Positions 1-64,000 of a DNA stretch of 64,000 nucleotides are shown one piece after another. The notes under the pieces are model-generated. The model saw only the letters and a program-made list of their open reading frames with translations, ran no database searches and had not been told where the DNA came from. The translations under genes were made by a program, and so were the position numbers. How positions within the stretch are numbered: position 1 is the first letter of the stretch; the number at the start of each line of letters is the position of its first letter. Source of the DNA: Morganella morganii (GTDB taxonomy: Bacteria > Pseudomonadota > Gammaproteobacteria > Enterobacterales > Enterobacteriaceae); assembly GCF_003996855.1 (NCBI RefSeq), contig NZ_NRQY01000001.1:1945676-2009675 (forward strand), written 5' to 3'.

Positions 1-2
1 AT

Positions 3-746
3 TACCCCCCAACCCTGCTGCTGATCGGTATTCTGATTGTCACCCGCATCCACCAGCTCGGTCTGAAAGGGCTGCTCAACAGTACGAACGTGGTCTGGGA
101 AGGGACTCTGGGTTTCCTTGGTCATATCACACTGAGTGATGCGCTGGTTGTCCGCCTGAGCAATGTGTTCGGCACACCGGCGGCGGCAGATTATAAAACC
201 CTGTATGTCCCGGCGCTGATCCCGTTCTTCCTGGTCGTGCTTATCGGTATTTTCCTGTTCCGCCTGAAACGGACACAGGTAAAAACCATGTTTGTGCAGA
301 CCGCACAGCAGACCAACAAACCGTTTATTGCCCTGTTCGGCGCACTGATTATGGTAAACCTGATGATGCAGGGCGGTGAAAATGCGCCGGTTTACATTAT
401 CGGCCGCTCACTGGCGGGAGCCACCGGCGAGAGCTGGATCTACTTCGCCTCTTACCTCGGCGCACTCGGCTCGTTCTTCTCCGGCTCCAATACAGTATCC
501 AACCTGACGTTCGGCGGTATCCAGCAGTCGATTGCGCAAACCACCGGGCTGAATGTCAATTTAACCCTCGCGCTCCAGTCTGTCGGCGGTGCGATGGGGA
601 ACATGGTGTGTCTGAATAATATTATCGCTGTCTGTACGATTCTCGGCATTACCAACGCCGAAGGGTCAATTATCAAAAAGACAGTGATTCCGATGTTTAT
701 CTACGGCGTGATTGCCGCCGTGATGGCACTGATACTGACCCTGTAA
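3..746 (+). CDS. lldP: L-lactate permease (LctP/LldP family), C-terminal part
   Basis: Seen: the reading frame is open from the left edge of the window, so the gene starts upstream and only about the last 247 residues are present. The protein is strongly hydrophobic, with several predicted membrane helices and glycine-rich loops; a conserved-looking stretch, GSFFSGSNTVSNLTFG, lies about 90 residues before the end. Known: the LctP family are proton-coupled lactate/glycolate importers of about 550 residues in the inner membrane. Context: lldD follows 46 bp downstream in the same direction, which fits a lactate uptake and oxidation operon. No lldR-type regulator is visible; it could lie upstream of the window. 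Glycolate permease is the main alternative; the lldD neighbour favours lactate. Confidence 0.9.
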   Translation, partial: YPPTLLLIGILIVTRIHQLGLKGLLNSTNVVWEGTLGFLGHITLSDALVVRLSNVFGTPAAADYKTLYVPALIPFFLVVLIGIFLFRLKRTQVKTMFVQTAQQTNKPFIALFGALIMVNLMMQGGENAPVYIIGRSLAGATGESWIYFASYLGALGSFFSGSNTVSNLTFGGIQQSIAQTTGLNVNLTLALQSVGGAMGNMVCLNNIIAVCTILGITNAEGSIIKKTVIPMFIYGVIAAVMALILTL

Positions 747-792
747 CCGGGCACAGTGCTGAGTTTGTTACACACATATACAGGTATTTAAG

Positions 793-1935
793 ATGATTAT
801 TTCCGCTTCAACAGACTACCGGGCGGCCGCTGAATCCAGACTGCCACCCTTCCTGTTTCACTATATTGACGGCGGGGCGTATGCCGAGCATACCCTGAAG
901 CGCAATACAGCGGATCTGGCGAATATCGCCCTGCGTCAGCGGGTGCTGCGCGATATGTCTTCTCTCAGTCTGGAAACAGAACTGTTCGGGGAAAAACTGG
1001 CGATGCCGGTTGCGCTGGCACCGGTCGGACTGACCGGGATGTACGCGCGGCGCGGTGAAGTGCAGGCGGTGAAAGCGGCAGCCAATAAAGGTGTTCCGTT
1101 TACCCTGTCCACCGTCTCCGTGTGCCCGATTGAGGAAGTCGCACCGGCGATTGAGCGCCCGATGTGGTTCCAGCTCTATGTACTGCGCGATCGCGGTTTT
1201 ATGAAAAATGCCCTGGAACGCGCCAAAGCCGCCGGGGTCAAAACGCTGGTCTTTACTGTCGACATGCCGGTGCCGGGAGCGCGTTACCGTGATGCCCATT
1301 CCGCGATGAGCGGCCCGAATGCCGCCATGCGCCGCGTATTACAGGCAATGGTTCATCCGCGCTGGGCGCTGGATGTCGGCGTGCTGGGCAAGCCGCATGA
1401 TCTGGGCAATATCTCGGTCTATCGCGGCGCGCCGACCAAACTGGAAGACTATATCGGCTGGCTGGGCGCGAACTTCGATCCGTCCATTTCCTGGAAAGAT
1501 CTGGAATGGATACGCGAGTTCTGGGAAGGCCCGATGATTATCAAAGGGATTCTGGACCCGGAAGATGCAAAAGATGCGGTACGCTTCGGTGCGGACGGTA
1601 TTGTGGTGTCAAACCACGGCGGCCGCCAGCTCGACGGCGTGCTCTCTACCGCCCGCGCCCTGCCTGCCATTGCCGATGCGGTGAAATCAGATATCACGAT
1701 TCTGAGTGATTCCGGTATCCGTAACGGCCTCGATGTGGTGCGGATGCTGGCGCTGGGGGCGGATTCTGTCCTGCTCGGCCGTGCCTTTGTTTACGCCCTG
1801 GCGGCACAGGGGCAGGCGGGGGTCGAAAACCTGCTTGATCTGATTGATAAAGAGATGCGTGTGGCAATGACCCTGACCGGTGCAAAAACCATCCGTGATA
1901 TCACCCGTGACTCGCTGGTGAATCTGCCCGGCTGA
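793..1935 (+). CDS. lldD: FMN-dependent L-lactate dehydrogenase LldD
   Basis: Oxidises L-lactate to pyruvate at the inner membrane and passes electrons to quinone. The 380-residue length is typical of the enterobacterial enzyme. The FMN-dependent alpha-hydroxyacid dehydrogenase signature with the catalytic His is visible as [10 protein letters not shown] near residue 273, followed by the phosphate-binding segment ([19 protein letters not shown]) near residue 305. An N-terminal FMN-contact motif ([11 protein letters not shown]) is near residue 22. The gene directly follows the lactate permease and ends at a good Rho-independent terminator, so it is the last gene of the operon. The frame is intact. 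Confidence 0.96.
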
Positions 1936-1954
1936 TCCATTTCTACTTTTCTGC

Positions 1955-1985
1955 AAAAGCCACTCCCCGGAGTGGCTTTTTTGTT
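1955..1985 (+). terminator. Rho-independent terminator after lldD
   Basis: A G+C-rich stem (AAAAGCCACTCC paired with GGAGTGGCTTTT) with a very short loop is followed by a T-run. It lies 20 bp after the lldD stop codon. Confidence 0.9.
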
Positions 1986-2290
1986 TTGTGTGGTTTTTCT
2001 GTGTAATTAGCACTGTTAATTATGATCAAACTCACACAAAACAACATAAATCAAAATAATTAGCTAATAATTAAACAGCATTAAATAAAACAAAATCGTG
2101 AGATTTTTAGTTAATCACACTAACAAATACACATAATCACGCTATTTTCCCAAAATTGAATCAATTCAGTGATTATTTCATAAACAATGCATCTTATTTT
2201 GATGTGTTGATTTACGTTGTTATACAAAGCAATATCAACAAAAAACAACAATAAGTCGTTACTTACCCTGAACCCTCCTGAGGTCCGATT
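1986..2290 (+). promoter_or_regulatory. AT-rich promoter region of the sugar-type operon, with a CRP-like site
   Basis: About 300 bp without a gene and much more AT-rich than the flanks. At 2021-2036 the sequence TATGATCAAACTCACA matches the CRP pattern TGTGA-N6-TCACA with one mismatch. A purine-poor, repeat-like CAACAAAAAACAACAATAA stretch lies near 2237-2255. An AGGTCCGATT segment precedes the ATG at 2291. The site is inferred from the pattern only; the promoter -10/-35 boxes are not clear to me. Confidence 0.5.
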
Positions 2291-3865
2291 ATGAAAAAAA
2301 TTGTCATACTGGGCAGTAGTGGCGGGAACCTGTACAACCTCGGTGGTGCAGATCCTGAAAAACTTCTGAGCGAAATCTACACACAATGTCAGTCTGCCGG
2401 TGTTTCTGTTGCCGCAGTTCAGTTTATTGCAGCGCAGGCATCGATGGATGTTGCTAAACCCTCTACCGCCGCCGCGGTGTATACCCTGACAGATTCAGAT
2501 GCTGTACCTGCGGTCACATTTTCCGGCACACTCGCGGAAGTGAATGATGCCGTTCGCGGCAGTGATGAACAGATTGCCCGGCTGATAGAACAGGGCGATA
2601 TCGACGGCGTCATTGTTATGAGCGGTGATCCGCACAACGCTAACCGTCTCGCACTTCAGGCGGCAGCAGAAAAGAAAGTCCCTATCGCCGGTACCGGCGG
2701 CACCTCGATGGCCCATATCGCCGCCGCCGGTGCCAATGTGATTGCCACTTCCGGCACAACCGGTACCACCAGCAGAACCAGGGCGATCTCGTTTATCTCC
2801 TCTCTGTGCAAACACTGGGGCATGAAATTCCGTCCGGTACTGGGCAGTGCAGGCAGCACCGGCGGGCCGTCCGATAAGAGCCTGCTTAAGCGGATGAATA
2901 TCCGCGGCATTATGATCCCCGCCCTGCCCGGCTTTATTGCCATGGCGATTGTGCTGGCGCTGAGTCACATTCCGGGGCTGGAAAGCCTGGATGCCATTTT
3001 CCAGCTGCTGCTCAAAGGGCTGCCGGTGATTGTGGCGGTGATTGCCGCCAAACAGGTTTCCGAACTGGATGAAGTCTCTATTGTCTCCGGAGTTGTCGCC
3101 GGGGTGCTCTCTGTCGAGGGCGGGCTGATTGGCGGGATCGCAGGCGGGATCATGGCAGGTATTTTTGTCCGCTATCTGTTTGCCCTGTGTATCAGCTGGA
3201 AGTTCCCGATGACCACCGTCAACATTGTGGCGGGCGGGATTTCCGGTCTGGCCGCTGGTCTTATCATGTTCTACTTCCTCAGCCCGCTGGCACTGCTGGC
3301 CGGTAACTACATAAAACTGGCGCTGGAAAGCACCCTCGCCTTCAGCCCGGTTCTGGCGGGACTGCTGGCCGGTCTGGTTATCTGGCCTGCAATTCTCGGC
3401 GGTGTGTATCACGCAGTGATCCTGCCGCTGGTGCTGCTTGAGATGGAGAAAACCGGTGTCAGCTTCCTCGGCGCGGTGGATATGGTCGGGCTGGTGATGG
3501 TGGCAGCCGGTATTAACCTGGCAAACGTCATTGCCCCGCGTGAACGCAGTGAAGCTGCTGTCGCCGCACCGGGACTGCTTATCAATCTGGGATTCGGCAC
3601 CTTTGTGGAATCGGCGTATCCCTTCATGTTTGCCAACAAAATCGTTTTCGGCGGCGCCATTCTTTCCGCCGGGATCGGCGGCATGATGCTCGGTATGTTT
3701 AATGTCAAAGGGGTGGCGTATGTGCCGGCATTTGCCTCCCCGTTCTTATCCAATAATGCACTGTACATGGCGCTGACCATGACTGTGATCCTGATTTTAA
3801 CCTGCACCATTACTGTCATCGCCAACCGTTTCAGTGCCGTGACAACCGCGAAAGCTGCGGGCTGA
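2291..3865 (+). CDS. PTS EIIC-like transporter with an N-terminal soluble domain
   Basis: Seen: two parts. Residues 1-200 are soluble and glycine/serine-rich, opening with a Rossmann-like strand and loop (KKIVILGSSGGN) and containing GTGGTSMAHIAAAG and ATSGTTGTT loops. Residues 205-515 are a polytopic membrane domain with about nine hydrophobic segments, resembling sugar-phosphotransferase EIIC proteins. No EIIB phospho-cysteine motif and no EIIA histidine domain is evident, and none is encoded next to it. Context: first gene of an operon with a TIM-barrel enzyme, a HAD phosphatase and a DeoR-type regulator, so uptake of a sugar or sugar acid is likely. The substrate and the role of the N-terminal domain are unknown. 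It may be a PTS permease borrowing general components or a non-PTS transporter. Confidence 0.7.
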   Translation: MKKIVILGSSGGNLYNLGGADPEKLLSEIYTQCQSAGVSVAAVQFIAAQASMDVAKPSTAAAVYTLTDSDAVPAVTFSGTLAEVNDAVRGSDEQIARLIEQGDIDGVIVMSGDPHNANRLALQAAAEKKVPIAGTGGTSMAHIAAAGANVIATSGTTGTTSRTRAISFISSLCKHWGMKFRPVLGSAGSTGGPSDKSLLKRMNIRGIMIPALPGFIAMAIVLALSHIPGLESLDAIFQLLLKGLPVIVAVIAAKQVSELDEVSIVSGVVAGVLSVEGGLIGGIAGGIMAGIFVRYLFALCISWKFPMTTVNIVAGGISGLAAGLIMFYFLSPLALLAGNYIKLALESTLAFSPVLAGLLAGLVIWPAILGGVYHAVILPLVLLEMEKTGVSFLGAVDMVGLVMVAAGINLANVIAPRERSEAAVAAPGLLINLGFGTFVESAYPFMFANKIVFGGAILSAGIGGMMLGMFNVKGVAYVPAFASPFLSNNALYMALTMTVILILTCTITVIANRFSAVTTAKAAG

Positions 3866-3892
3866 TGCAAAGACAACACAGCAAATAATAAG

Positions 3893-3908
3893 TGTGAAAA
3901 ATATCACA
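3893..3908 (+). promoter_or_regulatory. Perfect CRP-site match inside the operon
   Basis: TGTGAAAAATATCACA fits TGTGA-N6-TCACA exactly. It sits 28 bp after the transporter stop and 80 bp before the next gene, which suggests a second, cAMP-CRP-controlled promoter serving the downstream enzymes. Binding is inferred from sequence only. Confidence 0.65.
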
Positions 3909-3932
3909 CGCCAACACCAGGGCTTTATAAAA

Positions 3933-3952
3933 ACGGCACCTCCGGGTGCCGT
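3933..3952 (+). other. Intercistronic hairpin with TCCG loop
   Basis: ACGGCACC and GGTGCCGT form a perfect 8-bp stem around a TCCG tetraloop. No T-run follows (CATACAAAAAC), so it is unlikely to be a strong intrinsic terminator. It may stabilise or protect the upstream mRNA or weaken read-through between the transporter and the enzyme genes. Confidence 0.6.
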
Positions 3953-3987
3953 CATACAAAAACACAAAAAAGTAATAAGAGGTTGAT

Positions 3988-4830
3988 ATGTTTATAGGTG
4001 ATATGAATAAAAAACGTGAACAGGCGATGGCGAAAGTCAGAAATGCGATTGCGCTGCACAACGGGCAGACGCTGCTCAGCACAGGTATCACCGGTGATGA
4101 CGCGCGACTGGCGAAAGCCGTCTGTGATGCAGGAGTCAAAATGCTGGAGCCGAACCATCCGGCGCTGGCGCTGGCACGCGGACACAGAGGTGTGAATAAT
4201 ATGCACGCTGCCGAGCAAATCCGTCATGAGATCTCCACCGCGCAAATGGCAGAAGCCGTTAACGGTATCCGTAATGTAATCCCGGATGATGTCTTTATTA
4301 CCGTCGGTATTGCCGGAGGGTTCACCGAAACCATCCCGGTGCCGGTGACAGAAGAGGATATTTTACAGATTGCCCGCGCCGGTGCGGACGGCCTGCACAC
4401 CCATAAATCCACCTTTGAAGATCTGGCAGACATTGTCAATCTCGCACACCGCTTCGGTCTGACCGTGGATGCTTACATCGGGCACCCTGACGATCTGCAC
4501 ACCTTTGGTATCCCGGCGGAAACCCCGGAAGAGGTCGCGGAAGTGGCGAAGAAAATGGAAGACATCGGCGTGGATATGATCGGCCTGATGACCGGTATGA
4601 GCTACGAAGGTGTGGCTGCCGGTGAAATTCCGGATCAGATTAAAGCCCGTCTGAAAGCGCTGACAGGTGCAGTCAGTGTTCCGACACTGGCAGAAGGCGG
4701 TATTAACGTCGCCAATGCCAAAGCATTTAAAGAAACCGGAGTGAATATTTTGGTGGTCGGCACCGCGATTGATAACGTGGTGTGTCAGGCAGCCGCGCAG
4801 GTCACTCAATCCTTTATTCATCACAACTGA
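3988..4830 (+). CDS. TIM-barrel enzyme, HisA/HisF or phosphosugar-aldolase/epimerase type
   Basis: Seen: 280 residues with the alternation expected of a (beta/alpha)8 barrel. The C-terminal phosphate-binding signature is clear: PTLAEGGIN near residue 231 followed by GVNILVVGTAID near residue 252, as in ribulose-phosphate-binding barrels. The start at 3988 follows AAGAGG at suitable spacing; an in-frame ATG at 4003 is an alternative. Context: between a sugar-type transporter and a HAD phosphatase, so it probably acts on a phosphorylated intermediate of the imported compound. Related proteins are sometimes labelled histidine biosynthesis proteins, but the neighbourhood argues against a histidine role. 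The reaction is unknown. Confidence 0.7.
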   Translation: MFIGDMNKKREQAMAKVRNAIALHNGQTLLSTGITGDDARLAKAVCDAGVKMLEPNHPALALARGHRGVNNMHAAEQIRHEISTAQMAEAVNGIRNVIPDDVFITVGIAGGFTETIPVPVTEEDILQIARAGADGLHTHKSTFEDLADIVNLAHRFGLTVDAYIGHPDDLHTFGIPAETPEEVAEVAKKMEDIGVDMIGLMTGMSYEGVAAGEIPDQIKARLKALTGAVSVPTLAEGGINVANAKAFKETGVNILVVGTAIDNVVCQAAAQVTQSFIHHN

Positions 4831-4873
4831 TTGGTATTCCCATGCGGGGGCACTGCTCCCGCTGAGGCTTTTT

Positions 4874-5683
4874 ATGACCACACTGGCTATCGATCTCGAC
4901 GGCACCCTGCTGCACCCGGATAATATGATTTCAGAGGCTAACCGCCGGGCACTGCTGGCTCTGCCGCCGGAAACGGATATTGTGATCTGCTCTGCCCGCC
5001 CGCTGCGGGCAATTCTGTCTCTGATGAACAGTGCCGGACTGCTTCCGGTACTCCAGGCTATCGGTGCCTGTAACGGCGCGGTGATTTATGACTGCTGCAC
5101 GCAAGCCGTTCTGAGCCGGACAACCCTGTCTCAGGCGGTGTTATCTGCACTGCAAAGCCTTCTCACCACCGGCTGGCATGCCTTCGGTGAAGATGCCCTG
5201 TTCTGCCCGCCCGGAGAAATATCAGAATACACAATTCATGAGGCGGAATTATTCAGCCTGCCAATACAAACGCTGGCAGCGGATGAGATCCTCCGCCGGA
5301 CAGATATCATTAAAATCACTCTGTGCGGAAAAGCGGACATTCTGCACCACCGGGCAGAAATCCTTCGTCCGCAGTTACCGGCGGATATCAGTGCTTTCTT
5401 TACTGATCAGCACTATTTTGAACTGGTGCCGGCATCTGTCAGTAAAGGAAGTACCCTGCATATACTGGCGGAGCGCGGTATTCTCCGGCCCAGAACTATT
5501 ATGGCAATCGGGGATCAGGAAAATGATCTTTCCTTATTTGCCGCAGCGGATATCCGTGTGGCAATGGGCAATGCTGTACCGGCACTAAAGCAGGCCGCCG
5601 GGTATATTACGGCTGACTGCCGGAAGGATGGTGTCGCTGCCGCACTTCAGCATTATATGACGGCATTCCGCAACGGCGCATAA
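4874..5683 (+). CDS. HAD-superfamily phosphatase, Cof type
   Basis: Predicted sugar-phosphate or related phosphatase of the cytosol. HAD motif I is at the N-terminus (AIDLDGTLL, nucleophile Asp about residue 7). Motif II is seen in IVICSAR near residue 36, and the motif III/IV region is near residue 213 ([12 protein letters not shown]), the usual arrangement for Cof/YbhA-type HADs of about 270 residues. The start at 4874 is chosen because it is preceded by a GAGG ribosome site and begins right at motif I; upstream in-frame codons run into the previous gene. It is the third gene of the operon; the substrate is not known. Confidence 0.85.
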
Positions 5684-5726
5684 TGCGCTAATATTGTTCA
5701 TGTTTACGAGTGTGATGAGAACGGTC

Positions 5727-6482
5727 ATGAATCCGATAAAAAGAAAGGAATACATTCTCGATCTGCTGAATCAGAAAGGGGAAGTCAGTGTGCAGGATCT
5801 TACTGATACGCTGAATGTCACCTCTGAGACGATCCGCCGCGACCTCTCCATTCTGGAGAAAGAAGGCGAGATCATCAAAATTCACGGCGGGGCGATGAAG
5901 AAAAAGAGTGTCAGTGAAGGCAGTTTTGAACAGCGGCTGGAGCTGAACCGCGAGGAAAAAATGACTCTCGCACGCTATGCCGCCGGACTGATTTCCGAGC
6001 ACGACACACTGTATATCGACTCCTGTTCAACAACCCTGCTGTTTTCCGCGCAGTTACCGGCGATTGCATTTACCGTTTTCACCAATTCCGCCCTTATCGC
6101 GGATAAAATCGCCTCGCAGAACCCGCTGGCAAAAGTGTATGTGCTGGGCGGCGAATACAGCCATGAATTCCGTGCCAATCTCGGCGCGAAAACCCTGCAT
6201 GAAATTGATCATATTTATGCAGACTTTGCGTTTGTCGGCGCAGGCGGCGTACGCGATGAAGGCATTCTGGTCAAAAGTGTTGAAGAAGGCATGATTGCAC
6301 GGAAAATGCTGGAAAAAAGTAAGCAGAAAATTATTCTGGCCGACTCCAGCAAATTCGGCCAGCAGGGGATTTTAAAAATCGCGGAAATTGCCGTTATCGA
6401 CAAAATTATCTGTGACGATAAATGGCAGAAAGCACACGAATTTCGCGAAAGATATCCGGAAAAAGTCGTTATTGTTCCCTAA
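5727..6482 (+). CDS. DeoR-family transcriptional regulator
   Basis: Probable local regulator of the operon it closes. The N-terminal DeoR-type winged helix-turn-helix is visible at residues 1-55 ([20 protein letters not shown], then [16 protein letters not shown]), followed by a DeoR C-terminal sensor domain with the VFTNS and GGEYSHEF segments, as in regulators that bind sugar phosphates. The start at 5727 gives the canonical family N-terminus; in-frame ATGs at 5694 and 5715 are possible. It lies only 43 bp after the HAD gene, and the stop is 2 bp from the convergent DUF421 gene, so no terminator separates the two. Confidence 0.88.
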
Positions 6483-6484
6483 CT

Positions 6485-7162
6485 TTACGGCTGTGACGGT
6501 TCGCTGTGATGGCAGCTCATCTTCCCGTCTTTCATCACCACATTAAGACTGCCGTCATAAAACTCCGCCAGAAAAACGGTGTCAGGGTCATCAACGCCCT
6601 GCTGTTTCAGGCGGTCTGACAGCCATTCCTCATCGCGACCAATCTGCTCCAGCTCATGTTTGCGCGGCACGCCGTCTTTCATCACAATGACAGACGGCAT
6701 CTGTGACTGGTCACAAATCACCGTCAGCTGGCCGTCCGGCTCGATCTGCGCATAGTACACATCACGGAATGAATAGATCCCCTGCGCATGCATGCGGGAG
6801 GTGATATTCAGAATATCGATTTTATTCCGCTTCTCATGAATACTGTCCATGATAAACGCCCCGTTCTTAATAATGGGGATCGGGTTACCGATAGTTACCG
6901 CCCGCAGAACATTGATATGTTTACTGACCCAATTGATTATGCTGATAAAACTCACACCCATCAGCAGTATAATAATATATTGCGTCAGCGGAATAGTATC
7001 ACTGTAAATAACCCCGCCGATGATGCCGCCCAGCACAAAGTTTCCGATAAAATCAACCGGTGTCATTTGTGACAATTGCGTTTTACCGGAGATATTCATG
7101 TGCGTTAACACAATAACGAAGCCGATGATAAATTTGACGATAACCAGCAGATAATATGTCAT
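6485..7162 (-). CDS. DUF421 (YetF/YcaP-type) membrane protein
   Basis: Seen: 225 residues with three N-terminal membrane helices (about residues 5-22, 38-55 and 60-78), then a soluble alpha/beta region including the typical IGNPIPIIKNG segment near residue 91 and a second DUF421 half beginning near RDVYYAQIEPDG. Known: DUF421 proteins are inner-membrane proteins of unclear biochemical role; YetF-like proteins are linked to spore germination and stress in Gram-positives. A 20-residue hydrophilic C-terminal tail contains HH-rich sequence. It stands alone and converges with the DeoR gene. Confidence 0.85.
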   Translation of the reverse strand: MTYYLLVIVKFIIGFVIVLTHMNISGKTQLSQMTPVDFIGNFVLGGIIGGVIYSDTIPLTQYIIILLMGVSFISIINWVSKHINVLRAVTIGNPIPIIKNGAFIMDSIHEKRNKIDILNITSRMHAQGIYSFRDVYYAQIEPDGQLTVICDQSQMPSVIVMKDGVPRKHELEQIGRDEEWLSDRLKQQGVDDPDTVFLAEFYDGSLNVVMKDGKMSCHHSEPSQP

Positions 7163-7462
7163 GGTATTTCCTTACACAGACAACTAACGATAACCAACTG
7201 AAATTAATCATATTATTACGCAGTGCTTATAAGACTACATTCTGTATTGATATTACCGGATATTTTTATACAACGGGGTATTATTTTATGACGTTACCGA
7301 TAATTTATCCTCAGCACTATACAACCGGCTATTCATTTTCTATGCTGAAAGGGATAACCCTGACAAAACATTATATCTGTCAGCAGACTGCCTGATTTTA
7401 TTATATAATCAATAATCGCGGACATAATGTTATCCGGTTATATTACTGAAGAGGAATTAATC
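7163..7462. other. Intergenic region with no recognised gene
   Basis: An AT-rich 300-bp stretch between divergently placed genes. A 79-codon open frame on the + strand (7156-7395) has an unconvincing composition, overlaps the start of the DUF421 gene and lacks a ribosome site. The region probably holds the promoters of the DUF421 gene and of the lipoprotein gene. I see no clear operator. Confidence 0.5.
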
Positions 7463-7972
7463 ATGAAGAAAGCATTATTAAGTTCACTCATCCTTGCGGG
7501 GGTATTTGCACTGGCCACCGGGTGTGACGACAGCAGCAAAACCGATCCTGCCGCGCAGAAAGCGCAGGAAGGTGCCGCGCAGATGAAAGAAGCCGCTGAA
7601 CTGAAAGCGGATGAATTAAAGCAGGATGCCAAAGACGCTGCGGATAAAACAGAACAGAAAGCCGCTAAACTGAAACAGAATGCGACAGAAGCCGCCGGTG
7701 ATGCAAAAGAAAAAGCCGGTGCGGTGATGGCTGATGCAAAAGAGAAAGCCACCGAAATCCGTGATAATGCCGATGCCAAAGCGGATGAACTGAAAAAAGA
7801 AGCTGATGCCCTGCTGGCAGACGCCAAAGATAAAGGCGAAGACGCCAAAAAAGCCGCGGAAGAAAAAGCCGCAGAGCTGAAACAGAAAGCGGATGAGGCC
7901 AAAGCCGCCGCTGATAAAAAAATTGATGAGCTGAAACAGGATGTCTCAGGAAAATCCGGGGATGCTCAGTAA
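7463..7972 (+). CDS. Lys/Ala-rich coiled-coil lipoprotein, LEA-like repeats
   Basis: Seen: a lipoprotein signal peptide of about 21 residues ending in ATGC (lipidated Cys), followed by about 145 residues made almost only of A, K, D, E and Q in repeated units such as KADELK(Q/K)(D/E)A and AKEKA. This gives a long amphipathic helix or coiled coil reminiscent of LEA proteins. The ATG at 7463 follows GAGGAATTAATC, a good ribosome site; an upstream in-frame ATG would spoil the signal peptide. Likely a periplasm-facing lipoprotein of envelope or osmotic stress. No enzymatic domain; function unknown. It stands alone with its own terminator. Confidence 0.8.
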   Translation: MKKALLSSLILAGVFALATGCDDSSKTDPAAQKAQEGAAQMKEAAELKADELKQDAKDAADKTEQKAAKLKQNATEAAGDAKEKAGAVMADAKEKATEIRDNADAKADELKKEADALLADAKDKGEDAKKAAEEKAAELKQKADEAKAAADKKIDELKQDVSGKSGDAQ

Positions 7973-8017
7973 AACCTGAGCAGGTAATATCCCGTATCAA
8001 TCCGTAAAACAGCTGTC

Positions 8018-8050
8018 AGCCGGAAACAATCCATGTTTCCGGCTTTTTTA
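8018..8050 (+). terminator. Rho-independent terminator after the lipoprotein gene
   Basis: An 11-bp stem (AGCCGGAAACA with TGTTTCCGGCT) followed by T6, about 45 bp past the stop codon. Confidence 0.9.
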
Positions 8051-8145
8051 TTGTATTTTTTCAGTCACTTTACGGACTACGGTAAAGAAAATTCACAGAT
8101 AAAAATACCTCTGTTTTCCGCAAAAACCCCCATGACTTGCCGCAG

Positions 8146-8168
8146 AGTGACATTTTTGGCACTATAAT
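8146..8168 (+). promoter_or_regulatory. Possible operator and -10 box upstream of the betT remnant
   Basis: An imperfect palindrome, AGTGACATTTTTGGCACT (8146-8163), abuts a consensus TATAAT (8163-8168). A regulator bound here would block a promoter. The only downstream gene is the defective betT, whose start is about 230 bp away. No good -35 box at 17 bp is seen. The 8050-8399 stretch otherwise holds nothing I recognise. Confidence 0.35.
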
Positions 8169-8399
8169 CCTCTTTTTTTCACCAACCGGGGGAATAAAAT
8201 CTAAAATCACTGTTTTTTTCCCGCAGGTTTATCCTGTATTCACCTCCGTTTTTCTGATCTCCCGCTGACTATTCTGCCGGGGTTTCTATTTTACCGCTAC
8301 GCAGCCGCGTACCGTTTTCAGAAGGAAAATCTGACGCTTTGATGCAGTACTCCCCTTTTTACTGCCGGCGTTATCTGCAACTGATAAAAGGAATAATTC

Positions 8400-9324
8400 A
8401 TGAGTCATCAGGACACTGAACAATCCGCAAAAAAAATGAAGATTAATCCGCCGGTTTTTTATATTTCGGCTCTGATTATTCTCCTGATTGTCGGCTTTGC
8501 CGCCCTGTTTCCCCAGACGGCGGACATACACCTTAAAGCCCTTCAGACCAGCCTGTTTAAAAATGCCAGCTGGTTCTATATCCTCGCCGTCGCCCTGATT
8601 TTACTGAGTGTCACCTTTATGGGGCTGTCCCGTTTCGGTGATATTAAACTCGGCCCGGATCACGCCCGTCTGGCAGCGGATTTTCTGGGCCGGGCTGATG
8701 GGTGTGGTGGCTATCACCCTGCTGCTGGCCGGGGGATTATCTGCCCTGCAAACCGTGACCATCGCCAGTGCCCTGCCGTTTGCGGTTGTGCTGTCGTTCT
8801 CAATTTACGGACTAATTAAAGCACTGCGGATTGATGTGCATAAACGCGACAGTCAGCAGCTGGCGACCATTGCACCGACCGCAAGCCGTAACCCGATTCC
8901 GTGGCAGCGCCGTCTGCGTAATATCGGCTATTTCCCGAAACGTTCTCTGGTTAAGCGCTTTATTGATGAAGTGGTGTCAGAGGCGATGGATATGGTGTCG
9001 CAGGAGCTGGAAAAACAGAGCACCCCGAGCCATATCGACCGCAGCCGCGATGACCGGATCACCTTTGAGGTGGATCTGGGGGATGATATGAACTTTATCT
9101 ATGAAACCCGCCTGCGCTATTACAATCAGCCGTCCTTTGCCCTTTCCGGGATGACGGATGAGGAAAAAGATGAGGAGCACCGCTATTACCGTGCTGAAAT
9201 TCATCTGAAAGAGGGCGGGCAGGATTATGACATCATGGGCTGGAACAAAGAGCAGATCATTCATGACATCCTTGACCAGTATGAAAAACATATTCATTTC
9301 CTGCATCTGCTCGGCAAGAAATAA
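8400..9324 (+). pseudogene. betT: betT choline transporter (BCCT family), internally deleted and out of frame
   Basis: Seen: the first 89 codons (8400-8666) encode a BCCT N-terminus with two hydrophobic segments and the family hallmark SRFGDIKLGPD. From 8668, in the +1 frame, the sequence encodes the last BCCT membrane helix region (VWQRIFWAGLMG, then GGLSALQTVTIASALPF) and a full C-terminal cytosolic BetT domain ending in ILDQYEKHIHFLHLL. Known: BetT is about 670-680 residues. Recalled alignment with E. coli BetT puts the missing piece at roughly 380 residues, about 1.1 kb, removing most membrane helices and the choline site. The junction is at about 8667 and is also frame-shifted. No betIBA genes are adjacent. 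The product cannot be a working transporter. Confidence 0.88.
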
Positions 9325-9341
9325 ATCTGTCACTGAAACCG

Positions 9342-9369
9342 CGCCGCTCACCTGAGCGGCGTTTTTTTA
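9342..9369 (+). terminator. Rho-independent terminator after betT
   Basis: A perfect 9-bp stem (CGCCGCTCA with TGAGCGGCG) followed by T7. It overlaps the last codon of the convergent hpaR gene. Confidence 0.9.
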
Positions 9370-9801
9370 TTCCTCTTCTCCGCCGTCACGCTGCGGCAGC
9401 GCAACCAGATCATCCAGCAATGCATAGAGCTGACGTACCTTCTCCGGCGTGAACTGTAATTCCAGTGCCTGATAGCCGGTCTCCACTTCTGCCTGAACAC
9501 GGTGGTACAGCGCTGTGCCCTCGTCAGTCAGGGAGAGATAGAGTTTGCGCTGGTCACTGAGAGGCTTGAGGCGGTGAATAATGCCGGCTTTTTCCATCCG
9601 CGTCAGAATACCGGTCAGGCTGGGACGCAAAATACAGCTTTTCTGTGCGAGGAGATGAAAATCGAGTGACGGGGTCTTAGCCAGTATGCGGATAATCCGC
9701 CACTGCTGCTCTGTCAGCTGGTGTGTTTTCAGGGTCGGGCGAAAATAGCCGAGGACCACTTCACGGGCCTGCAAAAGGGCGATAAGTAATGATTCATGCA
9801 T
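9367..9801 (-). CDS. hpaR: HpaR, MarR-family repressor of aromatic (homoprotocatechuate) catabolism
   Basis: The protein matches HpaR along its 144 residues: an N-terminal HESLLIALLQAREVVLGYFR, the dimer/winged-helix core LTEQQWRIIRIL near residue 28, and the recognition region CILRPSLTGILTRMEKAGII near residue 56, followed by the wing SDQRKLYLSLT. Known: HpaR represses the 4-hydroxyphenylacetate meta-cleavage operon and is relieved by the substrate or homoprotocatechuate. Here it is divergent from a semialdehyde dehydrogenase gene, and hpaC follows; the rest of the pathway is not in view. It may control the dehydrogenase and itself from the shared intergenic region. Confidence 0.87.
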   Translation of the reverse strand: MHESLLIALLQAREVVLGYFRPTLKTHQLTEQQWRIIRILAKTPSLDFHLLAQKSCILRPSLTGILTRMEKAGIIHRLKPLSDQRKLYLSLTDEGTALYHRVQAEVETGYQALELQFTPEKVRQLYALLDDLVALPQRDGGEEE

Positions 9802-9858
9802 AATGGGTAATTTCTCCGCGATGTACTCACATCATAAACATCGCCGTTATCAAAAAAG

Positions 9859-9883
9859 GCGCAATTTTATCGGGAAAATGCGC
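9859..9883. promoter_or_regulatory. Candidate HpaR/MarR operator
   Basis: GCGCAATTTT-ATCGGG-AAAATGCGC is an inverted repeat with one bulged base, lying about 60 bp upstream of hpaR and about 155 bp upstream of the divergent dehydrogenase gene. The position and symmetry fit an autoregulatory MarR-type operator. This is inferred, not a known site. Confidence 0.45.
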
Positions 9884-10038
9884 AATCAGACATCCTCTGT
9901 TAGAATAAAAAGTATATCAGTCATAAAGACTCAAAGGACTCTCCTTTTATTAACGCTATATTAACAATAAATCAATGGTCTTCTGCTGATATCTCAGTGC
10001 CCTCATCACTTTTTTGAGAAAACGCAACGGAGCTCTCT

Positions 10039-11511
10039 ATGTTCACCTCATCGTTAACCGATCCCTCCTTTTCCCTGCTGCACACCGGCGGCTATATCAA
10101 TGGTCAGTGGACCGATGCACAGGATAAGGCCACGTTTGATGTGACCAACCCGGCCACCGGCGGACTGATCACCCGCGTCAGCGACCTCGGCGCACATGAA
10201 ACGCAGCTTGCCATTGCGGCCGCAGAAAATGCCCTTCCGGGCTGGCGCACCCTGACCGCCAAAGCCCGTGCGCAGATCCTGCGGCGCTGGTTTGATCTTG
10301 TCATGGAAAATCAGGAGGAACTGGCACAGCTCCTCAGCCTGGAACAGGGTAAACCACTGGCAGAGTCACGCGGGGAAATCGCCTACGGCGCAAGCTTTAT
10401 CGAATGGTTTGCCGAAGAAGGTAAACGCGTGTACGGCGAAACCATTCCGGCCACACAGAGCGGACAGCGGATTGCTACCATCCGCCAGCCGATCGGGGTG
10501 GTCGGTGCTATCACGCCGTGGAACTTCCCGAATGCGATGATCACCCGCAAAGCGGCTCCGGCGCTGGCGGCAGGTTGCACGATGGTTCTGAAACCGGCGG
10601 CAGAAACCCCGCTTTCCGCCCTGGCACTGGCGGCACTCGGTGAGCAGGCCGGTATTCCTGCCGGGGTGTTTAATGTCGTCACGGGGCTTGATGCGGCCGC
10701 TATCGGCGGTGAACTGACCACCAGCCCGGTCGTGCGCAAAATCTCCTTTACCGGCTCCACCCGCGTCGGCAAACTGCTGATGGCACAGAGTGCGGAGACG
10801 GTAAAAAAACTGTCTCTCGAACTGGGCGGAAACGCCCCGTTTATTGTGTTTGATGATGCCGATCTTGATGCGGCGGTTGCCGGTGCCATGGCTGCCAAAT
10901 TCCGTAACAGCGGGCAAACCTGTGTCTGTGCCAACCGCCTCTATGTGCAGGACGGTGTGTATGACGCCTTTGCCGCCAAACTGTCGGAGGCGGTCAGCGC
11001 GCTGCATGTTGCACCTTACACTGATGAAAACGCACAGCAGGGGCCACTGATTAATGAAGCGGCCATCCGCAAAGTCAGTGAGCATATCGCGGATGCGGTC
11101 AGCAAAGGTGCAACGGTGCTCAGCGGTGGTAAACCGGCGGCACAGGGCGGATTATTTTTCGAGCCGACCGTCCTGACCGGTGTTACCGCAGACATGCTTG
11201 TGACCCGCGAGGAAACCTTCGGTCCGCTGGCACCGCTGGTACGCTTCCGGGATGAAGAAGAGGCTATCCGCGCGGCAAACAGCAGTGAATTTGGTCTGGC
11301 GGCCTATTTCTATTCCCGCGATATCGGCCGGGTCTACCGCGTAGCGGAAGCACTGGAGGCCGGAATGGTCGGTATTAATGAAGGGATTATTTCAACGGAA
11401 GTGGCGCCGTTCGGCGGCATCAAGCAATCCGGCCTCGGCCGTGAAGGCTCCCGTCACGGCATTGATGACTATCTGGAAATCAAATATCTCTGCTTCGGCG
11501 GTATCCGTTAA
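10039..11511 (+). CDS. NAD(P)-dependent succinate-semialdehyde dehydrogenase (GabD-like aldehyde dehydrogenase)
   Basis: A 490-residue aldehyde dehydrogenase. The oxyanion/cofactor segment TPWNFPNAM is near residue 160, the catalytic base region LELGGNAPFIVFDDADLD near residue 262, and the catalytic cysteine in NSGQTCVCANR near residue 297; the extra Cys two residues later is typical of the GabD subgroup. Substrate: oxidation of succinate semialdehyde to succinate is most likely, since this aldehyde is an end product of the HPA pathway that HpaR controls, and also of GABA breakdown. Other small semialdehydes, such as glutarate semialdehyde, remain possible. It is divergent from hpaR, and hpaC follows after about 150 bp. 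Confidence 0.85.
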   Translation: MFTSSLTDPSFSLLHTGGYINGQWTDAQDKATFDVTNPATGGLITRVSDLGAHETQLAIAAAENALPGWRTLTAKARAQILRRWFDLVMENQEELAQLLSLEQGKPLAESRGEIAYGASFIEWFAEEGKRVYGETIPATQSGQRIATIRQPIGVVGAITPWNFPNAMITRKAAPALAAGCTMVLKPAAETPLSALALAALGEQAGIPAGVFNVVTGLDAAAIGGELTTSPVVRKISFTGSTRVGKLLMAQSAETVKKLSLELGGNAPFIVFDDADLDAAVAGAMAAKFRNSGQTCVCANRLYVQDGVYDAFAAKLSEAVSALHVAPYTDENAQQGPLINEAAIRKVSEHIADAVSKGATVLSGGKPAAQGGLFFEPTVLTGVTADMLVTREETFGPLAPLVRFRDEEEAIRAANSSEFGLAAYFYSRDIGRVYRVAEALEAGMVGINEGIISTEVAPFGGIKQSGLGREGSRHGIDDYLEIKYLCFGGIR

Positions 11512-11529
11512 TCCCCGCTGACCACCCCG

Positions 11530-11560
11530 TGCGGCGGCCTCTTCCGGCGGCCGCATTTTC
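11530..11560 (+). terminator. Weak terminator-like hairpin after the dehydrogenase gene
   Basis: A G+C-rich imperfect inverted repeat (GCGGCGGCC around a TCTT loop with CCGGCGGCCGC) followed by ATTTT. Its presence suggests hpaC has its own promoter in the following 90 bp. Confidence 0.5.
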
Positions 11561-11658
11561 TGACTCTCCCTTGTATTTTTCCCCGGCTATCATTAGACTG
11601 CGTATCATTCGCAAATAAGCAACAATTGCGTCACATTTTTATCCCACCGGGAGTTGGT

Positions 11659-12183
11659 ATGTCTTTGGATAATTCACAGCGTCTGCTGTTCCGCGACGCA
11701 ATGGCGACACTCTCCGCTGCCGTCAATATTGTCACCACCGACGGCGAAGCCGGACGCGGCGGGCTGACCGCCACCGCGGTCTGCTCTGTCACCGATACCC
11801 CGCCGACACTGCTGGTGTGCATCAACCGCAGCAGTGCGCTCAGTGAGGTGTTCAGCGCCAACGGGCGGCTGTGTGTTAATGTGCTCACACATCAGCATCA
11901 GGCACTGGCCTGTGATTTTGCCGGAATGACCGGCCTGAGTATGGATGCGCGTTTTGCCGGTGAGCACTGGCAAGCCGGAGAACTGGGACAACCCTGTCTT
12001 CACGGCTCACTTGCCTGTCTGGAAGGTGTGGTGACTCAGGTTCAGAAAATCGGCACACATAATATCTTTATGACTGAGATCCGCAGTATCAATGTCCGCG
12101 ACGAAGGACACGGCCTGATTTACTTCCGCCGCGATTTCCGCACTGTCGAAACCGGTGATATCCCCGCCTTTGCCGTTGCCTGA
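11659..12183 (+). CDS. hpaC: HpaC, flavin reductase component of 4-hydroxyphenylacetate 3-monooxygenase
   Basis: A 174-residue NAD(P)H:flavin oxidoreductase that supplies reduced flavin to the HpaB oxygenase. The FMN-binding flavin-reductase core is evident: FRDAMATLSAAVNIVTTDG at the N-terminus, TATAVCSVTDTPPTLLVCIN, then FAGMTGLSMDARF and the C-terminal EGHGLIYFRRDF. The start at 11659 follows GGGAG and gives the usual family N-terminus; the longer frame from 11626 adds an unlikely 11-residue extension. Oddity: hpaB is not adjacent, although hpaB and hpaC are normally one operon. It may serve an HpaB elsewhere or another two-component monooxygenase. Confidence 0.88.
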   Translation: MSLDNSQRLLFRDAMATLSAAVNIVTTDGEAGRGGLTATAVCSVTDTPPTLLVCINRSSALSEVFSANGRLCVNVLTHQHQALACDFAGMTGLSMDARFAGEHWQAGELGQPCLHGSLACLEGVVTQVQKIGTHNIFMTEIRSINVRDEGHGLIYFRRDFRTVETGDIPAFAVA

Positions 12184-12206
12184 TCCCCTTTCATTCTTAT
12201 CATAAT

Positions 12207-12235
12207 ATTCGTTAACACGTTATGTGTTAACGAAT
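12207..12235. repeat. Perfect 12-bp inverted repeat between hpaC and dtpB
   Basis: ATTCGTTAACAC and GTGTTAACGAAT are exact reverse complements around a GTTAT loop, 24 bp after the hpaC stop. The stem is AT-rich and no T-run follows, so an operator for a dimeric regulator is as likely as a terminator. Confidence 0.7.
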
Positions 12236-12591
12236 CATTATTCATCAGAAAAATAACTGTTACAATTTGTCATATTTAATTCCGCCCCACGACTGACAAC
12301 AGAATAAATAACCGTCAATCTGCTCAATTCACCATCAACAAAACCATTGAAGACTAATTATTGATGTCAATCTAATGAATTTTATTTCAATTATGATATT
12401 AATTATTGCAGTAAGTGTGATCTGTCTTTGAGATGCTCAGCCGGCAATATATTAGTCTGAGTCCTTTGGCAAATACCCTGACAAATACGCAAACACTCAA
12501 CCTTACGCAAGAGTTTATCTTTTAGCTTTGCCTCCGCGATGCCGAGAAGGCTTTTGCGTGATGAATAATTATTAATAAGAGGCATTAAACC
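12236..12591 (+). promoter_or_regulatory. Long AT-rich leader/promoter region of dtpB
   Basis: About 355 bp precede the dtpB ATG. The first 180 bp are very AT-rich and promoter-like. The second half is more mixed and can fold: ACGCAAA (about 12487) can pair with TTTGCGT (about 12554). A 30-codon open frame (12433-12525) with a weak ribosome site is present, but its coding status is doubtful. The dtpB ribosome site is AAGAGG. The extent of the transcribed leader is not known. Confidence 0.4.
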
Positions 12592-14061
12592 ATGAGTAAA
12601 CCCGCGCAGGTTGGTTTGTTTAACCAACCTAAGCCATTCTTCATGATTTTTATCGTGGAGCTGTGGGAACGCTTCGGCTATTACGGTGTGCAAGGCATCC
12701 TGGCCGTCTACTTCGTTCAGCAACTGGGATTCAGTCAGGAACAGGCATTTATCACCTTCGGGGCATTCGCCGCGCTGGTATACGGTCTGATCTCTATCGG
12801 TGGTTACGTCGGTGACCATGTTCTCGGGACCAAGCGGACCATCATTTTAGGGGCCATCGTGATGGCTGTCGGTTATTTTATGACCGGCCTGTCTATCATG
12901 CACCCGGATTTGATTTTCTACGCACTGGGCACCATTGCTGTCGGTAACGGCTTATTCAAAGCTAACCCGGCCAGCCTGCTGTCAAAATGCTATGCACCGA
13001 AAGACCCGCGTCTGGACGGGGCATTCACCCTGTTTTATATGTCGATCAATATCGGTTCCCTGATTTCCCTGTCACTGGCACCGGTTATCGCGGACAAATA
13101 CAGCTATACCGTTACTTATAACATCTGTGGTATCGGCCTGCTGATCGCCCTGGCGGTTTTCCTGTTCTGCCGGAAAATGGTGAGTAATATTGGTTCCGAG
13201 CCGGATCACAAACCAATGAAATTCGGCAGCCTGCTGGTGGTCATCGCCGGCAGTGTGGCAACCGTCTTCCTGTGTGCATGGTTACTGCATAATGTGATCG
13301 TAGCCAACTATGTATTACTCGGCGTCACCGCCGTGGTTATCTTTTTCTTCTTCCGCGAAGCCTTCAAACTGAAAGGTGTTGAGCGGAATAAAATGTATGT
13401 GGCGTTTGTTCTGATGCTGGAAGCGGTTATCTTCTATGTACTGTATGCCCAGATGCCGACCTCACTGAACTTCTTCGCTATCTATAACGTGCATCACACC
13501 ATTATGGGAATTGATGTGCATCCGGTCAGTTTCCAGGCGCTGAACCCGTTCTGGATCATCGTACTGAGCCCGGTTCTGGCTTATTTCTACAGTAAAATGG
13601 GTGCGCGCGGCAAAGATTTCTCAATGCCGGGTAAATTCACCATCGGTATGTTCTGCTGCTCCGCCGGCTTCCTGACTGCCGCCGCATCCGGTATGTGGTT
13701 TGCGGATGCGTCCGGTCTGACATCACCGTGGTTTATCGTTCTGGTTTATTTCTTCCAGGCAGTCGGCGAGCTGATGATCAGTGCGCTGGGTCTGGCGATG
13801 GTTGCTGCGTTCGTTCCGCAGTACCTGATGGGCTTTATTCTCGGGATGTGGTTCCTGACTCAGGCGATGGCAACACTGTTAGGCGGCTATGTGGCAACCT
13901 TTACAGCACCGCCGGAAGGGGTGACCGATCCGCTTCAGACCCTCAGTATCTACACCGATGTGTTTGGTAAAATCGGTATCGCAACCGCCGTTGCCGGCCT
14001 GATTATGTGGGCGATTGTACCGAAACTGAATAAAATCATGAAAGAAGAAAAAACAGCCTGA
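12592..14061 (+). CDS. dtpB: Dipeptide/tripeptide permease DtpB (POT/PTR family)
   Basis: A proton-coupled di- and tripeptide importer of the inner membrane, 489 residues with about 14 hydrophobic segments. The POT signature [10 protein letters not shown] is at residues 20-29, followed by the second family motif ([16 protein letters not shown], then [15 protein letters not shown]) at about residues 118-160. A number of stretches ([35 protein letters not shown]) correspond to E. coli DtpB rather than DtpA. It has a terminator and is followed by ggt, whose periplasmic enzyme releases peptides and amino acids that DtpB could import; this link is inferred. Confidence 0.93.
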
Positions 14062-14068
14062 TTGTGTT

Positions 14069-14156
14069 AACCGGTGCTGTGCAAACAGCACCGGTTACCG
14101 TCTCGTTTGCGTAATGACACGCTGTTCTTCAGAACCCGGGCTATCCGGGTTTTTTA
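14069..14156 (+). terminator. Tandem hairpins and terminator after dtpB
   Basis: A perfect 12-bp stem (14069-14080 with 14085-14096) lacks a T-run. A second hairpin, AACCCGG-GCTAT-CCGGGTT (14133-14151), is followed by TTTT and is the likely terminator. The first may protect the mRNA end. Confidence 0.85.
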
Positions 14157-14299
14157 TTATTCCTCCGCACTGCTTTTCCGCCCGGTTTCACATTTTTCCG
14201 CACATCATTTCTCAAATATTAGTATCCCTGCTATACGTTAATTAACAAATAATAAATCAATACACCATAAAAACACCTGCAAAACCGACGGAGATAATA

Positions 14300-16063
14300 A
14301 TGATAACCCCATGGCGAACACCTGTTCTTTTGCTCTCTCTGCTGCTTTCCCCGCAATTGTATGCTGCTTCCGAACCTGCTGCTGAAGCCCGTAACGGGAT
14401 GGTGGTGTCTTCCCAGCATCTGGCGTCACAGGCCGGTGCTGATATCCTGAAAGCCGGCGGTAACGCGGTGGATGCGGCAGTCGCTGTCGGCTATGCCCAG
14501 GCGGTGGTGAATCCCTGCTGCGGTAATATCGGCGGCGGTGGTTTTATGACACTGCATCTGGCAGACGGTAAAAATATTTTCATCAATTTCCGTGAGACTG
14601 CCCCGGCGTCAGCCTCCGCGGATATGTATCTCGATAAAGACGGGAATCTGATCAAAGACGCCAGCCTGTACGGCTACCTCGCCGCCGGGGTTCCCGGGAC
14701 TGTTAAAGGGCTGGATTACGCCCTGGAAAAATACGGCACCATGAAACGGGAGCAGGTAATGGCGCCGGCGATTAAACTGGCCCGTGACGGTTTTATTCTG
14801 ACCCGCGCAGATACTGATGTGATGGATACCACCACTGCCCGCTTTAAGCAGGACCCGGAAGCGGCACGGATTTTCCTCAAACCTGACGGCTCCGCATTCC
14901 AGCCCGGCGACCGCCTGATTCAGACCGATCTGGCCAAGACTCTGGAGCGTATCGCCAAAGAGGGCCCGTCCGCCTTTTATGAAGGTGAGATTCCGCAGTT
15001 AGTGGAAAAAGCCTCTCAGGCAGGCGGCGGTAAGCTGACAGCTAAAGATTTTGCGGATTACACGATTACAGAGGTCGCACCGGTGACCTGTACTTATCGC
15101 GGTTATGAATTTATTTCCGCCCCGCCGCCAAGCTCCGGCGGTGTCACTATCTGCCAGACCCTGAATATCCTGGAAGGTTATGATCTGAAAGCGATGGGCT
15201 TTAACTCGGCGGATTATATTCACACTTTGGCAGAGGCAATGCGCCATTCTTATATGGATCGCAATACTTTCCTCGGCGATCCGGCGTTTGTGAAAAATCC
15301 GACCGAAAAACTGACCAGCAAAGCCTATGCGGAAGAATTGCGCAAAGAAATCATTCCGGGCAAAGCCACCCCTTCCGCTCAGGTGCAGCCGGGCACCGGC
15401 CCGCATGAAAAACCGGAAACCACACACTATTCCGTGGTGGATAACAAAGGCAATGCAGTATCCACCACCTATACCATCAACGGTCGTTTCGGTGCGGTGG
15501 TGATCCCGCCGGGCACCGGTTTCTTCCTCAATGATGAAATGGATGATTTCACCACCAAAATCGGCGAGAAGAATATGTACGGCCTGGTTCAGGGCGAGCG
15601 CAACGCGATTGCCCCGGGTAAACGTCCGCTTTCCTCCATGAGCCCGACTATTGTCACTAAAGACGGTAAGATTTTCCTGGTGCTCGGTTCGCCGGGCGGC
15701 TCACGGATTATTTCCATTACCTTACAAACCGCGCTGAATATTATCGATCACGGCATGGCACCGCAGGAGGCCGTGAATGCACCGCGTATTCACCATCAGT
15801 GGCTGCCGGATGAGGTGTATTACGAGCAGCGCGGTGTGTCAAAAGACTCACTGAATCTGCTGGATAAAATGGGTTATAAGATGGTTGAGCAGACCCCGTG
15901 GGGCGCCGCCGAGCTGATTATGGTGGGGTTACCGGGTGCCGCCGGGGTCAGTGCGGACTCTTCCGGCAATGATGCCGCCGTATCCGGTAAGGTGCGGGAA
16001 GGTTATTTATACGGTGCCAACGATGTGCGCCGTCCGGCCGGGGAGGCAGCAGGAGTCGAATAA
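14300..16063 (+). CDS. ggt: Gamma-glutamyltransferase, periplasmic
   Basis: Cleaves gamma-glutamyl bonds of glutathione and related compounds in the periplasm. The 587-residue precursor has a signal peptide (about residues 1-22, ending at YAA). It has the large-subunit signature GGNAVDAAVAVGYA near residue 55. The autoprocessing and catalytic Thr lies in PETTHYSVVDNKGNAVSTTY near residue 375-390, where the chain is cut into large and small subunits. GSPGGSRII near residue 463 lines the active site. Intact and of normal length. It follows dtpB, and a terminator separates it from the convergent ter operon. Confidence 0.95.
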   Translation: MITPWRTPVLLLSLLLSPQLYAASEPAAEARNGMVVSSQHLASQAGADILKAGGNAVDAAVAVGYAQAVVNPCCGNIGGGGFMTLHLADGKNIFINFRETAPASASADMYLDKDGNLIKDASLYGYLAAGVPGTVKGLDYALEKYGTMKREQVMAPAIKLARDGFILTRADTDVMDTTTARFKQDPEAARIFLKPDGSAFQPGDRLIQTDLAKTLERIAKEGPSAFYEGEIPQLVEKASQAGGGKLTAKDFADYTITEVAPVTCTYRGYEFISAPPPSSGGVTICQTLNILEGYDLKAMGFNSADYIHTLAEAMRHSYMDRNTFLGDPAFVKNPTEKLTSKAYAEELRKEIIPGKATPSAQVQPGTGPHEKPETTHYSVVDNKGNAVSTTYTINGRFGAVVIPPGTGFFLNDEMDDFTTKIGEKNMYGLVQGERNAIAPGKRPLSSMSPTIVTKDGKIFLVLGSPGGSRIISITLQTALNIIDHGMAPQEAVNAPRIHHQWLPDEVYYEQRGVSKDSLNLLDKMGYKMVEQTPWGAAELIMVGLPGAAGVSADSSGNDAAVSGKVREGYLYGANDVRRPAGEAAGVE

Positions 16064-16090
16064 TCTCCCGGCCGGATCTGTAAACGCAGC

Positions 16091-16121
16091 ATGCCCTGTC
16101 CGTAACAGACAGGGCATTTTT
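16091..16121 (+). terminator. Rho-independent terminator after ggt
   Basis: A perfect 10-bp stem (ATGCCCTGTC with GACAGGGCAT) followed by T6, placed between the convergent ends of ggt and terE. The T-run favours the + strand. Confidence 0.9.
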
Positions 16122-16146
16122 TACGGCAACCAGCTGATATTAATAA

Positions 16147-16722
16147 TTAAATATTAACACCGTGCTGTAACGCTAATGCAGACAGACCACCGGCAAAGCC
16201 CTGGCCGACTGCTTTGAATTTCCACTCTGCTCCGTGACGGTATAACTCACCGAAGACCATCGCGGTTTCTGTTGATGCATCTTCAGACAGATCGAAGCGG
16301 GCAATTTCAGTGCCGTTATCATTATTACAGATACGGATGAAACTGTTGCTGACCATACCGAAGTTCTGTTTACGCCCTTCCGCATCATAAATTGTGACGG
16401 AGAAGACCAGTTTTTTCACATCCGCCGGAAGGGTGTTCAGGCTGATTTTCACCTGCTCATCATCACCGTCGCCTTCGCCGGTGCGGTTGTCGCCCTGGTG
16501 TTCCACCGCGCCGCACGGGCTGGTTTTGTTATTAAAGAAGATGAAATGGCTGTCGGATAATACTTTTCCGTCATCACCCACCATAAATACCGATGCGTCG
16601 AGGTCAAAATCCTGACCATCAGTCACACGTGCATCCCAGCCCAGGCCAACCATTGCCACGCTCATTGACGGGGCTTCTTTGGTCAGGGAGACGTTACTGC
16701 CTTTTGTAAGAGAAACTGCCAT
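16147..16722 (-). CDS. terE: TerD-domain protein TerE
   Basis: A 191-residue TerD-family protein. The N-terminal [13 protein letters not shown] motif is followed by GLGWDAR, the acidic calcium-binding segment [10 protein letters not shown] near residue 35, and [12 protein letters not shown] near residue 80; it ends with [22 protein letters not shown]. Known: TerD-domain proteins bind Ca2+ and act with TerB/TerC at the membrane in resistance to tellurite, phage and colicins. It is the last gene of the leftward operon, 63 bp after terD, its closest paralogue. No terF follows. Assignment as TerE rests on position and length. Confidence 0.92.
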
Positions 16723-16785
16723 TTTCGGACTCCTGCTGCGGATTATTAAAAAAGGGGCTGATTATCAGCCCGCTGAAAAAAATGA

Positions 16786-17364
16786 TCAGGATGCGTTAAT
16801 ACCGTACTGCGCACAGACCGATGACAGACCACCGGCATAGCCCTGCCCGACGGCACGGAATTTCCACTCGGTGCCGTGACGATAAAGCTCACCGAACAGC
16901 ATAGCGGTTTCAGTGGACGCATCTTCTGTCAGGTCATAACGGGCGATTTCCGTATTGGTGTCATCATTGACCAGACGGATAAACGCACCGGACACCTGGC
17001 CGAAGCTCTGGCGGCGGGTCTGCGCATCATGGATTGTGACCACGAAGACGATTTTGTCGATCTCTGCCGGAATCATGTCCAGTTTGATGATCAGAGATTC
17101 ATCATCACCATCACCCTGGCCGGTGCGGTTGTCGCCGGTATGGGTTACTGAACCGTCAGTCGAACGCAGATTGTTATAGAAAATAAAGTCTGCATCACCG
17201 CGCACTTTACCACCTGCTGTCAGCAGGAACGCGGAGGCATCAAGGTCAAAATCCTGACCATCTGTGGAACGAACATCCCAGCCTAAGCCGATCAGGACGT
17301 TTTTCATTGAAGGGGCTGTTTTGCTCAGCGACACATTACCACCTTTAGAAAGAGAAACGCTCAT
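16786..17364 (-). CDS. terD: TerD-domain protein TerD
   Basis: 192 residues with the full TerD fold: [14 protein letters not shown] at the N-terminus, [19 protein letters not shown] (residues 27-45) with its clustered calcium-ligand aspartates, [13 protein letters not shown] near residue 80, and the closing [22 protein letters not shown]. Very similar to the adjacent terE, so the two arose by tandem duplication. The gene lies between terC and terE in the standard order. Confidence 0.93.
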
Positions 17365-17406
17365 TTCACTTACTCCTTAGTTAAATCAGTGACGGTTGGC
17401 GGATAA

Positions 17407-18441
17407 TTATTTATCCGCACTTTCCGTTTTTTCCGGGAACATAAAGCTGGCGATAATACCCAGTGCCAGAACCCCGAGCACGACGAACAGGCTGCTGGTG
17501 GCTGAAATATGTAACCCGTGACCCCAGAGACTGTCTGTTGCATTCAGACCCAGTTTCACCGCGATAAAGAACAGCAGCGCGATAACCGCTTTTTCCAGAT
17601 GAACCAGATACTGCTTCAGAGCTTCCAGAACAAAGTACAGGGTACGCAGGCCGAGAATCGCAAACATCATGGCACTGTAAACAATCAGCGGCTCACGGCT
17701 GACGGCGATAATCGCCGGTACGGAGTCAAACGCGAACATCACATCGGACAGTTCCACTACCGCCACACACAGCATCAGCGGCGTGGCATACAGCGCGGCT
17801 TTTTTTCCGCGGCCGATAGTGACGTCTTTGTTCTCCGGTTTTGCCAGCTCGGCATCCACTTCTTTCTGGGTCAGCAGGAAGGCGTGTCCGCTCAGTTTCG
17901 GCCAGATAGGGAACAGTTTTTTCACCATCCGGTAAGCAATGTGCTGCGAGTAATCTTCTATCTCATCCTGCTCTTCGCGGTTACGCAGCATCATGACAGC
18001 GGTCCATGCGACGATCAGAGCAAAAATCACTTCCACATACGGCCCCAGGCTCAGCAGGCCGGTACCTATCGCCACGAAAATCCCGCGGAAAACGATAGCC
18101 CCGATAATCCCCCAGTACAGAACACGGTGGCGGAAACGATCCGGAACCGAGAACCAGGAGAAAATCGCCATCATCACAAACAGGTTGTCAACGGACAGCA
18201 CTTTCTCAAGCGCATAACCGGTGACGAACAGGCTCGCGACTTCCGAACCGTGGTGGATATAAAGAAACCCGGCAAAACCCATTGCCACAGCAACCCAGAA
18301 AACAGACCAGATTGCCGCATTTTTCAGTGAAACCGGCTTATCACCCCGGTGCATAAACAAATCAATAAAAATCGCACCGATAGCGAGGACGATGAAAACG
18401 GTGACTGTTTCCATCGGAAAACCGATATGTGTTGATTCCAT
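17407..18441 (-). CDS. terC: TerC integral membrane protein
   Basis: A 344-residue inner-membrane protein with about nine hydrophobic segments. Family hallmarks are visible: SVDNLFVMMAIFSWF near residue 85 and VVELSDVMFAFDSVPAIIAVS near residue 225, carrying the conserved membrane acidic residues, proposed to bind metal. In the ter system TerC is the membrane anchor that interacts with TerB. It is essential for tellurite resistance in plasmid systems. Intact, and in the normal position between terB and terD. Confidence 0.95.
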   Translation of the reverse strand: MESTHIGFPMETVTVFIVLAIGAIFIDLFMHRGDKPVSLKNAAIWSVFWVAVAMGFAGFLYIHHGSEVASLFVTGYALEKVLSVDNLFVMMAIFSWFSVPDRFRHRVLYWGIIGAIVFRGIFVAIGTGLLSLGPYVEVIFALIVAWTAVMMLRNREEQDEIEDYSQHIAYRMVKKLFPIWPKLSGHAFLLTQKEVDAELAKPENKDVTIGRGKKAALYATPLMLCVAVVELSDVMFAFDSVPAIIAVSREPLIVYSAMMFAILGLRTLYFVLEALKQYLVHLEKAVIALLFFIAVKLGLNATDSLWGHGLHISATSSLFVVLGVLALGIIASFMFPEKTESADK

Positions 18442-18463
18442 AATTAACCCTTAGGTATAAAAA

Positions 18464-18919
18464 TCAGAGACCAAATTCTGCCGGGTCAAACCCCAGGGCA
18501 GCAGCGATCTCTTTTACTGCTTTCTGCTCATCCTGATCGAAGTTACCGTCACTCTTCGCGACTGCAATCCCGACACGCACCGCTAACTGCGCAGCTTCCG
18601 GCTGATCCTTCAGCGCCAGGATATATTTCATGGTTTCACCTTTGCCGATTTCCATGTCGAAATCGAAACTGGCAACCAGTTTATTGAAAAATTCTATAAC
18701 TTCTGCGGTTTCAAATACTTTCAGTTCTTCGGAGGATTTCAGAAAACCGATCATTTTCTGTTTTTCTTCCGCACTGACCCCGTCACTGGAAACCGCGATA
18801 CGGGCACAGACTGCGATTGTACCTTCCATAAACTTACGGTTTCTGAAACGACTGACCTGTTTTGTCAGCTCTTCACGGCCTGAATTAAACGCATTTTTGA
18901 CCCGGTTCAGTATACTCAT
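18464..18919 (-). CDS. terB: TerB tellurite-resistance protein
   Basis: A 151-residue helical cytosolic protein of the TerB fold. The sequence runs SILNRVKNAFNSGREELTKQ, then ICARIAVSSDG-type and AVAKSDGNFDQDEQKAVKEI segments, the two acidic helix pairs that bind metal in the family. The start at 18919 is preceded by TGAGGAT and gives the usual N-terminus; the longer open frame runs back into terA. It partners TerC at the membrane. It lies 19 bp downstream of the defective terA. Confidence 0.94.
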   Translation of the reverse strand: MSILNRVKNAFNSGREELTKQVSRFRNRKFMEGTIAVCARIAVSSDGVSAEEKQKMIGFLKSSEELKVFETAEVIEFFNKLVASFDFDMEIGKGETMKYILALKDQPEAAQLAVRVGIAVAKSDGNFDQDEQKAVKEIAAALGFDPAEFGL

Positions 18920-18938
18920 TGCTGTATCCTCACTTAAA

Positions 18939-19858
18939 TTATTTCGAGCCGGCTTTCCAGCGGAAACCCCACCCGAACGCTTCGTCCATATCGCTTTGAT
19001 TTTTGAAGAAACGGTTAAGACGCTCAACTTTGATCGCCCCGTTCTCATTGACCAGACGGGCAATCGCGCACATGGTGCGGCGGTAATCACCAAATGCATT
19101 ACCCAGTGCCTGGATCACAGATTTCTGTCCATTTTGTAATTCAACAAATGCGCCCAGATCCAGGTCGATACCTTTGTTACCGCCACCGAATACATTGCTG
19201 AGAAAACCACCGGAACTGCTGCCCTGCGCTTCCCGGTGCCAGTTCAGATTAATGCGGATTTCACCGAAGTTATCCCGCTTGCTCAGACTGATTGACGTCT
19301 TCTCTTTACTCAGCGATATCTTGCTTAAACTGATTTTGCTTTCTGCCGGTTTTGGTGCCGGTTCTGCCGCCACATCCACCCCGAAATGTTCCGCCAGCGG
19401 TTGCAGCCCGCCGTTGAAATCCTGAGCAACAAAGCGGAATTTCCACTCATTATTACGACGGTACAGTTCGCCGAGGATCAGTGCCGCTTCCTGACGACCC
19501 GCGGTATCCACATTGCCGCTGAGCAGTTTTTCCTGATCAGCATCAACCTGCACTTCCAGGCTGCGCAGTCCGGCAACGGTCTGTCCGCCGTCACAGGTGA
19601 CCACAAATGCGACTTTTTGCACATCCTGACGCAGACGGCTGACATCAACTGTAAATATGGTGTTGTTGCCGTTCTGCTGCCAGCTGATGGTGTTGTCATC
19701 ATTCTGCGGCTGGCCGTAAAAGACCATGTCCGGATCACCCTGCACTTTGCCGTCAGCATACAGGCGGAAGGCGGAAGCATCCGCCCCGCACCCGACAGCA
19801 CCGTAATCCGCAGTGTTTTCAGCGGAACGGGCGCATTCGCCCCCGGCGTCATATTCAT
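18939..19858 (-). pseudogene. terA: terA with a single-base frameshift and an in-frame internal deletion
   Basis: Seen: the start (MNMTPGANAPV) overlaps the terZ stop as TGATG. After about 25 codons the frame is lost near 19793: one extra G in the GGGG run would restore S-G-A-G-A-D-A-S-A-F-R-L-Y-A-D-G-K and the rest of TerA. Further on, near 19080, the chain passes from LGNAFGDYR directly to RTMCAIARLVNENGA. Complete TerA proteins (about 385 residues) have some 65-75 residues there, including the DDRTGD-type calcium segment; about 306 codons remain here. The first lesion could be a sequencing error in a homopolymer, but the second cannot be explained so. Downstream ter genes keep their ribosome sites and could still be expressed. 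Confidence 0.82.
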
Positions 19859-20445
19859 CAGCGAACCACCGTACTGACAATGTCAGAAGACATATCATCA
19901 ATGGTGCGGCCACGGCACGCGGCACCGTGTGCCGTAAAGTTCCACTCGCCGCCGCTGCGGCACAGAGAGGCAATCACGATACCGGTATGTGAGCCCTGCT
20001 CATTCAGCTGATAACGCACCAGCTCTTTGCCGCTCTGATCCAGCACACGGCAGAAGGCATTTTCCACATCGTTAAATGTCTGGCCGCGGAAGCTGTTCAC
20101 GGTAAAGGCCAGATATTCGGCATTCTGCGGCAGGCGGTTCAGATCCACCCGGATCACTTCATCATCGCCGTCACCTTCTCCGGTCAGGTTATCGCCTTCG
20201 TGAACCACCGATTTGCAGTCTGATTTCAGTTTGCGGAACCAGATGGTGTCGAGAATACGACCGTCTTTATCCAGCAGGATGCAGCTGGCATCAAGATCAA
20301 TTGAGTCGTTACCGCCGCCGAACAGTGAACCGAGAAAACCTTTCTTTTTCTGAACAGGATCCCACCCGAGGCCGAAATGCAGCTGATTTAAGGCGGCAGA
20401 TGCTTTGCTGAGAGATACCGTCTGATTCTTCGTCAGTGAAACCAT
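19858..20445 (-). CDS. terZ: TerD-domain protein TerZ
   Basis: A 195-residue TerD-family protein and first gene of the leftward ter operon. It starts VSLTKNQTVSLSKAS, has FGLGWDPV near residue 24, an insertion with a glycine cluster (GSLFGGGND) characteristic of TerZ, DSIDLDASCIL near residue 47, and [13 protein letters not shown] near residue 83. The 20445 start follows AAGGAATG; the longer frame to 20490 is not supported. Its stop overlaps the terA start, so the two are translationally coupled. Confidence 0.92.
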   Translation of the reverse strand: MVSLTKNQTVSLSKASAALNQLHFGLGWDPVQKKKGFLGSLFGGGNDSIDLDASCILLDKDGRILDTIWFRKLKSDCKSVVHEGDNLTGEGDGDDEVIRVDLNRLPQNAEYLAFTVNSFRGQTFNDVENAFCRVLDQSGKELVRYQLNEQGSHTGIVIASLCRSGGEWNFTAHGAACRGRTIDDMSSDIVSTVVR

Positions 20446-20740
20446 ATTTTCATTCCTTAAACGGGAGAGGAATCCCGGTGACAGGTGCATGTGATAATGA
20501 ATTTTAAAAAATCATATCATGACGGAGTTCTTTGGCAAGATATATTTCACATAAAAATTAATAATATAATAAAAACAAATAGTTAAACCAAAACAGGTAA
20601 CATATAAAACTATGAAAAATGTCAGGTTATGTCAGCTTATTTATAACCAAAACATAATCATAATATGATTGACATATTGATTAATCATAAATAAACTCCC
20701 CCCTAATCTATCGGATAAAACAGAACAGGAATAAACAATA
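20446..20740. promoter_or_regulatory. Divergent ter promoter region with palindromes
   Basis: An AT-rich 295-bp region between terZ and the rightward biosynthetic module. It contains AATCATA-A-TATGATT (20656-20670), a perfect odd palindrome, and TGATTAATCA (20678-20687), a perfect 10-bp palindrome 7 bp away. Further ATCAT motifs lie near 20510-20530. These are candidate operators for TerW, the ter regulator encoded at the end of the module. Binding is inferred. Confidence 0.5.
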
Positions 20741-21799
20741 ATGGCGCATGCAATCTGGCTGACGGAAGGGCTTTCTTCCCAGCGTGATCTGATCCGGAAT
20801 ATCAGGCTGTTCGCGCAGACATTACAGGTTGATCTCACGATCTTTGCCTCTCACCGGCAGCCCCGTCATGAGATCCTGTCAGAGGCGGATTTTTCGCTGA
20901 CTGAACCGGCTGACGATAATGCCCGGCTGGCGTTTATCCTGTCTGTTACCGAAAAATACGGTATTCAGGCAATCCATGCAGGACGGAATACCTCGTGGTT
21001 TGAAACTCACAGAGACACTATCACCGCATCCGGTGTCCGGCTGACAACCGGAGTCGTCTCTCTGTCCGGTTACGCCGCAGCGGATGATAAAGCCCGCTTT
21101 GCTGCTGAAATGGAATCACACGGCCTGCCGGTTGTGCCTTCCGTACAGATCACGTCCGCCGCACAACTGCGTGATTCACTGACTCACTCCCCGTTTCCGG
21201 GACTGCCGCTGTGTATCAAACCGGTACAGGGTATTTATGGCACCGGTTTCTGGCAGTTTGATGACAACGCATCACCGATGGCGATGTTCAGCCATCCTGA
21301 ACGGCGGATCACCACACCAGAGCAGTACCTGTCCGCATTCGGCAGTACCGGAAAATGTTCTCCGCAGGTGCTGATGCCCTGTCTGCCGGGCCCGGAGTAT
21401 TCCGTGGATATTCTGGCTGATCGCGGAGAAGTGCTGGCCGCTGTCGCGCGGCGGAAAGAGGGTTCCCTGCAATACCTGGAACATGATGGCGCCGCATTTG
21501 AGCTGGCCTGCGCCTGTGCGCGGGTGATGAATGCTGACGGGCTGGTGAATGTGCAGACCCGCCACGATCACCACGGGCAGCCGCTGCTGCTTGAAATAAA
21601 TATGCGGCCGTCCGGCGGCATCGGCTATACCGCACTGAGCGGCGTGAATCTGCCGGGTCTGTTTGCCCTGTATCAGCTTGGTCTGCTCAGTGCGGAACAG
21701 GTCAGAGAGTATGATCGCACCGCGTTTTGTCCGGCGGTTGTCCGTCCCCTGACCGAAGCCGTCAGCTACCCGTTTTCCCTGAATAATGCAATACACTGA
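20741..21799 (+). CDS. ATP-grasp ligase of the ter biosynthetic module
   Basis: 352 residues with an N-terminal pre-ATP-grasp segment (about 1-100), a central ATP-binding lobe with PLCIKPVQGIYGTGFW near residue 157, and the metal-binding end LLLEINMRPSGGIGY near residue 285. ATP-grasp enzymes join a carboxylate to an amine or thiol. Known: comparative genomics (Anantharaman, Iyer and Aravind) linked such genes to ter loci and proposed a pathway to a nucleoside-like metabolite; the product has not been identified to my knowledge. It is the first gene of the rightward operon and overlaps nothing upstream. Confidence 0.85.
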   Translation: MAHAIWLTEGLSSQRDLIRNIRLFAQTLQVDLTIFASHRQPRHEILSEADFSLTEPADDNARLAFILSVTEKYGIQAIHAGRNTSWFETHRDTITASGVRLTTGVVSLSGYAAADDKARFAAEMESHGLPVVPSVQITSAAQLRDSLTHSPFPGLPLCIKPVQGIYGTGFWQFDDNASPMAMFSHPERRITTPEQYLSAFGSTGKCSPQVLMPCLPGPEYSVDILADRGEVLAAVARRKEGSLQYLEHDGAAFELACACARVMNADGLVNVQTRHDHHGQPLLLEINMRPSGGIGYTALSGVNLPGLFALYQLGLLSAEQVREYDRTAFCPAVVRPLTEAVSYPFSLNNAIH

Positions 21800-21806
21800 G
21801 GTCACT

Positions 21807-22949
21807 ATGCCCGGTTTTTCCCGTCCCGGTCACCACCGGTTTACACTGACTACCGGCACGCTGGAAGTCCGCAGCGACGCCACCCCGGAAACGCTGGATA
21901 CCCTGTTTGGTATCGCGGAGCGGCGTAACCCGAAACGGGCATTTCTGTTTGTCAGCAAAGTGCTTGGCCGCCATATTCCGGCAGAGCCGGAAATCATGCG
22001 CGGCGTTTACCGCCGCCTCAGTGAACAGTTTCCGCAGGATCTGCCGCAGCCGCTGCTGGTTATCGGCATGGCAGAAACCGCTGTCGGGCTTGGAGCAGGG
22101 GTATACAGCGAAATCCGCCGTCAGTATCCTCAATCCCTGTATCTCTCTTCCACCCGCCATCCGGCTGACGGGGAACTGCTGTGTGAATTTAAAGAGAACC
22201 ACAGCCATGCCACGGATCATCTGCTCTATTTCCCTGGAGATCCTCAGCTGAAAACCCGGCTGAAACAGGCAAAAACCCTGGTACTGGCAGATGATGAAGC
22301 CACCACCGGCAATACCTTTACCAATCTGCTGACTGCATTATATGAAAGCGGACAATTACCTGATTTACAACAGGTTGTCACGGTAACGCTGACTGACTGG
22401 CGAGATAAACCCGCCACCGCTCAGCACGGATTACCGTTGCAGCATGTCTCTCTGATCAACGGAAACTGGCACTGGGAGGCCGATCCTGATGCCACCCTGC
22501 CGGAGATGCCGGATGTGAATGTCAGTTCAGCAGGCACAGTACCAATCCGCCGTCCGCAGACGCGTGTACGGCTGGGTCTGCATGAACCGCACACAAATTT
22601 CGGCTGCTCAGTAACAGCTGCACCGGGTGAGCGGATTCTGGTGCTGGGTTCCGGTGAATTTGTCTGGGAGCCGTTCCTGCTGGCCGAACGGCTGGCGGAC
22701 GCTGGGGCAGATGTGAAATTCAGCGCCCTGACCCGCTCGCCGATAGCCCCCGGCGGTGCCATTGAATCCGTTATTTCCTTCACAGATAACTACGGACTGG
22801 GGATCGCCAACTACCTCTACAATGTGGCACATCAGTCATTTGACCGCATTCTGCTGTGCACGGAAACCGATCCGGCTGCATTTGATCCGCAGTTATTGCA
22901 GGTATTGTCCGGATGTGCACCACTGACGGAGATTATTTATGACGACTAA
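21807..22949 (+). CDS. Phosphoribosyltransferase/TRSP-domain protein of the ter module
   Basis: 380 residues in two parts. The N-terminal half resembles orotate-type phosphoribosyltransferases, with a PRPP-loop-like segment LVLADDEATTGNTFTNLL near residue 154. The C-terminal part (from about residue 235) has the TRSP-type features GERILVLGSGEFVWEPF and DNYGLGIANYLYNV. The start at 21807 follows GAGGTCACT just after the ATP-grasp stop; a 7-codon longer start at 21786 would overlap that gene. It probably transfers or removes a ribose-phosphate on the module's unknown metabolite. Confidence 0.82.
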   Translation: MPGFSRPGHHRFTLTTGTLEVRSDATPETLDTLFGIAERRNPKRAFLFVSKVLGRHIPAEPEIMRGVYRRLSEQFPQDLPQPLLVIGMAETAVGLGAGVYSEIRRQYPQSLYLSSTRHPADGELLCEFKENHSHATDHLLYFPGDPQLKTRLKQAKTLVLADDEATTGNTFTNLLTALYESGQLPDLQQVVTVTLTDWRDKPATAQHGLPLQHVSLINGNWHWEADPDATLPEMPDVNVSSAGTVPIRRPQTRVRLGLHEPHTNFGCSVTAAPGERILVLGSGEFVWEPFLLAERLADAGADVKFSALTRSPIAPGGAIESVISFTDNYGLGIANYLYNVAHQSFDRILLCTETDPAAFDPQLLQVLSGCAPLTEIIYDD

Positions 22950-23724
22950 ACCGGTGATCCTGACCGATCTGGATGACACCCTGTTCCAGACAAAGCGAAA
23001 AATGACACAGGAGCAGGCTCTTACGCCATTCCGTGCCGGCGCGCTTGACCGCACATTGCAGCCGCGAAGTTTTATGACGGAAGAACAGGCCATGCTGACA
23101 GACTGGCTGCTGACACATACCGATCTCATTCCGGTCACAGCACGCGGAACCGAAGAACTCCGCCGCGTCACTATCCCGTTCCGCTCTTACGCCATCACCA
23201 CTCACGGTGCGGTGATTCTGCAACCGGACGGCTCGCCCGAGCCGGTCTGGCAGTCTCAGATGCTGGCCGCCCTCGCCCCTTACCGTGAGCGGCTGCTGTC
23301 ACTTCAGCAGTTTTGTACTGACCTGATGGCTGAGCGCGGTATTGATGCATGGGCGCGTATTAATTATGAGTACGATGATGTGCCGGTCTATCTGGTGATG
23401 AAACACACCGACAGCACCCGCACAGACGAATTGTATGCCGTTGCCGCAGAGATTGAACAACAGTTCCCGGCAGACGGATTTTACATCCACCGCAACAGTA
23501 ACAATATTGCCTGGCTGCCGGACCCGGTGGAAAAAGGCCGCGCAGTGGCCCGGCTGCTGACGTTATTGCGGGCAGAGCGCGGCACCTTTCCGGTTATCGG
23601 CCTCGGCGACAGTCTGAGCGATTACCGTTTTATGAAACACTGTACCTGGTTCGGTATGCCGTCCCGCAGTCAGTTTTCAGATGCTGTCGCCGCCCGGATT
23701 TTCAGTGAGGTATCCGATGTATAA
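22939..23724 (+). CDS. HAD-superfamily phosphatase of the ter module
   Basis: 261 residues. Motif I is ILTDLDDTLFQTK at residues 8-20, with Asp nucleophile and acid; motif II is VTARGTEEL near residue 55; the final acidic motif is GLGDSLSDYRFM near residue 220. The cap region is of the trehalose-phosphatase/sucrose-phosphatase type. It overlaps the end of the preceding phosphoribosyltransferase gene by 11 bp and the next gene by 8 bp, which shows tight translational coupling. Expected to dephosphorylate a pathway intermediate; substrate unknown. Confidence 0.83.
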   Translation: MTTKPVILTDLDDTLFQTKRKMTQEQALTPFRAGALDRTLQPRSFMTEEQAMLTDWLLTHTDLIPVTARGTEELRRVTIPFRSYAITTHGAVILQPDGSPEPVWQSQMLAALAPYRERLLSLQQFCTDLMAERGIDAWARINYEYDDVPVYLVMKHTDSTRTDELYAVAAEIEQQFPADGFYIHRNSNNIAWLPDPVEKGRAVARLLTLLRAERGTFPVIGLGDSLSDYRFMKHCTWFGMPSRSQFSDAVAARIFSEVSDV

Positions 23725-24796
23725 TTTCCCGCCGTTCTCAGGCAGTTATCTGCCGGATGATGTGCAGTTTCTGCTCCGGCCGGTCACCATTGATATGACA
23801 CCGGTTGAACTGAAAGAGCAGCTGATTCAGTCCGGACAGAAACACTATTCCGATATGCTCAGTCAGGAACCTGCCCCCACCGCCTGGCATCTTGATTTGT
23901 TTAACCGGGCACTGGAAAAAGGCGCGCCGCGTCTGGCGCGGGATGTGAGCTCTCTCGCCCGGACACTAAGTGATTATTTTGCGGATCAGCCGGTTGTGCT
24001 GGTCAGTCTGGTCCGTGCCGGTGTGCCGTTAGGTGTGATGCTGCATCAGGCACTGCGCGATACAGGCAAAATTTCACACCATTACGGCATCAGTATCATC
24101 CGTGATCGCGGCATTGATACGGCGGCACTCGAGTGGATCGAACACCATCACGGCACCGCCGGTATCGTGTTTGTGGACGGCTGGACAGGCAAAGGCGCTA
24201 TCACCGGTGAGCTGATCCGCTCCCTGAAAGACAGGCCCGGCTACCCCGTCGATCCGCGTCTGGTGGTGCTGGCCGATCCTGCCGGATGTGCCTGGCTTTC
24301 TGCGGCAGATAATGACTGGCTGATCCCCTCTGGGATTATGGGGGCGCCGGTTTCCGGGCTTATCTCCCGCTCTGTCTGGTCGGATACCGGTCCGCACGGC
24401 TGTGTTCATTGTGAGCACTTACAATCTTATGAGTGCAGCCGGACACTCACCGATACCGTTACCGCATTGCGCCGTCAGCATACGCAGGTTCCTGCGGCGG
24501 TATTTCCTGATCCGGAGACTAAAGCCGCACTGCGGGAAAAAAGCCGCGCGGTGATCTCCGCCCTGGCGGCACGCTGCGGTGTGAGCGACCTGAACAGAAT
24601 CAAACCCGGTATTGCCGAAGCCACCCGCGCCGTCCTGCGCCGGGTGCCGGATCACGTCTTTGTGCGTGACTGTACAGAGCCGGACGTGGAGTTACTGCTT
24701 TATCTCGCCCGTCAGAAAGGGATCACTATCACGGAAGCCGGCGACGCCCTCGGGCAGTACCGCGCCGTCACTATTATCAGGAAGGTATCACCATGA
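23717..24796 (+). CDS. Phosphoribosyltransferase with C-terminal PELOTA-like domain (StiP family)
   Basis: 359 residues. A type I phosphoribosyltransferase-like core with VLVSLVRAGVPLGVML near residue 95 and the loop IVFVDGWTGKGAITGEL near residue 150 is followed by a Cys/His-containing stretch (GCVHCEHLQSYECS, about residue 227) and a C-terminal domain (from about residue 260) of PELOTA RNA-binding type. Database entries often call this family cysteine protease StiP; the visible motifs support a PRPP-binding enzyme instead. The start at 23717 overlaps the HAD stop; the 24793-24796 ATGA couples it to the next gene. Confidence 0.8.
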   Translation: MYNFPPFSGSYLPDDVQFLLRPVTIDMTPVELKEQLIQSGQKHYSDMLSQEPAPTAWHLDLFNRALEKGAPRLARDVSSLARTLSDYFADQPVVLVSLVRAGVPLGVMLHQALRDTGKISHHYGISIIRDRGIDTAALEWIEHHHGTAGIVFVDGWTGKGAITGELIRSLKDRPGYPVDPRLVVLADPAGCAWLSAADNDWLIPSGIMGAPVSGLISRSVWSDTGPHGCVHCEHLQSYECSRTLTDTVTALRRQHTQVPAAVFPDPETKAALREKSRAVISALAARCGVSDLNRIKPGIAEATRAVLRRVPDHVFVRDCTEPDVELLLYLARQKGITITEAGDALGQYRAVTIIRKVSP

Positions 24797-25740
24797 CCCG
24801 ACGTCTCTCCCCGTGGAATTTAGGGGCTTCACTCTATATGCCCGCCACCCGTACTGATATCACAGATGCCATTATTAATAACAAAATCAGCGGATTGCGC
24901 TCGCTGATTATTTGTCTGGAAGATGCGGTCAGTGAAACGGATCTCCCGCAGGCACTGAATAATTTGCAGGTTATCCTGGCGGCACTGACGGCAGAAAAAC
25001 AGCGTGCCGGTAACCAGAACTGGCCGCTGGTGTTTATCCGTCCGCGTCACCCTGAAATGGGATTATGGCTGCGGGAGCACGGTGACCTCAGTGCCATCGA
25101 CGGGCTGGTACTGCCTAAATTCACACAGAAAACCCTGCCGGTCTGGTGGCAGGTGGTGCAGAATACCCCGCTGTGCATGATGCCGACCCTGGAAACAGAA
25201 GAGGTCTGTGATGTGGTACAGATGCGGGAACTGGCGCGGGTTCTCAAATCTCATCCCTGTCATGACCGGATCATCGCACTGCGTATCGGCGGTAATGACC
25301 TGATGAATGTGATTTCACTGCGCCGGCCGCGTCATCTCACTCTGTATGACGGCCCGATGGGCTATGTGATAAAAATGCTGGTTTCCGTTTTTGCTCCGCA
25401 CGATTTTGCCATGACCGCACCGGTCTGCGAGCATATTGATGATCACGACGTCATGACGCGCGAACTGGCACTGGATATTGCTCACGGGCTGGTTGGCAAA
25501 ACTGCAATTCACCCGAATCAGGTGGCGGTAATTGAGCAGGCACTGCGGGTCTCCGCTGATGAACACGCCGATGCGCTGCGGATACTGAATTCCACACAGG
25601 CGGTATTCAAATCACAGGGAGCCATGTGTGAACCGGCGACACACCGTCGCTGGGCATCGGCTATTCTGGCCCGCGCACGGGTATACGGGATTGCACAACG
25701 GAAAACAGACGGACAACCATTTAAAACACAAAACGGATAA
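24793..25740 (+). CDS. HpcH/HpaI-type aldolase, citrate-lyase-beta-like, of the ter module
   Basis: 315 residues with a TIM-barrel of the CitE/HpcH family. Visible landmarks are the N-terminal LYMPATRTDI, SLIICLEDAVSETD near residue 39 with the metal-binding acidic residues, VLPKFTQKTLPVWW near residue 105, LRIGGNDLMN near residue 165, and the closing GKTAIHPNQVAVIEQAL near residue 235. Such enzymes cleave or form C-C bonds of acyl compounds with Mg2+. It is the last gene of the tightly coupled five-gene run (start overlaps the previous stop by 4 bp). Its role in the ter metabolite pathway is proposed, not shown. Confidence 0.85.
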   Translation: MTRRLSPWNLGASLYMPATRTDITDAIINNKISGLRSLIICLEDAVSETDLPQALNNLQVILAALTAEKQRAGNQNWPLVFIRPRHPEMGLWLREHGDLSAIDGLVLPKFTQKTLPVWWQVVQNTPLCMMPTLETEEVCDVVQMRELARVLKSHPCHDRIIALRIGGNDLMNVISLRRPRHLTLYDGPMGYVIKMLVSVFAPHDFAMTAPVCEHIDDHDVMTRELALDIAHGLVGKTAIHPNQVAVIEQALRVSADEHADALRILNSTQAVFKSQGAMCEPATHRRWASAILARARVYGIAQRKTDGQPFKTQNG

Positions 25741-25903
25741 TATTGCAGACAAAAATATCATCAGACAACATATCCGGCACTATTATATCTGTGTGCCTTG
25801 ATATATTCTGACTTGCTGATTAAATAGTACTGTTATGCGGAATACGTATTCTCGGCATAACCGCAGCTTTGTCTCTTTGTTTTAATACAGGTGTCCCCAG
25901 ACT

Positions 25904-26386
25904 ATGCAACTAAGCACACGACAGGTTCGTTTATTCACCCTAGCAACCCTGCTCGGCTCCGGAAAACCGGTTCCGTCAGATGAAATCCTGGCGACACTCC
26001 GCTGCTCAGAGGCAACTCTGACCCGTACATTCAAAGAGTTACGTGATACCTGGTCAGCTGAAATACGCTACCGCAAAGCCTCACACACGTATGAAATGAC
26101 GGTTCCCGGCACACTGGATCGCAAAACACTGAAAAAGATCAATGAGGAACTGGAAAGTATTGAAAGTCCGAAATCCGTGTATTACAGCGGAAAGGTATCG
26201 CTGGACAAGGAAAAGAAAAAAGCCGTGTCATTGTCTCTGACCGGAACAACAGTCAGAAAAATTAATCATCTGTCACTTCTTTCCGGCAAAAACCGGAGTG
26301 ATGCAGTAGAGATGCTGGTTAATCTTCACATTGATGAGTTAATTGAATCGATAATCCGCCGCAATGAAAGCCAGCAGAAAAAATAA
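25904..26386 (+). CDS. terW: TerW, regulator of the ter locus
   Basis: 160 residues. Residues 1-70 form a winged helix-like DNA-binding region (QLSTRQVRLFTLATLLGS, then ATLRCSEATLTRTFKELRD); the C-terminal half is helical and strongly basic/acidic (SGKVSLDKEKKKAV and DAVEMLVNLHIDELIESI), suited to dimerisation. Known: TerW is the small DNA-binding regulator of plasmid and O157 ter operons. It stands 163 bp after the aldolase gene with its own upstream region, and is closed by a terminator. Confidence 0.87.
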   Translation: MQLSTRQVRLFTLATLLGSGKPVPSDEILATLRCSEATLTRTFKELRDTWSAEIRYRKASHTYEMTVPGTLDRKTLKKINEELESIESPKSVYYSGKVSLDKEKKKAVSLSLTGTTVRKINHLSLLSGKNRSDAVEMLVNLHIDELIESIIRRNESQQKK

Positions 26387-26393
26387 CTCATAA

Positions 26394-26430
26394 ATAAAAC
26401 CGCCCGGAAAAATACCGGGCGGTTTTATTA
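26394..26430. terminator. Bidirectional terminator between terW and fbaA
   Basis: A perfect 12-bp stem, AAAACCGCCCGG with CCGGGCGGTTTT, flanked by A/T runs on both sides, separates the convergent terW and fbaA genes. Confidence 0.9.
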
Positions 26431-26443
26431 TTCATGCAACAAA

Positions 26444-27520
26444 TTACAGAACGTTAATGCAGTTCAGTTCTTTGAATGCTTTTTCCAGACGTTCGATCAT
26501 AGACTGCTGACCGGCACGTAACCAGACACGCGGGTCATAGTATTTTTTGTTCGGCTTGTCTTCGCCTTCCGGGTTACCCAGCTGCCCCTGTAAATAACCT
26601 TCATTTTTCTGGTAGTAGTGCAGGATACCTTCCCAGGTCGCCCACTGAGTATCGGTGTCGATATTCATTTTGACCACACCGTAACCCACTGCTTCTTTGA
26701 TTTCTTCCGCAGTAGAGCCGGAACCGCCGTGGAATACGAAATCCAGGCTGTTGTGCGGCAGGTTATATTTCTCAGACACATAGTCCTGGGAATTACGCAG
26801 AATTTTCGGCGTTAACTGCACGTTACCCGGCTTGTAAACACCGTGCACGTTACCGAATGACGCCGCGATAGTGAAACGCGGGCTGATGGCATTCAGTTTT
26901 TCATAGGCATACGCCACATCTTCCGGCTGGGTGTACAGAGCAGAGTTATCGAGGTGGGAGTTATCCACGCCGTCTTCCTCACCACCGGTGCAGCCCAGTT
27001 CGATTTCCAGAGTCATACCGATTTTTGCCATACGGGCCAGGTACTTGCTGCAAATCTCAATGTTTTCTTCCAGTGACTCTTCTGACAGGTCGATCATGTG
27101 AGAAGAGAACAGAGGTTTGCCGGTCGCGGCAAAGTGTTTCTCACCGGCGTCCAGCAGGCCGTCTAACCACGGCAGTAATTTTTTCGCACAGTGGTCAGTA
27201 TGCAGGATCACCGGCACACCGTAATATTCTGCCATCTGATGCACATGATGCGCACCGGAAATTGCGCCCAGAACAGCGGACTGCTGACCTTCGCCTTTAA
27301 AACCTTTACCGGCGATAAATGCAGCACCGCCGTTAGAAAACTGAACAATAACAGGCGCACCGGCTTTAGCCGCCGATTCCAATACGGCGTTGATCGAGTC
27401 TGTCCCGACGCAGTTTACCGCTGGCAGTGCAAACTTATTCTCTTTGGCTACCGCAAAGATTTTCTGAACATCATCGCCAGTGACGACACCGGGTTTTACA
27501 AAATCAAAAACTTTAGACAT
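26444..27520 (-). CDS. fbaA: Class II fructose-bisphosphate aldolase
   Basis: Zinc-dependent cleavage of fructose-1,6-bisphosphate to dihydroxyacetone phosphate and glyceraldehyde-3-phosphate. 358 residues, the usual FbaA length. The zinc/catalytic segment VILHTDHCAKKLLPW is near residue 105. The class II signature acidic region GCTGGEEDGVDN lies near residue 176, and the phosphate-binding FHGGSGST near residue 264. It is the last gene of the epd-pgk-fbaA operon, 79 bp after pgk. Confidence 0.97.
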   Translation of the reverse strand: MSKVFDFVKPGVVTGDDVQKIFAVAKENKFALPAVNCVGTDSINAVLESAAKAGAPVIVQFSNGGAAFIAGKGFKGEGQQSAVLGAISGAHHVHQMAEYYGVPVILHTDHCAKKLLPWLDGLLDAGEKHFAATGKPLFSSHMIDLSEESLEENIEICSKYLARMAKIGMTLEIELGCTGGEEDGVDNSHLDNSALYTQPEDVAYAYEKLNAISPRFTIAASFGNVHGVYKPGNVQLTPKILRNSQDYVSEKYNLPHNSLDFVFHGGSGSTAEEIKEAVGYGVVKMNIDTDTQWATWEGILHYYQKNEGYLQGQLGNPEGEDKPNKKYYDPRVWLRAGQQSMIERLEKAFKELNCINVL

Positions 27521-27555
27521 GTCAAATTTCCTGTATTGGTCTTTCGGAAGTTGTC

Positions 27556-27577
27556 ACGGGCGGCCTGCACCGCCCGT
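27556..27577 (-). other. Intercistronic hairpin between pgk and fbaA
   Basis: ACGGGCGG with CCGCCCGT forms a perfect 8-bp stem with a 6-base loop and no T-run. It lies in the pgk-fbaA gap and may serve as an mRNA processing or stability element. Confidence 0.55.
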
Positions 27578-27599
27578 TGTTGTCATCTGATTATGACTG

Positions 27600-28763
27600 T
27601 TACTGTTTTGCACGTTCTTCGAGCATCACGACGGCAGGCAGTTTTTTGCCTTCGACGAATTCCAGGAATGCGCCGCCGCCGGTGGAGATGTAGGAGATTT
27701 TGTCAGCAATGCCGAATAAATCGATAGCAGCCAGGGTATCACCACCGCCTGCGATGGAGAATGCGTTGCTGTCAGCAATCGCGTTAGCCACGATCTCTGT
27801 TCCTTTACGGAAGTTAGGGAACTCAAACACGCCGACCGGGCCATTCCACAGAATAGTTTTGGCACTTTTCAGGATTTCAGCCAGGTGCAGTGCGGATTCA
27901 TCACCGATATCCAGTACCTGCTCATCATCTTTGATGTCATTGGCTGATTTCAGCACCGCTTCTGCGGTTTCTGAGAACTCAGTCGCCACGCGGACATCAA
28001 CAGGAACCGGGATATCACAGGTACTGAGTAATTTTTTCGCTTCCGGAATCAGGTCATCTTCATACAGTGAGCGGCCGACATTGTGCCCTTCTGCTGCAAT
28101 AAAGGTATTGGCGATACCGCCGCCGACAATGATTTGATCCGCAATTTTGGACAGGGAGTCCAGCACAGTCAGTTTGGTGGATACTTTGGAGCCGCCGACA
28201 ATCGCCACCATCGGACGCGCCGGGTTATCCAGTGCTTTGCCGAGTGCATCCAGCTCCGCCCACAAGAGCGGGCCGGCACAGGCAACAGGGGCAAATTTTG
28301 CCACGCCGTGAGTCGATGCCTGGGCGCGGTGTGCAGTACCGAAAGCGTCCATCACAAAAATATCGCACAGAGCGGCGTACTGTTTAGACAGGGTTTCGTC
28401 GTCTTTTTTCTCACCTTTGTTAAAGCGGACGTTTTCCAGTACCACCAGCTCACCGGCATTCAGTTCAAGGCCGTTGAGGTAATCTTTTTCCAGGCGCACC
28501 GGGCAGCTCAGTTTATCTGCCAGATAATCAACAACCGGTTTCAGTGAAAACTCTTCGTTGTATTCCCCTTCAACCGGACGGCCGAGGTGAGAGGTCACCA
28601 TGACTTTGGCACCCTGTTTCAGTGCGGCTTCAATTGTCGGGAGCGAGGCACGGATACGTGCATCAGAGGTAACTTTGCCATTTTTGACAGGAACGTTCAG
28701 GTCAGCACGGATAAAAATACGTTTACCCGCCAGATCCAGATCGGTCATCTTAATTACGGACAT
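27600..28763 (-). CDS. pgk: Phosphoglycerate kinase
   Basis: Transfers phosphate from 1,3-bisphosphoglycerate to ADP in glycolysis. 387 residues, standard length. The substrate-binding signature [16 protein letters not shown] is at residues 14-29, [18 protein letters not shown] near residue 58, and the nucleotide-binding loop [17 protein letters not shown] near residue 365. Middle gene of the conserved epd-pgk-fbaA operon; intact. Confidence 0.97.
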
Positions 28764-28832
28764 GGTGAATCCTCTTGTTGATTCTCTTATCAGTTAAATT
28801 GTGTTCAATTTTCTGCCGGGGCACGCCGTCCC

Positions 28833-29855
28833 TCAGTGAAAACCTGCCTCAGCCATTGCCAGAGTGGTATCCAGCATACGGTTCGCAAAGCCCCATTCGT
28901 TATCACACCAGACCAGCATTTTTATCAGATGCTGTCCGCTGACGCGGGTCTGTGTGCCGTCAACGATAGCACTGTGCGGATCATGGTTAAAATCCGCCGA
29001 GACTAACGGTAACTCTGTGTAGTCCACTATACCACGAAATGCCCCCGTCGCTGCGTTTTGCAGAAGGCGGTTTACATCCTGTGTGGTGACATTACTTTTG
29101 ACGGTAACGCTCAAATCAATCGCCGTCACATTAATTGTAGGCACCCGGACTGAAATCGCCTCAAAATGATCTTCAAATTTCGGGAAAATCCGCCTGACCC
29201 CCGCAGCCAGTTTGGTATCCACCGGAATGATGGAGTGCCCGGCCGCCCGCGTGCGCCGTAAATCGCTGTGATAGGCATCAATCACCGGCTGATCATTCAT
29301 CGCCGCGTGAATGGTGGTCACCGTACCGGACTCGATTCCGAATCCCTCATCCAGTAATTTTATCACCGGAATGATGCAGTTAGTGGTACAAGACGCGTTC
29401 GATACAATTTTATCCTGTGCTGTCAGTGTCTTATGGTTAACACCGTAGACAATGGTGGCATCCAGGTCATTACCGCCGGGATGGGAAAACAGGACTTTTT
29501 TCGCGCCGTTGGCGATATGCGCCAATCCGTCATCACGGGAGCCGTACACACCGCTGCAATCAAGCACCACATCCACACCCAGTTCCGCCCAGGGCAACTG
29601 ATGAATATCCGCCTCATGCAGGATACAGATAGTGTCATCACCGACTTTCAGAGTATTTTTATCTGTCAGCTGCACCGTTTTAAAAAAGCGTCCGTGGCTT
29701 GTGTCATATTGAAGCAAGTGTGCAATACCTTCGGAATCCGCCAGCTCATTAATAGCAACAACGGTAATCTGCTTATTACGCCCGGTTTCATACAACGCCC
29801 GCAGCACACTCCGCCCGATTCGCCCAAACCCGTTGATTGCAATTTTTATTGTCAT
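28833..29855 (-). CDS. epd: D-erythrose-4-phosphate dehydrogenase
   Basis: A GapA-like enzyme that oxidises erythrose-4-phosphate towards pyridoxal-phosphate synthesis. 340 residues from the 29855 start, which follows CTGAGGATATT and gives the usual N-terminus [15 protein letters not shown]; seven further upstream codons are open but unsupported. The catalytic Cys lies in [13 protein letters not shown] near residue 152. The first position in the operon with pgk and fbaA identifies it as Epd rather than GapA. Confidence 0.94.
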
Positions 29856-30057
29856 AATATCCTCAGAAATAGCCAAATTATCAGCGAACTAAGAATAACG
29901 GACTCACGGATTTTTGTACGGGGTATTTATCATAGAAACCGCATTCTTTTTTATTCAGTGCGGTACTATTAGCAGACCCGGATACTGAAACGGTTCAGTT
30001 TTATAAACACAGGTTATGCTAAATGAAAAAAGATCGCAAGATAGTCAGACAGGCAAA

Positions 30058-30100
30058 GATAAAAAAAAGCGCATTCGGTCAAAAAAACCGGAATGCGCTT
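30058..30100 (-). terminator. Rho-independent terminator after tktA
   Basis: On the - strand a 10-bp stem AAGCGCATTC with GAATGCGCTT, extended by GGT/ACC, is followed by a run of eight T. It lies 20 bp beyond the tktA stop, between tktA and epd. Confidence 0.9.
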
Positions 30101-30120
30101 TCAGAATCTGTATCAGCAGA

Positions 30121-32115
30121 TTATTTCAGCAGGGCTTTCGCCTGAGAAACCACGTTCTCAACAGTGAAACCAAATTCACTGAACAGTTGGCCTGCCGGTG
30201 CAGATTCACCGAATGAATGCATGCCAACAATAGCACCCTGAAGACCGGTGTATTTGAACCAGTAATCCGCAATACCCGCTTCAACAGCAACACGTGCTGT
30301 TACCGCTGACGGCAGAACAGATTCACGGTAAGCGACATCCTGTTTGTCGAATGCATCGGTGGACGGCATGGATACCACGCGTGCTTTACGACCTTCGGCT
30401 GTCAGCTGCTCGTATGCTTTCACGGCCAGTTCCACTTCAGAACCGGTGGCAATCAGAATCACGTCCGGCTGACCTGCGCAATCTTTCAGGATATACGCCC
30501 CTTTTTCAATATCTGCCAGCTGCTGCGCGGTACGCGGCTGCTGTGCCAGATTCTGACGGGAGAAAATCAGGGATGTCGGGCCGTTTTTACGCTCAATCGC
30601 GTATTTCCAGGCTACCGCAGATTCCACCTGGTCACACGGACGCCATGTGCTCATGTTTGGTGTCACACGCAGGCTGGCGATTTGCTCAACCGGCTGGTGA
30701 GTCGGGCCGTCTTCACCCAGACCGATAGAGTCATGAGTGTAAACGAAGATGCTGCGGATCTTCATCAGCGCCGCCATACGCACCGCGTTACGGGCATATT
30801 CAACGAACATCAGGAAGGTGGCGCCGTAAGGAATGAAACCGCCGTGCAGGGCGATACCGTTCATGATGGCAGACATGCCGAACTCACGCACGCCGTAGTG
30901 AATGTAGTTACCCGCTTTGTCTTCATTAATTGGCGCAGAGCCGGACCACATGGTCAGGTTACTCGGTGCCAGGTCAGCGGAACCGCCCATAAACTCAGGC
31001 AGCACTTTACCGAACGCTTCCAGTGCATTTTGTGATGCTTTACGGCTGGCAATGCTGGCCGGGTTATCCTGGAGGTTCTGAATGAAGGCGTTTGCATCCG
31101 CTTCCCACTGTGCAGGCAGCTCACCGTTTACACGGCGGCGGTATTCGCGGGCCAGTTCAGGGAAGGCTTTTTCGTAGTGAGCGAATTTCACATCCCACTC
31201 AGATTCAGCAGCAGCACCGGCTTTCTTCGCATCCCACTCAGTATAGATTTCCTGCGGGATTTCGAATGGCGCATACGGCCAGTTCAGTGCTTCACGGGTG
31301 GCCGCGATTTCCGCATCACCTAACGGAGAACCGTGTGCATCCGCAGTACCGGCTTTCTTCGGCGAACCGAAACCGATAACGGTTTTGCACATCAGCAGGG
31401 ATGGTTTGTCAGTGACCGCTTTTGCTTCTTCAACGGCAGCTTTGATCTGGTCAGGATTGTGACCGTCAATGCCGCGCACGACGTGCCAGCCGTAAGCTTC
31501 AAAACGTTTGGCGGTATCATCAGTGAACCAGCCCTGAACATTACCGTCGATGGAAATGCCGTTGTCATCGTAGAAGGCAACCAGTTTACCCAGTTTCAGG
31601 GTACCGGCCAGCGAGCAGGCCTCGTGGGAGATCCCTTCCATCATACAGCCGTCGCCCATAAAGGCGTAGGTGTGGTGATCAACAATATCGTGACCCGGAC
31701 GGTTGAACTGCGCCGCCAGTGTCTGTTCTGCCACAGCAAAACCAACTGCGTTTGCGATACCCTGGCCTAACGGGCCGGTGGTGGTTTCCACGCCCGGGGT
31801 GTAACCGTATTCAGGGTGACCCGGGGTTTTGGAATGCAGCTGACGGAAGGCTTTTAAGTCGTCCACCGATACATCATACCCAGTGAGATGCAGCAGGCTG
31901 TAAATCAGCATTGAGCCGTGACCGTTTGACAGCACAAAGCGGTCACGATCACTCCAGTGCGGGTTTGACGGGTTGTGCTTCAGATAGTCGCGCCACAGTA
32001 CTTCCGCGATATCAGCCATGCCCATTGGTGCGCCGGGGTGTCCGGAATTTGCCTTTTGCACCGCGTCCATGCTCAGGAAACGAATCGCATTAGCAAGAGT
32101 TTTACGAGAGGTCAT
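30121..32115 (-). CDS. tktA: Transketolase
   Basis: Thiamine-diphosphate enzyme of the pentose phosphate pathway. 664 residues, standard. The N-terminal signature [20 protein letters not shown] is at residues 13-32. The ThDP motif begins at [13 protein letters not shown] near residue 155. The pyrimidine domain has [14 protein letters not shown] near residue 430 and [15 protein letters not shown] near residue 460. Upstream of epd, with its own terminator. Assigned tktA by similarity and position; only one paralogue is in view, so tktA versus tktB is a naming choice. Confidence 0.94.
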
Positions 32116-32463
32116 TGTCTACTCCAGGTTCGGATAAAAAGCAGATACAGGCTATTTTCGCAGTGCCGCGCACGGATGGCAATCCTTATCACCGGTCAGA
32201 GGCAAAGGGTCGGTGCTGAAAAGACAACGATGAGACGCCGGGCGAGGCTTGTCTGAGGACAGAAACAACACTTCGCACAGGCGGCATTTTCGCTGACTAA
32301 ATCGTTTTAGCACCAGGTATTGCGCAACAGCGGAAGTGACCTATTAAACCCGATTACCACAATGAATAGCAAGCGGAAATACCGCATTCTGTGCGCTTAT
32401 CCGGCGGACGGCGGGAGTTTCCTGCCGGTGGCGGAAAAATTCCGCTTACCGGCAGAAAAAATA
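32116..32463. other. tktA upstream region with a large hairpin near the NCS2 gene end
   Basis: No convincing gene; a 62-codon open frame (32320-32508, + strand) overlaps the NCS2 gene end and has no ribosome site. The right part carries the tktA promoter. At 32422-32455 CTGCCGGT-G-GCGGAA / TTCCGC-TT-ACCGGCAG forms a long, nearly perfect hairpin 9 bp beyond the NCS2 stop. On the - strand no T-run follows it, so it is a weak or Rho-assisted terminator, or a 3' mRNA stabiliser. Confidence 0.55.
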
Positions 32464-33801
32464 TTACGATTTTTCTTTTTTACCGATCACGCTGTCAAAA
32501 TTAAATAAAAGATTCAGTATGATAGCCAGAACAAAGGTCACTATCACACCCTGGGAAAGAATAATCCGCAACATTTCCGGCAGCTGAGAAAGGGCTTCCC
32601 TCTGGCCGTTAAACATCAGCCCGACACTGACTGAAATCCCGACGACCATCATATTGCCCATTTTGGTCATATCGACCGATTTTGTCAGTGTGTCTATCCC
32701 GGCCACCGTAATAAAAGCAAAAATCACCAGAGTCGCGCCACCGAAAACAGAGGCCGGGATCATGGTCGCAATCGCGGAAAATTTGGGAATAATACTGAGG
32801 ATAATCAGGATCACACCACTGCATGCTGTCACATAACGGCTGCGCACACCGGAAATAATAATCACCCCGGCATTGTTAATAAAAGAGGTCAGCGGCGTAC
32901 AGTTAAACAGCCCGGAAATGGTCACCGCCACCCCTTCCCCGCGCATCGGGGAATTCAGGGCATTACCTTCCATAGAGCGGTTACACAGGCGGCCGACAGT
33001 GGAGAAAGTACCGACAGAATCCAGTGTGGCCATAAAGGTACCGAGGAACATCAGAATAATGGCGGTCAGATCAAACTGAATGCCGTAATGGGCGGGACGG
33101 ACAAACGAAAACCAGCCGGCGCTGCTCACCGGACCGAAATTGACCATATCCATCACCACTGCCACCAGGGTGGCCACGATCAGGCCGATAAGAATCGACA
33201 TTTCCCGCAATGCGCCTTTACCGAAGCGGTTTAACAGCACAATCACCGCGATAGTCAGCACGCCGAGAAAAATACCGGCCGGGTCGCCGTAGGAAGCTTC
33301 CCCCGGATAGCCGACAATCCCGGAAAACGAGACCGGTAACAGGGAAACGCCGAGCATAATAAGATAACAACCGATAACTATCGGTTTGAATAAGAAGGCA
33401 ATTTTTCCGTACAACGGCGCAAGAAAGAACAGCAGAACCCCGGAGACCAGTGTCCCGCCGAAAACATAAGGCAGTGACTCAATTCCCCCGCCGAACTGCG
33501 AGGCGATAATAAAAACCGGCGGCATCGCCACAAACGAGGTGCCGAGGATCAGCGGCAGACTGACGCCGACATATTTGGTGATACTCAGTGACTGGATAAG
33601 TGTCCCCACGCCGGAGACAAAAATCGCCGCAGCAATCAGCAGAGTGGTATCTTCCTGCGACAGTTTCAGAACCTGGGAAATCACTATCGGCACGGCAATG
33701 GTGCCGGTAAACATGGCAAAAATATGCTGAACAGCATACGGAAACAGTTTCCGCATCGGCATCATTTCATTAACTTCATCACTCCCGGTGTTTGTTTTCA
33801 T
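32464..33801 (-). CDS. NCS2-family uracil/xanthine/uric-acid permease
   Basis: A 445-residue inner-membrane nucleobase transporter with about 13 hydrophobic segments. NCS2 hallmarks are visible: QHIFAMFTGTIAVPIVIS near residue 20, SGVGTLIQS near residue 58, and the conserved ATLDSVGTFSTVGRL and LFNCTPLTSFINNAGVI segments in the second half. The start at 33801 follows CAGAGG; a 36-codon longer frame is unsupported. Xanthine or uric acid is the likely substrate class by similarity to XanP/UacT/PbuX proteins, but sequence alone does not settle it. It stands alone between tktA and the tRNA gene. Confidence 0.85.
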   Translation of the reverse strand: MKTNTGSDEVNEMMPMRKLFPYAVQHIFAMFTGTIAVPIVISQVLKLSQEDTTLLIAAAIFVSGVGTLIQSLSITKYVGVSLPLILGTSFVAMPPVFIIASQFGGGIESLPYVFGGTLVSGVLLFFLAPLYGKIAFLFKPIVIGCYLIMLGVSLLPVSFSGIVGYPGEASYGDPAGIFLGVLTIAVIVLLNRFGKGALREMSILIGLIVATLVAVVMDMVNFGPVSSAGWFSFVRPAHYGIQFDLTAIILMFLGTFMATLDSVGTFSTVGRLCNRSMEGNALNSPMRGEGVAVTISGLFNCTPLTSFINNAGVIIISGVRSRYVTACSGVILIILSIIPKFSAIATMIPASVFGGATLVIFAFITVAGIDTLTKSVDMTKMGNMMVVGISVSVGLMFNGQREALSQLPEMLRIILSQGVIVTFVLAIILNLLFNFDSVIGKKEKS

Positions 33802-34011
33802 AAATGCAACCTCTGTGATTTGTTTTATTGTTTTTACCGGAACAGCGGCGACGGCCGCGCAACCGGTTACGGAAAACAAACAGCAAGATGTGTGCCAGCA
33901 CCTGAACATTATTTATTCACATAAAGCATGAGTGCGATCACAAAGCATTATCAAAATGATAAGAGAGGTAATACCGGGGGATGATAATGATACAACGCGA
34001 TTGTACAGCGC

Positions 34012-34047
34012 AAAAACAGAAAAGCCCTGACATTGCTGTCAGGGCTT
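34012..34047 (-). terminator. Rho-independent terminator after tRNA-Asp
   Basis: An 11-bp stem AAGCCCTGACA with TGTCAGGGCTT lies 9 bp past the tRNA 3' end; on the - strand it is followed by a T-rich stretch (CTTTTCTGTTTTTG). Confidence 0.88.
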
Positions 34048-34055
34048 CTGTAATC

Positions 34056-34132
34056 TGGCGGAACGGACGGGACTCGAACCCGCGACCCCCTGCGTGACAG
34101 GCAGGTATTCTAACCAACTGAACTACCGCTCC
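34056..34132 (-). tRNA. tRNA-Asp (anticodon GUC)
   Basis: On the - strand the 77-base sequence starts GGAGCGG and ends in CCGTTCCGCCA, with the CCA encoded. The anticodon arm CCTGC-CTGTCAC-GCAGG carries GTC, the T-loop is GGTTCGAGTCC and the D-loop AGTTGGTTAGA. The position downstream of dnaQ matches aspV in E. coli. Confidence 0.97.
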
Positions 34133-34299
34133 GTGTGTTCCTTTCCGAGAACGGTGCGGATAATACGATGCCGGTTCTCGTTCGTCAATACCTGATTTGT
34201 GTAAATCCATGCAATTGCACAGTTTTTCACCTGATAACACTGTTTTATACGGGTAATCGCACACTGGCGCCCGGTATCAGGGAAAGCAGTCATCTGCTT

Positions 34300-34572
34300 T
34301 CAGGGTGTGGTTTGTTTTTCCAGATCAAGCAGATAAATCATAGCCTCATCCCGGGTCTCCCCGCACATCTCCCGCGAGGGCTGTAAACCGGCACAGACTG
34401 CCGGACGCAGCGGCGAGCCGAAAATCAGACACAGATTTTGTGCTGACAACTGCACACAGCGGGTATTGGCCGGTTTACCCTCCGGCATACCGGGAATAGG
34501 GGATGAAATGGATGGCGCAGTGCAACAGGCACCGCAGCCGCTGCGGCATATGGTCAGCTCCGCCAGATGCAC
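34300..34572 (-). CDS. YkgJ-family cysteine-cluster protein
   Basis: A 90-residue protein with cysteines clustered at the N-terminus ([12 protein letters not shown], residues 9-20) and further Cys in [15 protein letters not shown] and [14 protein letters not shown], the pattern of the small YkgJ/UPF0153 zinc- or iron-binding family. Its start lies inside the 3' end of dnaQ (19 bp overlap), so it is translated from the dnaQ message. The metal and the function are unknown. Confidence 0.8.
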
Positions 34573-35288
34573 GGATTGGCCCCTTTTTTCTCAGCCAGAT
34601 CCAGACGTGCTTCGTGCGCCGCGATTTCCTCATCCGTGGCATACACCACGCGCAGGCCGCTCTGAGGGCGGGCAATCCGCTGAATGGCCTGAACGTTCTC
34701 TTCGCCGCCGCTTTCATTATCCGCTGAAAAAGCCAGTGATGTCTGGCCGCCGGTCATCGCCAGATAGACATCCGACAAAATTTCGGCATCGAGTAACGCG
34801 CCGTGCAGCAGACGTTTAGAGTTATCTATCTGATAGCGATCGCATAACGCATCGAGGTTATTACGCTTACCCGGAAACAATTGTCTGGCGAGCTTTAAGC
34901 TGTCGGTAACCGTACAGAATTCAGTGGTCGGCGGGATACCCCGGTTCAGCTTGCGGAATTCATAATCCATAAAGCCGATATCGAAGGGTGCGTTATGAAT
35001 AACCAGTTCCGCCCCGCGGATAAATTCAATAAATTCATCTGCGATGTCGGCAAACACCGGTTTATCCATCAGGAATTCATCACTGATCCCGTGTACGCCG
35101 AACGCTTCCGGGTCCACCAGCCGGTCAGGCCGGATATACAGATGGAAGTTACGGCCGGTCAGGCGCCGGTTAATCACTTCAACCGCACCGATCTCAATAA
35201 TATTGTGCCCCTCGTAGTGGGCACCCAGTTTGTTCATACCGGTGGTTTCGGTATCGAGAACAATTTGTCGTGTAATATCAGTGCTCAT
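34554..35288 (-). CDS. dnaQ: DNA polymerase III epsilon subunit (3'-5' proofreading exonuclease)
   Basis: Proofreading subunit of the replicative polymerase core. 244 residues. Exo I is [10 protein letters not shown] at residues 9-18 (catalytic Asp and Glu), Exo II is [18 protein letters not shown] near residue 97, and Exo III is [17 protein letters not shown] with its catalytic His and Asp near residue 160. The C-terminal tail that binds the alpha subunit ends in [17 protein letters not shown]. The start at 35288 gives the usual MSTDITRQI; 13 further upstream codons are open but would collide with the rnhA leader. Divergent from rnhA with only 61 bp between them, as in E. coli. Confidence 0.96.
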
Positions 35289-35349
35289 AATGGCGTTTTG
35301 TGTCAGACTCAGGTAATTGCCAATCAATCAGAGGAAGAGTCTACCAGAG

Positions 35350-35820
35350 ATGAGTGACAAGGTAGAAATTTTCACCGACGGCTCCTGCCTCGGAAATCCC
35401 GGCCCCGGCGGCTACGGTGCGCTGCTGCGTTATAAAGGCCGAGAAAAAGCACTCAGCGGGGGCTTTTTTCTCACCACCAATAACCGGATGGAGCTGCTGG
35501 CCGCTATTGTGGCGCTGGAAACCCTCAAACGTCCGTGTGATATCGTGCTGACCACTGACAGCCAGTATGTCCGCCAGGGCATCACGCAGTGGATCCACAA
35601 CTGGAAACGGCGCGGCTGGCGCAAAGCGGATAAATCCCCGGTGGTGAATGTCGATTTATGGCAGCGACTGGATTCCGCTATCACCCGCCATCAGATTGAC
35701 TGGCAGTGGGTGAAAGGCCATGCCGGACATCCGGAAAACGAGCGCTGCGATGAACTCGCCCGCGCAGCGGCGGAATCCCCGTCACAGGACGATACCGGCT
35801 ATCAGCCTGCCGCTGAATAA
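35350..35820 (+). CDS. rnhA: Ribonuclease HI
   Basis: Cleaves RNA in RNA-DNA hybrids. 156 residues. Catalytic acidic residues are seen in [19 protein letters not shown] (Asp near residue 10), [13 protein letters not shown] (Glu near residue 48), [14 protein letters not shown] (Asp near residue 70) and [13 protein letters not shown] (Asp near residue 134). The start at 35350 begins the family N-terminus [10 protein letters not shown]. Divergent from dnaQ and convergent with yafS, a conserved arrangement. Confidence 0.96.
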
Positions 35821-35823
35821 TCA

Positions 35824-36555
35824 TCAGCGGCGTTTCAGACAGCGCGGCGGCGTCTGCTGGCGTGTCGCGCCCACCACATTGTTCAGTTTCGGCCTCAGCA
35901 GACGCAGCTTCTGCGGTGTAAAAGTCAGCGGTACCGTGCGTTTGCGGGCCACAATCACCCCCAGACAGCCGAAAATCCGTGCATGCCGGTTACCGAAACT
36001 GTCCGGATCACACCAGGGGATTGGCGCGGTAAGCCGGTGATACATAATTTCGTAATTGAGCAAACTGAGCCAGTCGAGTATACGGAACTGTGAAAACATC
36101 CGGCTGCACTGCGGATGCTGATTCAGACGCCACGGGATCAATTTGCGCGCCCCCAGCAGGCTTAACGGGTTAAACCCGCTGATAATCAGCCAGCCGTCCT
36201 CAATCAGGACACGGTCAGCCTCGCGAAGCAGCCGGTGCGGATCACTGCTGTAGCCCAGATTATGTGCCAGCACACAGACATCCGCGGATTTGTCCAGAAA
36301 CGGCAATTGCGCCGCCTCCCCGAATACCTGTAAGGTGTTACCCTGCGGTGCCACATTCACCTGATGCGGGATCATGCAGTTGCTGCTGTCAATTTCACAG
36401 CTCAGTGCGCCGATCTTAATCAGGTGAAACCCGAACATTTTCGGCCACCAGGGCGCTAACTGTGCTTCCAGCGACTCCCGGAAGCGGCGTCCGCAGGGAA
36501 TATCGCACCACGAGTCCGGCATCGTCAGAGTTTTTGTCGCTCGTGCAGAAAACAT
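35824..36555 (-). CDS. yafS: SAM-dependent methyltransferase YafS
   Basis: A 243-residue class I methyltransferase-like protein. Landmarks match YafS: MFGFHLIKIGALSCEI near residue 40, LPFLDKSADVCVLAHNLGY near residue 84, DPHRLLREADRVLIEDGWLI near residue 104 and a basic C-terminus with NNVVGATRQ. The N-terminal SAM-binding strand is not the classic GxGxG. Substrate unknown. It is divergent from gloB with 40 bp between the starts and conserved next to it in enterobacteria. Confidence 0.88.
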   Translation of the reverse strand: MFSARATKTLTMPDSWCDIPCGRRFRESLEAQLAPWWPKMFGFHLIKIGALSCEIDSSNCMIPHQVNVAPQGNTLQVFGEAAQLPFLDKSADVCVLAHNLGYSSDPHRLLREADRVLIEDGWLIISGFNPLSLLGARKLIPWRLNQHPQCSRMFSQFRILDWLSLLNYEIMYHRLTAPIPWCDPDSFGNRHARIFGCLGVIVARKRTVPLTFTPQKLRLLRPKLNNVVGATRQQTPPRCLKRR

Positions 36556-36595
36556 GGCTTTATCCTTGGTTCACACTCAGAAAGGTGAGGTATCT

Positions 36596-37351
36596 ATGGA
36601 GCTTATCAGAATTTCCGCGTTATCAGATAACTACATTTGGCTATTACGGGATAATGCGCACACCTGTGTCATCGTTGATCCCGGCGTCAGTGCACCGGTA
36701 CTGGATATACTGCGGGAACAGGGACTGACCCCTTCCGCCATCCTGCTGACACACCACCATGCCGATCACACCGGCGGTACGGCTGAGATTGTCCGGCACT
36801 TTCCCGGCCTGCCGGTTTACGGCCCCGCCGAAACCGTGCCGAAAGGTGCAAATCACTGTGTACAGGATAATGACACCATCACCTGCGGAGAACTGACGTT
36901 TCAGGTTATCGCGGTACCGGGACACACACTCGGGCATGTGGCTTATTACTGCAAACCGTATCTGTTTTGCGGCGATACCCTCTTTTCCGGTGGCTGCGGC
37001 CGCATTTTTGAAGGCACCCCTGCACAGATGTTCCGCTCCGTCAGCCGTCTTGCGGCACTGCCGGATGAAACTGTAGTCTGCTGTGCGCATGAATATACAC
37101 AATCTAACCTTGCCTTTGCGCGTGCTGTCTGGCCGGAAAACAATGATATTCAGGCATATCAGCGTTATGTTGCAGAATTACGTCAGAATCATGAAGCTAC
37201 AGTGCCCGTCACACTGAAAACAGAAAGGAAAATTAATGTTTTTCTTAACTGTGATAACATTGATCTGCAACATAATTTATCATCAAGTAAACATACTGCG
37301 ACAGCTGAGGAAACTTTTGCGTCTTTACGCGCAAAAAAAGATCAATTTTAG
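36596..37351 (+). CDS. gloB: Hydroxyacylglutathione hydrolase (glyoxalase II)
   Basis: Hydrolyses S-lactoylglutathione to D-lactate and glutathione, the second step of methylglyoxal detoxification. 251 residues. The binuclear metal motif THHHADHTGG is near residue 52, PGHTLGHVAYY near residue 109, LFCGDTLFSGGCGRIFEG near residue 124 and CCAHEYTQSNLAFA near residue 162. The start at 36596 follows GTGAGG and gives the canonical N-terminus; an in-frame ATG at 36554 is unlikely. Conserved between yafS and mltD. Confidence 0.95.
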   Translation: MELIRISALSDNYIWLLRDNAHTCVIVDPGVSAPVLDILREQGLTPSAILLTHHHADHTGGTAEIVRHFPGLPVYGPAETVPKGANHCVQDNDTITCGELTFQVIAVPGHTLGHVAYYCKPYLFCGDTLFSGGCGRIFEGTPAQMFRSVSRLAALPDETVVCCAHEYTQSNLAFARAVWPENNDIQAYQRYVAELRQNHEATVPVTLKTERKINVFLNCDNIDLQHNLSSSKHTATAEETFASLRAKKDQF

Positions 37352-37434
37352 CCGTAATCGTTGTCAGGGCGGGATAACACCAGTATGATTGCAAAACCTA
37401 CAGACTGAAGAATAATAATGCTGATTCCGCCAAC

Positions 37435-38832
37435 ATGAAAATCAACGCTACACTTCTTGCCGCCGCAATTTTGCTGGCGGGGTGTCAGACTGCGCCACAG
37501 AAAACCACTCAGAAACCCAATTATCCTTCCGGTAACGGTTTTTTACTGACTGCTCAGCAGATGGACGCAGCAAAAATGTCCTCCGTCAGTCCCGAAGATG
37601 ATATCTGGGGTTATATCCGTGATGAGATGAAAATGAACATCCCGGACAACGACCGTATCCGCACCGAAGAACTTTCTTACCTCGCCAAAAAGAGCTATCT
37701 CCACGATGTGACACTGCGCGCAGAACCTTACATGTACTGGATCATCGGCAAGATCGATGAACGCAACATGCCGATGGAACTGGTTCTGCTGCCCATAGTG
37801 GAGAGTGCTTTTAATCCGCATGCCACCTCACCGGCTCAGGCTGCCGGGTTATGGCAGATTATCCCGAGTACCGGCAAAGCAAACGGGCTGAATCAGAACC
37901 AGTGGGTTGATGACCGCCGTGATGTGGCCGCCTCCACTACTGCCGCGCTGGATTTGCTGGAACGTCTGAATACTATGTTCGGCGGAGACTGGGCGCTGAC
38001 CCTGGCCGCCTATAACAGCGGTGAAGGCCGTGTGCTGCGTGCGATGGAAGCGAATGCCGCAGCCGGAAAACCGACAGATTACTGGTCATTATCCCTGCCG
38101 AAAGAGACCATGGATTATGTGCCGCGTATTTTTGCCCTGAGCAATGTTATCCGCAACAGCGACCGCAATGGTGTGAATTTACCGGTACCCAATGCAGAAC
38201 GCGCCCTGGCACGGGTGAATATCGGCCGGCAGATTTCCCTGGATGTCGCGGCACAGCTGCTGGATATGCCGGTTTCCAGACTCAGAGATTACAACCCGAG
38301 TCTGAAACGTGGTGTGACCTCGCCGGCCGGCCCTCACTATCTGATGCTGCCGAAAACCAAAGTCGACCAGCTGATGAGCGCGTTATCTGATGACGCTGTG
38401 CTTAATGATATCCGTACTGCTGTTGCGAAAAATAACCAGCGTACCGAGCAATTAAGCACACCAGCCGGTCGCGCACAGGCTGCGAAATATAAAGTGAAAA
38501 GCGGTGATTCATTCTACGCCATCGCTAACCGCCATAAGATGACCGTTGCTGAACTGAAAAAACTGAACGGACTGAAAAGCGCCTCTGTTCTGAAACCGGG
38601 ACAGACATTGCAGGTAAAAGGCAGCCCGGTGGTGAAACCATCGAAAGCTGCCGCCAAAAATGCGATGCGTCTGGCGAAGTATAAAGTGCGTCAGGGTGAT
38701 TCTTACTACAGCATTGCGCAGCGCCATGGTGTGACACTGAAAGAACTCATGTCCTGGAACAGTAAAGTTAAAATGAAGGATTTACATCCGGGTATTGAGT
38801 TAACCGTGTATGTTGCGAATAAGCGCGGCTGA
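37435..38832 (+). CDS. mltD: Membrane-bound lytic murein transglycosylase D
   Basis: Outer-membrane lipoprotein that cleaves peptidoglycan glycan strands. 465 residues. Signal peptide with lipobox LLAGC (lipidated Cys at residue 17). The GH23 lysozyme-like domain has the catalytic Glu in LLPIVESAFNPHATSP near residue 127, then AAGLWQIIPSTGKANGL near residue 139 and LAAYNSGEGRVLRA near residue 190. Two LysM repeats follow, YKVKSGDSFYAIANRHKM near residue 350 and YKVRQGDSYYSIAQRHGV near residue 418. Ends at a bidirectional terminator. Confidence 0.95.
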   Translation: MKINATLLAAAILLAGCQTAPQKTTQKPNYPSGNGFLLTAQQMDAAKMSSVSPEDDIWGYIRDEMKMNIPDNDRIRTEELSYLAKKSYLHDVTLRAEPYMYWIIGKIDERNMPMELVLLPIVESAFNPHATSPAQAAGLWQIIPSTGKANGLNQNQWVDDRRDVAASTTAALDLLERLNTMFGGDWALTLAAYNSGEGRVLRAMEANAAAGKPTDYWSLSLPKETMDYVPRIFALSNVIRNSDRNGVNLPVPNAERALARVNIGRQISLDVAAQLLDMPVSRLRDYNPSLKRGVTSPAGPHYLMLPKTKVDQLMSALSDDAVLNDIRTAVAKNNQRTEQLSTPAGRAQAAKYKVKSGDSFYAIANRHKMTVAELKKLNGLKSASVLKPGQTLQVKGSPVVKPSKAAAKNAMRLAKYKVRQGDSYYSIAQRHGVTLKELMSWNSKVKMKDLHPGIELTVYVANKRG

Positions 38833-38857
38833 TATCTCATCTCTTTTCTGACAGTAT

Positions 38858-38889
38858 AAAAAACCCGCTGATAAATCAGCGGGTTTTTT
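38858..38889. terminator. Bidirectional terminator between mltD and the DASS transporter gene
   Basis: AAAAAACCCGCTGAT pairs with ATCAGCGGGTTTTTT across a 2-base loop, with A/T runs on both sides, between convergent genes. Confidence 0.92.
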
Positions 38890-38929
38890 GTTTTGTACTT
38901 TGTTTTCATGTTTATCGTCAGCGGTACTG

Positions 38930-40315
38930 TTATACCCAGAACAACCAGGCAAACGCCGAGATAACGATAATACAGGCGATATTCAGCACACCACCAACCC
39001 GCACCATCTCGGATTGTTTGATAAAACCGGTTCCAAAGACTATCGCGTTCGGCGGTGTCGCCACCGGCAGCATAAAGGCACAGGATGCACCGATACCGAT
39101 AATCATGGTCAGCGCCATAACCGGCATCCCCAGACCATCAGCCACACCGGCAAAGATAGGCACCAGAAGCGCGGCACTGGCGGTGTTACTGGTGAACTCT
39201 GTCAGCACAATGATAAAGGTGGTGACGGCGATAATAATCACCAGCCAGCTGCTGTTACCAAATGAGGTTTTCATCCAGTCCGCCATCACTTCACTGGCAC
39301 CGGAATCTTTCAGGATCATACTCAGTGTCAGACCCCCGCCAAACAGGAACAGAACGCCCCACTCCGTGTTGTTCTGGATCTGTGACCAGCTGGCCACCCC
39401 GGTAATACCAATCAGTGCGGCAGCACTCAGAGCGATAATAGTATCGAAATCTTTGATTTTACCCAGCAGTTCACTCAGCGGCGCACTGCCGATCCAGCAG
39501 ATAACCGTCAGGCCGAAAATTGCCAGTGTCAGCAGGCGTTTTGGTGTCCAGTGAACCTGCTCCACTTCAATTTCAAAGCGGGCACCCAGCTTCGGACGTA
39601 ACATCAGATACATAATACCAAACATAATCGGCATCAGGATCAGTACCATCGGGATGCCGTATTTCATCCAGGTAAAGAAGTCCATACCCAGCTGATTTGC
39701 GGCAATAATGTTCGGCGGACTGCCGACCATGGTCCCCAGACCGCCGATGCTGGCACTGTATGCCACCCCCAGCAGCATAAACACGAACGTATTACGGTCA
39801 TGACGGATATCCAGATTGCCCAGAATGCCCAGTACCAGCGGTAGCATCATCGCGGCTGTCGCTGTATTACTGATCCACATAGAAAGCGCACCGGTCACAC
39901 TGAACAGCAGAACGACTGCCGCCCATAAACGGCCACGGGCAATCAGCAGCAGGCGGTTAGCAATCAGGCGATCCAGCCCCTGAATATGCAGTGCTGTCGC
40001 CAGTGCAAAACCGCCGAAGAACAGGAAAATAGTCGGGCTGGCAAATGACTGCAATGCCTTACCCGCACCCAGCAATCCGAGAAAAACGGCCAGAATCGGG
40101 ATCAGTAACGCTGTCAGCGTGACATGAATTGCCTCCGTCAGCCACAAAACAGCGACAAACACCATTAAGGCCAGCCCTGCATTCTCTTTATCGCTGTAGG
40201 GCAGATATTTCAGCAGCAGTATCAGCAGCACAATGTCCAGAGCCAGGATGATGAGTCCTTTTGTATTAAAAGAACTCAGCCCGGTGGATTGGGTGAGCGT
40301 TTCTGAAGCGTCCAT
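38930..40315 (-). CDS. DASS-family (SLC13) divalent anion:sodium symporter
   Basis: A 461-residue inner-membrane transporter with 11-12 hydrophobic segments. Two inverted-repeat SNT motifs typical of the family are visible, MWISNTATAAMMLPL near residue 145 and TEFTSNTASAALLVPIF near residue 375. SPPNIIAAN near residue 200 and ATPPNAIVFGTG near residue 425 are the accompanying ion/substrate loops. Likely substrates are succinate, malate or another dicarboxylate, possibly citrate. The start at 40315 follows GAGGGAATT. It stands alone. Confidence 0.88.
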   Translation of the reverse strand: MDASETLTQSTGLSSFNTKGLIILALDIVLLILLLKYLPYSDKENAGLALMVFVAVLWLTEAIHVTLTALLIPILAVFLGLLGAGKALQSFASPTIFLFFGGFALATALHIQGLDRLIANRLLLIARGRLWAAVVLLFSVTGALSMWISNTATAAMMLPLVLGILGNLDIRHDRNTFVFMLLGVAYSASIGGLGTMVGSPPNIIAANQLGMDFFTWMKYGIPMVLILMPIMFGIMYLMLRPKLGARFEIEVEQVHWTPKRLLTLAIFGLTVICWIGSAPLSELLGKIKDFDTIIALSAAALIGITGVASWSQIQNNTEWGVLFLFGGGLTLSMILKDSGASEVMADWMKTSFGNSSWLVIIIAVTTFIIVLTEFTSNTASAALLVPIFAGVADGLGMPVMALTMIIGIGASCAFMLPVATPPNAIVFGTGFIKQSEMVRVGGVLNIACIIVISAFAWLFWV

Positions 40316-40597
40316 GATAATTCCCTCAGTAGGATGTAAAGCATTCACGAAACCGATTGCTGTCATAGTTTAATAACCGGCGTTTTTGCATGAATGCTAA
40401 AAATGTTAAACAATTTATCTTCATGTGAAATATAAAAAGTATTAATAACAAAATACATCACAAATCGTCCATTTTGCGATCTGAGGCAACAGAATAAGTA
40501 AAAAAACTTGTCATAGCATGGTAAATGACCAGTTTTAGTCATTGAGGGAACGGATAAAAAACGGGGAAATATTCGTAAGATAAGATAACGGAGCCAT
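40316..40597. other. Upstream region of the DASS gene
   Basis: An AT-rich 280-bp stretch containing the leftward promoter of the transporter. I see half-sites of CRP type (ATGTGAAAT near 40430 and CATCACAAAT near 40457) but no well-spaced pair, and no gene. Confidence 0.4.
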
Positions 40598-40631
40598 AAA
40601 AAAAGGCGGGTCCGCCGGACACGCCTTTTTT
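40598..40631 (-). terminator. Rho-independent terminator after eno
   Basis: AAAAAAGGCG and CGCCTTTTTT enclose an inner stem GTCC-GCC-GGAC. On the - strand the stem is followed by a T-run, 18 bp past the eno stop. Confidence 0.92.
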
Positions 40632-40648
40632 AACATTCACAGTAACAA

Positions 40649-42004
<1,356 letters not shown>

Positions 42005-42020
42005 TCACTCACCTCACATC

Positions 42021-43673
<1,653 letters not shown>

Positions 43674-43881
43674 TTAGGTGTAATAGATGATGGATATAAC
43701 AGGACGGGAAAATAGTATACCCTAACCTTATTTTGGCGACAAATAATCTCGTCACCTCTTTTCGGTTATCCGTCGCTCCCGGGGCGGTAAAAACCGTCCT
43801 TTTACACTAATTAATCAACGTTTTACATTTTATAAAAAACTTTTCATTCTCCGGTAAAATCATTAGCTGAAAGCATTAAGC

Positions 43882-44670
43882 TTATCCCTCGCGGGATTTA
43901 ACATCCTGCCAACTTTTCTCCATTTCATCAAGCGTTGCTGATTCCATGGTCAGTCCGCGTGCGGCAATATCACTCTCCACCTGCCGGAAACGGTTTTCAA
44001 ACTTACGGCAGGCTTTTTGTAATACCATTTCCGGTTTATGTCCCAGATGGCGGGAAAAATTAACCACCGCGAACAGCAAATCACCCAGCTCTTCGGCGAC
44101 GCGCTCGCCATTCACCTGCGGCTGATTCACTTCCTCCATCACCTCATCCAGTTCCTCGTACACCTTGCCGAGTACCGGCGGAAGCGTGTCCCAGTCAAAT
44201 CCGGCTGACGCACTGCGTTTCTGGATTTTATAGGCACGCATCAGTGCAGGCAGTGTCGCCGGGATATCATCCAGCAGGGAATATTGTGATTTTTCAGCGC
44301 GCTCCGCACTTTTGCGCTGTTCCCAGCCGGAAATGGCCGCTTCCGCGCCGATCCCCTGCTCACGGGCAAATATATGCGGATGGCGGCGGGTCAGTTTGTC
44401 GCTGACAGCAGCGGCAATATCCTCAAAGTCAAAACGCCCTTCTTCTTTTGCCATCTGTGCATAGAACACCACCTGAAAGAGTAAGTCACCTAACTCACCT
44501 TTCAGATCGTCAAAATCAGCCCGCTCAATGGCATCCAGAACCTCATAGGTTTCTTCCAGGGTGTAGGGGGCGATAGTGGCATAAGTTTGCGCTTTGTCCC
44601 ACGGACAGCCGTTTTCCGGGTCGCGTAACTGCGACATTATCGCCAGCAGGCGTTCAACTGATACAGACAT
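43882..44670 (-). CDS. mazG: Nucleoside triphosphate pyrophosphohydrolase MazG
   Basis: Hydrolyses NTPs and dNTPs to monophosphates, and lowers ppGpp in E. coli. 262 residues with two MazG helical repeats. The first shows LRDPENGCPWDKAQTYATI near residue 16 and ELGDLLFQVVFYAQ with its EExxE-type metal ligands near residue 60; the second shows VAEELGDLLFAVVNFSRHLG near residue 190. Downstream of relA by 32 bp, the conserved relA-mazG pairing, although no adjacent mazEF toxin genes are present. Confidence 0.95.
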   Translation of the reverse strand: MSVSVERLLAIMSQLRDPENGCPWDKAQTYATIAPYTLEETYEVLDAIERADFDDLKGELGDLLFQVVFYAQMAKEEGRFDFEDIAAAVSDKLTRRHPHIFAREQGIGAEAAISGWEQRKSAERAEKSQYSLLDDIPATLPALMRAYKIQKRSASAGFDWDTLPPVLGKVYEELDEVMEEVNQPQVNGERVAEELGDLLFAVVNFSRHLGHKPEMVLQKACRKFENRFRQVESDIAARGLTMESATLDEMEKSWQDVKSREG

Positions 44671-44702
44671 GTCATTAATTCCTGAATATGATTTCCTGCT
44701 TC

Positions 44703-46937
44703 TTACTGAGTGTGACGTTTTGCCTCAATCACATCCGGCAGCTGGTTCAGTTTTGCCAGCACACGGCTGAGGGTCTGGATATTGTAGATTTCCATGTCCA
44801 TATCGATAGTGGCAATCTGCTGTTTCACATCACTGTGGCTGCGCACGCCGAGCACATTCACTTTCTCGTTAGCCAGAATCGTGGTGATATCACGCAGCAG
44901 GCCGCTGCGGTCATTCGCCACCACACGCACCACGAGGGAATAGCCGCTGGAGTAACTCGCGCTCCAGACCGCTTCCACCAGCCGCTCCGGTGCCTGCTCC
45001 TGCAATTCTGCCAGCTGTTCACAATCCGCGCGGTGGATGGAAATCCCCCGGCCTTTGGTGATAAAACCGGTAATATCATCCCCCGGAATCGGCTGGCAGC
45101 AGCGGGCGATGTGATGCATCAGGTTACCGACACCTTCAACCACAATGCGGCCGCTGCTCTGGTGTGCCGGAGCCGGTTTGGCCGGCGGGGCTTTTTCCAG
45201 AGTTTTCAGTGCTTCGCGATCGGCCTCTTCCGCTGTCGGTTTGTTCAGTTTGCTTTGCAGGAAATTCGACAGCTGGTTGATGCGGATATCACCCACACCA
45301 ATACCGGCCAGCACTTCATCCAGCGAATGAACGTTATAACGGGCGATCAGCAGTTTTTCCGCCTCTTTCAGGCTGATATCCTGCGCGGCCAGTTCGTTGT
45401 CCAGCATCTGCCGCCCGGCAATAATATTTTTATCGCGATCCTGTTTGCGGAACCAGTTATGGATTTTCGCACGGCCCCGGCTGGTGGTGACATACCCCAG
45501 GTTCGGGTTCAGCCAGTCACGGCTCGGGTTAGGCTGTTTCTGGGTGATGACTTCAATCTGATCGCCCATCTGCAACTGGTAGCTGAACGGCACAATACGA
45601 CTGCCGATTTTCGCACCGATACAGCGGTGACCCACGTCACTGTGGATATGGTAGGCAAAATCGAGCGGCGTGGAGCCGGCCGGTAAATCCACCACATCTC
45701 CTTTCGGGGTAAAGACGTAAACGCGGTCATCAAACACCTGACTGCGCACTTCATCCAGCATTTCGCCGGAATCCGCCATTTCTTCCTGCCACGCGATCAG
45801 CTTACGCAGCCAGGCGATACGGTTTTCGTAACTGCCGGTTTTCCCGCCGCCTGCGGTGCCTTCTTTATATTTCCAGTGCGCGGCAACACCGAGTTCCGCA
45901 TCCTCATGCATCTGTCGGGTGCGGATCTGAATTTCCAGGGTTTTACCCGCCGGCCCCAGCACCACGGTATGAATTGACTGATAGCCGTTCGGTTTCGGGT
46001 TCGCCACATAGTCATCAAACTCATCCGGCAGATGACGGAAATGGGTGTGAACAATCCCGAGCGCGGCGTAGCAGTCCTGGAGGCGCTCCACCACAATCCG
46101 CACAGCACGGACATCAAACAGTTCATCAAAGGAGAGCGATTTTTTCTGCATCTTGCGCCAGATACTGTAGATATGCTTCGGCCGCCCGTAGATCTCGGCC
46201 TGAATACCTTCTTCTTTCATATCTCCGCGCAGAGACGTCACAAAATTATCAATATACTCTTCGCGATCAAGACGGCGCTCATGCAGCAGGCTGGCAATGC
46301 GTTTGTAATCATCCGGGTGCAGATAACGGAAGCAATAATCCTCCAGCTCCCATTTCAGCTGCCCGATCCCGAGGCGGTTCGCCAGCGGGGCATAAATATT
46401 GAAACACTCTTTCGCGGCCAAGACGCGCTCGTCCTCACCGGAATCTTTGACTTCGCGCAGATGGGCGATCCGCTCCGCCAGCTTGATAACCACGCAGCGG
46501 AAATCTTCCACCATGGAGAGCAGCATACGGCGGATGTTATCCACCTGTACCGAACTGGTTTCGTCATTATGGGTGGCTTTCAGCTGACGGATAGCATCCA
46601 TATCCATCACACCTTTGACCAGCAGCCAGATAGCGTGACCAAAGGCCTCGTCTATTTTCTCCTCACCGAGGATCTCCGCTTCGGCCAGCGGAAAAAGCAA
46701 CGCTGCACGCAGACTGTCGAGATCCATACTGAGGGTGGATAAAATTTCCACCATCTCAATACCGCGCCCCAGCAACAGCGCCGCATCCTGATGCCCATCA
46801 ACCTGCTGATGACAGTAATGCCAGACCTCTTCCAGTTTTTCACCCGTCACTGGGTTATGCAGCCCGAGGCTGTTAATCCAGTGTGCCGGGTCAAACTCAC
46901 CGGCCGGTGTTAAATGCGCACTTCTTACCGCAACCAT
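44703..46937 (-). CDS. relA: GTP pyrophosphokinase RelA
   Basis: Ribosome-associated (p)ppGpp synthetase of the stringent response. 744 residues. Order: an inactive HD-like hydrolase region (1-180), the synthetase domain with FDVRAVRIVVERLQDCYAALG and PNGYQSIHTVVLG near residues 275-325, the TGS domain (VYVFTPKGDVVDLPAGSTPL near residue 405), the Cys/His region ARCCQPIPGDDITGFITKGR near residue 615, and a C-terminal ACT/RRM domain. Loss of the usual HD motif in the first domain identifies RelA rather than SpoT. Sits 9 bp after rlmD. Confidence 0.97.
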   Translation of the reverse strand: MVAVRSAHLTPAGEFDPAHWINSLGLHNPVTGEKLEEVWHYCHQQVDGHQDAALLLGRGIEMVEILSTLSMDLDSLRAALLFPLAEAEILGEEKIDEAFGHAIWLLVKGVMDMDAIRQLKATHNDETSSVQVDNIRRMLLSMVEDFRCVVIKLAERIAHLREVKDSGEDERVLAAKECFNIYAPLANRLGIGQLKWELEDYCFRYLHPDDYKRIASLLHERRLDREEYIDNFVTSLRGDMKEEGIQAEIYGRPKHIYSIWRKMQKKSLSFDELFDVRAVRIVVERLQDCYAALGIVHTHFRHLPDEFDDYVANPKPNGYQSIHTVVLGPAGKTLEIQIRTRQMHEDAELGVAAHWKYKEGTAGGGKTGSYENRIAWLRKLIAWQEEMADSGEMLDEVRSQVFDDRVYVFTPKGDVVDLPAGSTPLDFAYHIHSDVGHRCIGAKIGSRIVPFSYQLQMGDQIEVITQKQPNPSRDWLNPNLGYVTTSRGRAKIHNWFRKQDRDKNIIAGRQMLDNELAAQDISLKEAEKLLIARYNVHSLDEVLAGIGVGDIRINQLSNFLQSKLNKPTAEEADREALKTLEKAPPAKPAPAHQSSGRIVVEGVGNLMHHIARCCQPIPGDDITGFITKGRGISIHRADCEQLAELQEQAPERLVEAVWSASYSSGYSLVVRVVANDRSGLLRDITTILANEKVNVLGVRSHSDVKQQIATIDMDMEIYNIQTLSRVLAKLNQLPDVIEAKRHTQ

Positions 46938-46946
46938 ACATTCTCC

Positions 46947-48287
46947 CTACTGACTGACCGGTGGTGTCTTCGTGAAAAGCACCATCGACTCCAAATGGCC
47001 GGTTTGCGGAAACATATCCAGCATGCGGACAGCATTCCGGTGATACCCGGCACCATGCAGAACCTGACTATCCCTTGCAAGTGTTGTGGGATTGCAGGAA
47101 ACATAAACGATGCGCTCAGGGGAAAGCGCAACAATATGCGGCATAATCTCAGCCGCCCCGGCACGCGCCGGGTCCAGTAATACTTTATTAAACCCGGAAG
47201 CCGCCCACGGCTCCCCGGTAATATCCTGCGACAAATCCGCGTGATAAAACGCGGCATTCGCCAGATGATTGAGACGGGCATTCTCCCGTGCCGTGCGGAC
47301 CAGCGCATCCACGCCCTCCACCCCGACAACCTCACCGGCGCGTTCCGCTGCCGGCAGCGTAAAATTACCCATTCCGCAGAAGAGATCTAACACGCTATCG
47401 TGTTTTGTCAGCTCCAACCAGTTCAGCGCCTGTGCCACCATCAGCTCATTCAGAACACCGTTCACCTGGATAAAATCCTGCGGACTGAACTGTAATTTTA
47501 ACTCGGCCACCGTGTAATACGGAGGATGCTGCGCACAAACTGCCACAGGCGGCGCATCCGCACTGCCCTGCAAATAAAGCGCTGTGTCGTGTTCAGCGCA
47601 AAACGCCGTCAGTACAGACATATCCGCATCACTGAGCGGTGCCAGATGACGCAGCACCAGCAGAGAGCCGCTCTCCGTATCTGCCAGTTCCGCGTGACCG
47701 AGTTCCGGTGCGGCGGCCAGCGACGAAAGACAGGCCTGCAAGGGTACCAGCAAGGCTTCCAGACGCGGAACCAGTACCGGACACTGTTTTACGGCGACCG
47801 CTGATTTACTCTGCGCCTGACGAAATCCCATTGTCAGCTGTTTTGTTTTCGGGGAATACACCAGCGCCAGCCGCGCCCGGCGGCGGTAGCCGTACTCTTC
47901 CCCGCTCAGTACAGGGACATCTCCGCACGCCTCACCCGTTTCCCGGGTCAGCAGGTAAGAGAGGTACTCCGCTTTGGTTTCCCGCTGCATCGCAACCGGA
48001 ATGTGCTGCTGCTGGCAACCGCCGCACTGCCCGTAATGACGGCAGGCCGGTTTGCGGCGCGCCGGGTTATCAGACAGACGTTTCACCACACTGCCTTTGG
48101 CATAGTGGCGCTTTTCTTCCGTCAGCCTGACCTGTGCGGACTCACCCGGCATCAGATCCGGGATAAAAACAGTTTTACCCTGAAGGCGGGCAATGCCCTG
48201 CCCGAGGGCGTCGAGAGAGTCAGCGGTGACAGTAACAGTCCGGGACTGCCGCGGGGTCTGACGGGGCTGAGAATAAAATTGCGCCAT
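46947..48287 (-). CDS. rlmD: 23S rRNA (uracil-1939-C5)-methyltransferase RlmD
   Basis: Methylates U1939 of 23S rRNA. 446 residues. An N-terminal TRAM domain (TVTADSLDALGQGIARLQGK) precedes the 4Fe-4S cysteines CRHYGQCGGC near residue 82 and KQCPVL near residue 168. The SAM-binding motif SVLDLFCGMGNFTLPAA is near residue 298, the catalytic base motif LLDPARAGA near residue 367 and the nucleophile Cys in IVYVSCNPTTLARD near residue 393. Upstream neighbour of relA as in E. coli; barA, usually divergent from rlmD, is absent here. Confidence 0.96.
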   Translation of the reverse strand: MAQFYSQPRQTPRQSRTVTVTADSLDALGQGIARLQGKTVFIPDLMPGESAQVRLTEEKRHYAKGSVVKRLSDNPARRKPACRHYGQCGGCQQQHIPVAMQRETKAEYLSYLLTRETGEACGDVPVLSGEEYGYRRRARLALVYSPKTKQLTMGFRQAQSKSAVAVKQCPVLVPRLEALLVPLQACLSSLAAAPELGHAELADTESGSLLVLRHLAPLSDADMSVLTAFCAEHDTALYLQGSADAPPVAVCAQHPPYYTVAELKLQFSPQDFIQVNGVLNELMVAQALNWLELTKHDSVLDLFCGMGNFTLPAAERAGEVVGVEGVDALVRTARENARLNHLANAAFYHADLSQDITGEPWAASGFNKVLLDPARAGAAEIMPHIVALSPERIVYVSCNPTTLARDSQVLHGAGYHRNAVRMLDMFPQTGHLESMVLFTKTPPVSQ

Positions 48288-48603
48288 AATGATAAAAAAA
48301 CGTTGTCTGTGAGGCCGGTGATTTTCCCATAAAGCAGCGTATTGACCAACGGATTCTTCAGGTACGCTGCAAATTACGCGCCATAAACCGGTAAAAATAC
48401 GAGGCGCTGATTATACCATAATTCCGGATAGTGCCTCCGCACTATTTATTAAAAAGATAAATGATATTTATCGTTATACCTCAGTATTTTCGGGTTAATT
48501 ATTTATGATGCCTGAGACAGCAACATTCTGTGAATAATACGCAAGATCAGCTTCTGATAAATATTAAATTTACATGAACTTACCCGTGCTGATTTTTTTA
48601 CCG
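48288..48603. other. Intergenic region upstream of rlmD without a gene
   Basis: About 315 bp. The left part contains the rlmD promoter region; the rest is AT-rich and has only short open frames with poor ribosome sites. In E. coli barA begins here on the opposite strand; no barA sequence is recognisable. Confidence 0.45.
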
Positions 48604-48635
48604 AAAAAAAACCGTTATTTAAAAAATAACGGTTT
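48604..48635 (-). terminator. Rho-independent terminator after the GCS2-family gene
   Basis: AAACCGTTATTT and AAATAACGGTTT form a perfect 12-bp stem; on the - strand it is followed by a T-run. Located 40 bp past the gene end. Confidence 0.88.
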
Positions 48636-48675
48636 ATTGTTACCGGCAATAAAAGTGTATCCCGGTATGGCCGTA

Positions 48676-49797
48676 TTATGCATTCAGATCCGGCCACAGC
48701 CCGCCGAAGTGCATTAACTCACCACTGACCAGAAAACGGGTGATCATTTCATCCGCCGGCGTCATTTTGTTTGCCAGGCGTTCGCTGAGTAACGGCAGCC
48801 GTGCCGCCTCATTCAGCAGACCATGTTGCTCCAGCGCGCGCTGGGCGGCATTCAGCAGCGTTTCAGCCACGGTGGAAACCGTCAGATCTGCAAACGGCTC
48901 GCGGGCAATCGCATTAAAGCGGGAATCCGGCTGCACACCATAATTAAAGGAGATGGTATCATCCAGCACCAGCCCGAGAACCCACGCGCAGAATGCGCCC
49001 AGCAGTGCCGGATCGGGAACCGCATCAAAAGCTTTGAACTCAATCCGCCCGTGTTCACCTTCGTTACGTGCCGGGTAAATAAAGTCATGCGGATACACCG
49101 CCGCGTTAGTCAGGAACCCTTTACAGGCCGGACGGTGGCAGCTGCGCAGTGCGGTACGACGGGATAAACCACCCCATAACTGCCCGTTTTCCAGCGGACC
49201 ATTCAGCGAAAGAGCCACCAGATACGGGGCGAAAAAGGTCAGTTTTTCCACTGCCTGGACAACACGGACATCACTCATTTCCGGCACAGAGATATTAATA
49301 TCCGGCCCGCAGGTCTGCATCACCAGATCCGCGTGGCGGAATGCGGCATGCTCCTCGCGGAAGATTTTTTCCCACGCATTCAGCGGCGGATTAAACTGAT
49401 AGCGCGGCGAAACCGGATGATAAGCGCTGACCGCCAGTCCCAGTCCGCACGCTTTCAGGCGCTCACTCAGTTGGATCTCTATGGTTTGCAGGGAATTTAA
49501 TGCTGCCGTCACCGAATCTGCCGGCGGGGTGCGGATTTCTATCCCTTTAATAACCTGTGCAATAAGCTGACCTTCCGGTGAAAAACGTTCGTCGCCCTCA
49601 ACATACCAGTAACCGGCTTTAATGCCCGCATCCCCTTTATGCAGCGAGGCATCATCCATCCCCGGACGGTTATTCAGTGCAGGCTCCAGCTCTGACAGGG
49701 TAATATTGTCAAAGGATTTAATACCGGCGGCACTTTTATTCCGGTACTGTGTCAGCCAATATTCAAATTCAATCCCGACCCGATACTCTTTTTGCAT
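48676..49797 (-). CDS. Glutamate-cysteine ligase family 2 (carboxylate-amine ligase) protein
   Basis: 373 residues with the GCS2/YbdK-type fold. The ATP/metal-binding N-terminus YRVGIEFEYWLTQYR is at residues 5-19, KACGLGLAVSAYHPVSPRYQF near residue 115 is the conserved central stretch, TCGPDINISVPEM lies near residue 160, and GRIEFKAFDAVPDP near residue 250 carries further ligands. Such enzymes make gamma-glutamyl amides or act as weak glutamate-cysteine ligases; the true substrate is unknown. It stands alone with its own terminator. Confidence 0.8.
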   Translation of the reverse strand: MQKEYRVGIEFEYWLTQYRNKSAAGIKSFDNITLSELEPALNNRPGMDDASLHKGDAGIKAGYWYVEGDERFSPEGQLIAQVIKGIEIRTPPADSVTAALNSLQTIEIQLSERLKACGLGLAVSAYHPVSPRYQFNPPLNAWEKIFREEHAAFRHADLVMQTCGPDINISVPEMSDVRVVQAVEKLTFFAPYLVALSLNGPLENGQLWGGLSRRTALRSCHRPACKGFLTNAAVYPHDFIYPARNEGEHGRIEFKAFDAVPDPALLGAFCAWVLGLVLDDTISFNYGVQPDSRFNAIAREPFADLTVSTVAETLLNAAQRALEQHGLLNEAARLPLLSERLANKMTPADEMITRFLVSGELMHFGGLWPDLNA

Positions 49798-50096
49798 ACG
49801 TGATGTAATCCCGGTTAATACATTTGGTGCGACGGTATAGTCCCTGAAACAGATTCAGGCTGCGACAATATGATGTGCATATAAAAAACAAGAAATAATA
49901 ACGATTTGTTTTATATTTATTAACATTTACACCGCAAATCGTTTTGATACTTCTTTCTTAAATAACAGATATCCGCCACCGAATACAGTGAATCTATTTC
50001 AGCAACAACTGCGGATTAATCGTAGCAACAATTCCGGTAATATTGAACCGGAATTGTCAGGTCATTTATGCGAAAGGGCTGCCATTAATCAGCAGC
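49798..50096. other. Intergenic region with a hairpin after dgt
   Basis: An AT-rich 299-bp region between two leftward genes. The left half would contain the GCS2-family promoter. At 50028-50057 ACAATTCCGG and CCGGAATTGT form a perfect 10-bp inverted repeat, a likely dgt terminator although it lacks a strong T-run. No gene is seen. Confidence 0.55.
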
Positions 50097-51608
50097 TTAC
50101 TGACAAACAGAGAAACGCCGGTATTCTTCGTAAGCATAATGGTCGGTCATACCGCTGATATAATCCTGAATCAGCCGGGCACGGTAGTAAAATTCCAGGG
50201 TAATCTGATCTTCCGGCGGGTGAGCGGCCAGTACGGCAACTGCTTCACTGTAGGCGGCCCGCTGCTTGCGTGACAGTTTATGCAACAACCGGGTTTCGAT
50301 AAAATAGTGTTTGTGGAAATTTTCGCGAACCAGATCCGCAAAATCGGCCTGCGGCATCATTAACAGCGGCCGGTAAAAATCCAGCAGACCATTAATGATC
50401 CGGAATCCCTGCAATTCCAGCTCTTCCACTTCGTGATGGGTAAACACATACTTAAACGCGACCCGCTTCAGGGTTTTCAGCAGTCGGTGCTCTTCACTTT
50501 TATCTTCCAGCAGCGCCTGATTGTAAGTGCCCGCAAACACCGCAGGCAGATTATCAATAAAGCGTTGCGCGGTGTACGGCACCAGTTTATTGGTGATATA
50601 GACCCGCAGATACATAAAAAACTGATCCTGAGGGCTGCGGTGCTGACTGCGGGTAAGTGATTGATAAGCCAGCTCTACCGTATCACGGAACAGGGCGGAA
50701 TCCGCCGGGCCTTCCAGAGCCTGCCACTCCTGGCGCAAATACGTCACCAGCGTATCCGGGGTCAGAATGCCTTTCTCCACCGCATCATCCAGATCCGCAA
50801 TACAATACGAGATATCATCCGCCGCTTCCATAATATAGCTGAGCGGAAAACGGCAGAATTCACCGAGCTGTAATTCATCGCGCAGCCGCTGAATCAGGGT
50901 ATTTTCAGACCAGTAATAGCCGGGTTTTTTGGTAAGATAATCAAACTCATCCGGTACCGGGTCCAGCTGCCAGGCGGGGCGGGTATATTTCAGCACGCTG
51001 CCTATCTGGGCAAATGTCAGATTGAGTTTCAGCAGATGGTGCGCCATCCGCATTCCCTGGGCATTCCCCTCAAACTGACACAAATCCCGGCGCAGCTGAC
51101 GGCGCAGATGATCCGCCTGCGGTGAACCGGTCAGGCGCAGGGCGGCAATCTGACAGTTATCCTCATCGCCGGTCTGCGGTTCACCCAGCAGACTGCCGAA
51201 CCATTTCTGAATCGCCGCCTCCCCGAAATGCCCGAACGGCGGGTTGCCGATGTCATGCATCAGACACGCCATTTCAACCACGCTCTCAAAGGCATCAGTG
51301 CGCTCATCCAGGCCGTATTCTTCCAGCTTTTGTGACTGTTTCAGCTGACGGAGGATGGTTTTGGCGATATAACGCCCGACCTGCTGCACTTCCAGGGAGT
51401 GTGTCAGACGGCTGCGGACGGCAGAATTTTGTTCCAGCGGAAAGACCTGGGTTTTCTGTTGCAGACGGCGGACAGCAGCGGAATTGATAATGCGCCCGCG
51501 ATCACTTTCAAATGCCTGATTCACCAGAAACTCTTCCGCAGATTCCGCCGCAGAAGCACCAAACTGGCGGTGAAAATTCAGCTTCTTTTTAAAATCAATA
51601 ACCGGCAC
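50097..51608 (-). CDS. dgt: Deoxyguanosinetriphosphate triphosphohydrolase
   Basis: Hydrolyses dGTP to deoxyguanosine and triphosphate. 503 residues, the usual Dgt length. The HD-domain metal residues are in [19 protein letters not shown] near residue 66, [17 protein letters not shown] near residue 113 and the later [16 protein letters not shown] near residue 263. Divergent from mtnN with a 115-bp shared promoter region, the E. coli arrangement. Confidence 0.96.
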
Positions 51609-51723
51609 GTCGCCTCCGTCTTTTTATGTGTACGGGAAAAGGCACCTCCCGCCGAGATTCGGTGATAAACTGTAGCTAATCCGTTATTATGCAGTTCAAT
51701 TTCTATTCAGGGAGTATGACATA

Positions 51724-52425
51724 ATGAAAGTCGGTATTATAGGTGCGATGGAGCAGGAAGTAACCCTGCTGCGTGATCAGATTACCAACATGCAAACCCT
51801 CCGCCACGGCGACTGTGAAATCTATACCGGTCAGATTAATGGTGTTGATGTCGCCCTGCTCAAATCCGGTATCGGCAAAGTGGCGGCTGCCATCGGCACC
51901 ACCCTGCTGCTGGAACTATGTAAACCGGATGTGGTGATTAACACCGGTTCTGCCGGGGGTCTCGCCCCGCATCTGAATGTCGGCGATATTGTTGTCTCCT
52001 CGGAAGTCCGTTATCACGATGCGGATGTCACCGCTTTCGGCTACGAGCCGGGCCAGATGGCGCAGTGCCCGCCGGCCTTTATTACCGATGCCGGTCTTAT
52101 CACACTGACTGAAAAATGTATTCAGACTCTCGGCCTGAACGCCGTGCGCGGCCTGATTTGCAGCGGCGATGCCTTTATCAACGGCGCAGAGCCGCTGGCG
52201 CGTATCCGCACCGCATTCCCGTCTGTTGTGGCGGTGGAAATGGAATGTGCGGCTGTCGGCCATGTGTGTCATCAGTATCAGGTACCGTTTGTGGTGGTTC
52301 GTGCTATCTCTGATGTGGCGGATAAAGCCTCTCACCTCAGTTTTGACGAATTCCTGCCGCTCGCGGCAAAGCAGTCATCCCTGATGGTGGCGGAAATCCT
52401 CGCCAATATTGATTCACTGAAATGA
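51724..52425 (+). CDS. mtnN: 5'-methylthioadenosine/S-adenosylhomocysteine nucleosidase
   Basis: Cleaves adenine from methylthioadenosine and S-adenosylhomocysteine. 233 residues. The N-terminal [13 protein letters not shown] has the catalytic Glu near residue 12; [20 protein letters not shown] is near residue 76, [17 protein letters not shown] near residue 170, and the catalytic Asp lies in [14 protein letters not shown] near residue 197. The stop overlaps the btuF start by 4 bp (ATGA), so the two are co-translated. Confidence 0.97.
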
Positions 52426-53228
52426 TCAGACGGTCATTGCGCTCCGCCGGTCTGCTGTTTCTGCTGGCGGCCTGCGGAGCACAGGCTGCGGCACAGCGTG
52501 TGATTGCCCTCTCTCCGTCACTGGCGGAGATGGCGTATGCCGCCGGTCTGGGGGATAACCTGGTCGGCGTCAGTGCCAATGCAGATTACCCGCCGGAAGC
52601 GAAAAACATCGAACAGGTGTCCAGCTGGCAGGGGCTGAATCTTGAACTCATTATTGCCCTGAAACCGGATCTGATCATGGCCTGGCGCGGTGGTAATCCG
52701 CAGCGCCCGCTGAGTCAGCTGGAGCATCTCGGGATAAAAGTCGAGTATTTTGATCCGCGCAATCTTGATGAAATTGCGGATGATCTGGATCGCCTTGCGC
52801 CTTACAGTCCGCAACCGGCCCTCGCGGAACAAGCCGCTTCGGAGATGCGCAGCGGGATTGAAACCCTGAAAGCCCGCTACGGCAATAAACCGGAAAAACA
52901 GATTTTTCTCCAGTTTGGTCAGAACCCGGTTTTCACCGCATCAGGCACCACGCTGCAAAGCGAAGTGGTCACTCTGTGCCGCGGCAAAAACGTATTTGCC
53001 AACAGCCCGGTGCCCTGGCCGCAGGTTAACCGCGAGCAGGTACTGACCCGCAGGCCGGATATGATCCTTATCTCTGGGGATGACCGCGAAGTGGAAAATG
53101 TAAAACGTTTCTGGTCTCCGCAACTCAATGTGCCGGTTATCACTATCAACGCCGACTGGTTCCAGCGCGGCACACCCCGGTTGTTAAACGCCGCGGAAGA
53201 ATTGTGTGAAAAAATAAATAACACCTGA
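52422..53228 (+). CDS. btuF: Vitamin B12 ABC transporter substrate-binding protein
   Basis: Periplasmic cobalamin-binding protein for the BtuCD importer. 268 residues with a signal peptide (about 1-25, ending AQAAA) and the class III binding-protein lobes: [20 protein letters not shown] near residue 26, [18 protein letters not shown] near residue 80, [20 protein letters not shown] near residue 160 and a backbone helix. The start overlaps the mtnN stop. E. coli has the same mtn-btuF coupling. Ends at a terminator. Confidence 0.93.
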
Positions 53229-53247
53229 TATGAATATATAATGTTAA

Positions 53248-53284
53248 TAATATGCCGGCTATTATTCGGCATATTATCTTTTTG
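53248..53284 (+). terminator. Rho-independent terminator after btuF
   Basis: TAATATGCCG and CGGCATATTA pair around a 9-base loop, followed by a T-rich tail, 20 bp past the btuF stop. The next 90 bp (about 53290-53375) are nearly pure A/T. Confidence 0.85.
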
Positions 53285-53467
53285 TCTTATTTTATTTCAG
53301 CCTTAATTTTAAATTATTTTATATTTAATTTATTTTTATATTTTTTGTTATTATTACTTATTCATCCGTGACTATTCTTATTCTGTAAACCCAAGAAGAT
53401 TCTGATACCCGTCAGCGCCGGAGCAGGCGACAATATAGCAGAATGAAAAAAGAAACGGACTGTAACG

Positions 53468-54436
53468 ATGATTAAATACCTCAAGGGTGATTTACTGAGA
53501 TCTGATGCTCAGGCATTAGTAAATGCTGTTAATTGTCAGGGCGTCATGGGAAAGGGAATTGCCTATCAGTTCAGACTGGATTATCCGGTGAATGCACGTG
53601 CCTATGAAGCTTTATGCAAAGAAAATAAAATAGGTACCGGTCAGCTGTCGGTTACCGATGAACACGGCCGGAAAGTAATAAACTTCCCGACCCGTGATAA
53701 ATCGGATTCCCCTTCCGGTTATGAATTTATCGAAAGTGGTCTGCGCGAACTGAAAGCCCTGATTAAAAAACAGGGACTGAAATCCGTGGCTATTCCGGCA
53801 CTCGGCTGCGGCAGCGGCGGACTGGAGTGGCGTCAGGTGGATAATCTGATCCAGATGCACCTCGGTGAATTAAGTGACACTGACATCATGATCTATCCGC
53901 CGGTCAAATATATTGATGACAGCATCAGCCCGCATCATGTGCTGGTCTGGTGGATTGATAACTGCCTGCTGATTCCGTCCCGCTACAATCTCTATATTGC
54001 CATTTATGTGTTGCAGCGTCTGAACGGCATGAATCTGTTTAATTTCAGCGGCACTATCAGCACACTGTATTCCGATGATGTTGATCGCTACGTTAACGAT
54101 CTGCGCGATCGGATTGCACATTATGGTATTGATTTTAATGCTGTTATTGATGTGCAAATCAAACTGAACCGTGAACTTCCGGAAAACCCGCTGCCGGTCT
54201 TTGATCACTACCTCAACCGGGTGATGGGATCACTCAATCCGCTGACGTACAGTGATCAGTCTCTGCTGCTGGCGATGATGATTGACGGATTATTGCAGGG
54301 TAAGGCGATCAAAGAGATCACCACTATTCTGCGTGAGCGCTATCAGGCACGGGATATTGATTTTGTGCTGTTCCAGGCCAAAAACGGCGGCCTGCTGAAA
54401 GATAATATTTTAGGGGATGTGATTCTGACCCGCTGA
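53468..54436 (+). CDS. DarG/TARG1-like macrodomain protein with an uncharacterised C-terminal half
   Basis: Seen: residues 1-150 are a macrodomain of the ALC1/TARG1/DarG subgroup, with ALVNAVNCQGVMGKGIAYQF (residues 16-35), VINFPTRDKSDSPSGYEFIE (70-89) and IPALGCGSGGLEW near residue 110. Residues 160-322 are a helical region without a motif I recognise. Known: DarG removes ADP-ribose from DNA and neutralises DarT, whose gene is normally immediately upstream. Here no DarT is present; an AT-rich 240-bp gap follows btuF. The lysine needed for catalysis in TARG1 and DarG (within a PTK or ITK motif) is replaced by Arg76. It could be an orphan immunity protein, an ADP-ribose binder or a decayed antitoxin. 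Confidence 0.78.
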   Translation: MIKYLKGDLLRSDAQALVNAVNCQGVMGKGIAYQFRLDYPVNARAYEALCKENKIGTGQLSVTDEHGRKVINFPTRDKSDSPSGYEFIESGLRELKALIKKQGLKSVAIPALGCGSGGLEWRQVDNLIQMHLGELSDTDIMIYPPVKYIDDSISPHHVLVWWIDNCLLIPSRYNLYIAIYVLQRLNGMNLFNFSGTISTLYSDDVDRYVNDLRDRIAHYGIDFNAVIDVQIKLNRELPENPLPVFDHYLNRVMGSLNPLTYSDQSLLLAMMIDGLLQGKAIKEITTILRERYQARDIDFVLFQAKNGGLLKDNILGDVILTR

Positions 54437-54472
54437 TAAAAAATCCGGACGTTCTCACGTCCGGATTTTTAT
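54437..54472. terminator. Bidirectional terminator between the macrodomain gene and dmsC
   Basis: AAAAATCCGGACGT pairs perfectly with ACGTCCGGATTTTT around a TCTC loop, with A/T runs on both sides. Confidence 0.92.
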
Positions 54473-54485
54473 TTAACACCGCGTA

Positions 54486-55061
54486 TTATGTGCCGAGAGA
54501 AAAGAACACCACACGACCAACCGCTTCACCGGCGAAGACACAGATGACCGCCAGTGCCATCAGCAGCAGCAGCCCGGCAATCATCCCGCCGGTCAGCAGA
54601 ACCGTACCGAAGAACCCGGCATACGTAAACAGCCCGCCCCACAGATTAAACAGGGTGTTCGCGTACAGCGCGGACATCACATACATATACACCAGCCCCG
54701 CCGCCGCACTTAACAGCAGCAGGAAGCCGTTCACTTTCTGTTTTAACAGCAGCAGCGCGACACTGAAGAACAGCAGCGCCATATAAATAGCAGTCGCCCA
54801 GACTTCACGGCTCATCCACGAGGTCGAAACGTGCAGCATGGTGTAAAACATATGGAACGGGTTCCCCATGTGGAACAGGGAGCCCAGCAGCCCGGCACAA
54901 CCCAGAAGGAAGGACACGATCAGCGGAACGCGCACCCATTTCATCGCAGTGCGGGCATCCGTGCAACCGAACAGACGGAAATAACAGAGTAACGTGATCA
55001 CCAGACAGCCGACCGAAGCCTGCATAAATAAGGTGAATATAACAAGAGGCAGTTCATGCAT
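54486..55061 (-). CDS. dmsC: DmsC-family membrane anchor of a DMSO-reductase-type enzyme, internally shortened
   Basis: Seen: 191 residues. Helices 1-4 of a DmsC anchor are present (about residues 3-27, 45-66, 88-106 and 110-131). Residues 142-163 match the fifth DmsC helix (LFTYAGFFGTVLLTGG), but the chain then runs straight into LALAVICVFAGEAVGR-type sequence (164-187), which resembles the last helix of full-length DmsC (about 285 residues). This leaves an almost unbroken hydrophobic stretch of about 40 residues. Three helices of the family, roughly 80-95 residues, seem to be missing in frame. It would normally anchor DmsAB and oxidise menaquinol. Whether it still does is doubtful. Confidence 0.72.
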   Translation of the reverse strand: MHELPLVIFTLFMQASVGCLVITLLCYFRLFGCTDARTAMKWVRVPLIVSFLLGCAGLLGSLFHMGNPFHMFYTMLHVSTSWMSREVWATAIYMALLFFSVALLLLKQKVNGFLLLLSAAAGLVYMYVMSALYANTLFNLWGGLFTYAGFFGTVLLTGGMIAGLLLLMALAVICVFAGEAVGRVVFFSLGT

Positions 55062-55072
55062 GATAATTCTCC

Positions 55073-55615
55073 TTATCCTTTGGTGCCGACAACCAGGTTC
55101 GGCCGGGTAATGGATGAGTTTGGCAAACCGCCGATATCGGCATTGGTGCCATATTTTTTGCGCAGTTCGCTGATAAGACCGAACTCAATGGCGCGCATCG
55201 GACAGGAATCCACACACATCGGATTACCGCCCTGCTCCCGCAAATCCAGACAGGTATCACACTTGGTCATCATACCGATCGCCGGATCAAACTGCGGCGC
55301 CTCATACGGACAGGCCCAGGTACAGTAACGGCAGCCCACACATTTATCATGATCCACCAGCACCACACCATCCTCTTCCCGCTTGTGCATCGCGGTTGTC
55401 GGGCAATGGCTGACACACTGCGGATCATCACAATGGTTACAGGCAATAGAGAGATGCCAGCGGCGCGGGCGCGGATACTCCCCAGCCTCGATATCATACA
55501 CCCGGCGGAAATTACGCCCGACCTCGAGATCGTTCTTATCCTTGCACGCCACAACACAGGTTTTGCACCCGATGCAGGCGGCGACATTTATATAAAATCC
55601 AACTTGCTTATCCAT
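55073..55615 (-). CDS. dmsB: DmsB-type iron-sulfur electron-transfer subunit
   Basis: A 180-residue 4x[4Fe-4S] ferredoxin-like protein. The four cysteine groups are clear: CIGCKTCVVACKD (residues 15-27), CNHCDDPQCVSHCP near residue 59, CVGCRYCTWACPYEAPQF near residue 91, and CDTCLDLREQGGNPMCVDSCP-type sequence near residue 118. It passes electrons from the membrane anchor to the molybdenum subunit. It is shorter than E. coli DmsB (about 205) because it lacks an insertion and the C-terminal tail, as in other bacterial homologues. Lies 11 bp after dmsA and 11 bp before dmsC. Confidence 0.92.
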   Translation of the reverse strand: MDKQVGFYINVAACIGCKTCVVACKDKNDLEVGRNFRRVYDIEAGEYPRPRRWHLSIACNHCDDPQCVSHCPTTAMHKREEDGVVLVDHDKCVGCRYCTWACPYEAPQFDPAIGMMTKCDTCLDLREQGGNPMCVDSCPMRAIEFGLISELRKKYGTNADIGGLPNSSITRPNLVVGTKG

Positions 55616-55626
55616 GTCTGTGCCCC

Positions 55627-58205
55627 TTATCCGATAATCCGCTGCGGCAGACGCGCATCGTCAGTTAATTGCTCACCGTGCCATTTTTCGATATTACACA
55701 GCATCGTGTTCCACCCGGAAGTGCCCAGACCTGTCGGGTGCTGAACAGTCAGGGAGTTATCGGCCCCGGCCATATCAATCCTGGTGGTTTCATCCACATT
55801 GGTCCAGCTGCCGTGCGGCAGTGCGACCACGCCCGGTTTCATCGTCTGGGTCACCAGTGCAGGACGCAGAATTTTACCCAGCGGGCTGGTCACGAGAACC
55901 GTTTCGCCCTGTTTGATATCCAGACGCCCCGCATCAGAGGCATTAATGTAAATCGGGCTCGGCCACTGCTCACGCAGCCACGGCACGTTATCCAGGGTAC
56001 TGTGCGAACGGCGCAGATAGTGCGGGTTATAAACCTGGAAAGGATAATCCCCTTTCTCTTTTTTGCTGAAGTCTTTAAAACTGGCTTCATAACCCCCGGC
56101 TGACGGGATGTACTCGGCGATCGGCGGCAGCTCTGTCCAGCCGCACTCTTTCGCTTTCTCCGTCAGCGTTTCGCAGTAGATTTCAAACTTACCGCTTGGT
56201 GTCGGACGCGGGTTCGCAACCGGATCGCGGATGAAATCCTCATACGCGATATAGCGGTAATTATCATCCGGGGTGCGCTCCACCTGATATTTCCCTTTGG
56301 TCAGGAACTCATTCAGCGTGATGCGTCCTTCCTGTGGCGTGCCGGTTACCTGCCATTCATCAATATCCGCCTGTGTGATGGTAAACAGCGGTGCTTTGGT
56401 GACACCATCCTCAGTAATGATGGTTGCGCCGTTGAGTTTATTGAAGAACTGCTGTTTTTCAGAGATCGGGAAGATCTCATCCACATTAACGCCCAGACGT
56501 TTACCCAGCTCTTTGGCGATCCACTGGTCGCTTTTCGCTTCATACAGCGGCGGGGTCACATTCACTGCGGCAATAATAACTTCGCGGTTACTCGGATTAA
56601 GAATGGTTCCCTCACGCTCCCACTCGGTCGTCACCAGCAGGATCACATCAGAATATTTCGCACAGGTATGCGGGACATACGCGGCGGTCACGATAAATTC
56701 CACTCCGCTGCGATAGGCTTCAATCCCCTGCGTAATATTGGCACGGGTCTGTAATGTGGCGTTAAACGGATGGAAAATCATCTGAATATTGGCATCCACA
56801 TCCCCCGTGCCGCGCTGACGGAATTTTTTCTCCAGCAGAGCACGGTTCAGTTCGTTGTGGTTGATTTTCAGACTGACCGGGTTTTTTACCGCCGGTAAGC
56901 CGTTCGCACCGGCCATCACAAGACGCGTGCCGTTGTTTCCGGCCGCAAAGTGGCAGCTCACCCCCGTCATACGACCCGGACGCCCCATATGGCCTGTCAT
57001 AAAGCCGAGTGTTGAAAACGCCTGAACCCATCCCTCACCGTTATGAATACGCGCCGGAGCCCAGCCGGTTAACAGCGCCACGCGCTGTGTACCGCCGATC
57101 TGCCGCGCCAGCGAGCGGATATCCGATGCAGAGATACCGCAGATATCTGCCGCCCATTCCGGAGTGGTCGGTTTGCGGTGTAGGTGCCGAGCAGATAATC
57201 CTTAAAGTTTTTCTTCGGATCTGCCCCTGCCGGCATATTACTGTCATCAAAACCAACGGTGCAACGGCGCAGGAAATCCCGGTCAATCAGCGGATTTTCC
57301 GGGCTGTCCATCTCCAGCAGTGCATTCATGATCCCCAGCGCCAGCGCGTGGTCTGTGCCCGGATTGATCGGATACCAGTCCGCATCCATCAGCTCCGCGG
57401 TGGCGGTATAGCTCGGGTCGATGCTGATAAAACGCGCCCCGGCCTTTTTCGCCTGATAATAGTTATAAGTCGGACTGCCCGGGCTGGACCACGCCGGATT
57501 CGCTCCCCACATCACAATCAGTTGTGAATTACGCATATCAAAACGGTCATTGGTACCGAAAGTGTAGAACCCTTCCAGCAGCCCCAGATGTGCTGGGGTT
57601 TCAAACCACGCCCCCCAGGAGGTGGTGCCCCAGTCACCGGTAAAACCCCCTGCGGCAGAGAATACACTCTGAACATCCGTGCCGTTGCCGCCGGTAACCC
57701 AGAGGGATTCATTGCCGTATTGCCCGGTGATGCGTTTGGTTTCGGACGCCACAATATCCAGCGCCTCATCCCAGCTGATACGCACCCACTGGTCGCGTCC
57801 GCGCAGGGTTTTATCCCCGCCGCCCGGTGCCCAGTTTTTGCGTTTCATCGGGTATTTCAGGCGGTCAGCCCCGAACACCTGTTTGCGCTGGGAACGTCCG
57901 CGCAGACACCCGCGCTGCTGCGGAAAATCCGGGGAATCCGCCACCACATCATCGGTTTTTTGTCTGATCACCACGCCATCTGCCACCAGCGCTTTGTTAA
58001 CGCAGCGGCCGCCGCAGTTATGCCAGCAGGCGACAGGTTTCCACTGCCCTTTGGCGGCTGAAGATGCCGCAGGGGTGGTTTGTGCAGGTGCCGGGGTGGC
58101 GGCATGAAGTTGTCTGCTCAGCGGCAGTGCTGCCATGGCGGATGCTGCCGACGTCCATTTCAGAAATGAACGGCGGGTTACGCCGGTTTTCTGTCTGTCT
58201 GACAT
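55627..58205 (-). pseudogene. dmsA: dmsA-type molybdopterin oxidoreductase, split by a frameshift
   Basis: Seen: the first part (58205 to about 57180) has a Tat signal (TRRSFLKWTSAASAMAALPLS), a 4Fe-4S motif starting CWHNCGGRCVNK and TSWGAWFETPAHLGLLEGF, typical of bis-MGD DmsA enzymes. Near 57180 the frame shifts; the sequence GGCACCTACACCGCAAACCGACC reads GTY in the first frame, then RKPTTPEWAADICGISASD and the intact remainder (to 55627) in another. Adding one base near TAC restores a single chain of about 860 residues. The rest of both halves is uninterrupted and well conserved. It may be a sequencing error, a recent mutation or programmed slippage; no obvious slippery site is seen. Confidence 0.87.
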
Positions 58206-58237
58206 TGCTCTTACCTCATCATCATGTTTTTAAATTA

Positions 58238-58945
58238 TTATTGTAAGTTTATTAATTCGTTGATTTTCTTATAATCACTCCGGACAAAGACTTCCAGAAG
58301 TGTACTGAGCTGACGATAAAACCCCGTTTCCGCGTGATTATTCAGTTCACGGCAAAACGGCGTGATAAACGCCAGCAGGTGTGCCTGCATAAATTCAGAT
58401 GAAACAACCAGCGGTGCGATAATGCGTTCACATATCGCCTGTTCGCGGTCAAGCTCCTGTGATGCCTGTTCACTCAGTTTCCAGAGGAAATCAAGCTCAT
58501 AGCCGATGTGATCCGCCGCCTCATACTCCGTTTCCGGCAGATGAAAACCGTTCTGCTGATAAAAGGTTTTCACATTCAGGGTACTTTCCTGAAACAGCAG
58601 TTTGTCGCGGGAGACATAAACTGACTCCCACGGTGGTGCAGGCGGCGACTCCGGCCCGATAAACAGGCGCGTAAAATCCCAGTGCAGCGCCTCAAAATCA
58701 GATGCTCCCTGTTTAAGCATACGGGTGTTCAGATCATCCCGCATGGCATCGAGAGCATGCTGCATGGCGGGCAGCGAGTCATCTGCCGGAAACAGTGACA
58801 GCCCCTCATCACGCAGATAAACCAGAAGTTCCGCTGTCGGTTCGTCCGTCAGCAGACGGCGTAATACGTCATAAGCAAACTGACGCGCATACAGATAATC
58901 CGGGTCCCGGTCATCACTGTTCACACATACCTCCGTGGATATCAT
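58238..58945 (-). CDS. dmsD: DmsD/TorD-family chaperone for the molybdoenzyme
   Basis: A 235-residue helical redox-enzyme maturation protein that binds the Tat signal of the catalytic subunit. The family pattern is seen in YARQFAYDVLRRLLTDEPT near residue 19, FTRLFIGPESPPAPPWESVY near residue 91 and YEAADHIGYELDFLWKLSE near residue 140, where the conserved E-x-x-D-H-I and D-F segments lie. The start lies inside the 3' end of the upstream radical SAM gene (32 bp overlap); a GTG at 58924 is an alternative start. Placed just before dmsA in the operon, which fits its role. Confidence 0.87.
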   Translation of the reverse strand: MISTEVCVNSDDRDPDYLYARQFAYDVLRRLLTDEPTAELLVYLRDEGLSLFPADDSLPAMQHALDAMRDDLNTRMLKQGASDFEALHWDFTRLFIGPESPPAPPWESVYVSRDKLLFQESTLNVKTFYQQNGFHLPETEYEAADHIGYELDFLWKLSEQASQELDREQAICERIIAPLVVSSEFMQAHLLAFITPFCRELNNHAETGFYRQLSTLLEVFVRSDYKKINELINLQ

Positions 58946-60263
58946 CGGGCGAAAATTCAGCGGGTGTGGTGAATTCCACCCGCACTTCTTTAATCAGGGG
59001 ATTACCCTGCTCATCCGCCTCCGCAATGTGGGATGTCAGCAGAACAAACAGTTCAGGGGTATCCGTCAGATGCATAATCGATTCAGGATTGAATTGTAAA
59101 AAACCGTGCAGGAGGTCTTCCCGGAACGGCACATCTGCCTTACGCAGCACTGCCGCGACAGCAGCACAGTCCTCACCGAACACCTTCGCGCTTTTGAAAA
59201 AATAATCGCGGGAAGAAAAAAGGTAATACGGCTCCGCGCTGAGAAACGCGTTGCTCTGATACACCTGGCCGGTATGTTTGTTCTCCAGCGAACAATAATG
59301 CACACCGGCGGAAAGGTTGTTTTCCAGGGCAAATTTCAGCACCCGCAGACAGGCAAGTTCACTGTCCGCCACCGCCAGACCACCGGCATACCAGTAGTTG
59401 TAATAAACTTCATAAGGCGGATTTTTCAGGGCAAAGCCCCGTTCCTGATAGGCCGGGCTGTTGGTCAGCGGGAAACAGAATTCCAGCAGATTGATCCCGT
59501 TCACGCCGATAGCATCCAGTTTAAGCAACAGGTCATACATCTGATTTTCGCTGCCCGGAATTACCGGCATCTCCACCATCACATCCGGAAAAATCTCCCG
59601 GGCCAGTGCTATCCGGCTGAGCACTTTTTCAATCTTCTCCGGCGGATCATCAATTTTGATGCTGAAACGTACCTCTTTCAGACCGGCTGCCGCCAGTGCC
59701 AGCGCAGTATTGCGATCCAGCGGATCACCGGCGGTATACAGCCGTGTGTGGACGCCGGGCAGGTTCGCCTGCACCGCCTCAAAAAAACGGATGCTCTCCT
59801 GACGAAACAGCAGCGGCTCACCACCGGTCAGGGCAATATGGGTAAGCGGATACCCTTCCTGCGCAATCGCATTCACCTCACCAATCGCATCGCGCATCTC
59901 ATGCTGAAAACCGTCGTAATTTTCCTGGTTCGGATTGAAGCAAAAATAGCAGTCGCGGTGACATTTCAGGGATAAAAACGTGGTGTAACTACCCTCGCCG
60001 GTGCGGCACTGCACACATGCGGATGACAGCCAGCGGCTGTGAATACTTTTGCCGTTATTGGCAAAAACGGCTCCCAGCGCTTTCACCTCACGGCGCAGTG
60101 CATCCGTTTCCGCCCGGCGGCGGTGCGGCGTTTCAAATGACAGTCCGTACTGCGCGATAGACTGCTGTGTCTGTTTTTCAATATCAAAATAGCGCCGGAC
60201 GTACCGCTGCAATACAGCGTTATTTTGTAAAGCCGGAGTCTGTTCTGTCAGCGGGTAAATCAT
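58914..60263 (-). CDS. Radical SAM protein heading the dms-type operon
   Basis: Seen: 449 residues. The radical SAM cluster motif is KCHRDCYFCFNPN (CxxxCxxC) near residue 104, preceded by a second pair, SACVQCRTGEG, near residue 81. The GGEP motif (ALTGGEPLLF) near residue 144 and the SAM/barrel strands follow. The C-terminal region has further cysteines (HYCSLENKHTG near residue 325). Known: radical SAM enzymes use a 4Fe-4S cluster and SAM to make radicals. Context: first gene behind an FNR-like site, overlapping dmsD, so it is probably expressed with the reductase under anaerobiosis. Its substrate is unknown; maturation of the reductase or a linked anaerobic reaction are guesses. Confidence 0.82.
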   Translation of the reverse strand: MIYPLTEQTPALQNNAVLQRYVRRYFDIEKQTQQSIAQYGLSFETPHRRRAETDALRREVKALGAVFANNGKSIHSRWLSSACVQCRTGEGSYTTFLSLKCHRDCYFCFNPNQENYDGFQHEMRDAIGEVNAIAQEGYPLTHIALTGGEPLLFRQESIRFFEAVQANLPGVHTRLYTAGDPLDRNTALALAAAGLKEVRFSIKIDDPPEKIEKVLSRIALAREIFPDVMVEMPVIPGSENQMYDLLLKLDAIGVNGINLLEFCFPLTNSPAYQERGFALKNPPYEVYYNYWYAGGLAVADSELACLRVLKFALENNLSAGVHYCSLENKHTGQVYQSNAFLSAEPYYLFSSRDYFFKSAKVFGEDCAAVAAVLRKADVPFREDLLHGFLQFNPESIMHLTDTPELFVLLTSHIAEADEQGNPLIKEVRVEFTTPAEFSPDDIHGGMCEQ

Positions 60264-60737
60264 AGAAGATTCCTTAACGTACGCTGTAAAAACAGTGCGC
60301 CGTAAAGTCGTATTATTTTTACAGCTTCAGTGTAAGTGAATGGAATATAAAGATGTTGAGCAGGATCAATATTATTTTTCACATCATGTAATTAAACGGA
60401 TATGCTTATCTGTAAAATTATTTTTATGAAAAAAATACAAACAAAAACAGAGAAAACGCTGTTAAATTACCGGAATATCAATACATAAAATCAGAAATAA
60501 ACACACAACCGGTTGAAAATAAAAATCCGGAGGAGTGCTATTAACGATAAAACATAAATCCGCAGAAATATTATTTTCCGCATCATTTTGTTACATTTTA
60601 ATAAAAGAGATAAAACGAAACAGGAATCACTCTCAGCTTTCCGGCTCATAAAAATATTACGGCATAAAACTGATTTATACTCACCCGTTTTTCCGTTATT
60701 TTACTTATTATGGAACGCTGATTTTTAAGGATATAAA
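60264..60737. promoter_or_regulatory. Divergent promoter region with an FNR site and -10 box
   Basis: An AT-rich 474-bp stretch without a gene. On the - strand TTGATCCTGCTCAA (60356-60369) fits the FNR consensus TTGAT-N4-ATCAA with one mismatch, and TACACT (60329-60334) is a plausible -10 box. The predicted start near 60322 puts the FNR site centre at about -41, the class II activator position, with a leader of about 58 bases to the radical SAM gene. The other side carries the promoter of the exported repeat protein; I see no clear site there. Confidence 0.68.
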
Positions 60738-61871
60738 ATGAAACAATGCAATATTTTTCTGTCTCCGCTGATGATACTGACCGCCGGAACAGTATTTGCC
60801 TCACCGGTACAGGACAATAATACGGTATCTGCACGGAGCATTGTCTATAAAGACAACATTGCCTATCAGCGTGCTGATCAGCCCTTTACCGGTTCTGCGG
60901 TGGAATATTGTATCCGGGATGAAAATAATCAGAAAATTATCATGGAAAATACAGAACATTATTATGAATTTTCTGACGGTATGATGACTGGTAAAACGAC
61001 AGATTATGATTGTCACAGCGGCTTAATTACTGACGTCCGGCATTATAAAAATAACAAAAAAAATGGCCTGAGTATCAGTTATGCCTGGCCCGGAGTTCCT
61101 TATGACATAACGTGGTATGACAACGGTTATATATCTCCTGCTCCGGAAAATAAAAGGCTTACACCGGATGATTTTCCGCCGGTTTACTTTCAGAAATCAG
61201 ATAACACTATTAATGTTAATACGCTCGCATCTTTGGATGATCTGTTTTATCAGATAAAACAAACACCCTTTACAGGGATGACCGCTGAGTACTGTATTAT
61301 CTATGATGATAACGGCAATAAATCTGAGGATAAAACAAAAATCAGTTTAACCTCCGGATATAAAAACGGCCTTAAAGACGGAAAAGAAACCAGATACAAC
61401 TGCGGAGACGGAAAAGTAAGCGGATATACAGACTACCAACAGGGAATGAAAAACGGTATTCAGATGCTCTTTCAGACGGATGGCAGTGTCAGAAATAAAA
61501 TAATGTATGAAAATGATAAAAAACACGGTGATGCTGAATACTATACCGACAATATTCTGACTAAAAAAGAGCACTATAAGAACGGTGTATTGGACGGACG
61601 GAGTTTCAGCTATAACAAATACGGGGATGTGACCTCTTTTCATGATTATCAGGACGGCGTCTATCACGGATTTTATTTTGTGAACAATTACATGACAAAA
61701 TACATGATGTCAGAGCGCAATAACCGGAGACACGGCTGGACTTACAGTTATGATAAAGACGGTAATGCGACAAATAAAACCTGTTCCGTGCCGGACAAAA
61801 AGAATATAACCGATGAAAACTGTGCCGGTATGCCACTGCCACCGGAAAAAATTACACCGGTAAACCGCTGA
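60738..61871 (+). CDS. Exported MORN/YwqK-repeat protein of unknown function
   Basis: Seen: 377 residues with an N-terminal signal peptide (about 1-22, ending VFAS) and then degenerate repeats of the type GYKNGLKDGKETRYN, YENDKKHGDAEYY, YKNGVLDGRSFSYN and NNRRHGWTYSYDKDG, each about 20-25 residues. This is the MORN-2/YwqK pattern. Two similar halves (about 45-150 and 170-375) each begin with F-T-G-x-(A/T)-(V/A)-E-Y-C. Databases call such proteins antitoxins of a YwqK system, but an exported one is unlikely to act so. Codon use is AT-rich compared with neighbours, which suggests recent acquisition. No partner gene is obvious. Confidence 0.72.
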   Translation: MKQCNIFLSPLMILTAGTVFASPVQDNNTVSARSIVYKDNIAYQRADQPFTGSAVEYCIRDENNQKIIMENTEHYYEFSDGMMTGKTTDYDCHSGLITDVRHYKNNKKNGLSISYAWPGVPYDITWYDNGYISPAPENKRLTPDDFPPVYFQKSDNTINVNTLASLDDLFYQIKQTPFTGMTAEYCIIYDDNGNKSEDKTKISLTSGYKNGLKDGKETRYNCGDGKVSGYTDYQQGMKNGIQMLFQTDGSVRNKIMYENDKKHGDAEYYTDNILTKKEHYKNGVLDGRSFSYNKYGDVTSFHDYQDGVYHGFYFVNNYMTKYMMSERNNRRHGWTYSYDKDGNATNKTCSVPDKKNITDENCAGMPLPPEKITPVNR

Positions 61872-61914
61872 ACGGGATGTTGTAAATAGTGCTGTTATGG
61901 CAGGTGTGGTATTT

Positions 61915-62424
61915 TCAGTCAATATCATCGCCTGTCAGCAAACGGACATCACAGGGTTTTTCCGTGGTAAACCTGACCGTTAACCCTTTTATTCCGGTCA
62001 CACCGGTATAAATATCATCCGGGTCGCACAGGTTCACAATTTTATATTTAGTTAAAGAATTGAGTTCTCCGTTTTTTCTCAGTAAGCGAAAAGTTTCTCC
62101 GTAGCGGTAATTATGATGAACCGGGATAAGATCATAATCACCATAGCGGACATTTCCTTCCACCAGAAAATGTGAGCTGAACGGATATCCGGTATATTTT
62201 GCAATCAGCATACTTTTATTATCATTATATACACTGAATTCATCCGGTTTTTCCAGTACTTTCCGGCCTTTAAAATCCACCAGAATATAGTCTGCTGAAG
62301 AGGAGTACTGTACATCATCAACTTTTGATATATACACTTTGGTGGTTTTTGTTTCCGCCTGTGATACCCCCGGTAATAGCAATGCACAGATGGCCGCCAT
62401 ACTGTTTAATGTATTCCGTTTCAT
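61915..62424 (-). CDS. Exported protein of unknown function
   Basis: Seen: 169 residues with a signal peptide (about 1-23, cut after SQA) and a mature part of about 146 residues that is mainly beta strands by composition (DYILVDFKGRKVLE, SHFLVEGNVRYGDYDLIPVHH), with two cysteines near the end (LCDPDD and KPCDVRLL) that could form a disulfide. No known domain recognised. It converges with the repeat protein gene with a 43-bp gap and is similarly AT-rich, so the two may have come together. No upstream operon partner. Confidence 0.7.
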   Translation of the reverse strand: MKRNTLNSMAAICALLLPGVSQAETKTTKVYISKVDDVQYSSSADYILVDFKGRKVLEKPDEFSVYNDNKSMLIAKYTGYPFSSHFLVEGNVRYGDYDLIPVHHNYRYGETFRLLRKNGELNSLTKYKIVNLCDPDDIYTGVTGIKGLTVRFTTEKPCDVRLLTGDDID

Positions 62425-62466
62425 TTTTTGATCCTCCCGGCCGGTAACGGTATTTACCGTTATTAA

Positions 62467-62500
62467 TAAAAAACGGGCGCTTTCCGGGCACCCGTTTTTT
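62467..62500. terminator. Terminator after erpA
   Basis: AAAAAACGGG and CCCGTTTTTT form the outer stem of a hairpin with a G+C-rich inner part, 17 bp past the erpA stop (- strand); T-runs exist on both strands. Confidence 0.88.
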
Positions 62501-62516
62501 GTTGTCTGCGGATAAA

Positions 62517-62861
62517 TCAGATACTGAAAGATGAACCACAGCCACAGGTTGTTTTGGCATTCGGGTTAGTCACGATAAACCGCGAACCTTCCAGCCCTTC
62601 GGTATAATCCACACAACCACCGACCAGATATTGCAGGCTCATCGGATCAACCACCAGCGCCACGCCTTCTTTCTCGATGGTCATGTCGCCGTCATTGATG
62701 GCATCATCAAAGGTGAAGCCATACTGGAAACCGCTGCAACCGCCGCCGGTGATATACACACGCAGACGCAGGTTCGGATTTTCTTCATCCGCGATTAAGA
62801 TTTTTACTTTTTTAGCTGCCGCATCAGTAAATTGCAGGGGCATTGCTGAATCATCGCTCAT
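62517..62861 (-). CDS. erpA: Iron-sulfur cluster insertion protein ErpA
   Basis: A-type carrier that delivers Fe-S clusters to target proteins, including IspG. 114 residues. The three cluster-binding cysteines are in [10 protein letters not shown] (Cys near residue 42) and TTCGCGSSF (Cys near residues 106 and 108), with the usual [10 protein letters not shown] at the N-terminus. Divergent from hemL with a 254-bp intergenic region; in E. coli clcA lies between the two, here it is absent. Confidence 0.96.
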
Positions 62862-63055
62862 TTATTACTCCAGACTGGCCGCGACCAGTAAACACACGCA
62901 GAAGCTGACCGCTTCCGGACACTACTGCTGATTATCCACCACCTCCGGCAATCGTTCAAGTTTCGTCACACAGAAAGCACAGTGTCCACACTATTGACAA
63001 GGATATAGTTATCATGAGGATAATGCGATAAGTTGGATTCACCGGCGCTCTCCTT

Positions 63056-63085
63056 TACAATAGCCGCAATTACAATAGCCGCAAT
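63056..63085 (+). repeat. Perfect tandem 15-bp repeat in the hemL leader
   Basis: TACAATAGCCGCAAT occurs twice without a gap, 30 bp upstream of the hemL start. A -35-like TTGACA (62994-62999) and a GATAAT (63019-63024) with a long 19-bp spacer precede it, so the repeat probably falls in the 5' untranslated region of hemL. Confidence 0.8.
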
Positions 63086-63115
63086 TTCCCGCTCACCGAC
63101 TGACAGGAGTCCTGC

Positions 63116-64000
63116 ATGAGCCGTTCTGAAAATCTCTATACTGAAGCACAACATTTTATCCCGGGTGGCGTAAACTCACCGGTTCGTGCCTTTAACGGCG
63201 TCGGCGGTACTCCGCTGTTTATCGAGCGCGCCAACGGCGCGTATATTTATGATGTCGACGGCAAAGCCTATATCGATTATGTCGGCTCCTGGGGGCCGAT
63301 GGTGCTGGGGCATAATCACCCGGCCATCCGCACCGCCGTCATCAAAGCGGTGGAAAAAGGGCTGAGCTTCGGCGCGCCGACCGCCGATGAAGTGGAAATG
63401 GCCAAATTCGTTACCGAACTGGTGCCGTCCATGGATATGGTGCGTATGGTGAACTCCGGTACCGAAGCCACGATGAGTGCGATTCGTCTGGCACGCGGCT
63501 ATACCGCCCGCGACAAAATCATCAAATTTGAAGGCTGTTACCACGGCCACGCAGACTGCCTGCTGGTGAAAGCCGGTTCCGGTGCGCTGACCATCGGTCA
63601 GCCGAACTCTCCGGGCGTTCCGGCAGATTTCGCCAAACACACGCTGACCTGCACTTACAATGATCTGAACTCTGTCCGTGAGGCGTTTGAAAAACATCCG
63701 CACGATATCGCCTGTATTATTGTTGAACCGGTTGCCGGGAATATGAACTGTATACCGCCGTCAGCGGACTTCCTGCCGGGCCTGCGCGCCCTGTGTGATG
63801 AGTTCGGTGCGTTGCTGATTATCGATGAAGTGATGACCGGCTTCCGTGTCGCCCTCGGCGGTGCTCAGGCGCATTATGATGTTGAGCCGGATCTGACCTG
63901 TCTGGGTAAAATTATCGGCGGCGGGATGCCGGTCGGCGCTTTCGGCGGCCGCGGTGAAATCATGGAAAAACTCGCTCCGACCGGCCCGGTCTATCAGGCG
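63116..64000 (+). CDS. hemL: Glutamate-1-semialdehyde 2,1-aminomutase, N-terminal part
   Basis: PLP enzyme that makes 5-aminolevulinate for haem. The first 295 codons are in the window (about 426 in the full protein); the frame is open to the right edge. The start [21 protein letters not shown] follows GACAGGAG. Landmarks are [18 protein letters not shown] near residue 118, the cofactor-holding YHGHAD near residue 150, [17 protein letters not shown] near residue 241 and the PLP lysine in [17 protein letters not shown] near residue 264. Divergent from erpA as in other enterobacteria. Confidence 0.96.

What the first reader, a model, noticed from the sequence alone, without database searches (positions are those of the whole stretch)
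20741..25740. Five-gene ter-linked biosynthetic module with unknown product
ATP-grasp ligase, phosphoribosyltransferase/TRSP protein, HAD phosphatase, phosphoribosyltransferase-PELOTA protein and citrate-lyase-like aldolase are tightly coupled (gaps of 7 bp or overlaps) and divergent from terZABCDE. Comparative genomics predicted a nucleoside-like metabolite made by such sets, but as far as I know the product and its link to Ca2+-binding TerD proteins are not established. A phosphoribosyl-based small molecule acting in phage or metal stress is an attractive hypothesis.
Basis: partly seen in the sequence, partly recalled or inferred. Interest (0 to 1): 0.7.

Follow-up and report, generated by a model that had tools for sequence, protein, structure and literature searches.

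The report
Ter-linked phosphoribosyl biosynthesis operon, Morganella
Next to the tellurite-resistance genes of a Morganella-like bacterium sits a five-enzyme operon, already known in outline since 2012, that probably builds a ribose-based small molecule of unknown identity; the sequence suggests that it travels and is switched on together with the ter genes, and that a close relative of one of its enzymes has already been crystallised under another name.

Summary
In detail: five intact, tightly coupled genes (20741-25740) face terZABCDE, followed by a terW-like gene. They are the Ter biosynthetic module predicted in 2012, so the kind is known; I found no published product.

Added here:
(1) In E. 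coli (StiP match in 1013, long terC match in 1010 of 5426 genomes) and on plasmids (2568 and 2642 records) module and ter have nearly equal counts. In two genome samples all 16 module genomes carry TerD, but 26 of 42 TerD genomes lack the module.
(2) A perfect dyad abuts the module promoter, with a weaker copy at the terZ promoter. It is in 25 of 25 divergent ter/module gaps with TerW and 0 of 19 without (23 of the 25 were in the set where it was found): a probable TerW operator.
(3) "Cysteine protease StiP" models as a phosphoribosyltransferase fold, with no invariant cysteine.
(4) The HAD belongs to the family of a crystallised "trehalose phosphatase", very probably the Pseudomonas aeruginosa extrachromosomal one; 0 of 16 module genomes have an OtsA-type synthase.

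Best reading: PRPP-driven ribosylation, then dephosphorylation, with lyase and ATP-grasp tailoring, making a riboside used by the Ter machinery. Product and target are unshown.

The parts
20741..21799 (+). ATP-grasp ligase (ATPgrasp_Ter, PF15632)
   Evidence: K160, E285, N287, R289 invariant in 13 aligned sequences; profile reaches carbamoyl-phosphate synthase-type ATP-grasp chains in the PDB
21807..22949 (+). phosphoribosyltransferase PRTase_2 with C-terminal TRSP domain
22939..23724 (+). HAD phosphatase, family of the solved 'trehalose phosphatase' 6d3v/6cj0
   Evidence: HAD motif residues invariant in 14 aligned sequences
23717..24796 (+). StiP/PRTase_1-type phosphoribosyltransferase fold with C-terminal PELOTA (L7Ae-like) domain
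24793..25740 (+). citrate-lyase-like C-C bond lyase (PF15617)
   Evidence: E43, D44, R83, K109, E134, D169 invariant in 15 aligned sequences
25904..26386 (+). TerW-like regulator (N-terminal HTH and C-terminal ribbon-helix-helix matches, both below Pfam cut-off)
   Evidence: a gene at the corresponding place is named terW in E. coli O157:H7
20656..20670 (.). perfect dyad AATCATAATATGATT, probable TerW operator, running into the -35 of the module promoter
20669..20697 (+). sigma-70-like promoter of the module, TTGACA-17-TAAACT
   Evidence: consensus match only
20510..20524 (.). weaker copy of the dyad (3 mismatches) over the terZ promoter
   Evidence: a copy with 2-3 mismatches lies in the terZ half of the gap in O157:H7 and a Klebsiella plasmid too
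20511..20538 (-). sigma-70-like promoter of terZABCDE, TTGCCA-16-TATGAT with TG before the -10
   Evidence: consensus match only
16147..20490 (-). terZ, terA (frame broken), terB, terC, terD, terE

Best explanation
The five genes form one operon that makes a small ribose-containing molecule, and it is one regulon with terZABCDE. Shown here: gene content, order, conserved motifs, predicted folds, co-occurrence with ter, and a dyad at both divergent promoters that in the compared loci goes with TerW. Inferred: TerW binds the dyads and switches both halves together; PRTase_2-TRSP joins 5-phosphoribosyl from PRPP to an acceptor; StiP-PELOTA, a second PRTase fold with a different acid arrangement, makes or moves a second ribosyl linkage; the HAD removes the 5-phosphate; the lyase makes or breaks a C-C bond in the acceptor and the ATP-grasp enzyme adds a carboxylate or amino acid. 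The core is the two PRTases plus the HAD; lyase and ATP-grasp are tailoring steps that many relatives lack. The product acts together with the TerD/TerC proteins and is not needed for tellurite resistance as such.
For: Genome samples: StiP over cut-off in 7 of 150 (phylum) and 10 of 197 (order), and every one also has TerD (30 of 150 and 13 of 197 have TerD; hypergeometric 7e-6 and 1.5e-14 if genomes were independent); PRTase_2 over cut-off marks the same 7 of 150. E. coli: StiP DNA match in 1013 of 5426 genomes (375 of them over at least 80% of the gene), terC over at least 80% in 1010 (not checked to be the same genomes). Plasmids: 2568 StiP, 2642 TerC records of 72,556, and 2554 with a relative of the P. 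aeruginosa HAD chain (not checked to be the same records). Dyad: 25 of 25 divergent gaps with TerW, 0 of 19 without; two of the 25 (L061, L076) and the Klebsiella and O157:H7 loci were outside the set in which it was found; genomes G001 and G317 hold one exact copy each, at ter. Motifs and folds. Core: of 16 sampled module loci PRTase 16, StiP 16, HAD 15, lyase 8, ATP-grasp 5 (two are contigs of 5 and 10 kb). Jumbo phage ME3 carries PRTase, HAD and StiP with a TerD-type gene, as PMC7824862 had said (passages).
Against: No product, substrate or binding assay exists in what I saw. 26 of 42 TerD genomes in the two samples lack StiP, so TerD works without it. The dyad pattern was taken from 26 gaps of which 24, the window's included, have TerW, so 25 of 25 is partly by construction; the TerW loci are also relatives. 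Four of the 19 TerW-less gaps (L068, L105, L106, L108) are Enterobacterales (L068; the others by title and recalled taxonomy). In the window alone the pattern with up to 3 mismatches is only mildly enriched (6 found, 2.0 expected). StiP lacks the vicinal acid pair of classical PRTases. The PELOTA domain could mean RNA as partner.
Confidence: 0.55

Rival explanations
1. RNA is the substrate: StiP-PELOTA uses its L7Ae-like domain to hold an RNA and its PRTase fold to exchange, remove or ribosylate a base, and the other enzymes make the group that is put in.
Against: PRTase_2 and HAD partners are typical of small-molecule chemistry (inference); the L7Ae match is weak. Fusions to RNA enzymes were not searched for systematically; the long frames printed show none.
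Confidence: 0.15
2. The module is a passenger: it is inherited with ter by co-transfer and does something unrelated to it.
For: terZ-F alone gives tellurite resistance (PMC8115787 passage); a terW-terZABCDE clone has the wild-type MIC (PMC11003894 passages).
Against: The association recurs, by record titles, in Enterobacterales, Pseudomonas, Burkholderia, sphingomonads, Desulfovibrio and a Crocinitomicaceae MAG, with different gene orders and orientations, and in a phage; both promoters of the window share a dyad.
Confidence: 0.12
3. Sugar-phosphate detoxification or trehalose synthesis: the HAD really is a trehalose-6-phosphate phosphatase.
For: The solved chains 6d3v/6cj0 are named trehalose phosphatase; that chain is 69-81% identical to the 15 best module HADs listed (Pseudomonas, Burkholderia and kin). 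[quoted passage not shown] aeruginosa extrachromosomal enzyme and says such assays need trehalose-6-phosphate (passages).
Against: 0 of 16 module genomes hold a PF00982 trehalose-6-phosphate synthase, while the control rings in E. coli and others; the HAD lies between two PRTases, not beside otsA. E. coli itself has the synthase, and import of trehalose by a PTS could supply the substrate elsewhere; that was not tested.
Confidence: 0.06
4. StiP is a cysteine protease, as RefSeq and the Pfam title now call it, and the module is partly proteolytic.
For: The names.
Against: No cysteine is invariant: C229 is C in 50 of 55 and 11 of 13 sequences. The model is a PRTase fold. An older Pfam name, PRTase_1, is printed for PF11202 in PMC13109261 (passage).
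Confidence: 0.03

Closest known systems
Ter-associated biosynthetic gene set (Anantharaman, Iyer, Aravind 2012, Mol Biosyst 8:3142; not held, not read; known here through citing papers and Pfam titles)
   Same: Same families and neighbourhood with terZABCDE and terW; nucleoside-like product predicted there.
   Different: No departure that I could see without reading the paper. The TerW-linked dyad, the match of the HAD to the solved trehalose phosphatase and the cysteine test were made here; whether the 2012 paper holds any of them I cannot say.
ter loci of E. coli O157:H7 and a Klebsiella plasmid
   Same: Same five genes, order and divergence; dyad with 0 and 1 mismatch in the gap.
   Different: Both carry an additional DUF4236 gene between the lyase and terW (in the Klebsiella record a CopG-family protein) that the window lacks.
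Pseudomonas aeruginosa extrachromosomal trehalose phosphatase (very probably PDB 6d3v; 6cj0 is a similar chain)
   Same: A 99.6% identical gene lies on a P. aeruginosa plasmid between PRTase and StiP, in one ter locus with TerB, TerC and TerD: it is the HAD of a ter module.
   Different: The window's HAD is 37% identical; the passages seen describe the enzyme as a trehalose enzyme.
CriT-CrpP of the Haemophilus influenzae b capsule polymerase (PDB 8a0c, PMC10299916)
CitE/RipC/malyl-CoA lyase family
   Same: Sequence family and conserved acidic and basic residues.
   Different: Far below the cut-offs of the RipC and CitE equivalogs; substrate unknown.

Membership tests
Ter-associated biosynthetic module | PRTase_2-TRSP, HAD, StiP-PELOTA, C-C lyase and ATP-grasp in one transcription unit next to TerD-type genes | tested here: met
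   (transcription unit inferred from spacing)
Ter-associated biosynthetic module | product is a nucleoside-like metabolite | not testable with these tools
   prediction, seen in citing papers only
Type I phosphoribosyltransferase (ORF2) | PRPP motif with two vicinal acids and TG; PRTase fold | tested here: met
Classical type I phosphoribosyltransferase (ORF4, StiP) | PRTase fold | tested here: met
Classical type I phosphoribosyltransferase (ORF4, StiP) | two vicinal acids in the PRPP loop | tested here: not met
   one acid only: F-[VIL]-D-G-W-T-G-K-G in 55 of 55, F-[VI]-D-G-W-[TI]-[GA]-K-G in 13 of 13 more varied sequences
Cysteine protease (StiP label) | invariant catalytic cysteine | tested here: not met
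   C229 in 50 of 55 and 11 of 13; the next column has 39 of 55
CriT-type PRPP O-ribosyltransferase (ORF4) | sequence or fold relation to CriT and a second acid from another loop | tested here: inconclusive
   top fold match but nearly tied; no sequence match; second acid not mapped
Trehalose-6-phosphate phosphatase (ORF3) | homology to a solved enzyme of that name, and HAD motifs | tested here: met
Trehalose-6-phosphate phosphatase (ORF3) | an OtsA-type synthase in the same genome | tested here: not met
   0 of 16 module genomes; the window's own genome is not held, and module-bearing E. coli were not in this set though E. coli has the synthase
Known anti-phage defence system | match to a PADLOC model | tested here: inconclusive
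   no match for the six proteins scanned; the library holds only described systems
TerW regulon | TerW binds the dyad | not testable with these tools
   co-occurrence 25/25 against 0/19 only

The most novel reading that the evidence does not exclude
The Ter product is not a nucleobase nucleoside but a ribofuranoside of another acceptor, made by the logic of CriT and CrpP: a PRPP-dependent ribosyltransferase (StiP) that lacks the vicinal acid pair hands ribose-5-phosphate to a hydroxyl or amine, and the HAD, whose Pseudomonas relative is reported as a trehalose-6-phosphate phosphatase, removes the phosphate. TerD-type proteins then sense or carry this riboside, and TerW controls synthesis and sensing through one operator set.
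Probability: 0.2. Interest if true: 0.8.

Novelty: new member of a known kind. Interest (0 to 1): 0.5.

Why it matters
ter loci are on thousands of plasmids (2642 records with a TerC relative) and are linked to gut fitness of Klebsiella (PMC8115787 passages), yet what their enzyme half makes has stayed open since the 2012 prediction, as far as the searches here show.

Tried and rejected
Reading StiP as a protease (no invariant cysteine; PRTase fold). Searching viral contigs with StiP: 9 pattern matches, none confirmed. Rfam over 19800-26500: nothing at gathering. PF15632 as a marker of the module: useless, it rings in 143 of 150 genomes through other ATP-grasp proteins; PF15617 likewise, 70 of 150, with only four matches above 250 bits. 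Six PRTase_2 genomes and four StiP genomes with matches only below the curated cut-off were left out of the counts. One paper search on TerW and palindromes listed papers on other subjects (12 of 21,093 shown). Fold lists for both models are filled by the PRTase domain, so TRSP and PELOTA are barely tested by structure. The 2012 paper and the 2018 trehalose phosphatase paper are not held; what I say of them is from citing papers or recalled. That 6d3v is the P. aeruginosa enzyme is inferred: its only cysteines, 87 and 233 in the printed numbering, keep a constant offset of two to the Cys85 and Cys231 named in PMC6838324. Catalytic roles of conserved residues of lyase, ATP-grasp and HAD are recalled knowledge of those families.
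Full report
WHAT IS THERE. The window is from a Morganella-like enterobacterium: ter proteins are 91-98% and module proteins 87-95% identical to genome G001, and StiP is 95% identical to Morganella morganii FAM24679. Five genes on the + strand, 20741-25740, are coupled by a 7 bp gap and overlaps of 11, 8 and 4 bp. Divergently, beyond a 250 bp gap of 24% GC (to the terZ start as listed), lie terZABCDE; downstream lies a TerW-like gene. Pfam names all five except that the HAD is just under its cut-off. The same five genes in the same order are in one E. coli O157:H7 and on one Klebsiella plasmid looked at.

ALREADY KNOWN. The set was described by comparative genomics in 2012 as a Ter-linked pathway for a nucleoside-like metabolite. 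That paper is not held; I rely on its title in reference lists, on Pfam titles and on passages in PMC8115787, PMC7824862 and PMC5512222. In the searches made (listings, and passages of those opened) I found no product.

HOW TIGHT IS THE LINK TO TER. In a phylum sample of 150 genomes StiP and PRTase_2 pass their cut-offs in the same 7, all among the 30 with TerD. In an order sample of 197, StiP passes in 10, all among the 13 with TerD. The chance of this is 7e-6 and 1.5e-14 if genomes were independent, which they are not. The reverse does not hold: 23 of 30 and 3 of 13 TerD genomes lack StiP. In E. coli, a StiP match is in 1013 of 5426 genomes (375 over at least 80% of the gene) and a terC match over at least 80% in 1010 (not checked to be the same genomes). 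On plasmids StiP is in 2568 and a TerC relative in 2642 records, with nearly equal counts for the commonest genera (not checked record by record). Against a need for tellurite resistance: terZ-F without the module makes MG1655 resistant (PMC8115787 passage), and a clone with terW and terZABCDE has the wild type's MIC, though the wild strain survives tellurite better than every clone (PMC11003894 passages).

CORE AND TAILORING. Among 80 loci found with StiP in genome contigs (the best 80 of at least 594), HAD is in 80, PRTase in 79, lyase in 78, ATP-grasp in 58, a TerD-domain gene in 74; some loci are contig ends. Among the 16 sampled module loci PRTase and StiP are in 16, HAD in 15, lyase in 8, ATP-grasp in 5; two are contigs of 5 and 10 kb. 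Phage ME3 has PRTase, HAD and StiP with a TerD-type gene. So two PRTases and a HAD look like the core.

A PROBABLE COMMON OPERATOR. The gap holds AATCATAATATGATT at 20656-20670, ending in the -35 of a TTGACA-17-TAAACT promoter for the module; a copy with three mismatches sits on the terZ promoter. In the window as a whole this pattern with up to 3 mismatches is only mildly enriched (6 matches, 2.0 expected), so the case rests on comparison. The dyad was found in 21 of 26 gaps, 24 of them, the window's included, with TerW, so the next figure is partly by construction. Of 98 loci scanned, 44 have a divergent ter/module gap; the dyad with up to 2 mismatches is in 25 of 25 with TerW and 0 of 19 without. 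Four loci with TerW-type genes that were not used to find it have it too: L061 and L076, which are among the 25, and the Klebsiella and O157:H7 loci. Over 100 whole loci the figures are 25 of 25 and 2 of 75, those two not upstream of a module gene. G001 and G317 have one exact copy in the genome, at ter; G250, whose module locus has no TerW, has one elsewhere; G284 none. Relatedness is a confounder; four TerW-less gaps come from Enterobacterales and lack the dyad. TerW shows weak HTH and ribbon-helix-helix matches. That TerW regulates ter is reported in PMC12054061 with a 2011 reference (passage). I found no paper that names this dyad, but only one search was made for it and 12 rows seen.

A RELATIVE OF THE HAD HAS BEEN SOLVED UNDER ANOTHER NAME. 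The HAD profile finds PDB 6d3v and 6cj0, trehalose phosphatase, at E 2e-99. That chain is 69-81% identical to the 15 best of 97 module HADs (37% to the window's). Its only cysteines, 87 and 233, match with a constant offset of two the Cys85 and Cys231 given for the P. aeruginosa extrachromosomal enzyme in PMC6838324. A 99.6% identical gene lies on a P. aeruginosa plasmid between PRTase and StiP, in a ter locus. Yet 0 of 16 module genomes have an OtsA-type synthase, with the control positive in E. coli. Trehalose-6-phosphate is therefore probably a stand-in for the true substrate; E. coli does have the synthase, and import of trehalose by a PTS was not excluded.

VERDICT. Real, correctly described, known kind. 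What it makes is still open; the evidence favours a PRPP-derived riboside under TerW control, with CriT-like chemistry as the boldest reading.

Noticed in passing
window 18939-19973, minus strand (terA): terA of the window is broken relative to genome G001: its reading frame changes near the N-terminus and an internal stretch of 75 residues is missing. Sequencing error was not excluded.
   Followed up: partly
window 25904-26386: The TerW-like protein seems to combine an N-terminal HTH with a C-terminal ribbon-helix-helix, both below Pfam cut-offs.
   Followed up: partly
L089-L142 (Proteus- and Pseudomonas-type loci) and L168:11787-12515: A second HAD-like phosphatase gene; its cluster has members in 23 of the 80 loci, and on the P. 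aeruginosa plasmid it follows the lyase and is annotated HAD-IB.
   Followed up: no
L166:12129-13352 and L167:11012-12220: A DUF4236 gene lies between lyase and terW in the Klebsiella plasmid and O157:H7 loci but not in the window.
   Followed up: no
L082 (MT836648.1, phage-labelled scaffold): PRTase, StiP, lyase and three TerD matches on a 15 kb unannotated scaffold from human faeces labelled Bacteriophage sp..
   Followed up: no
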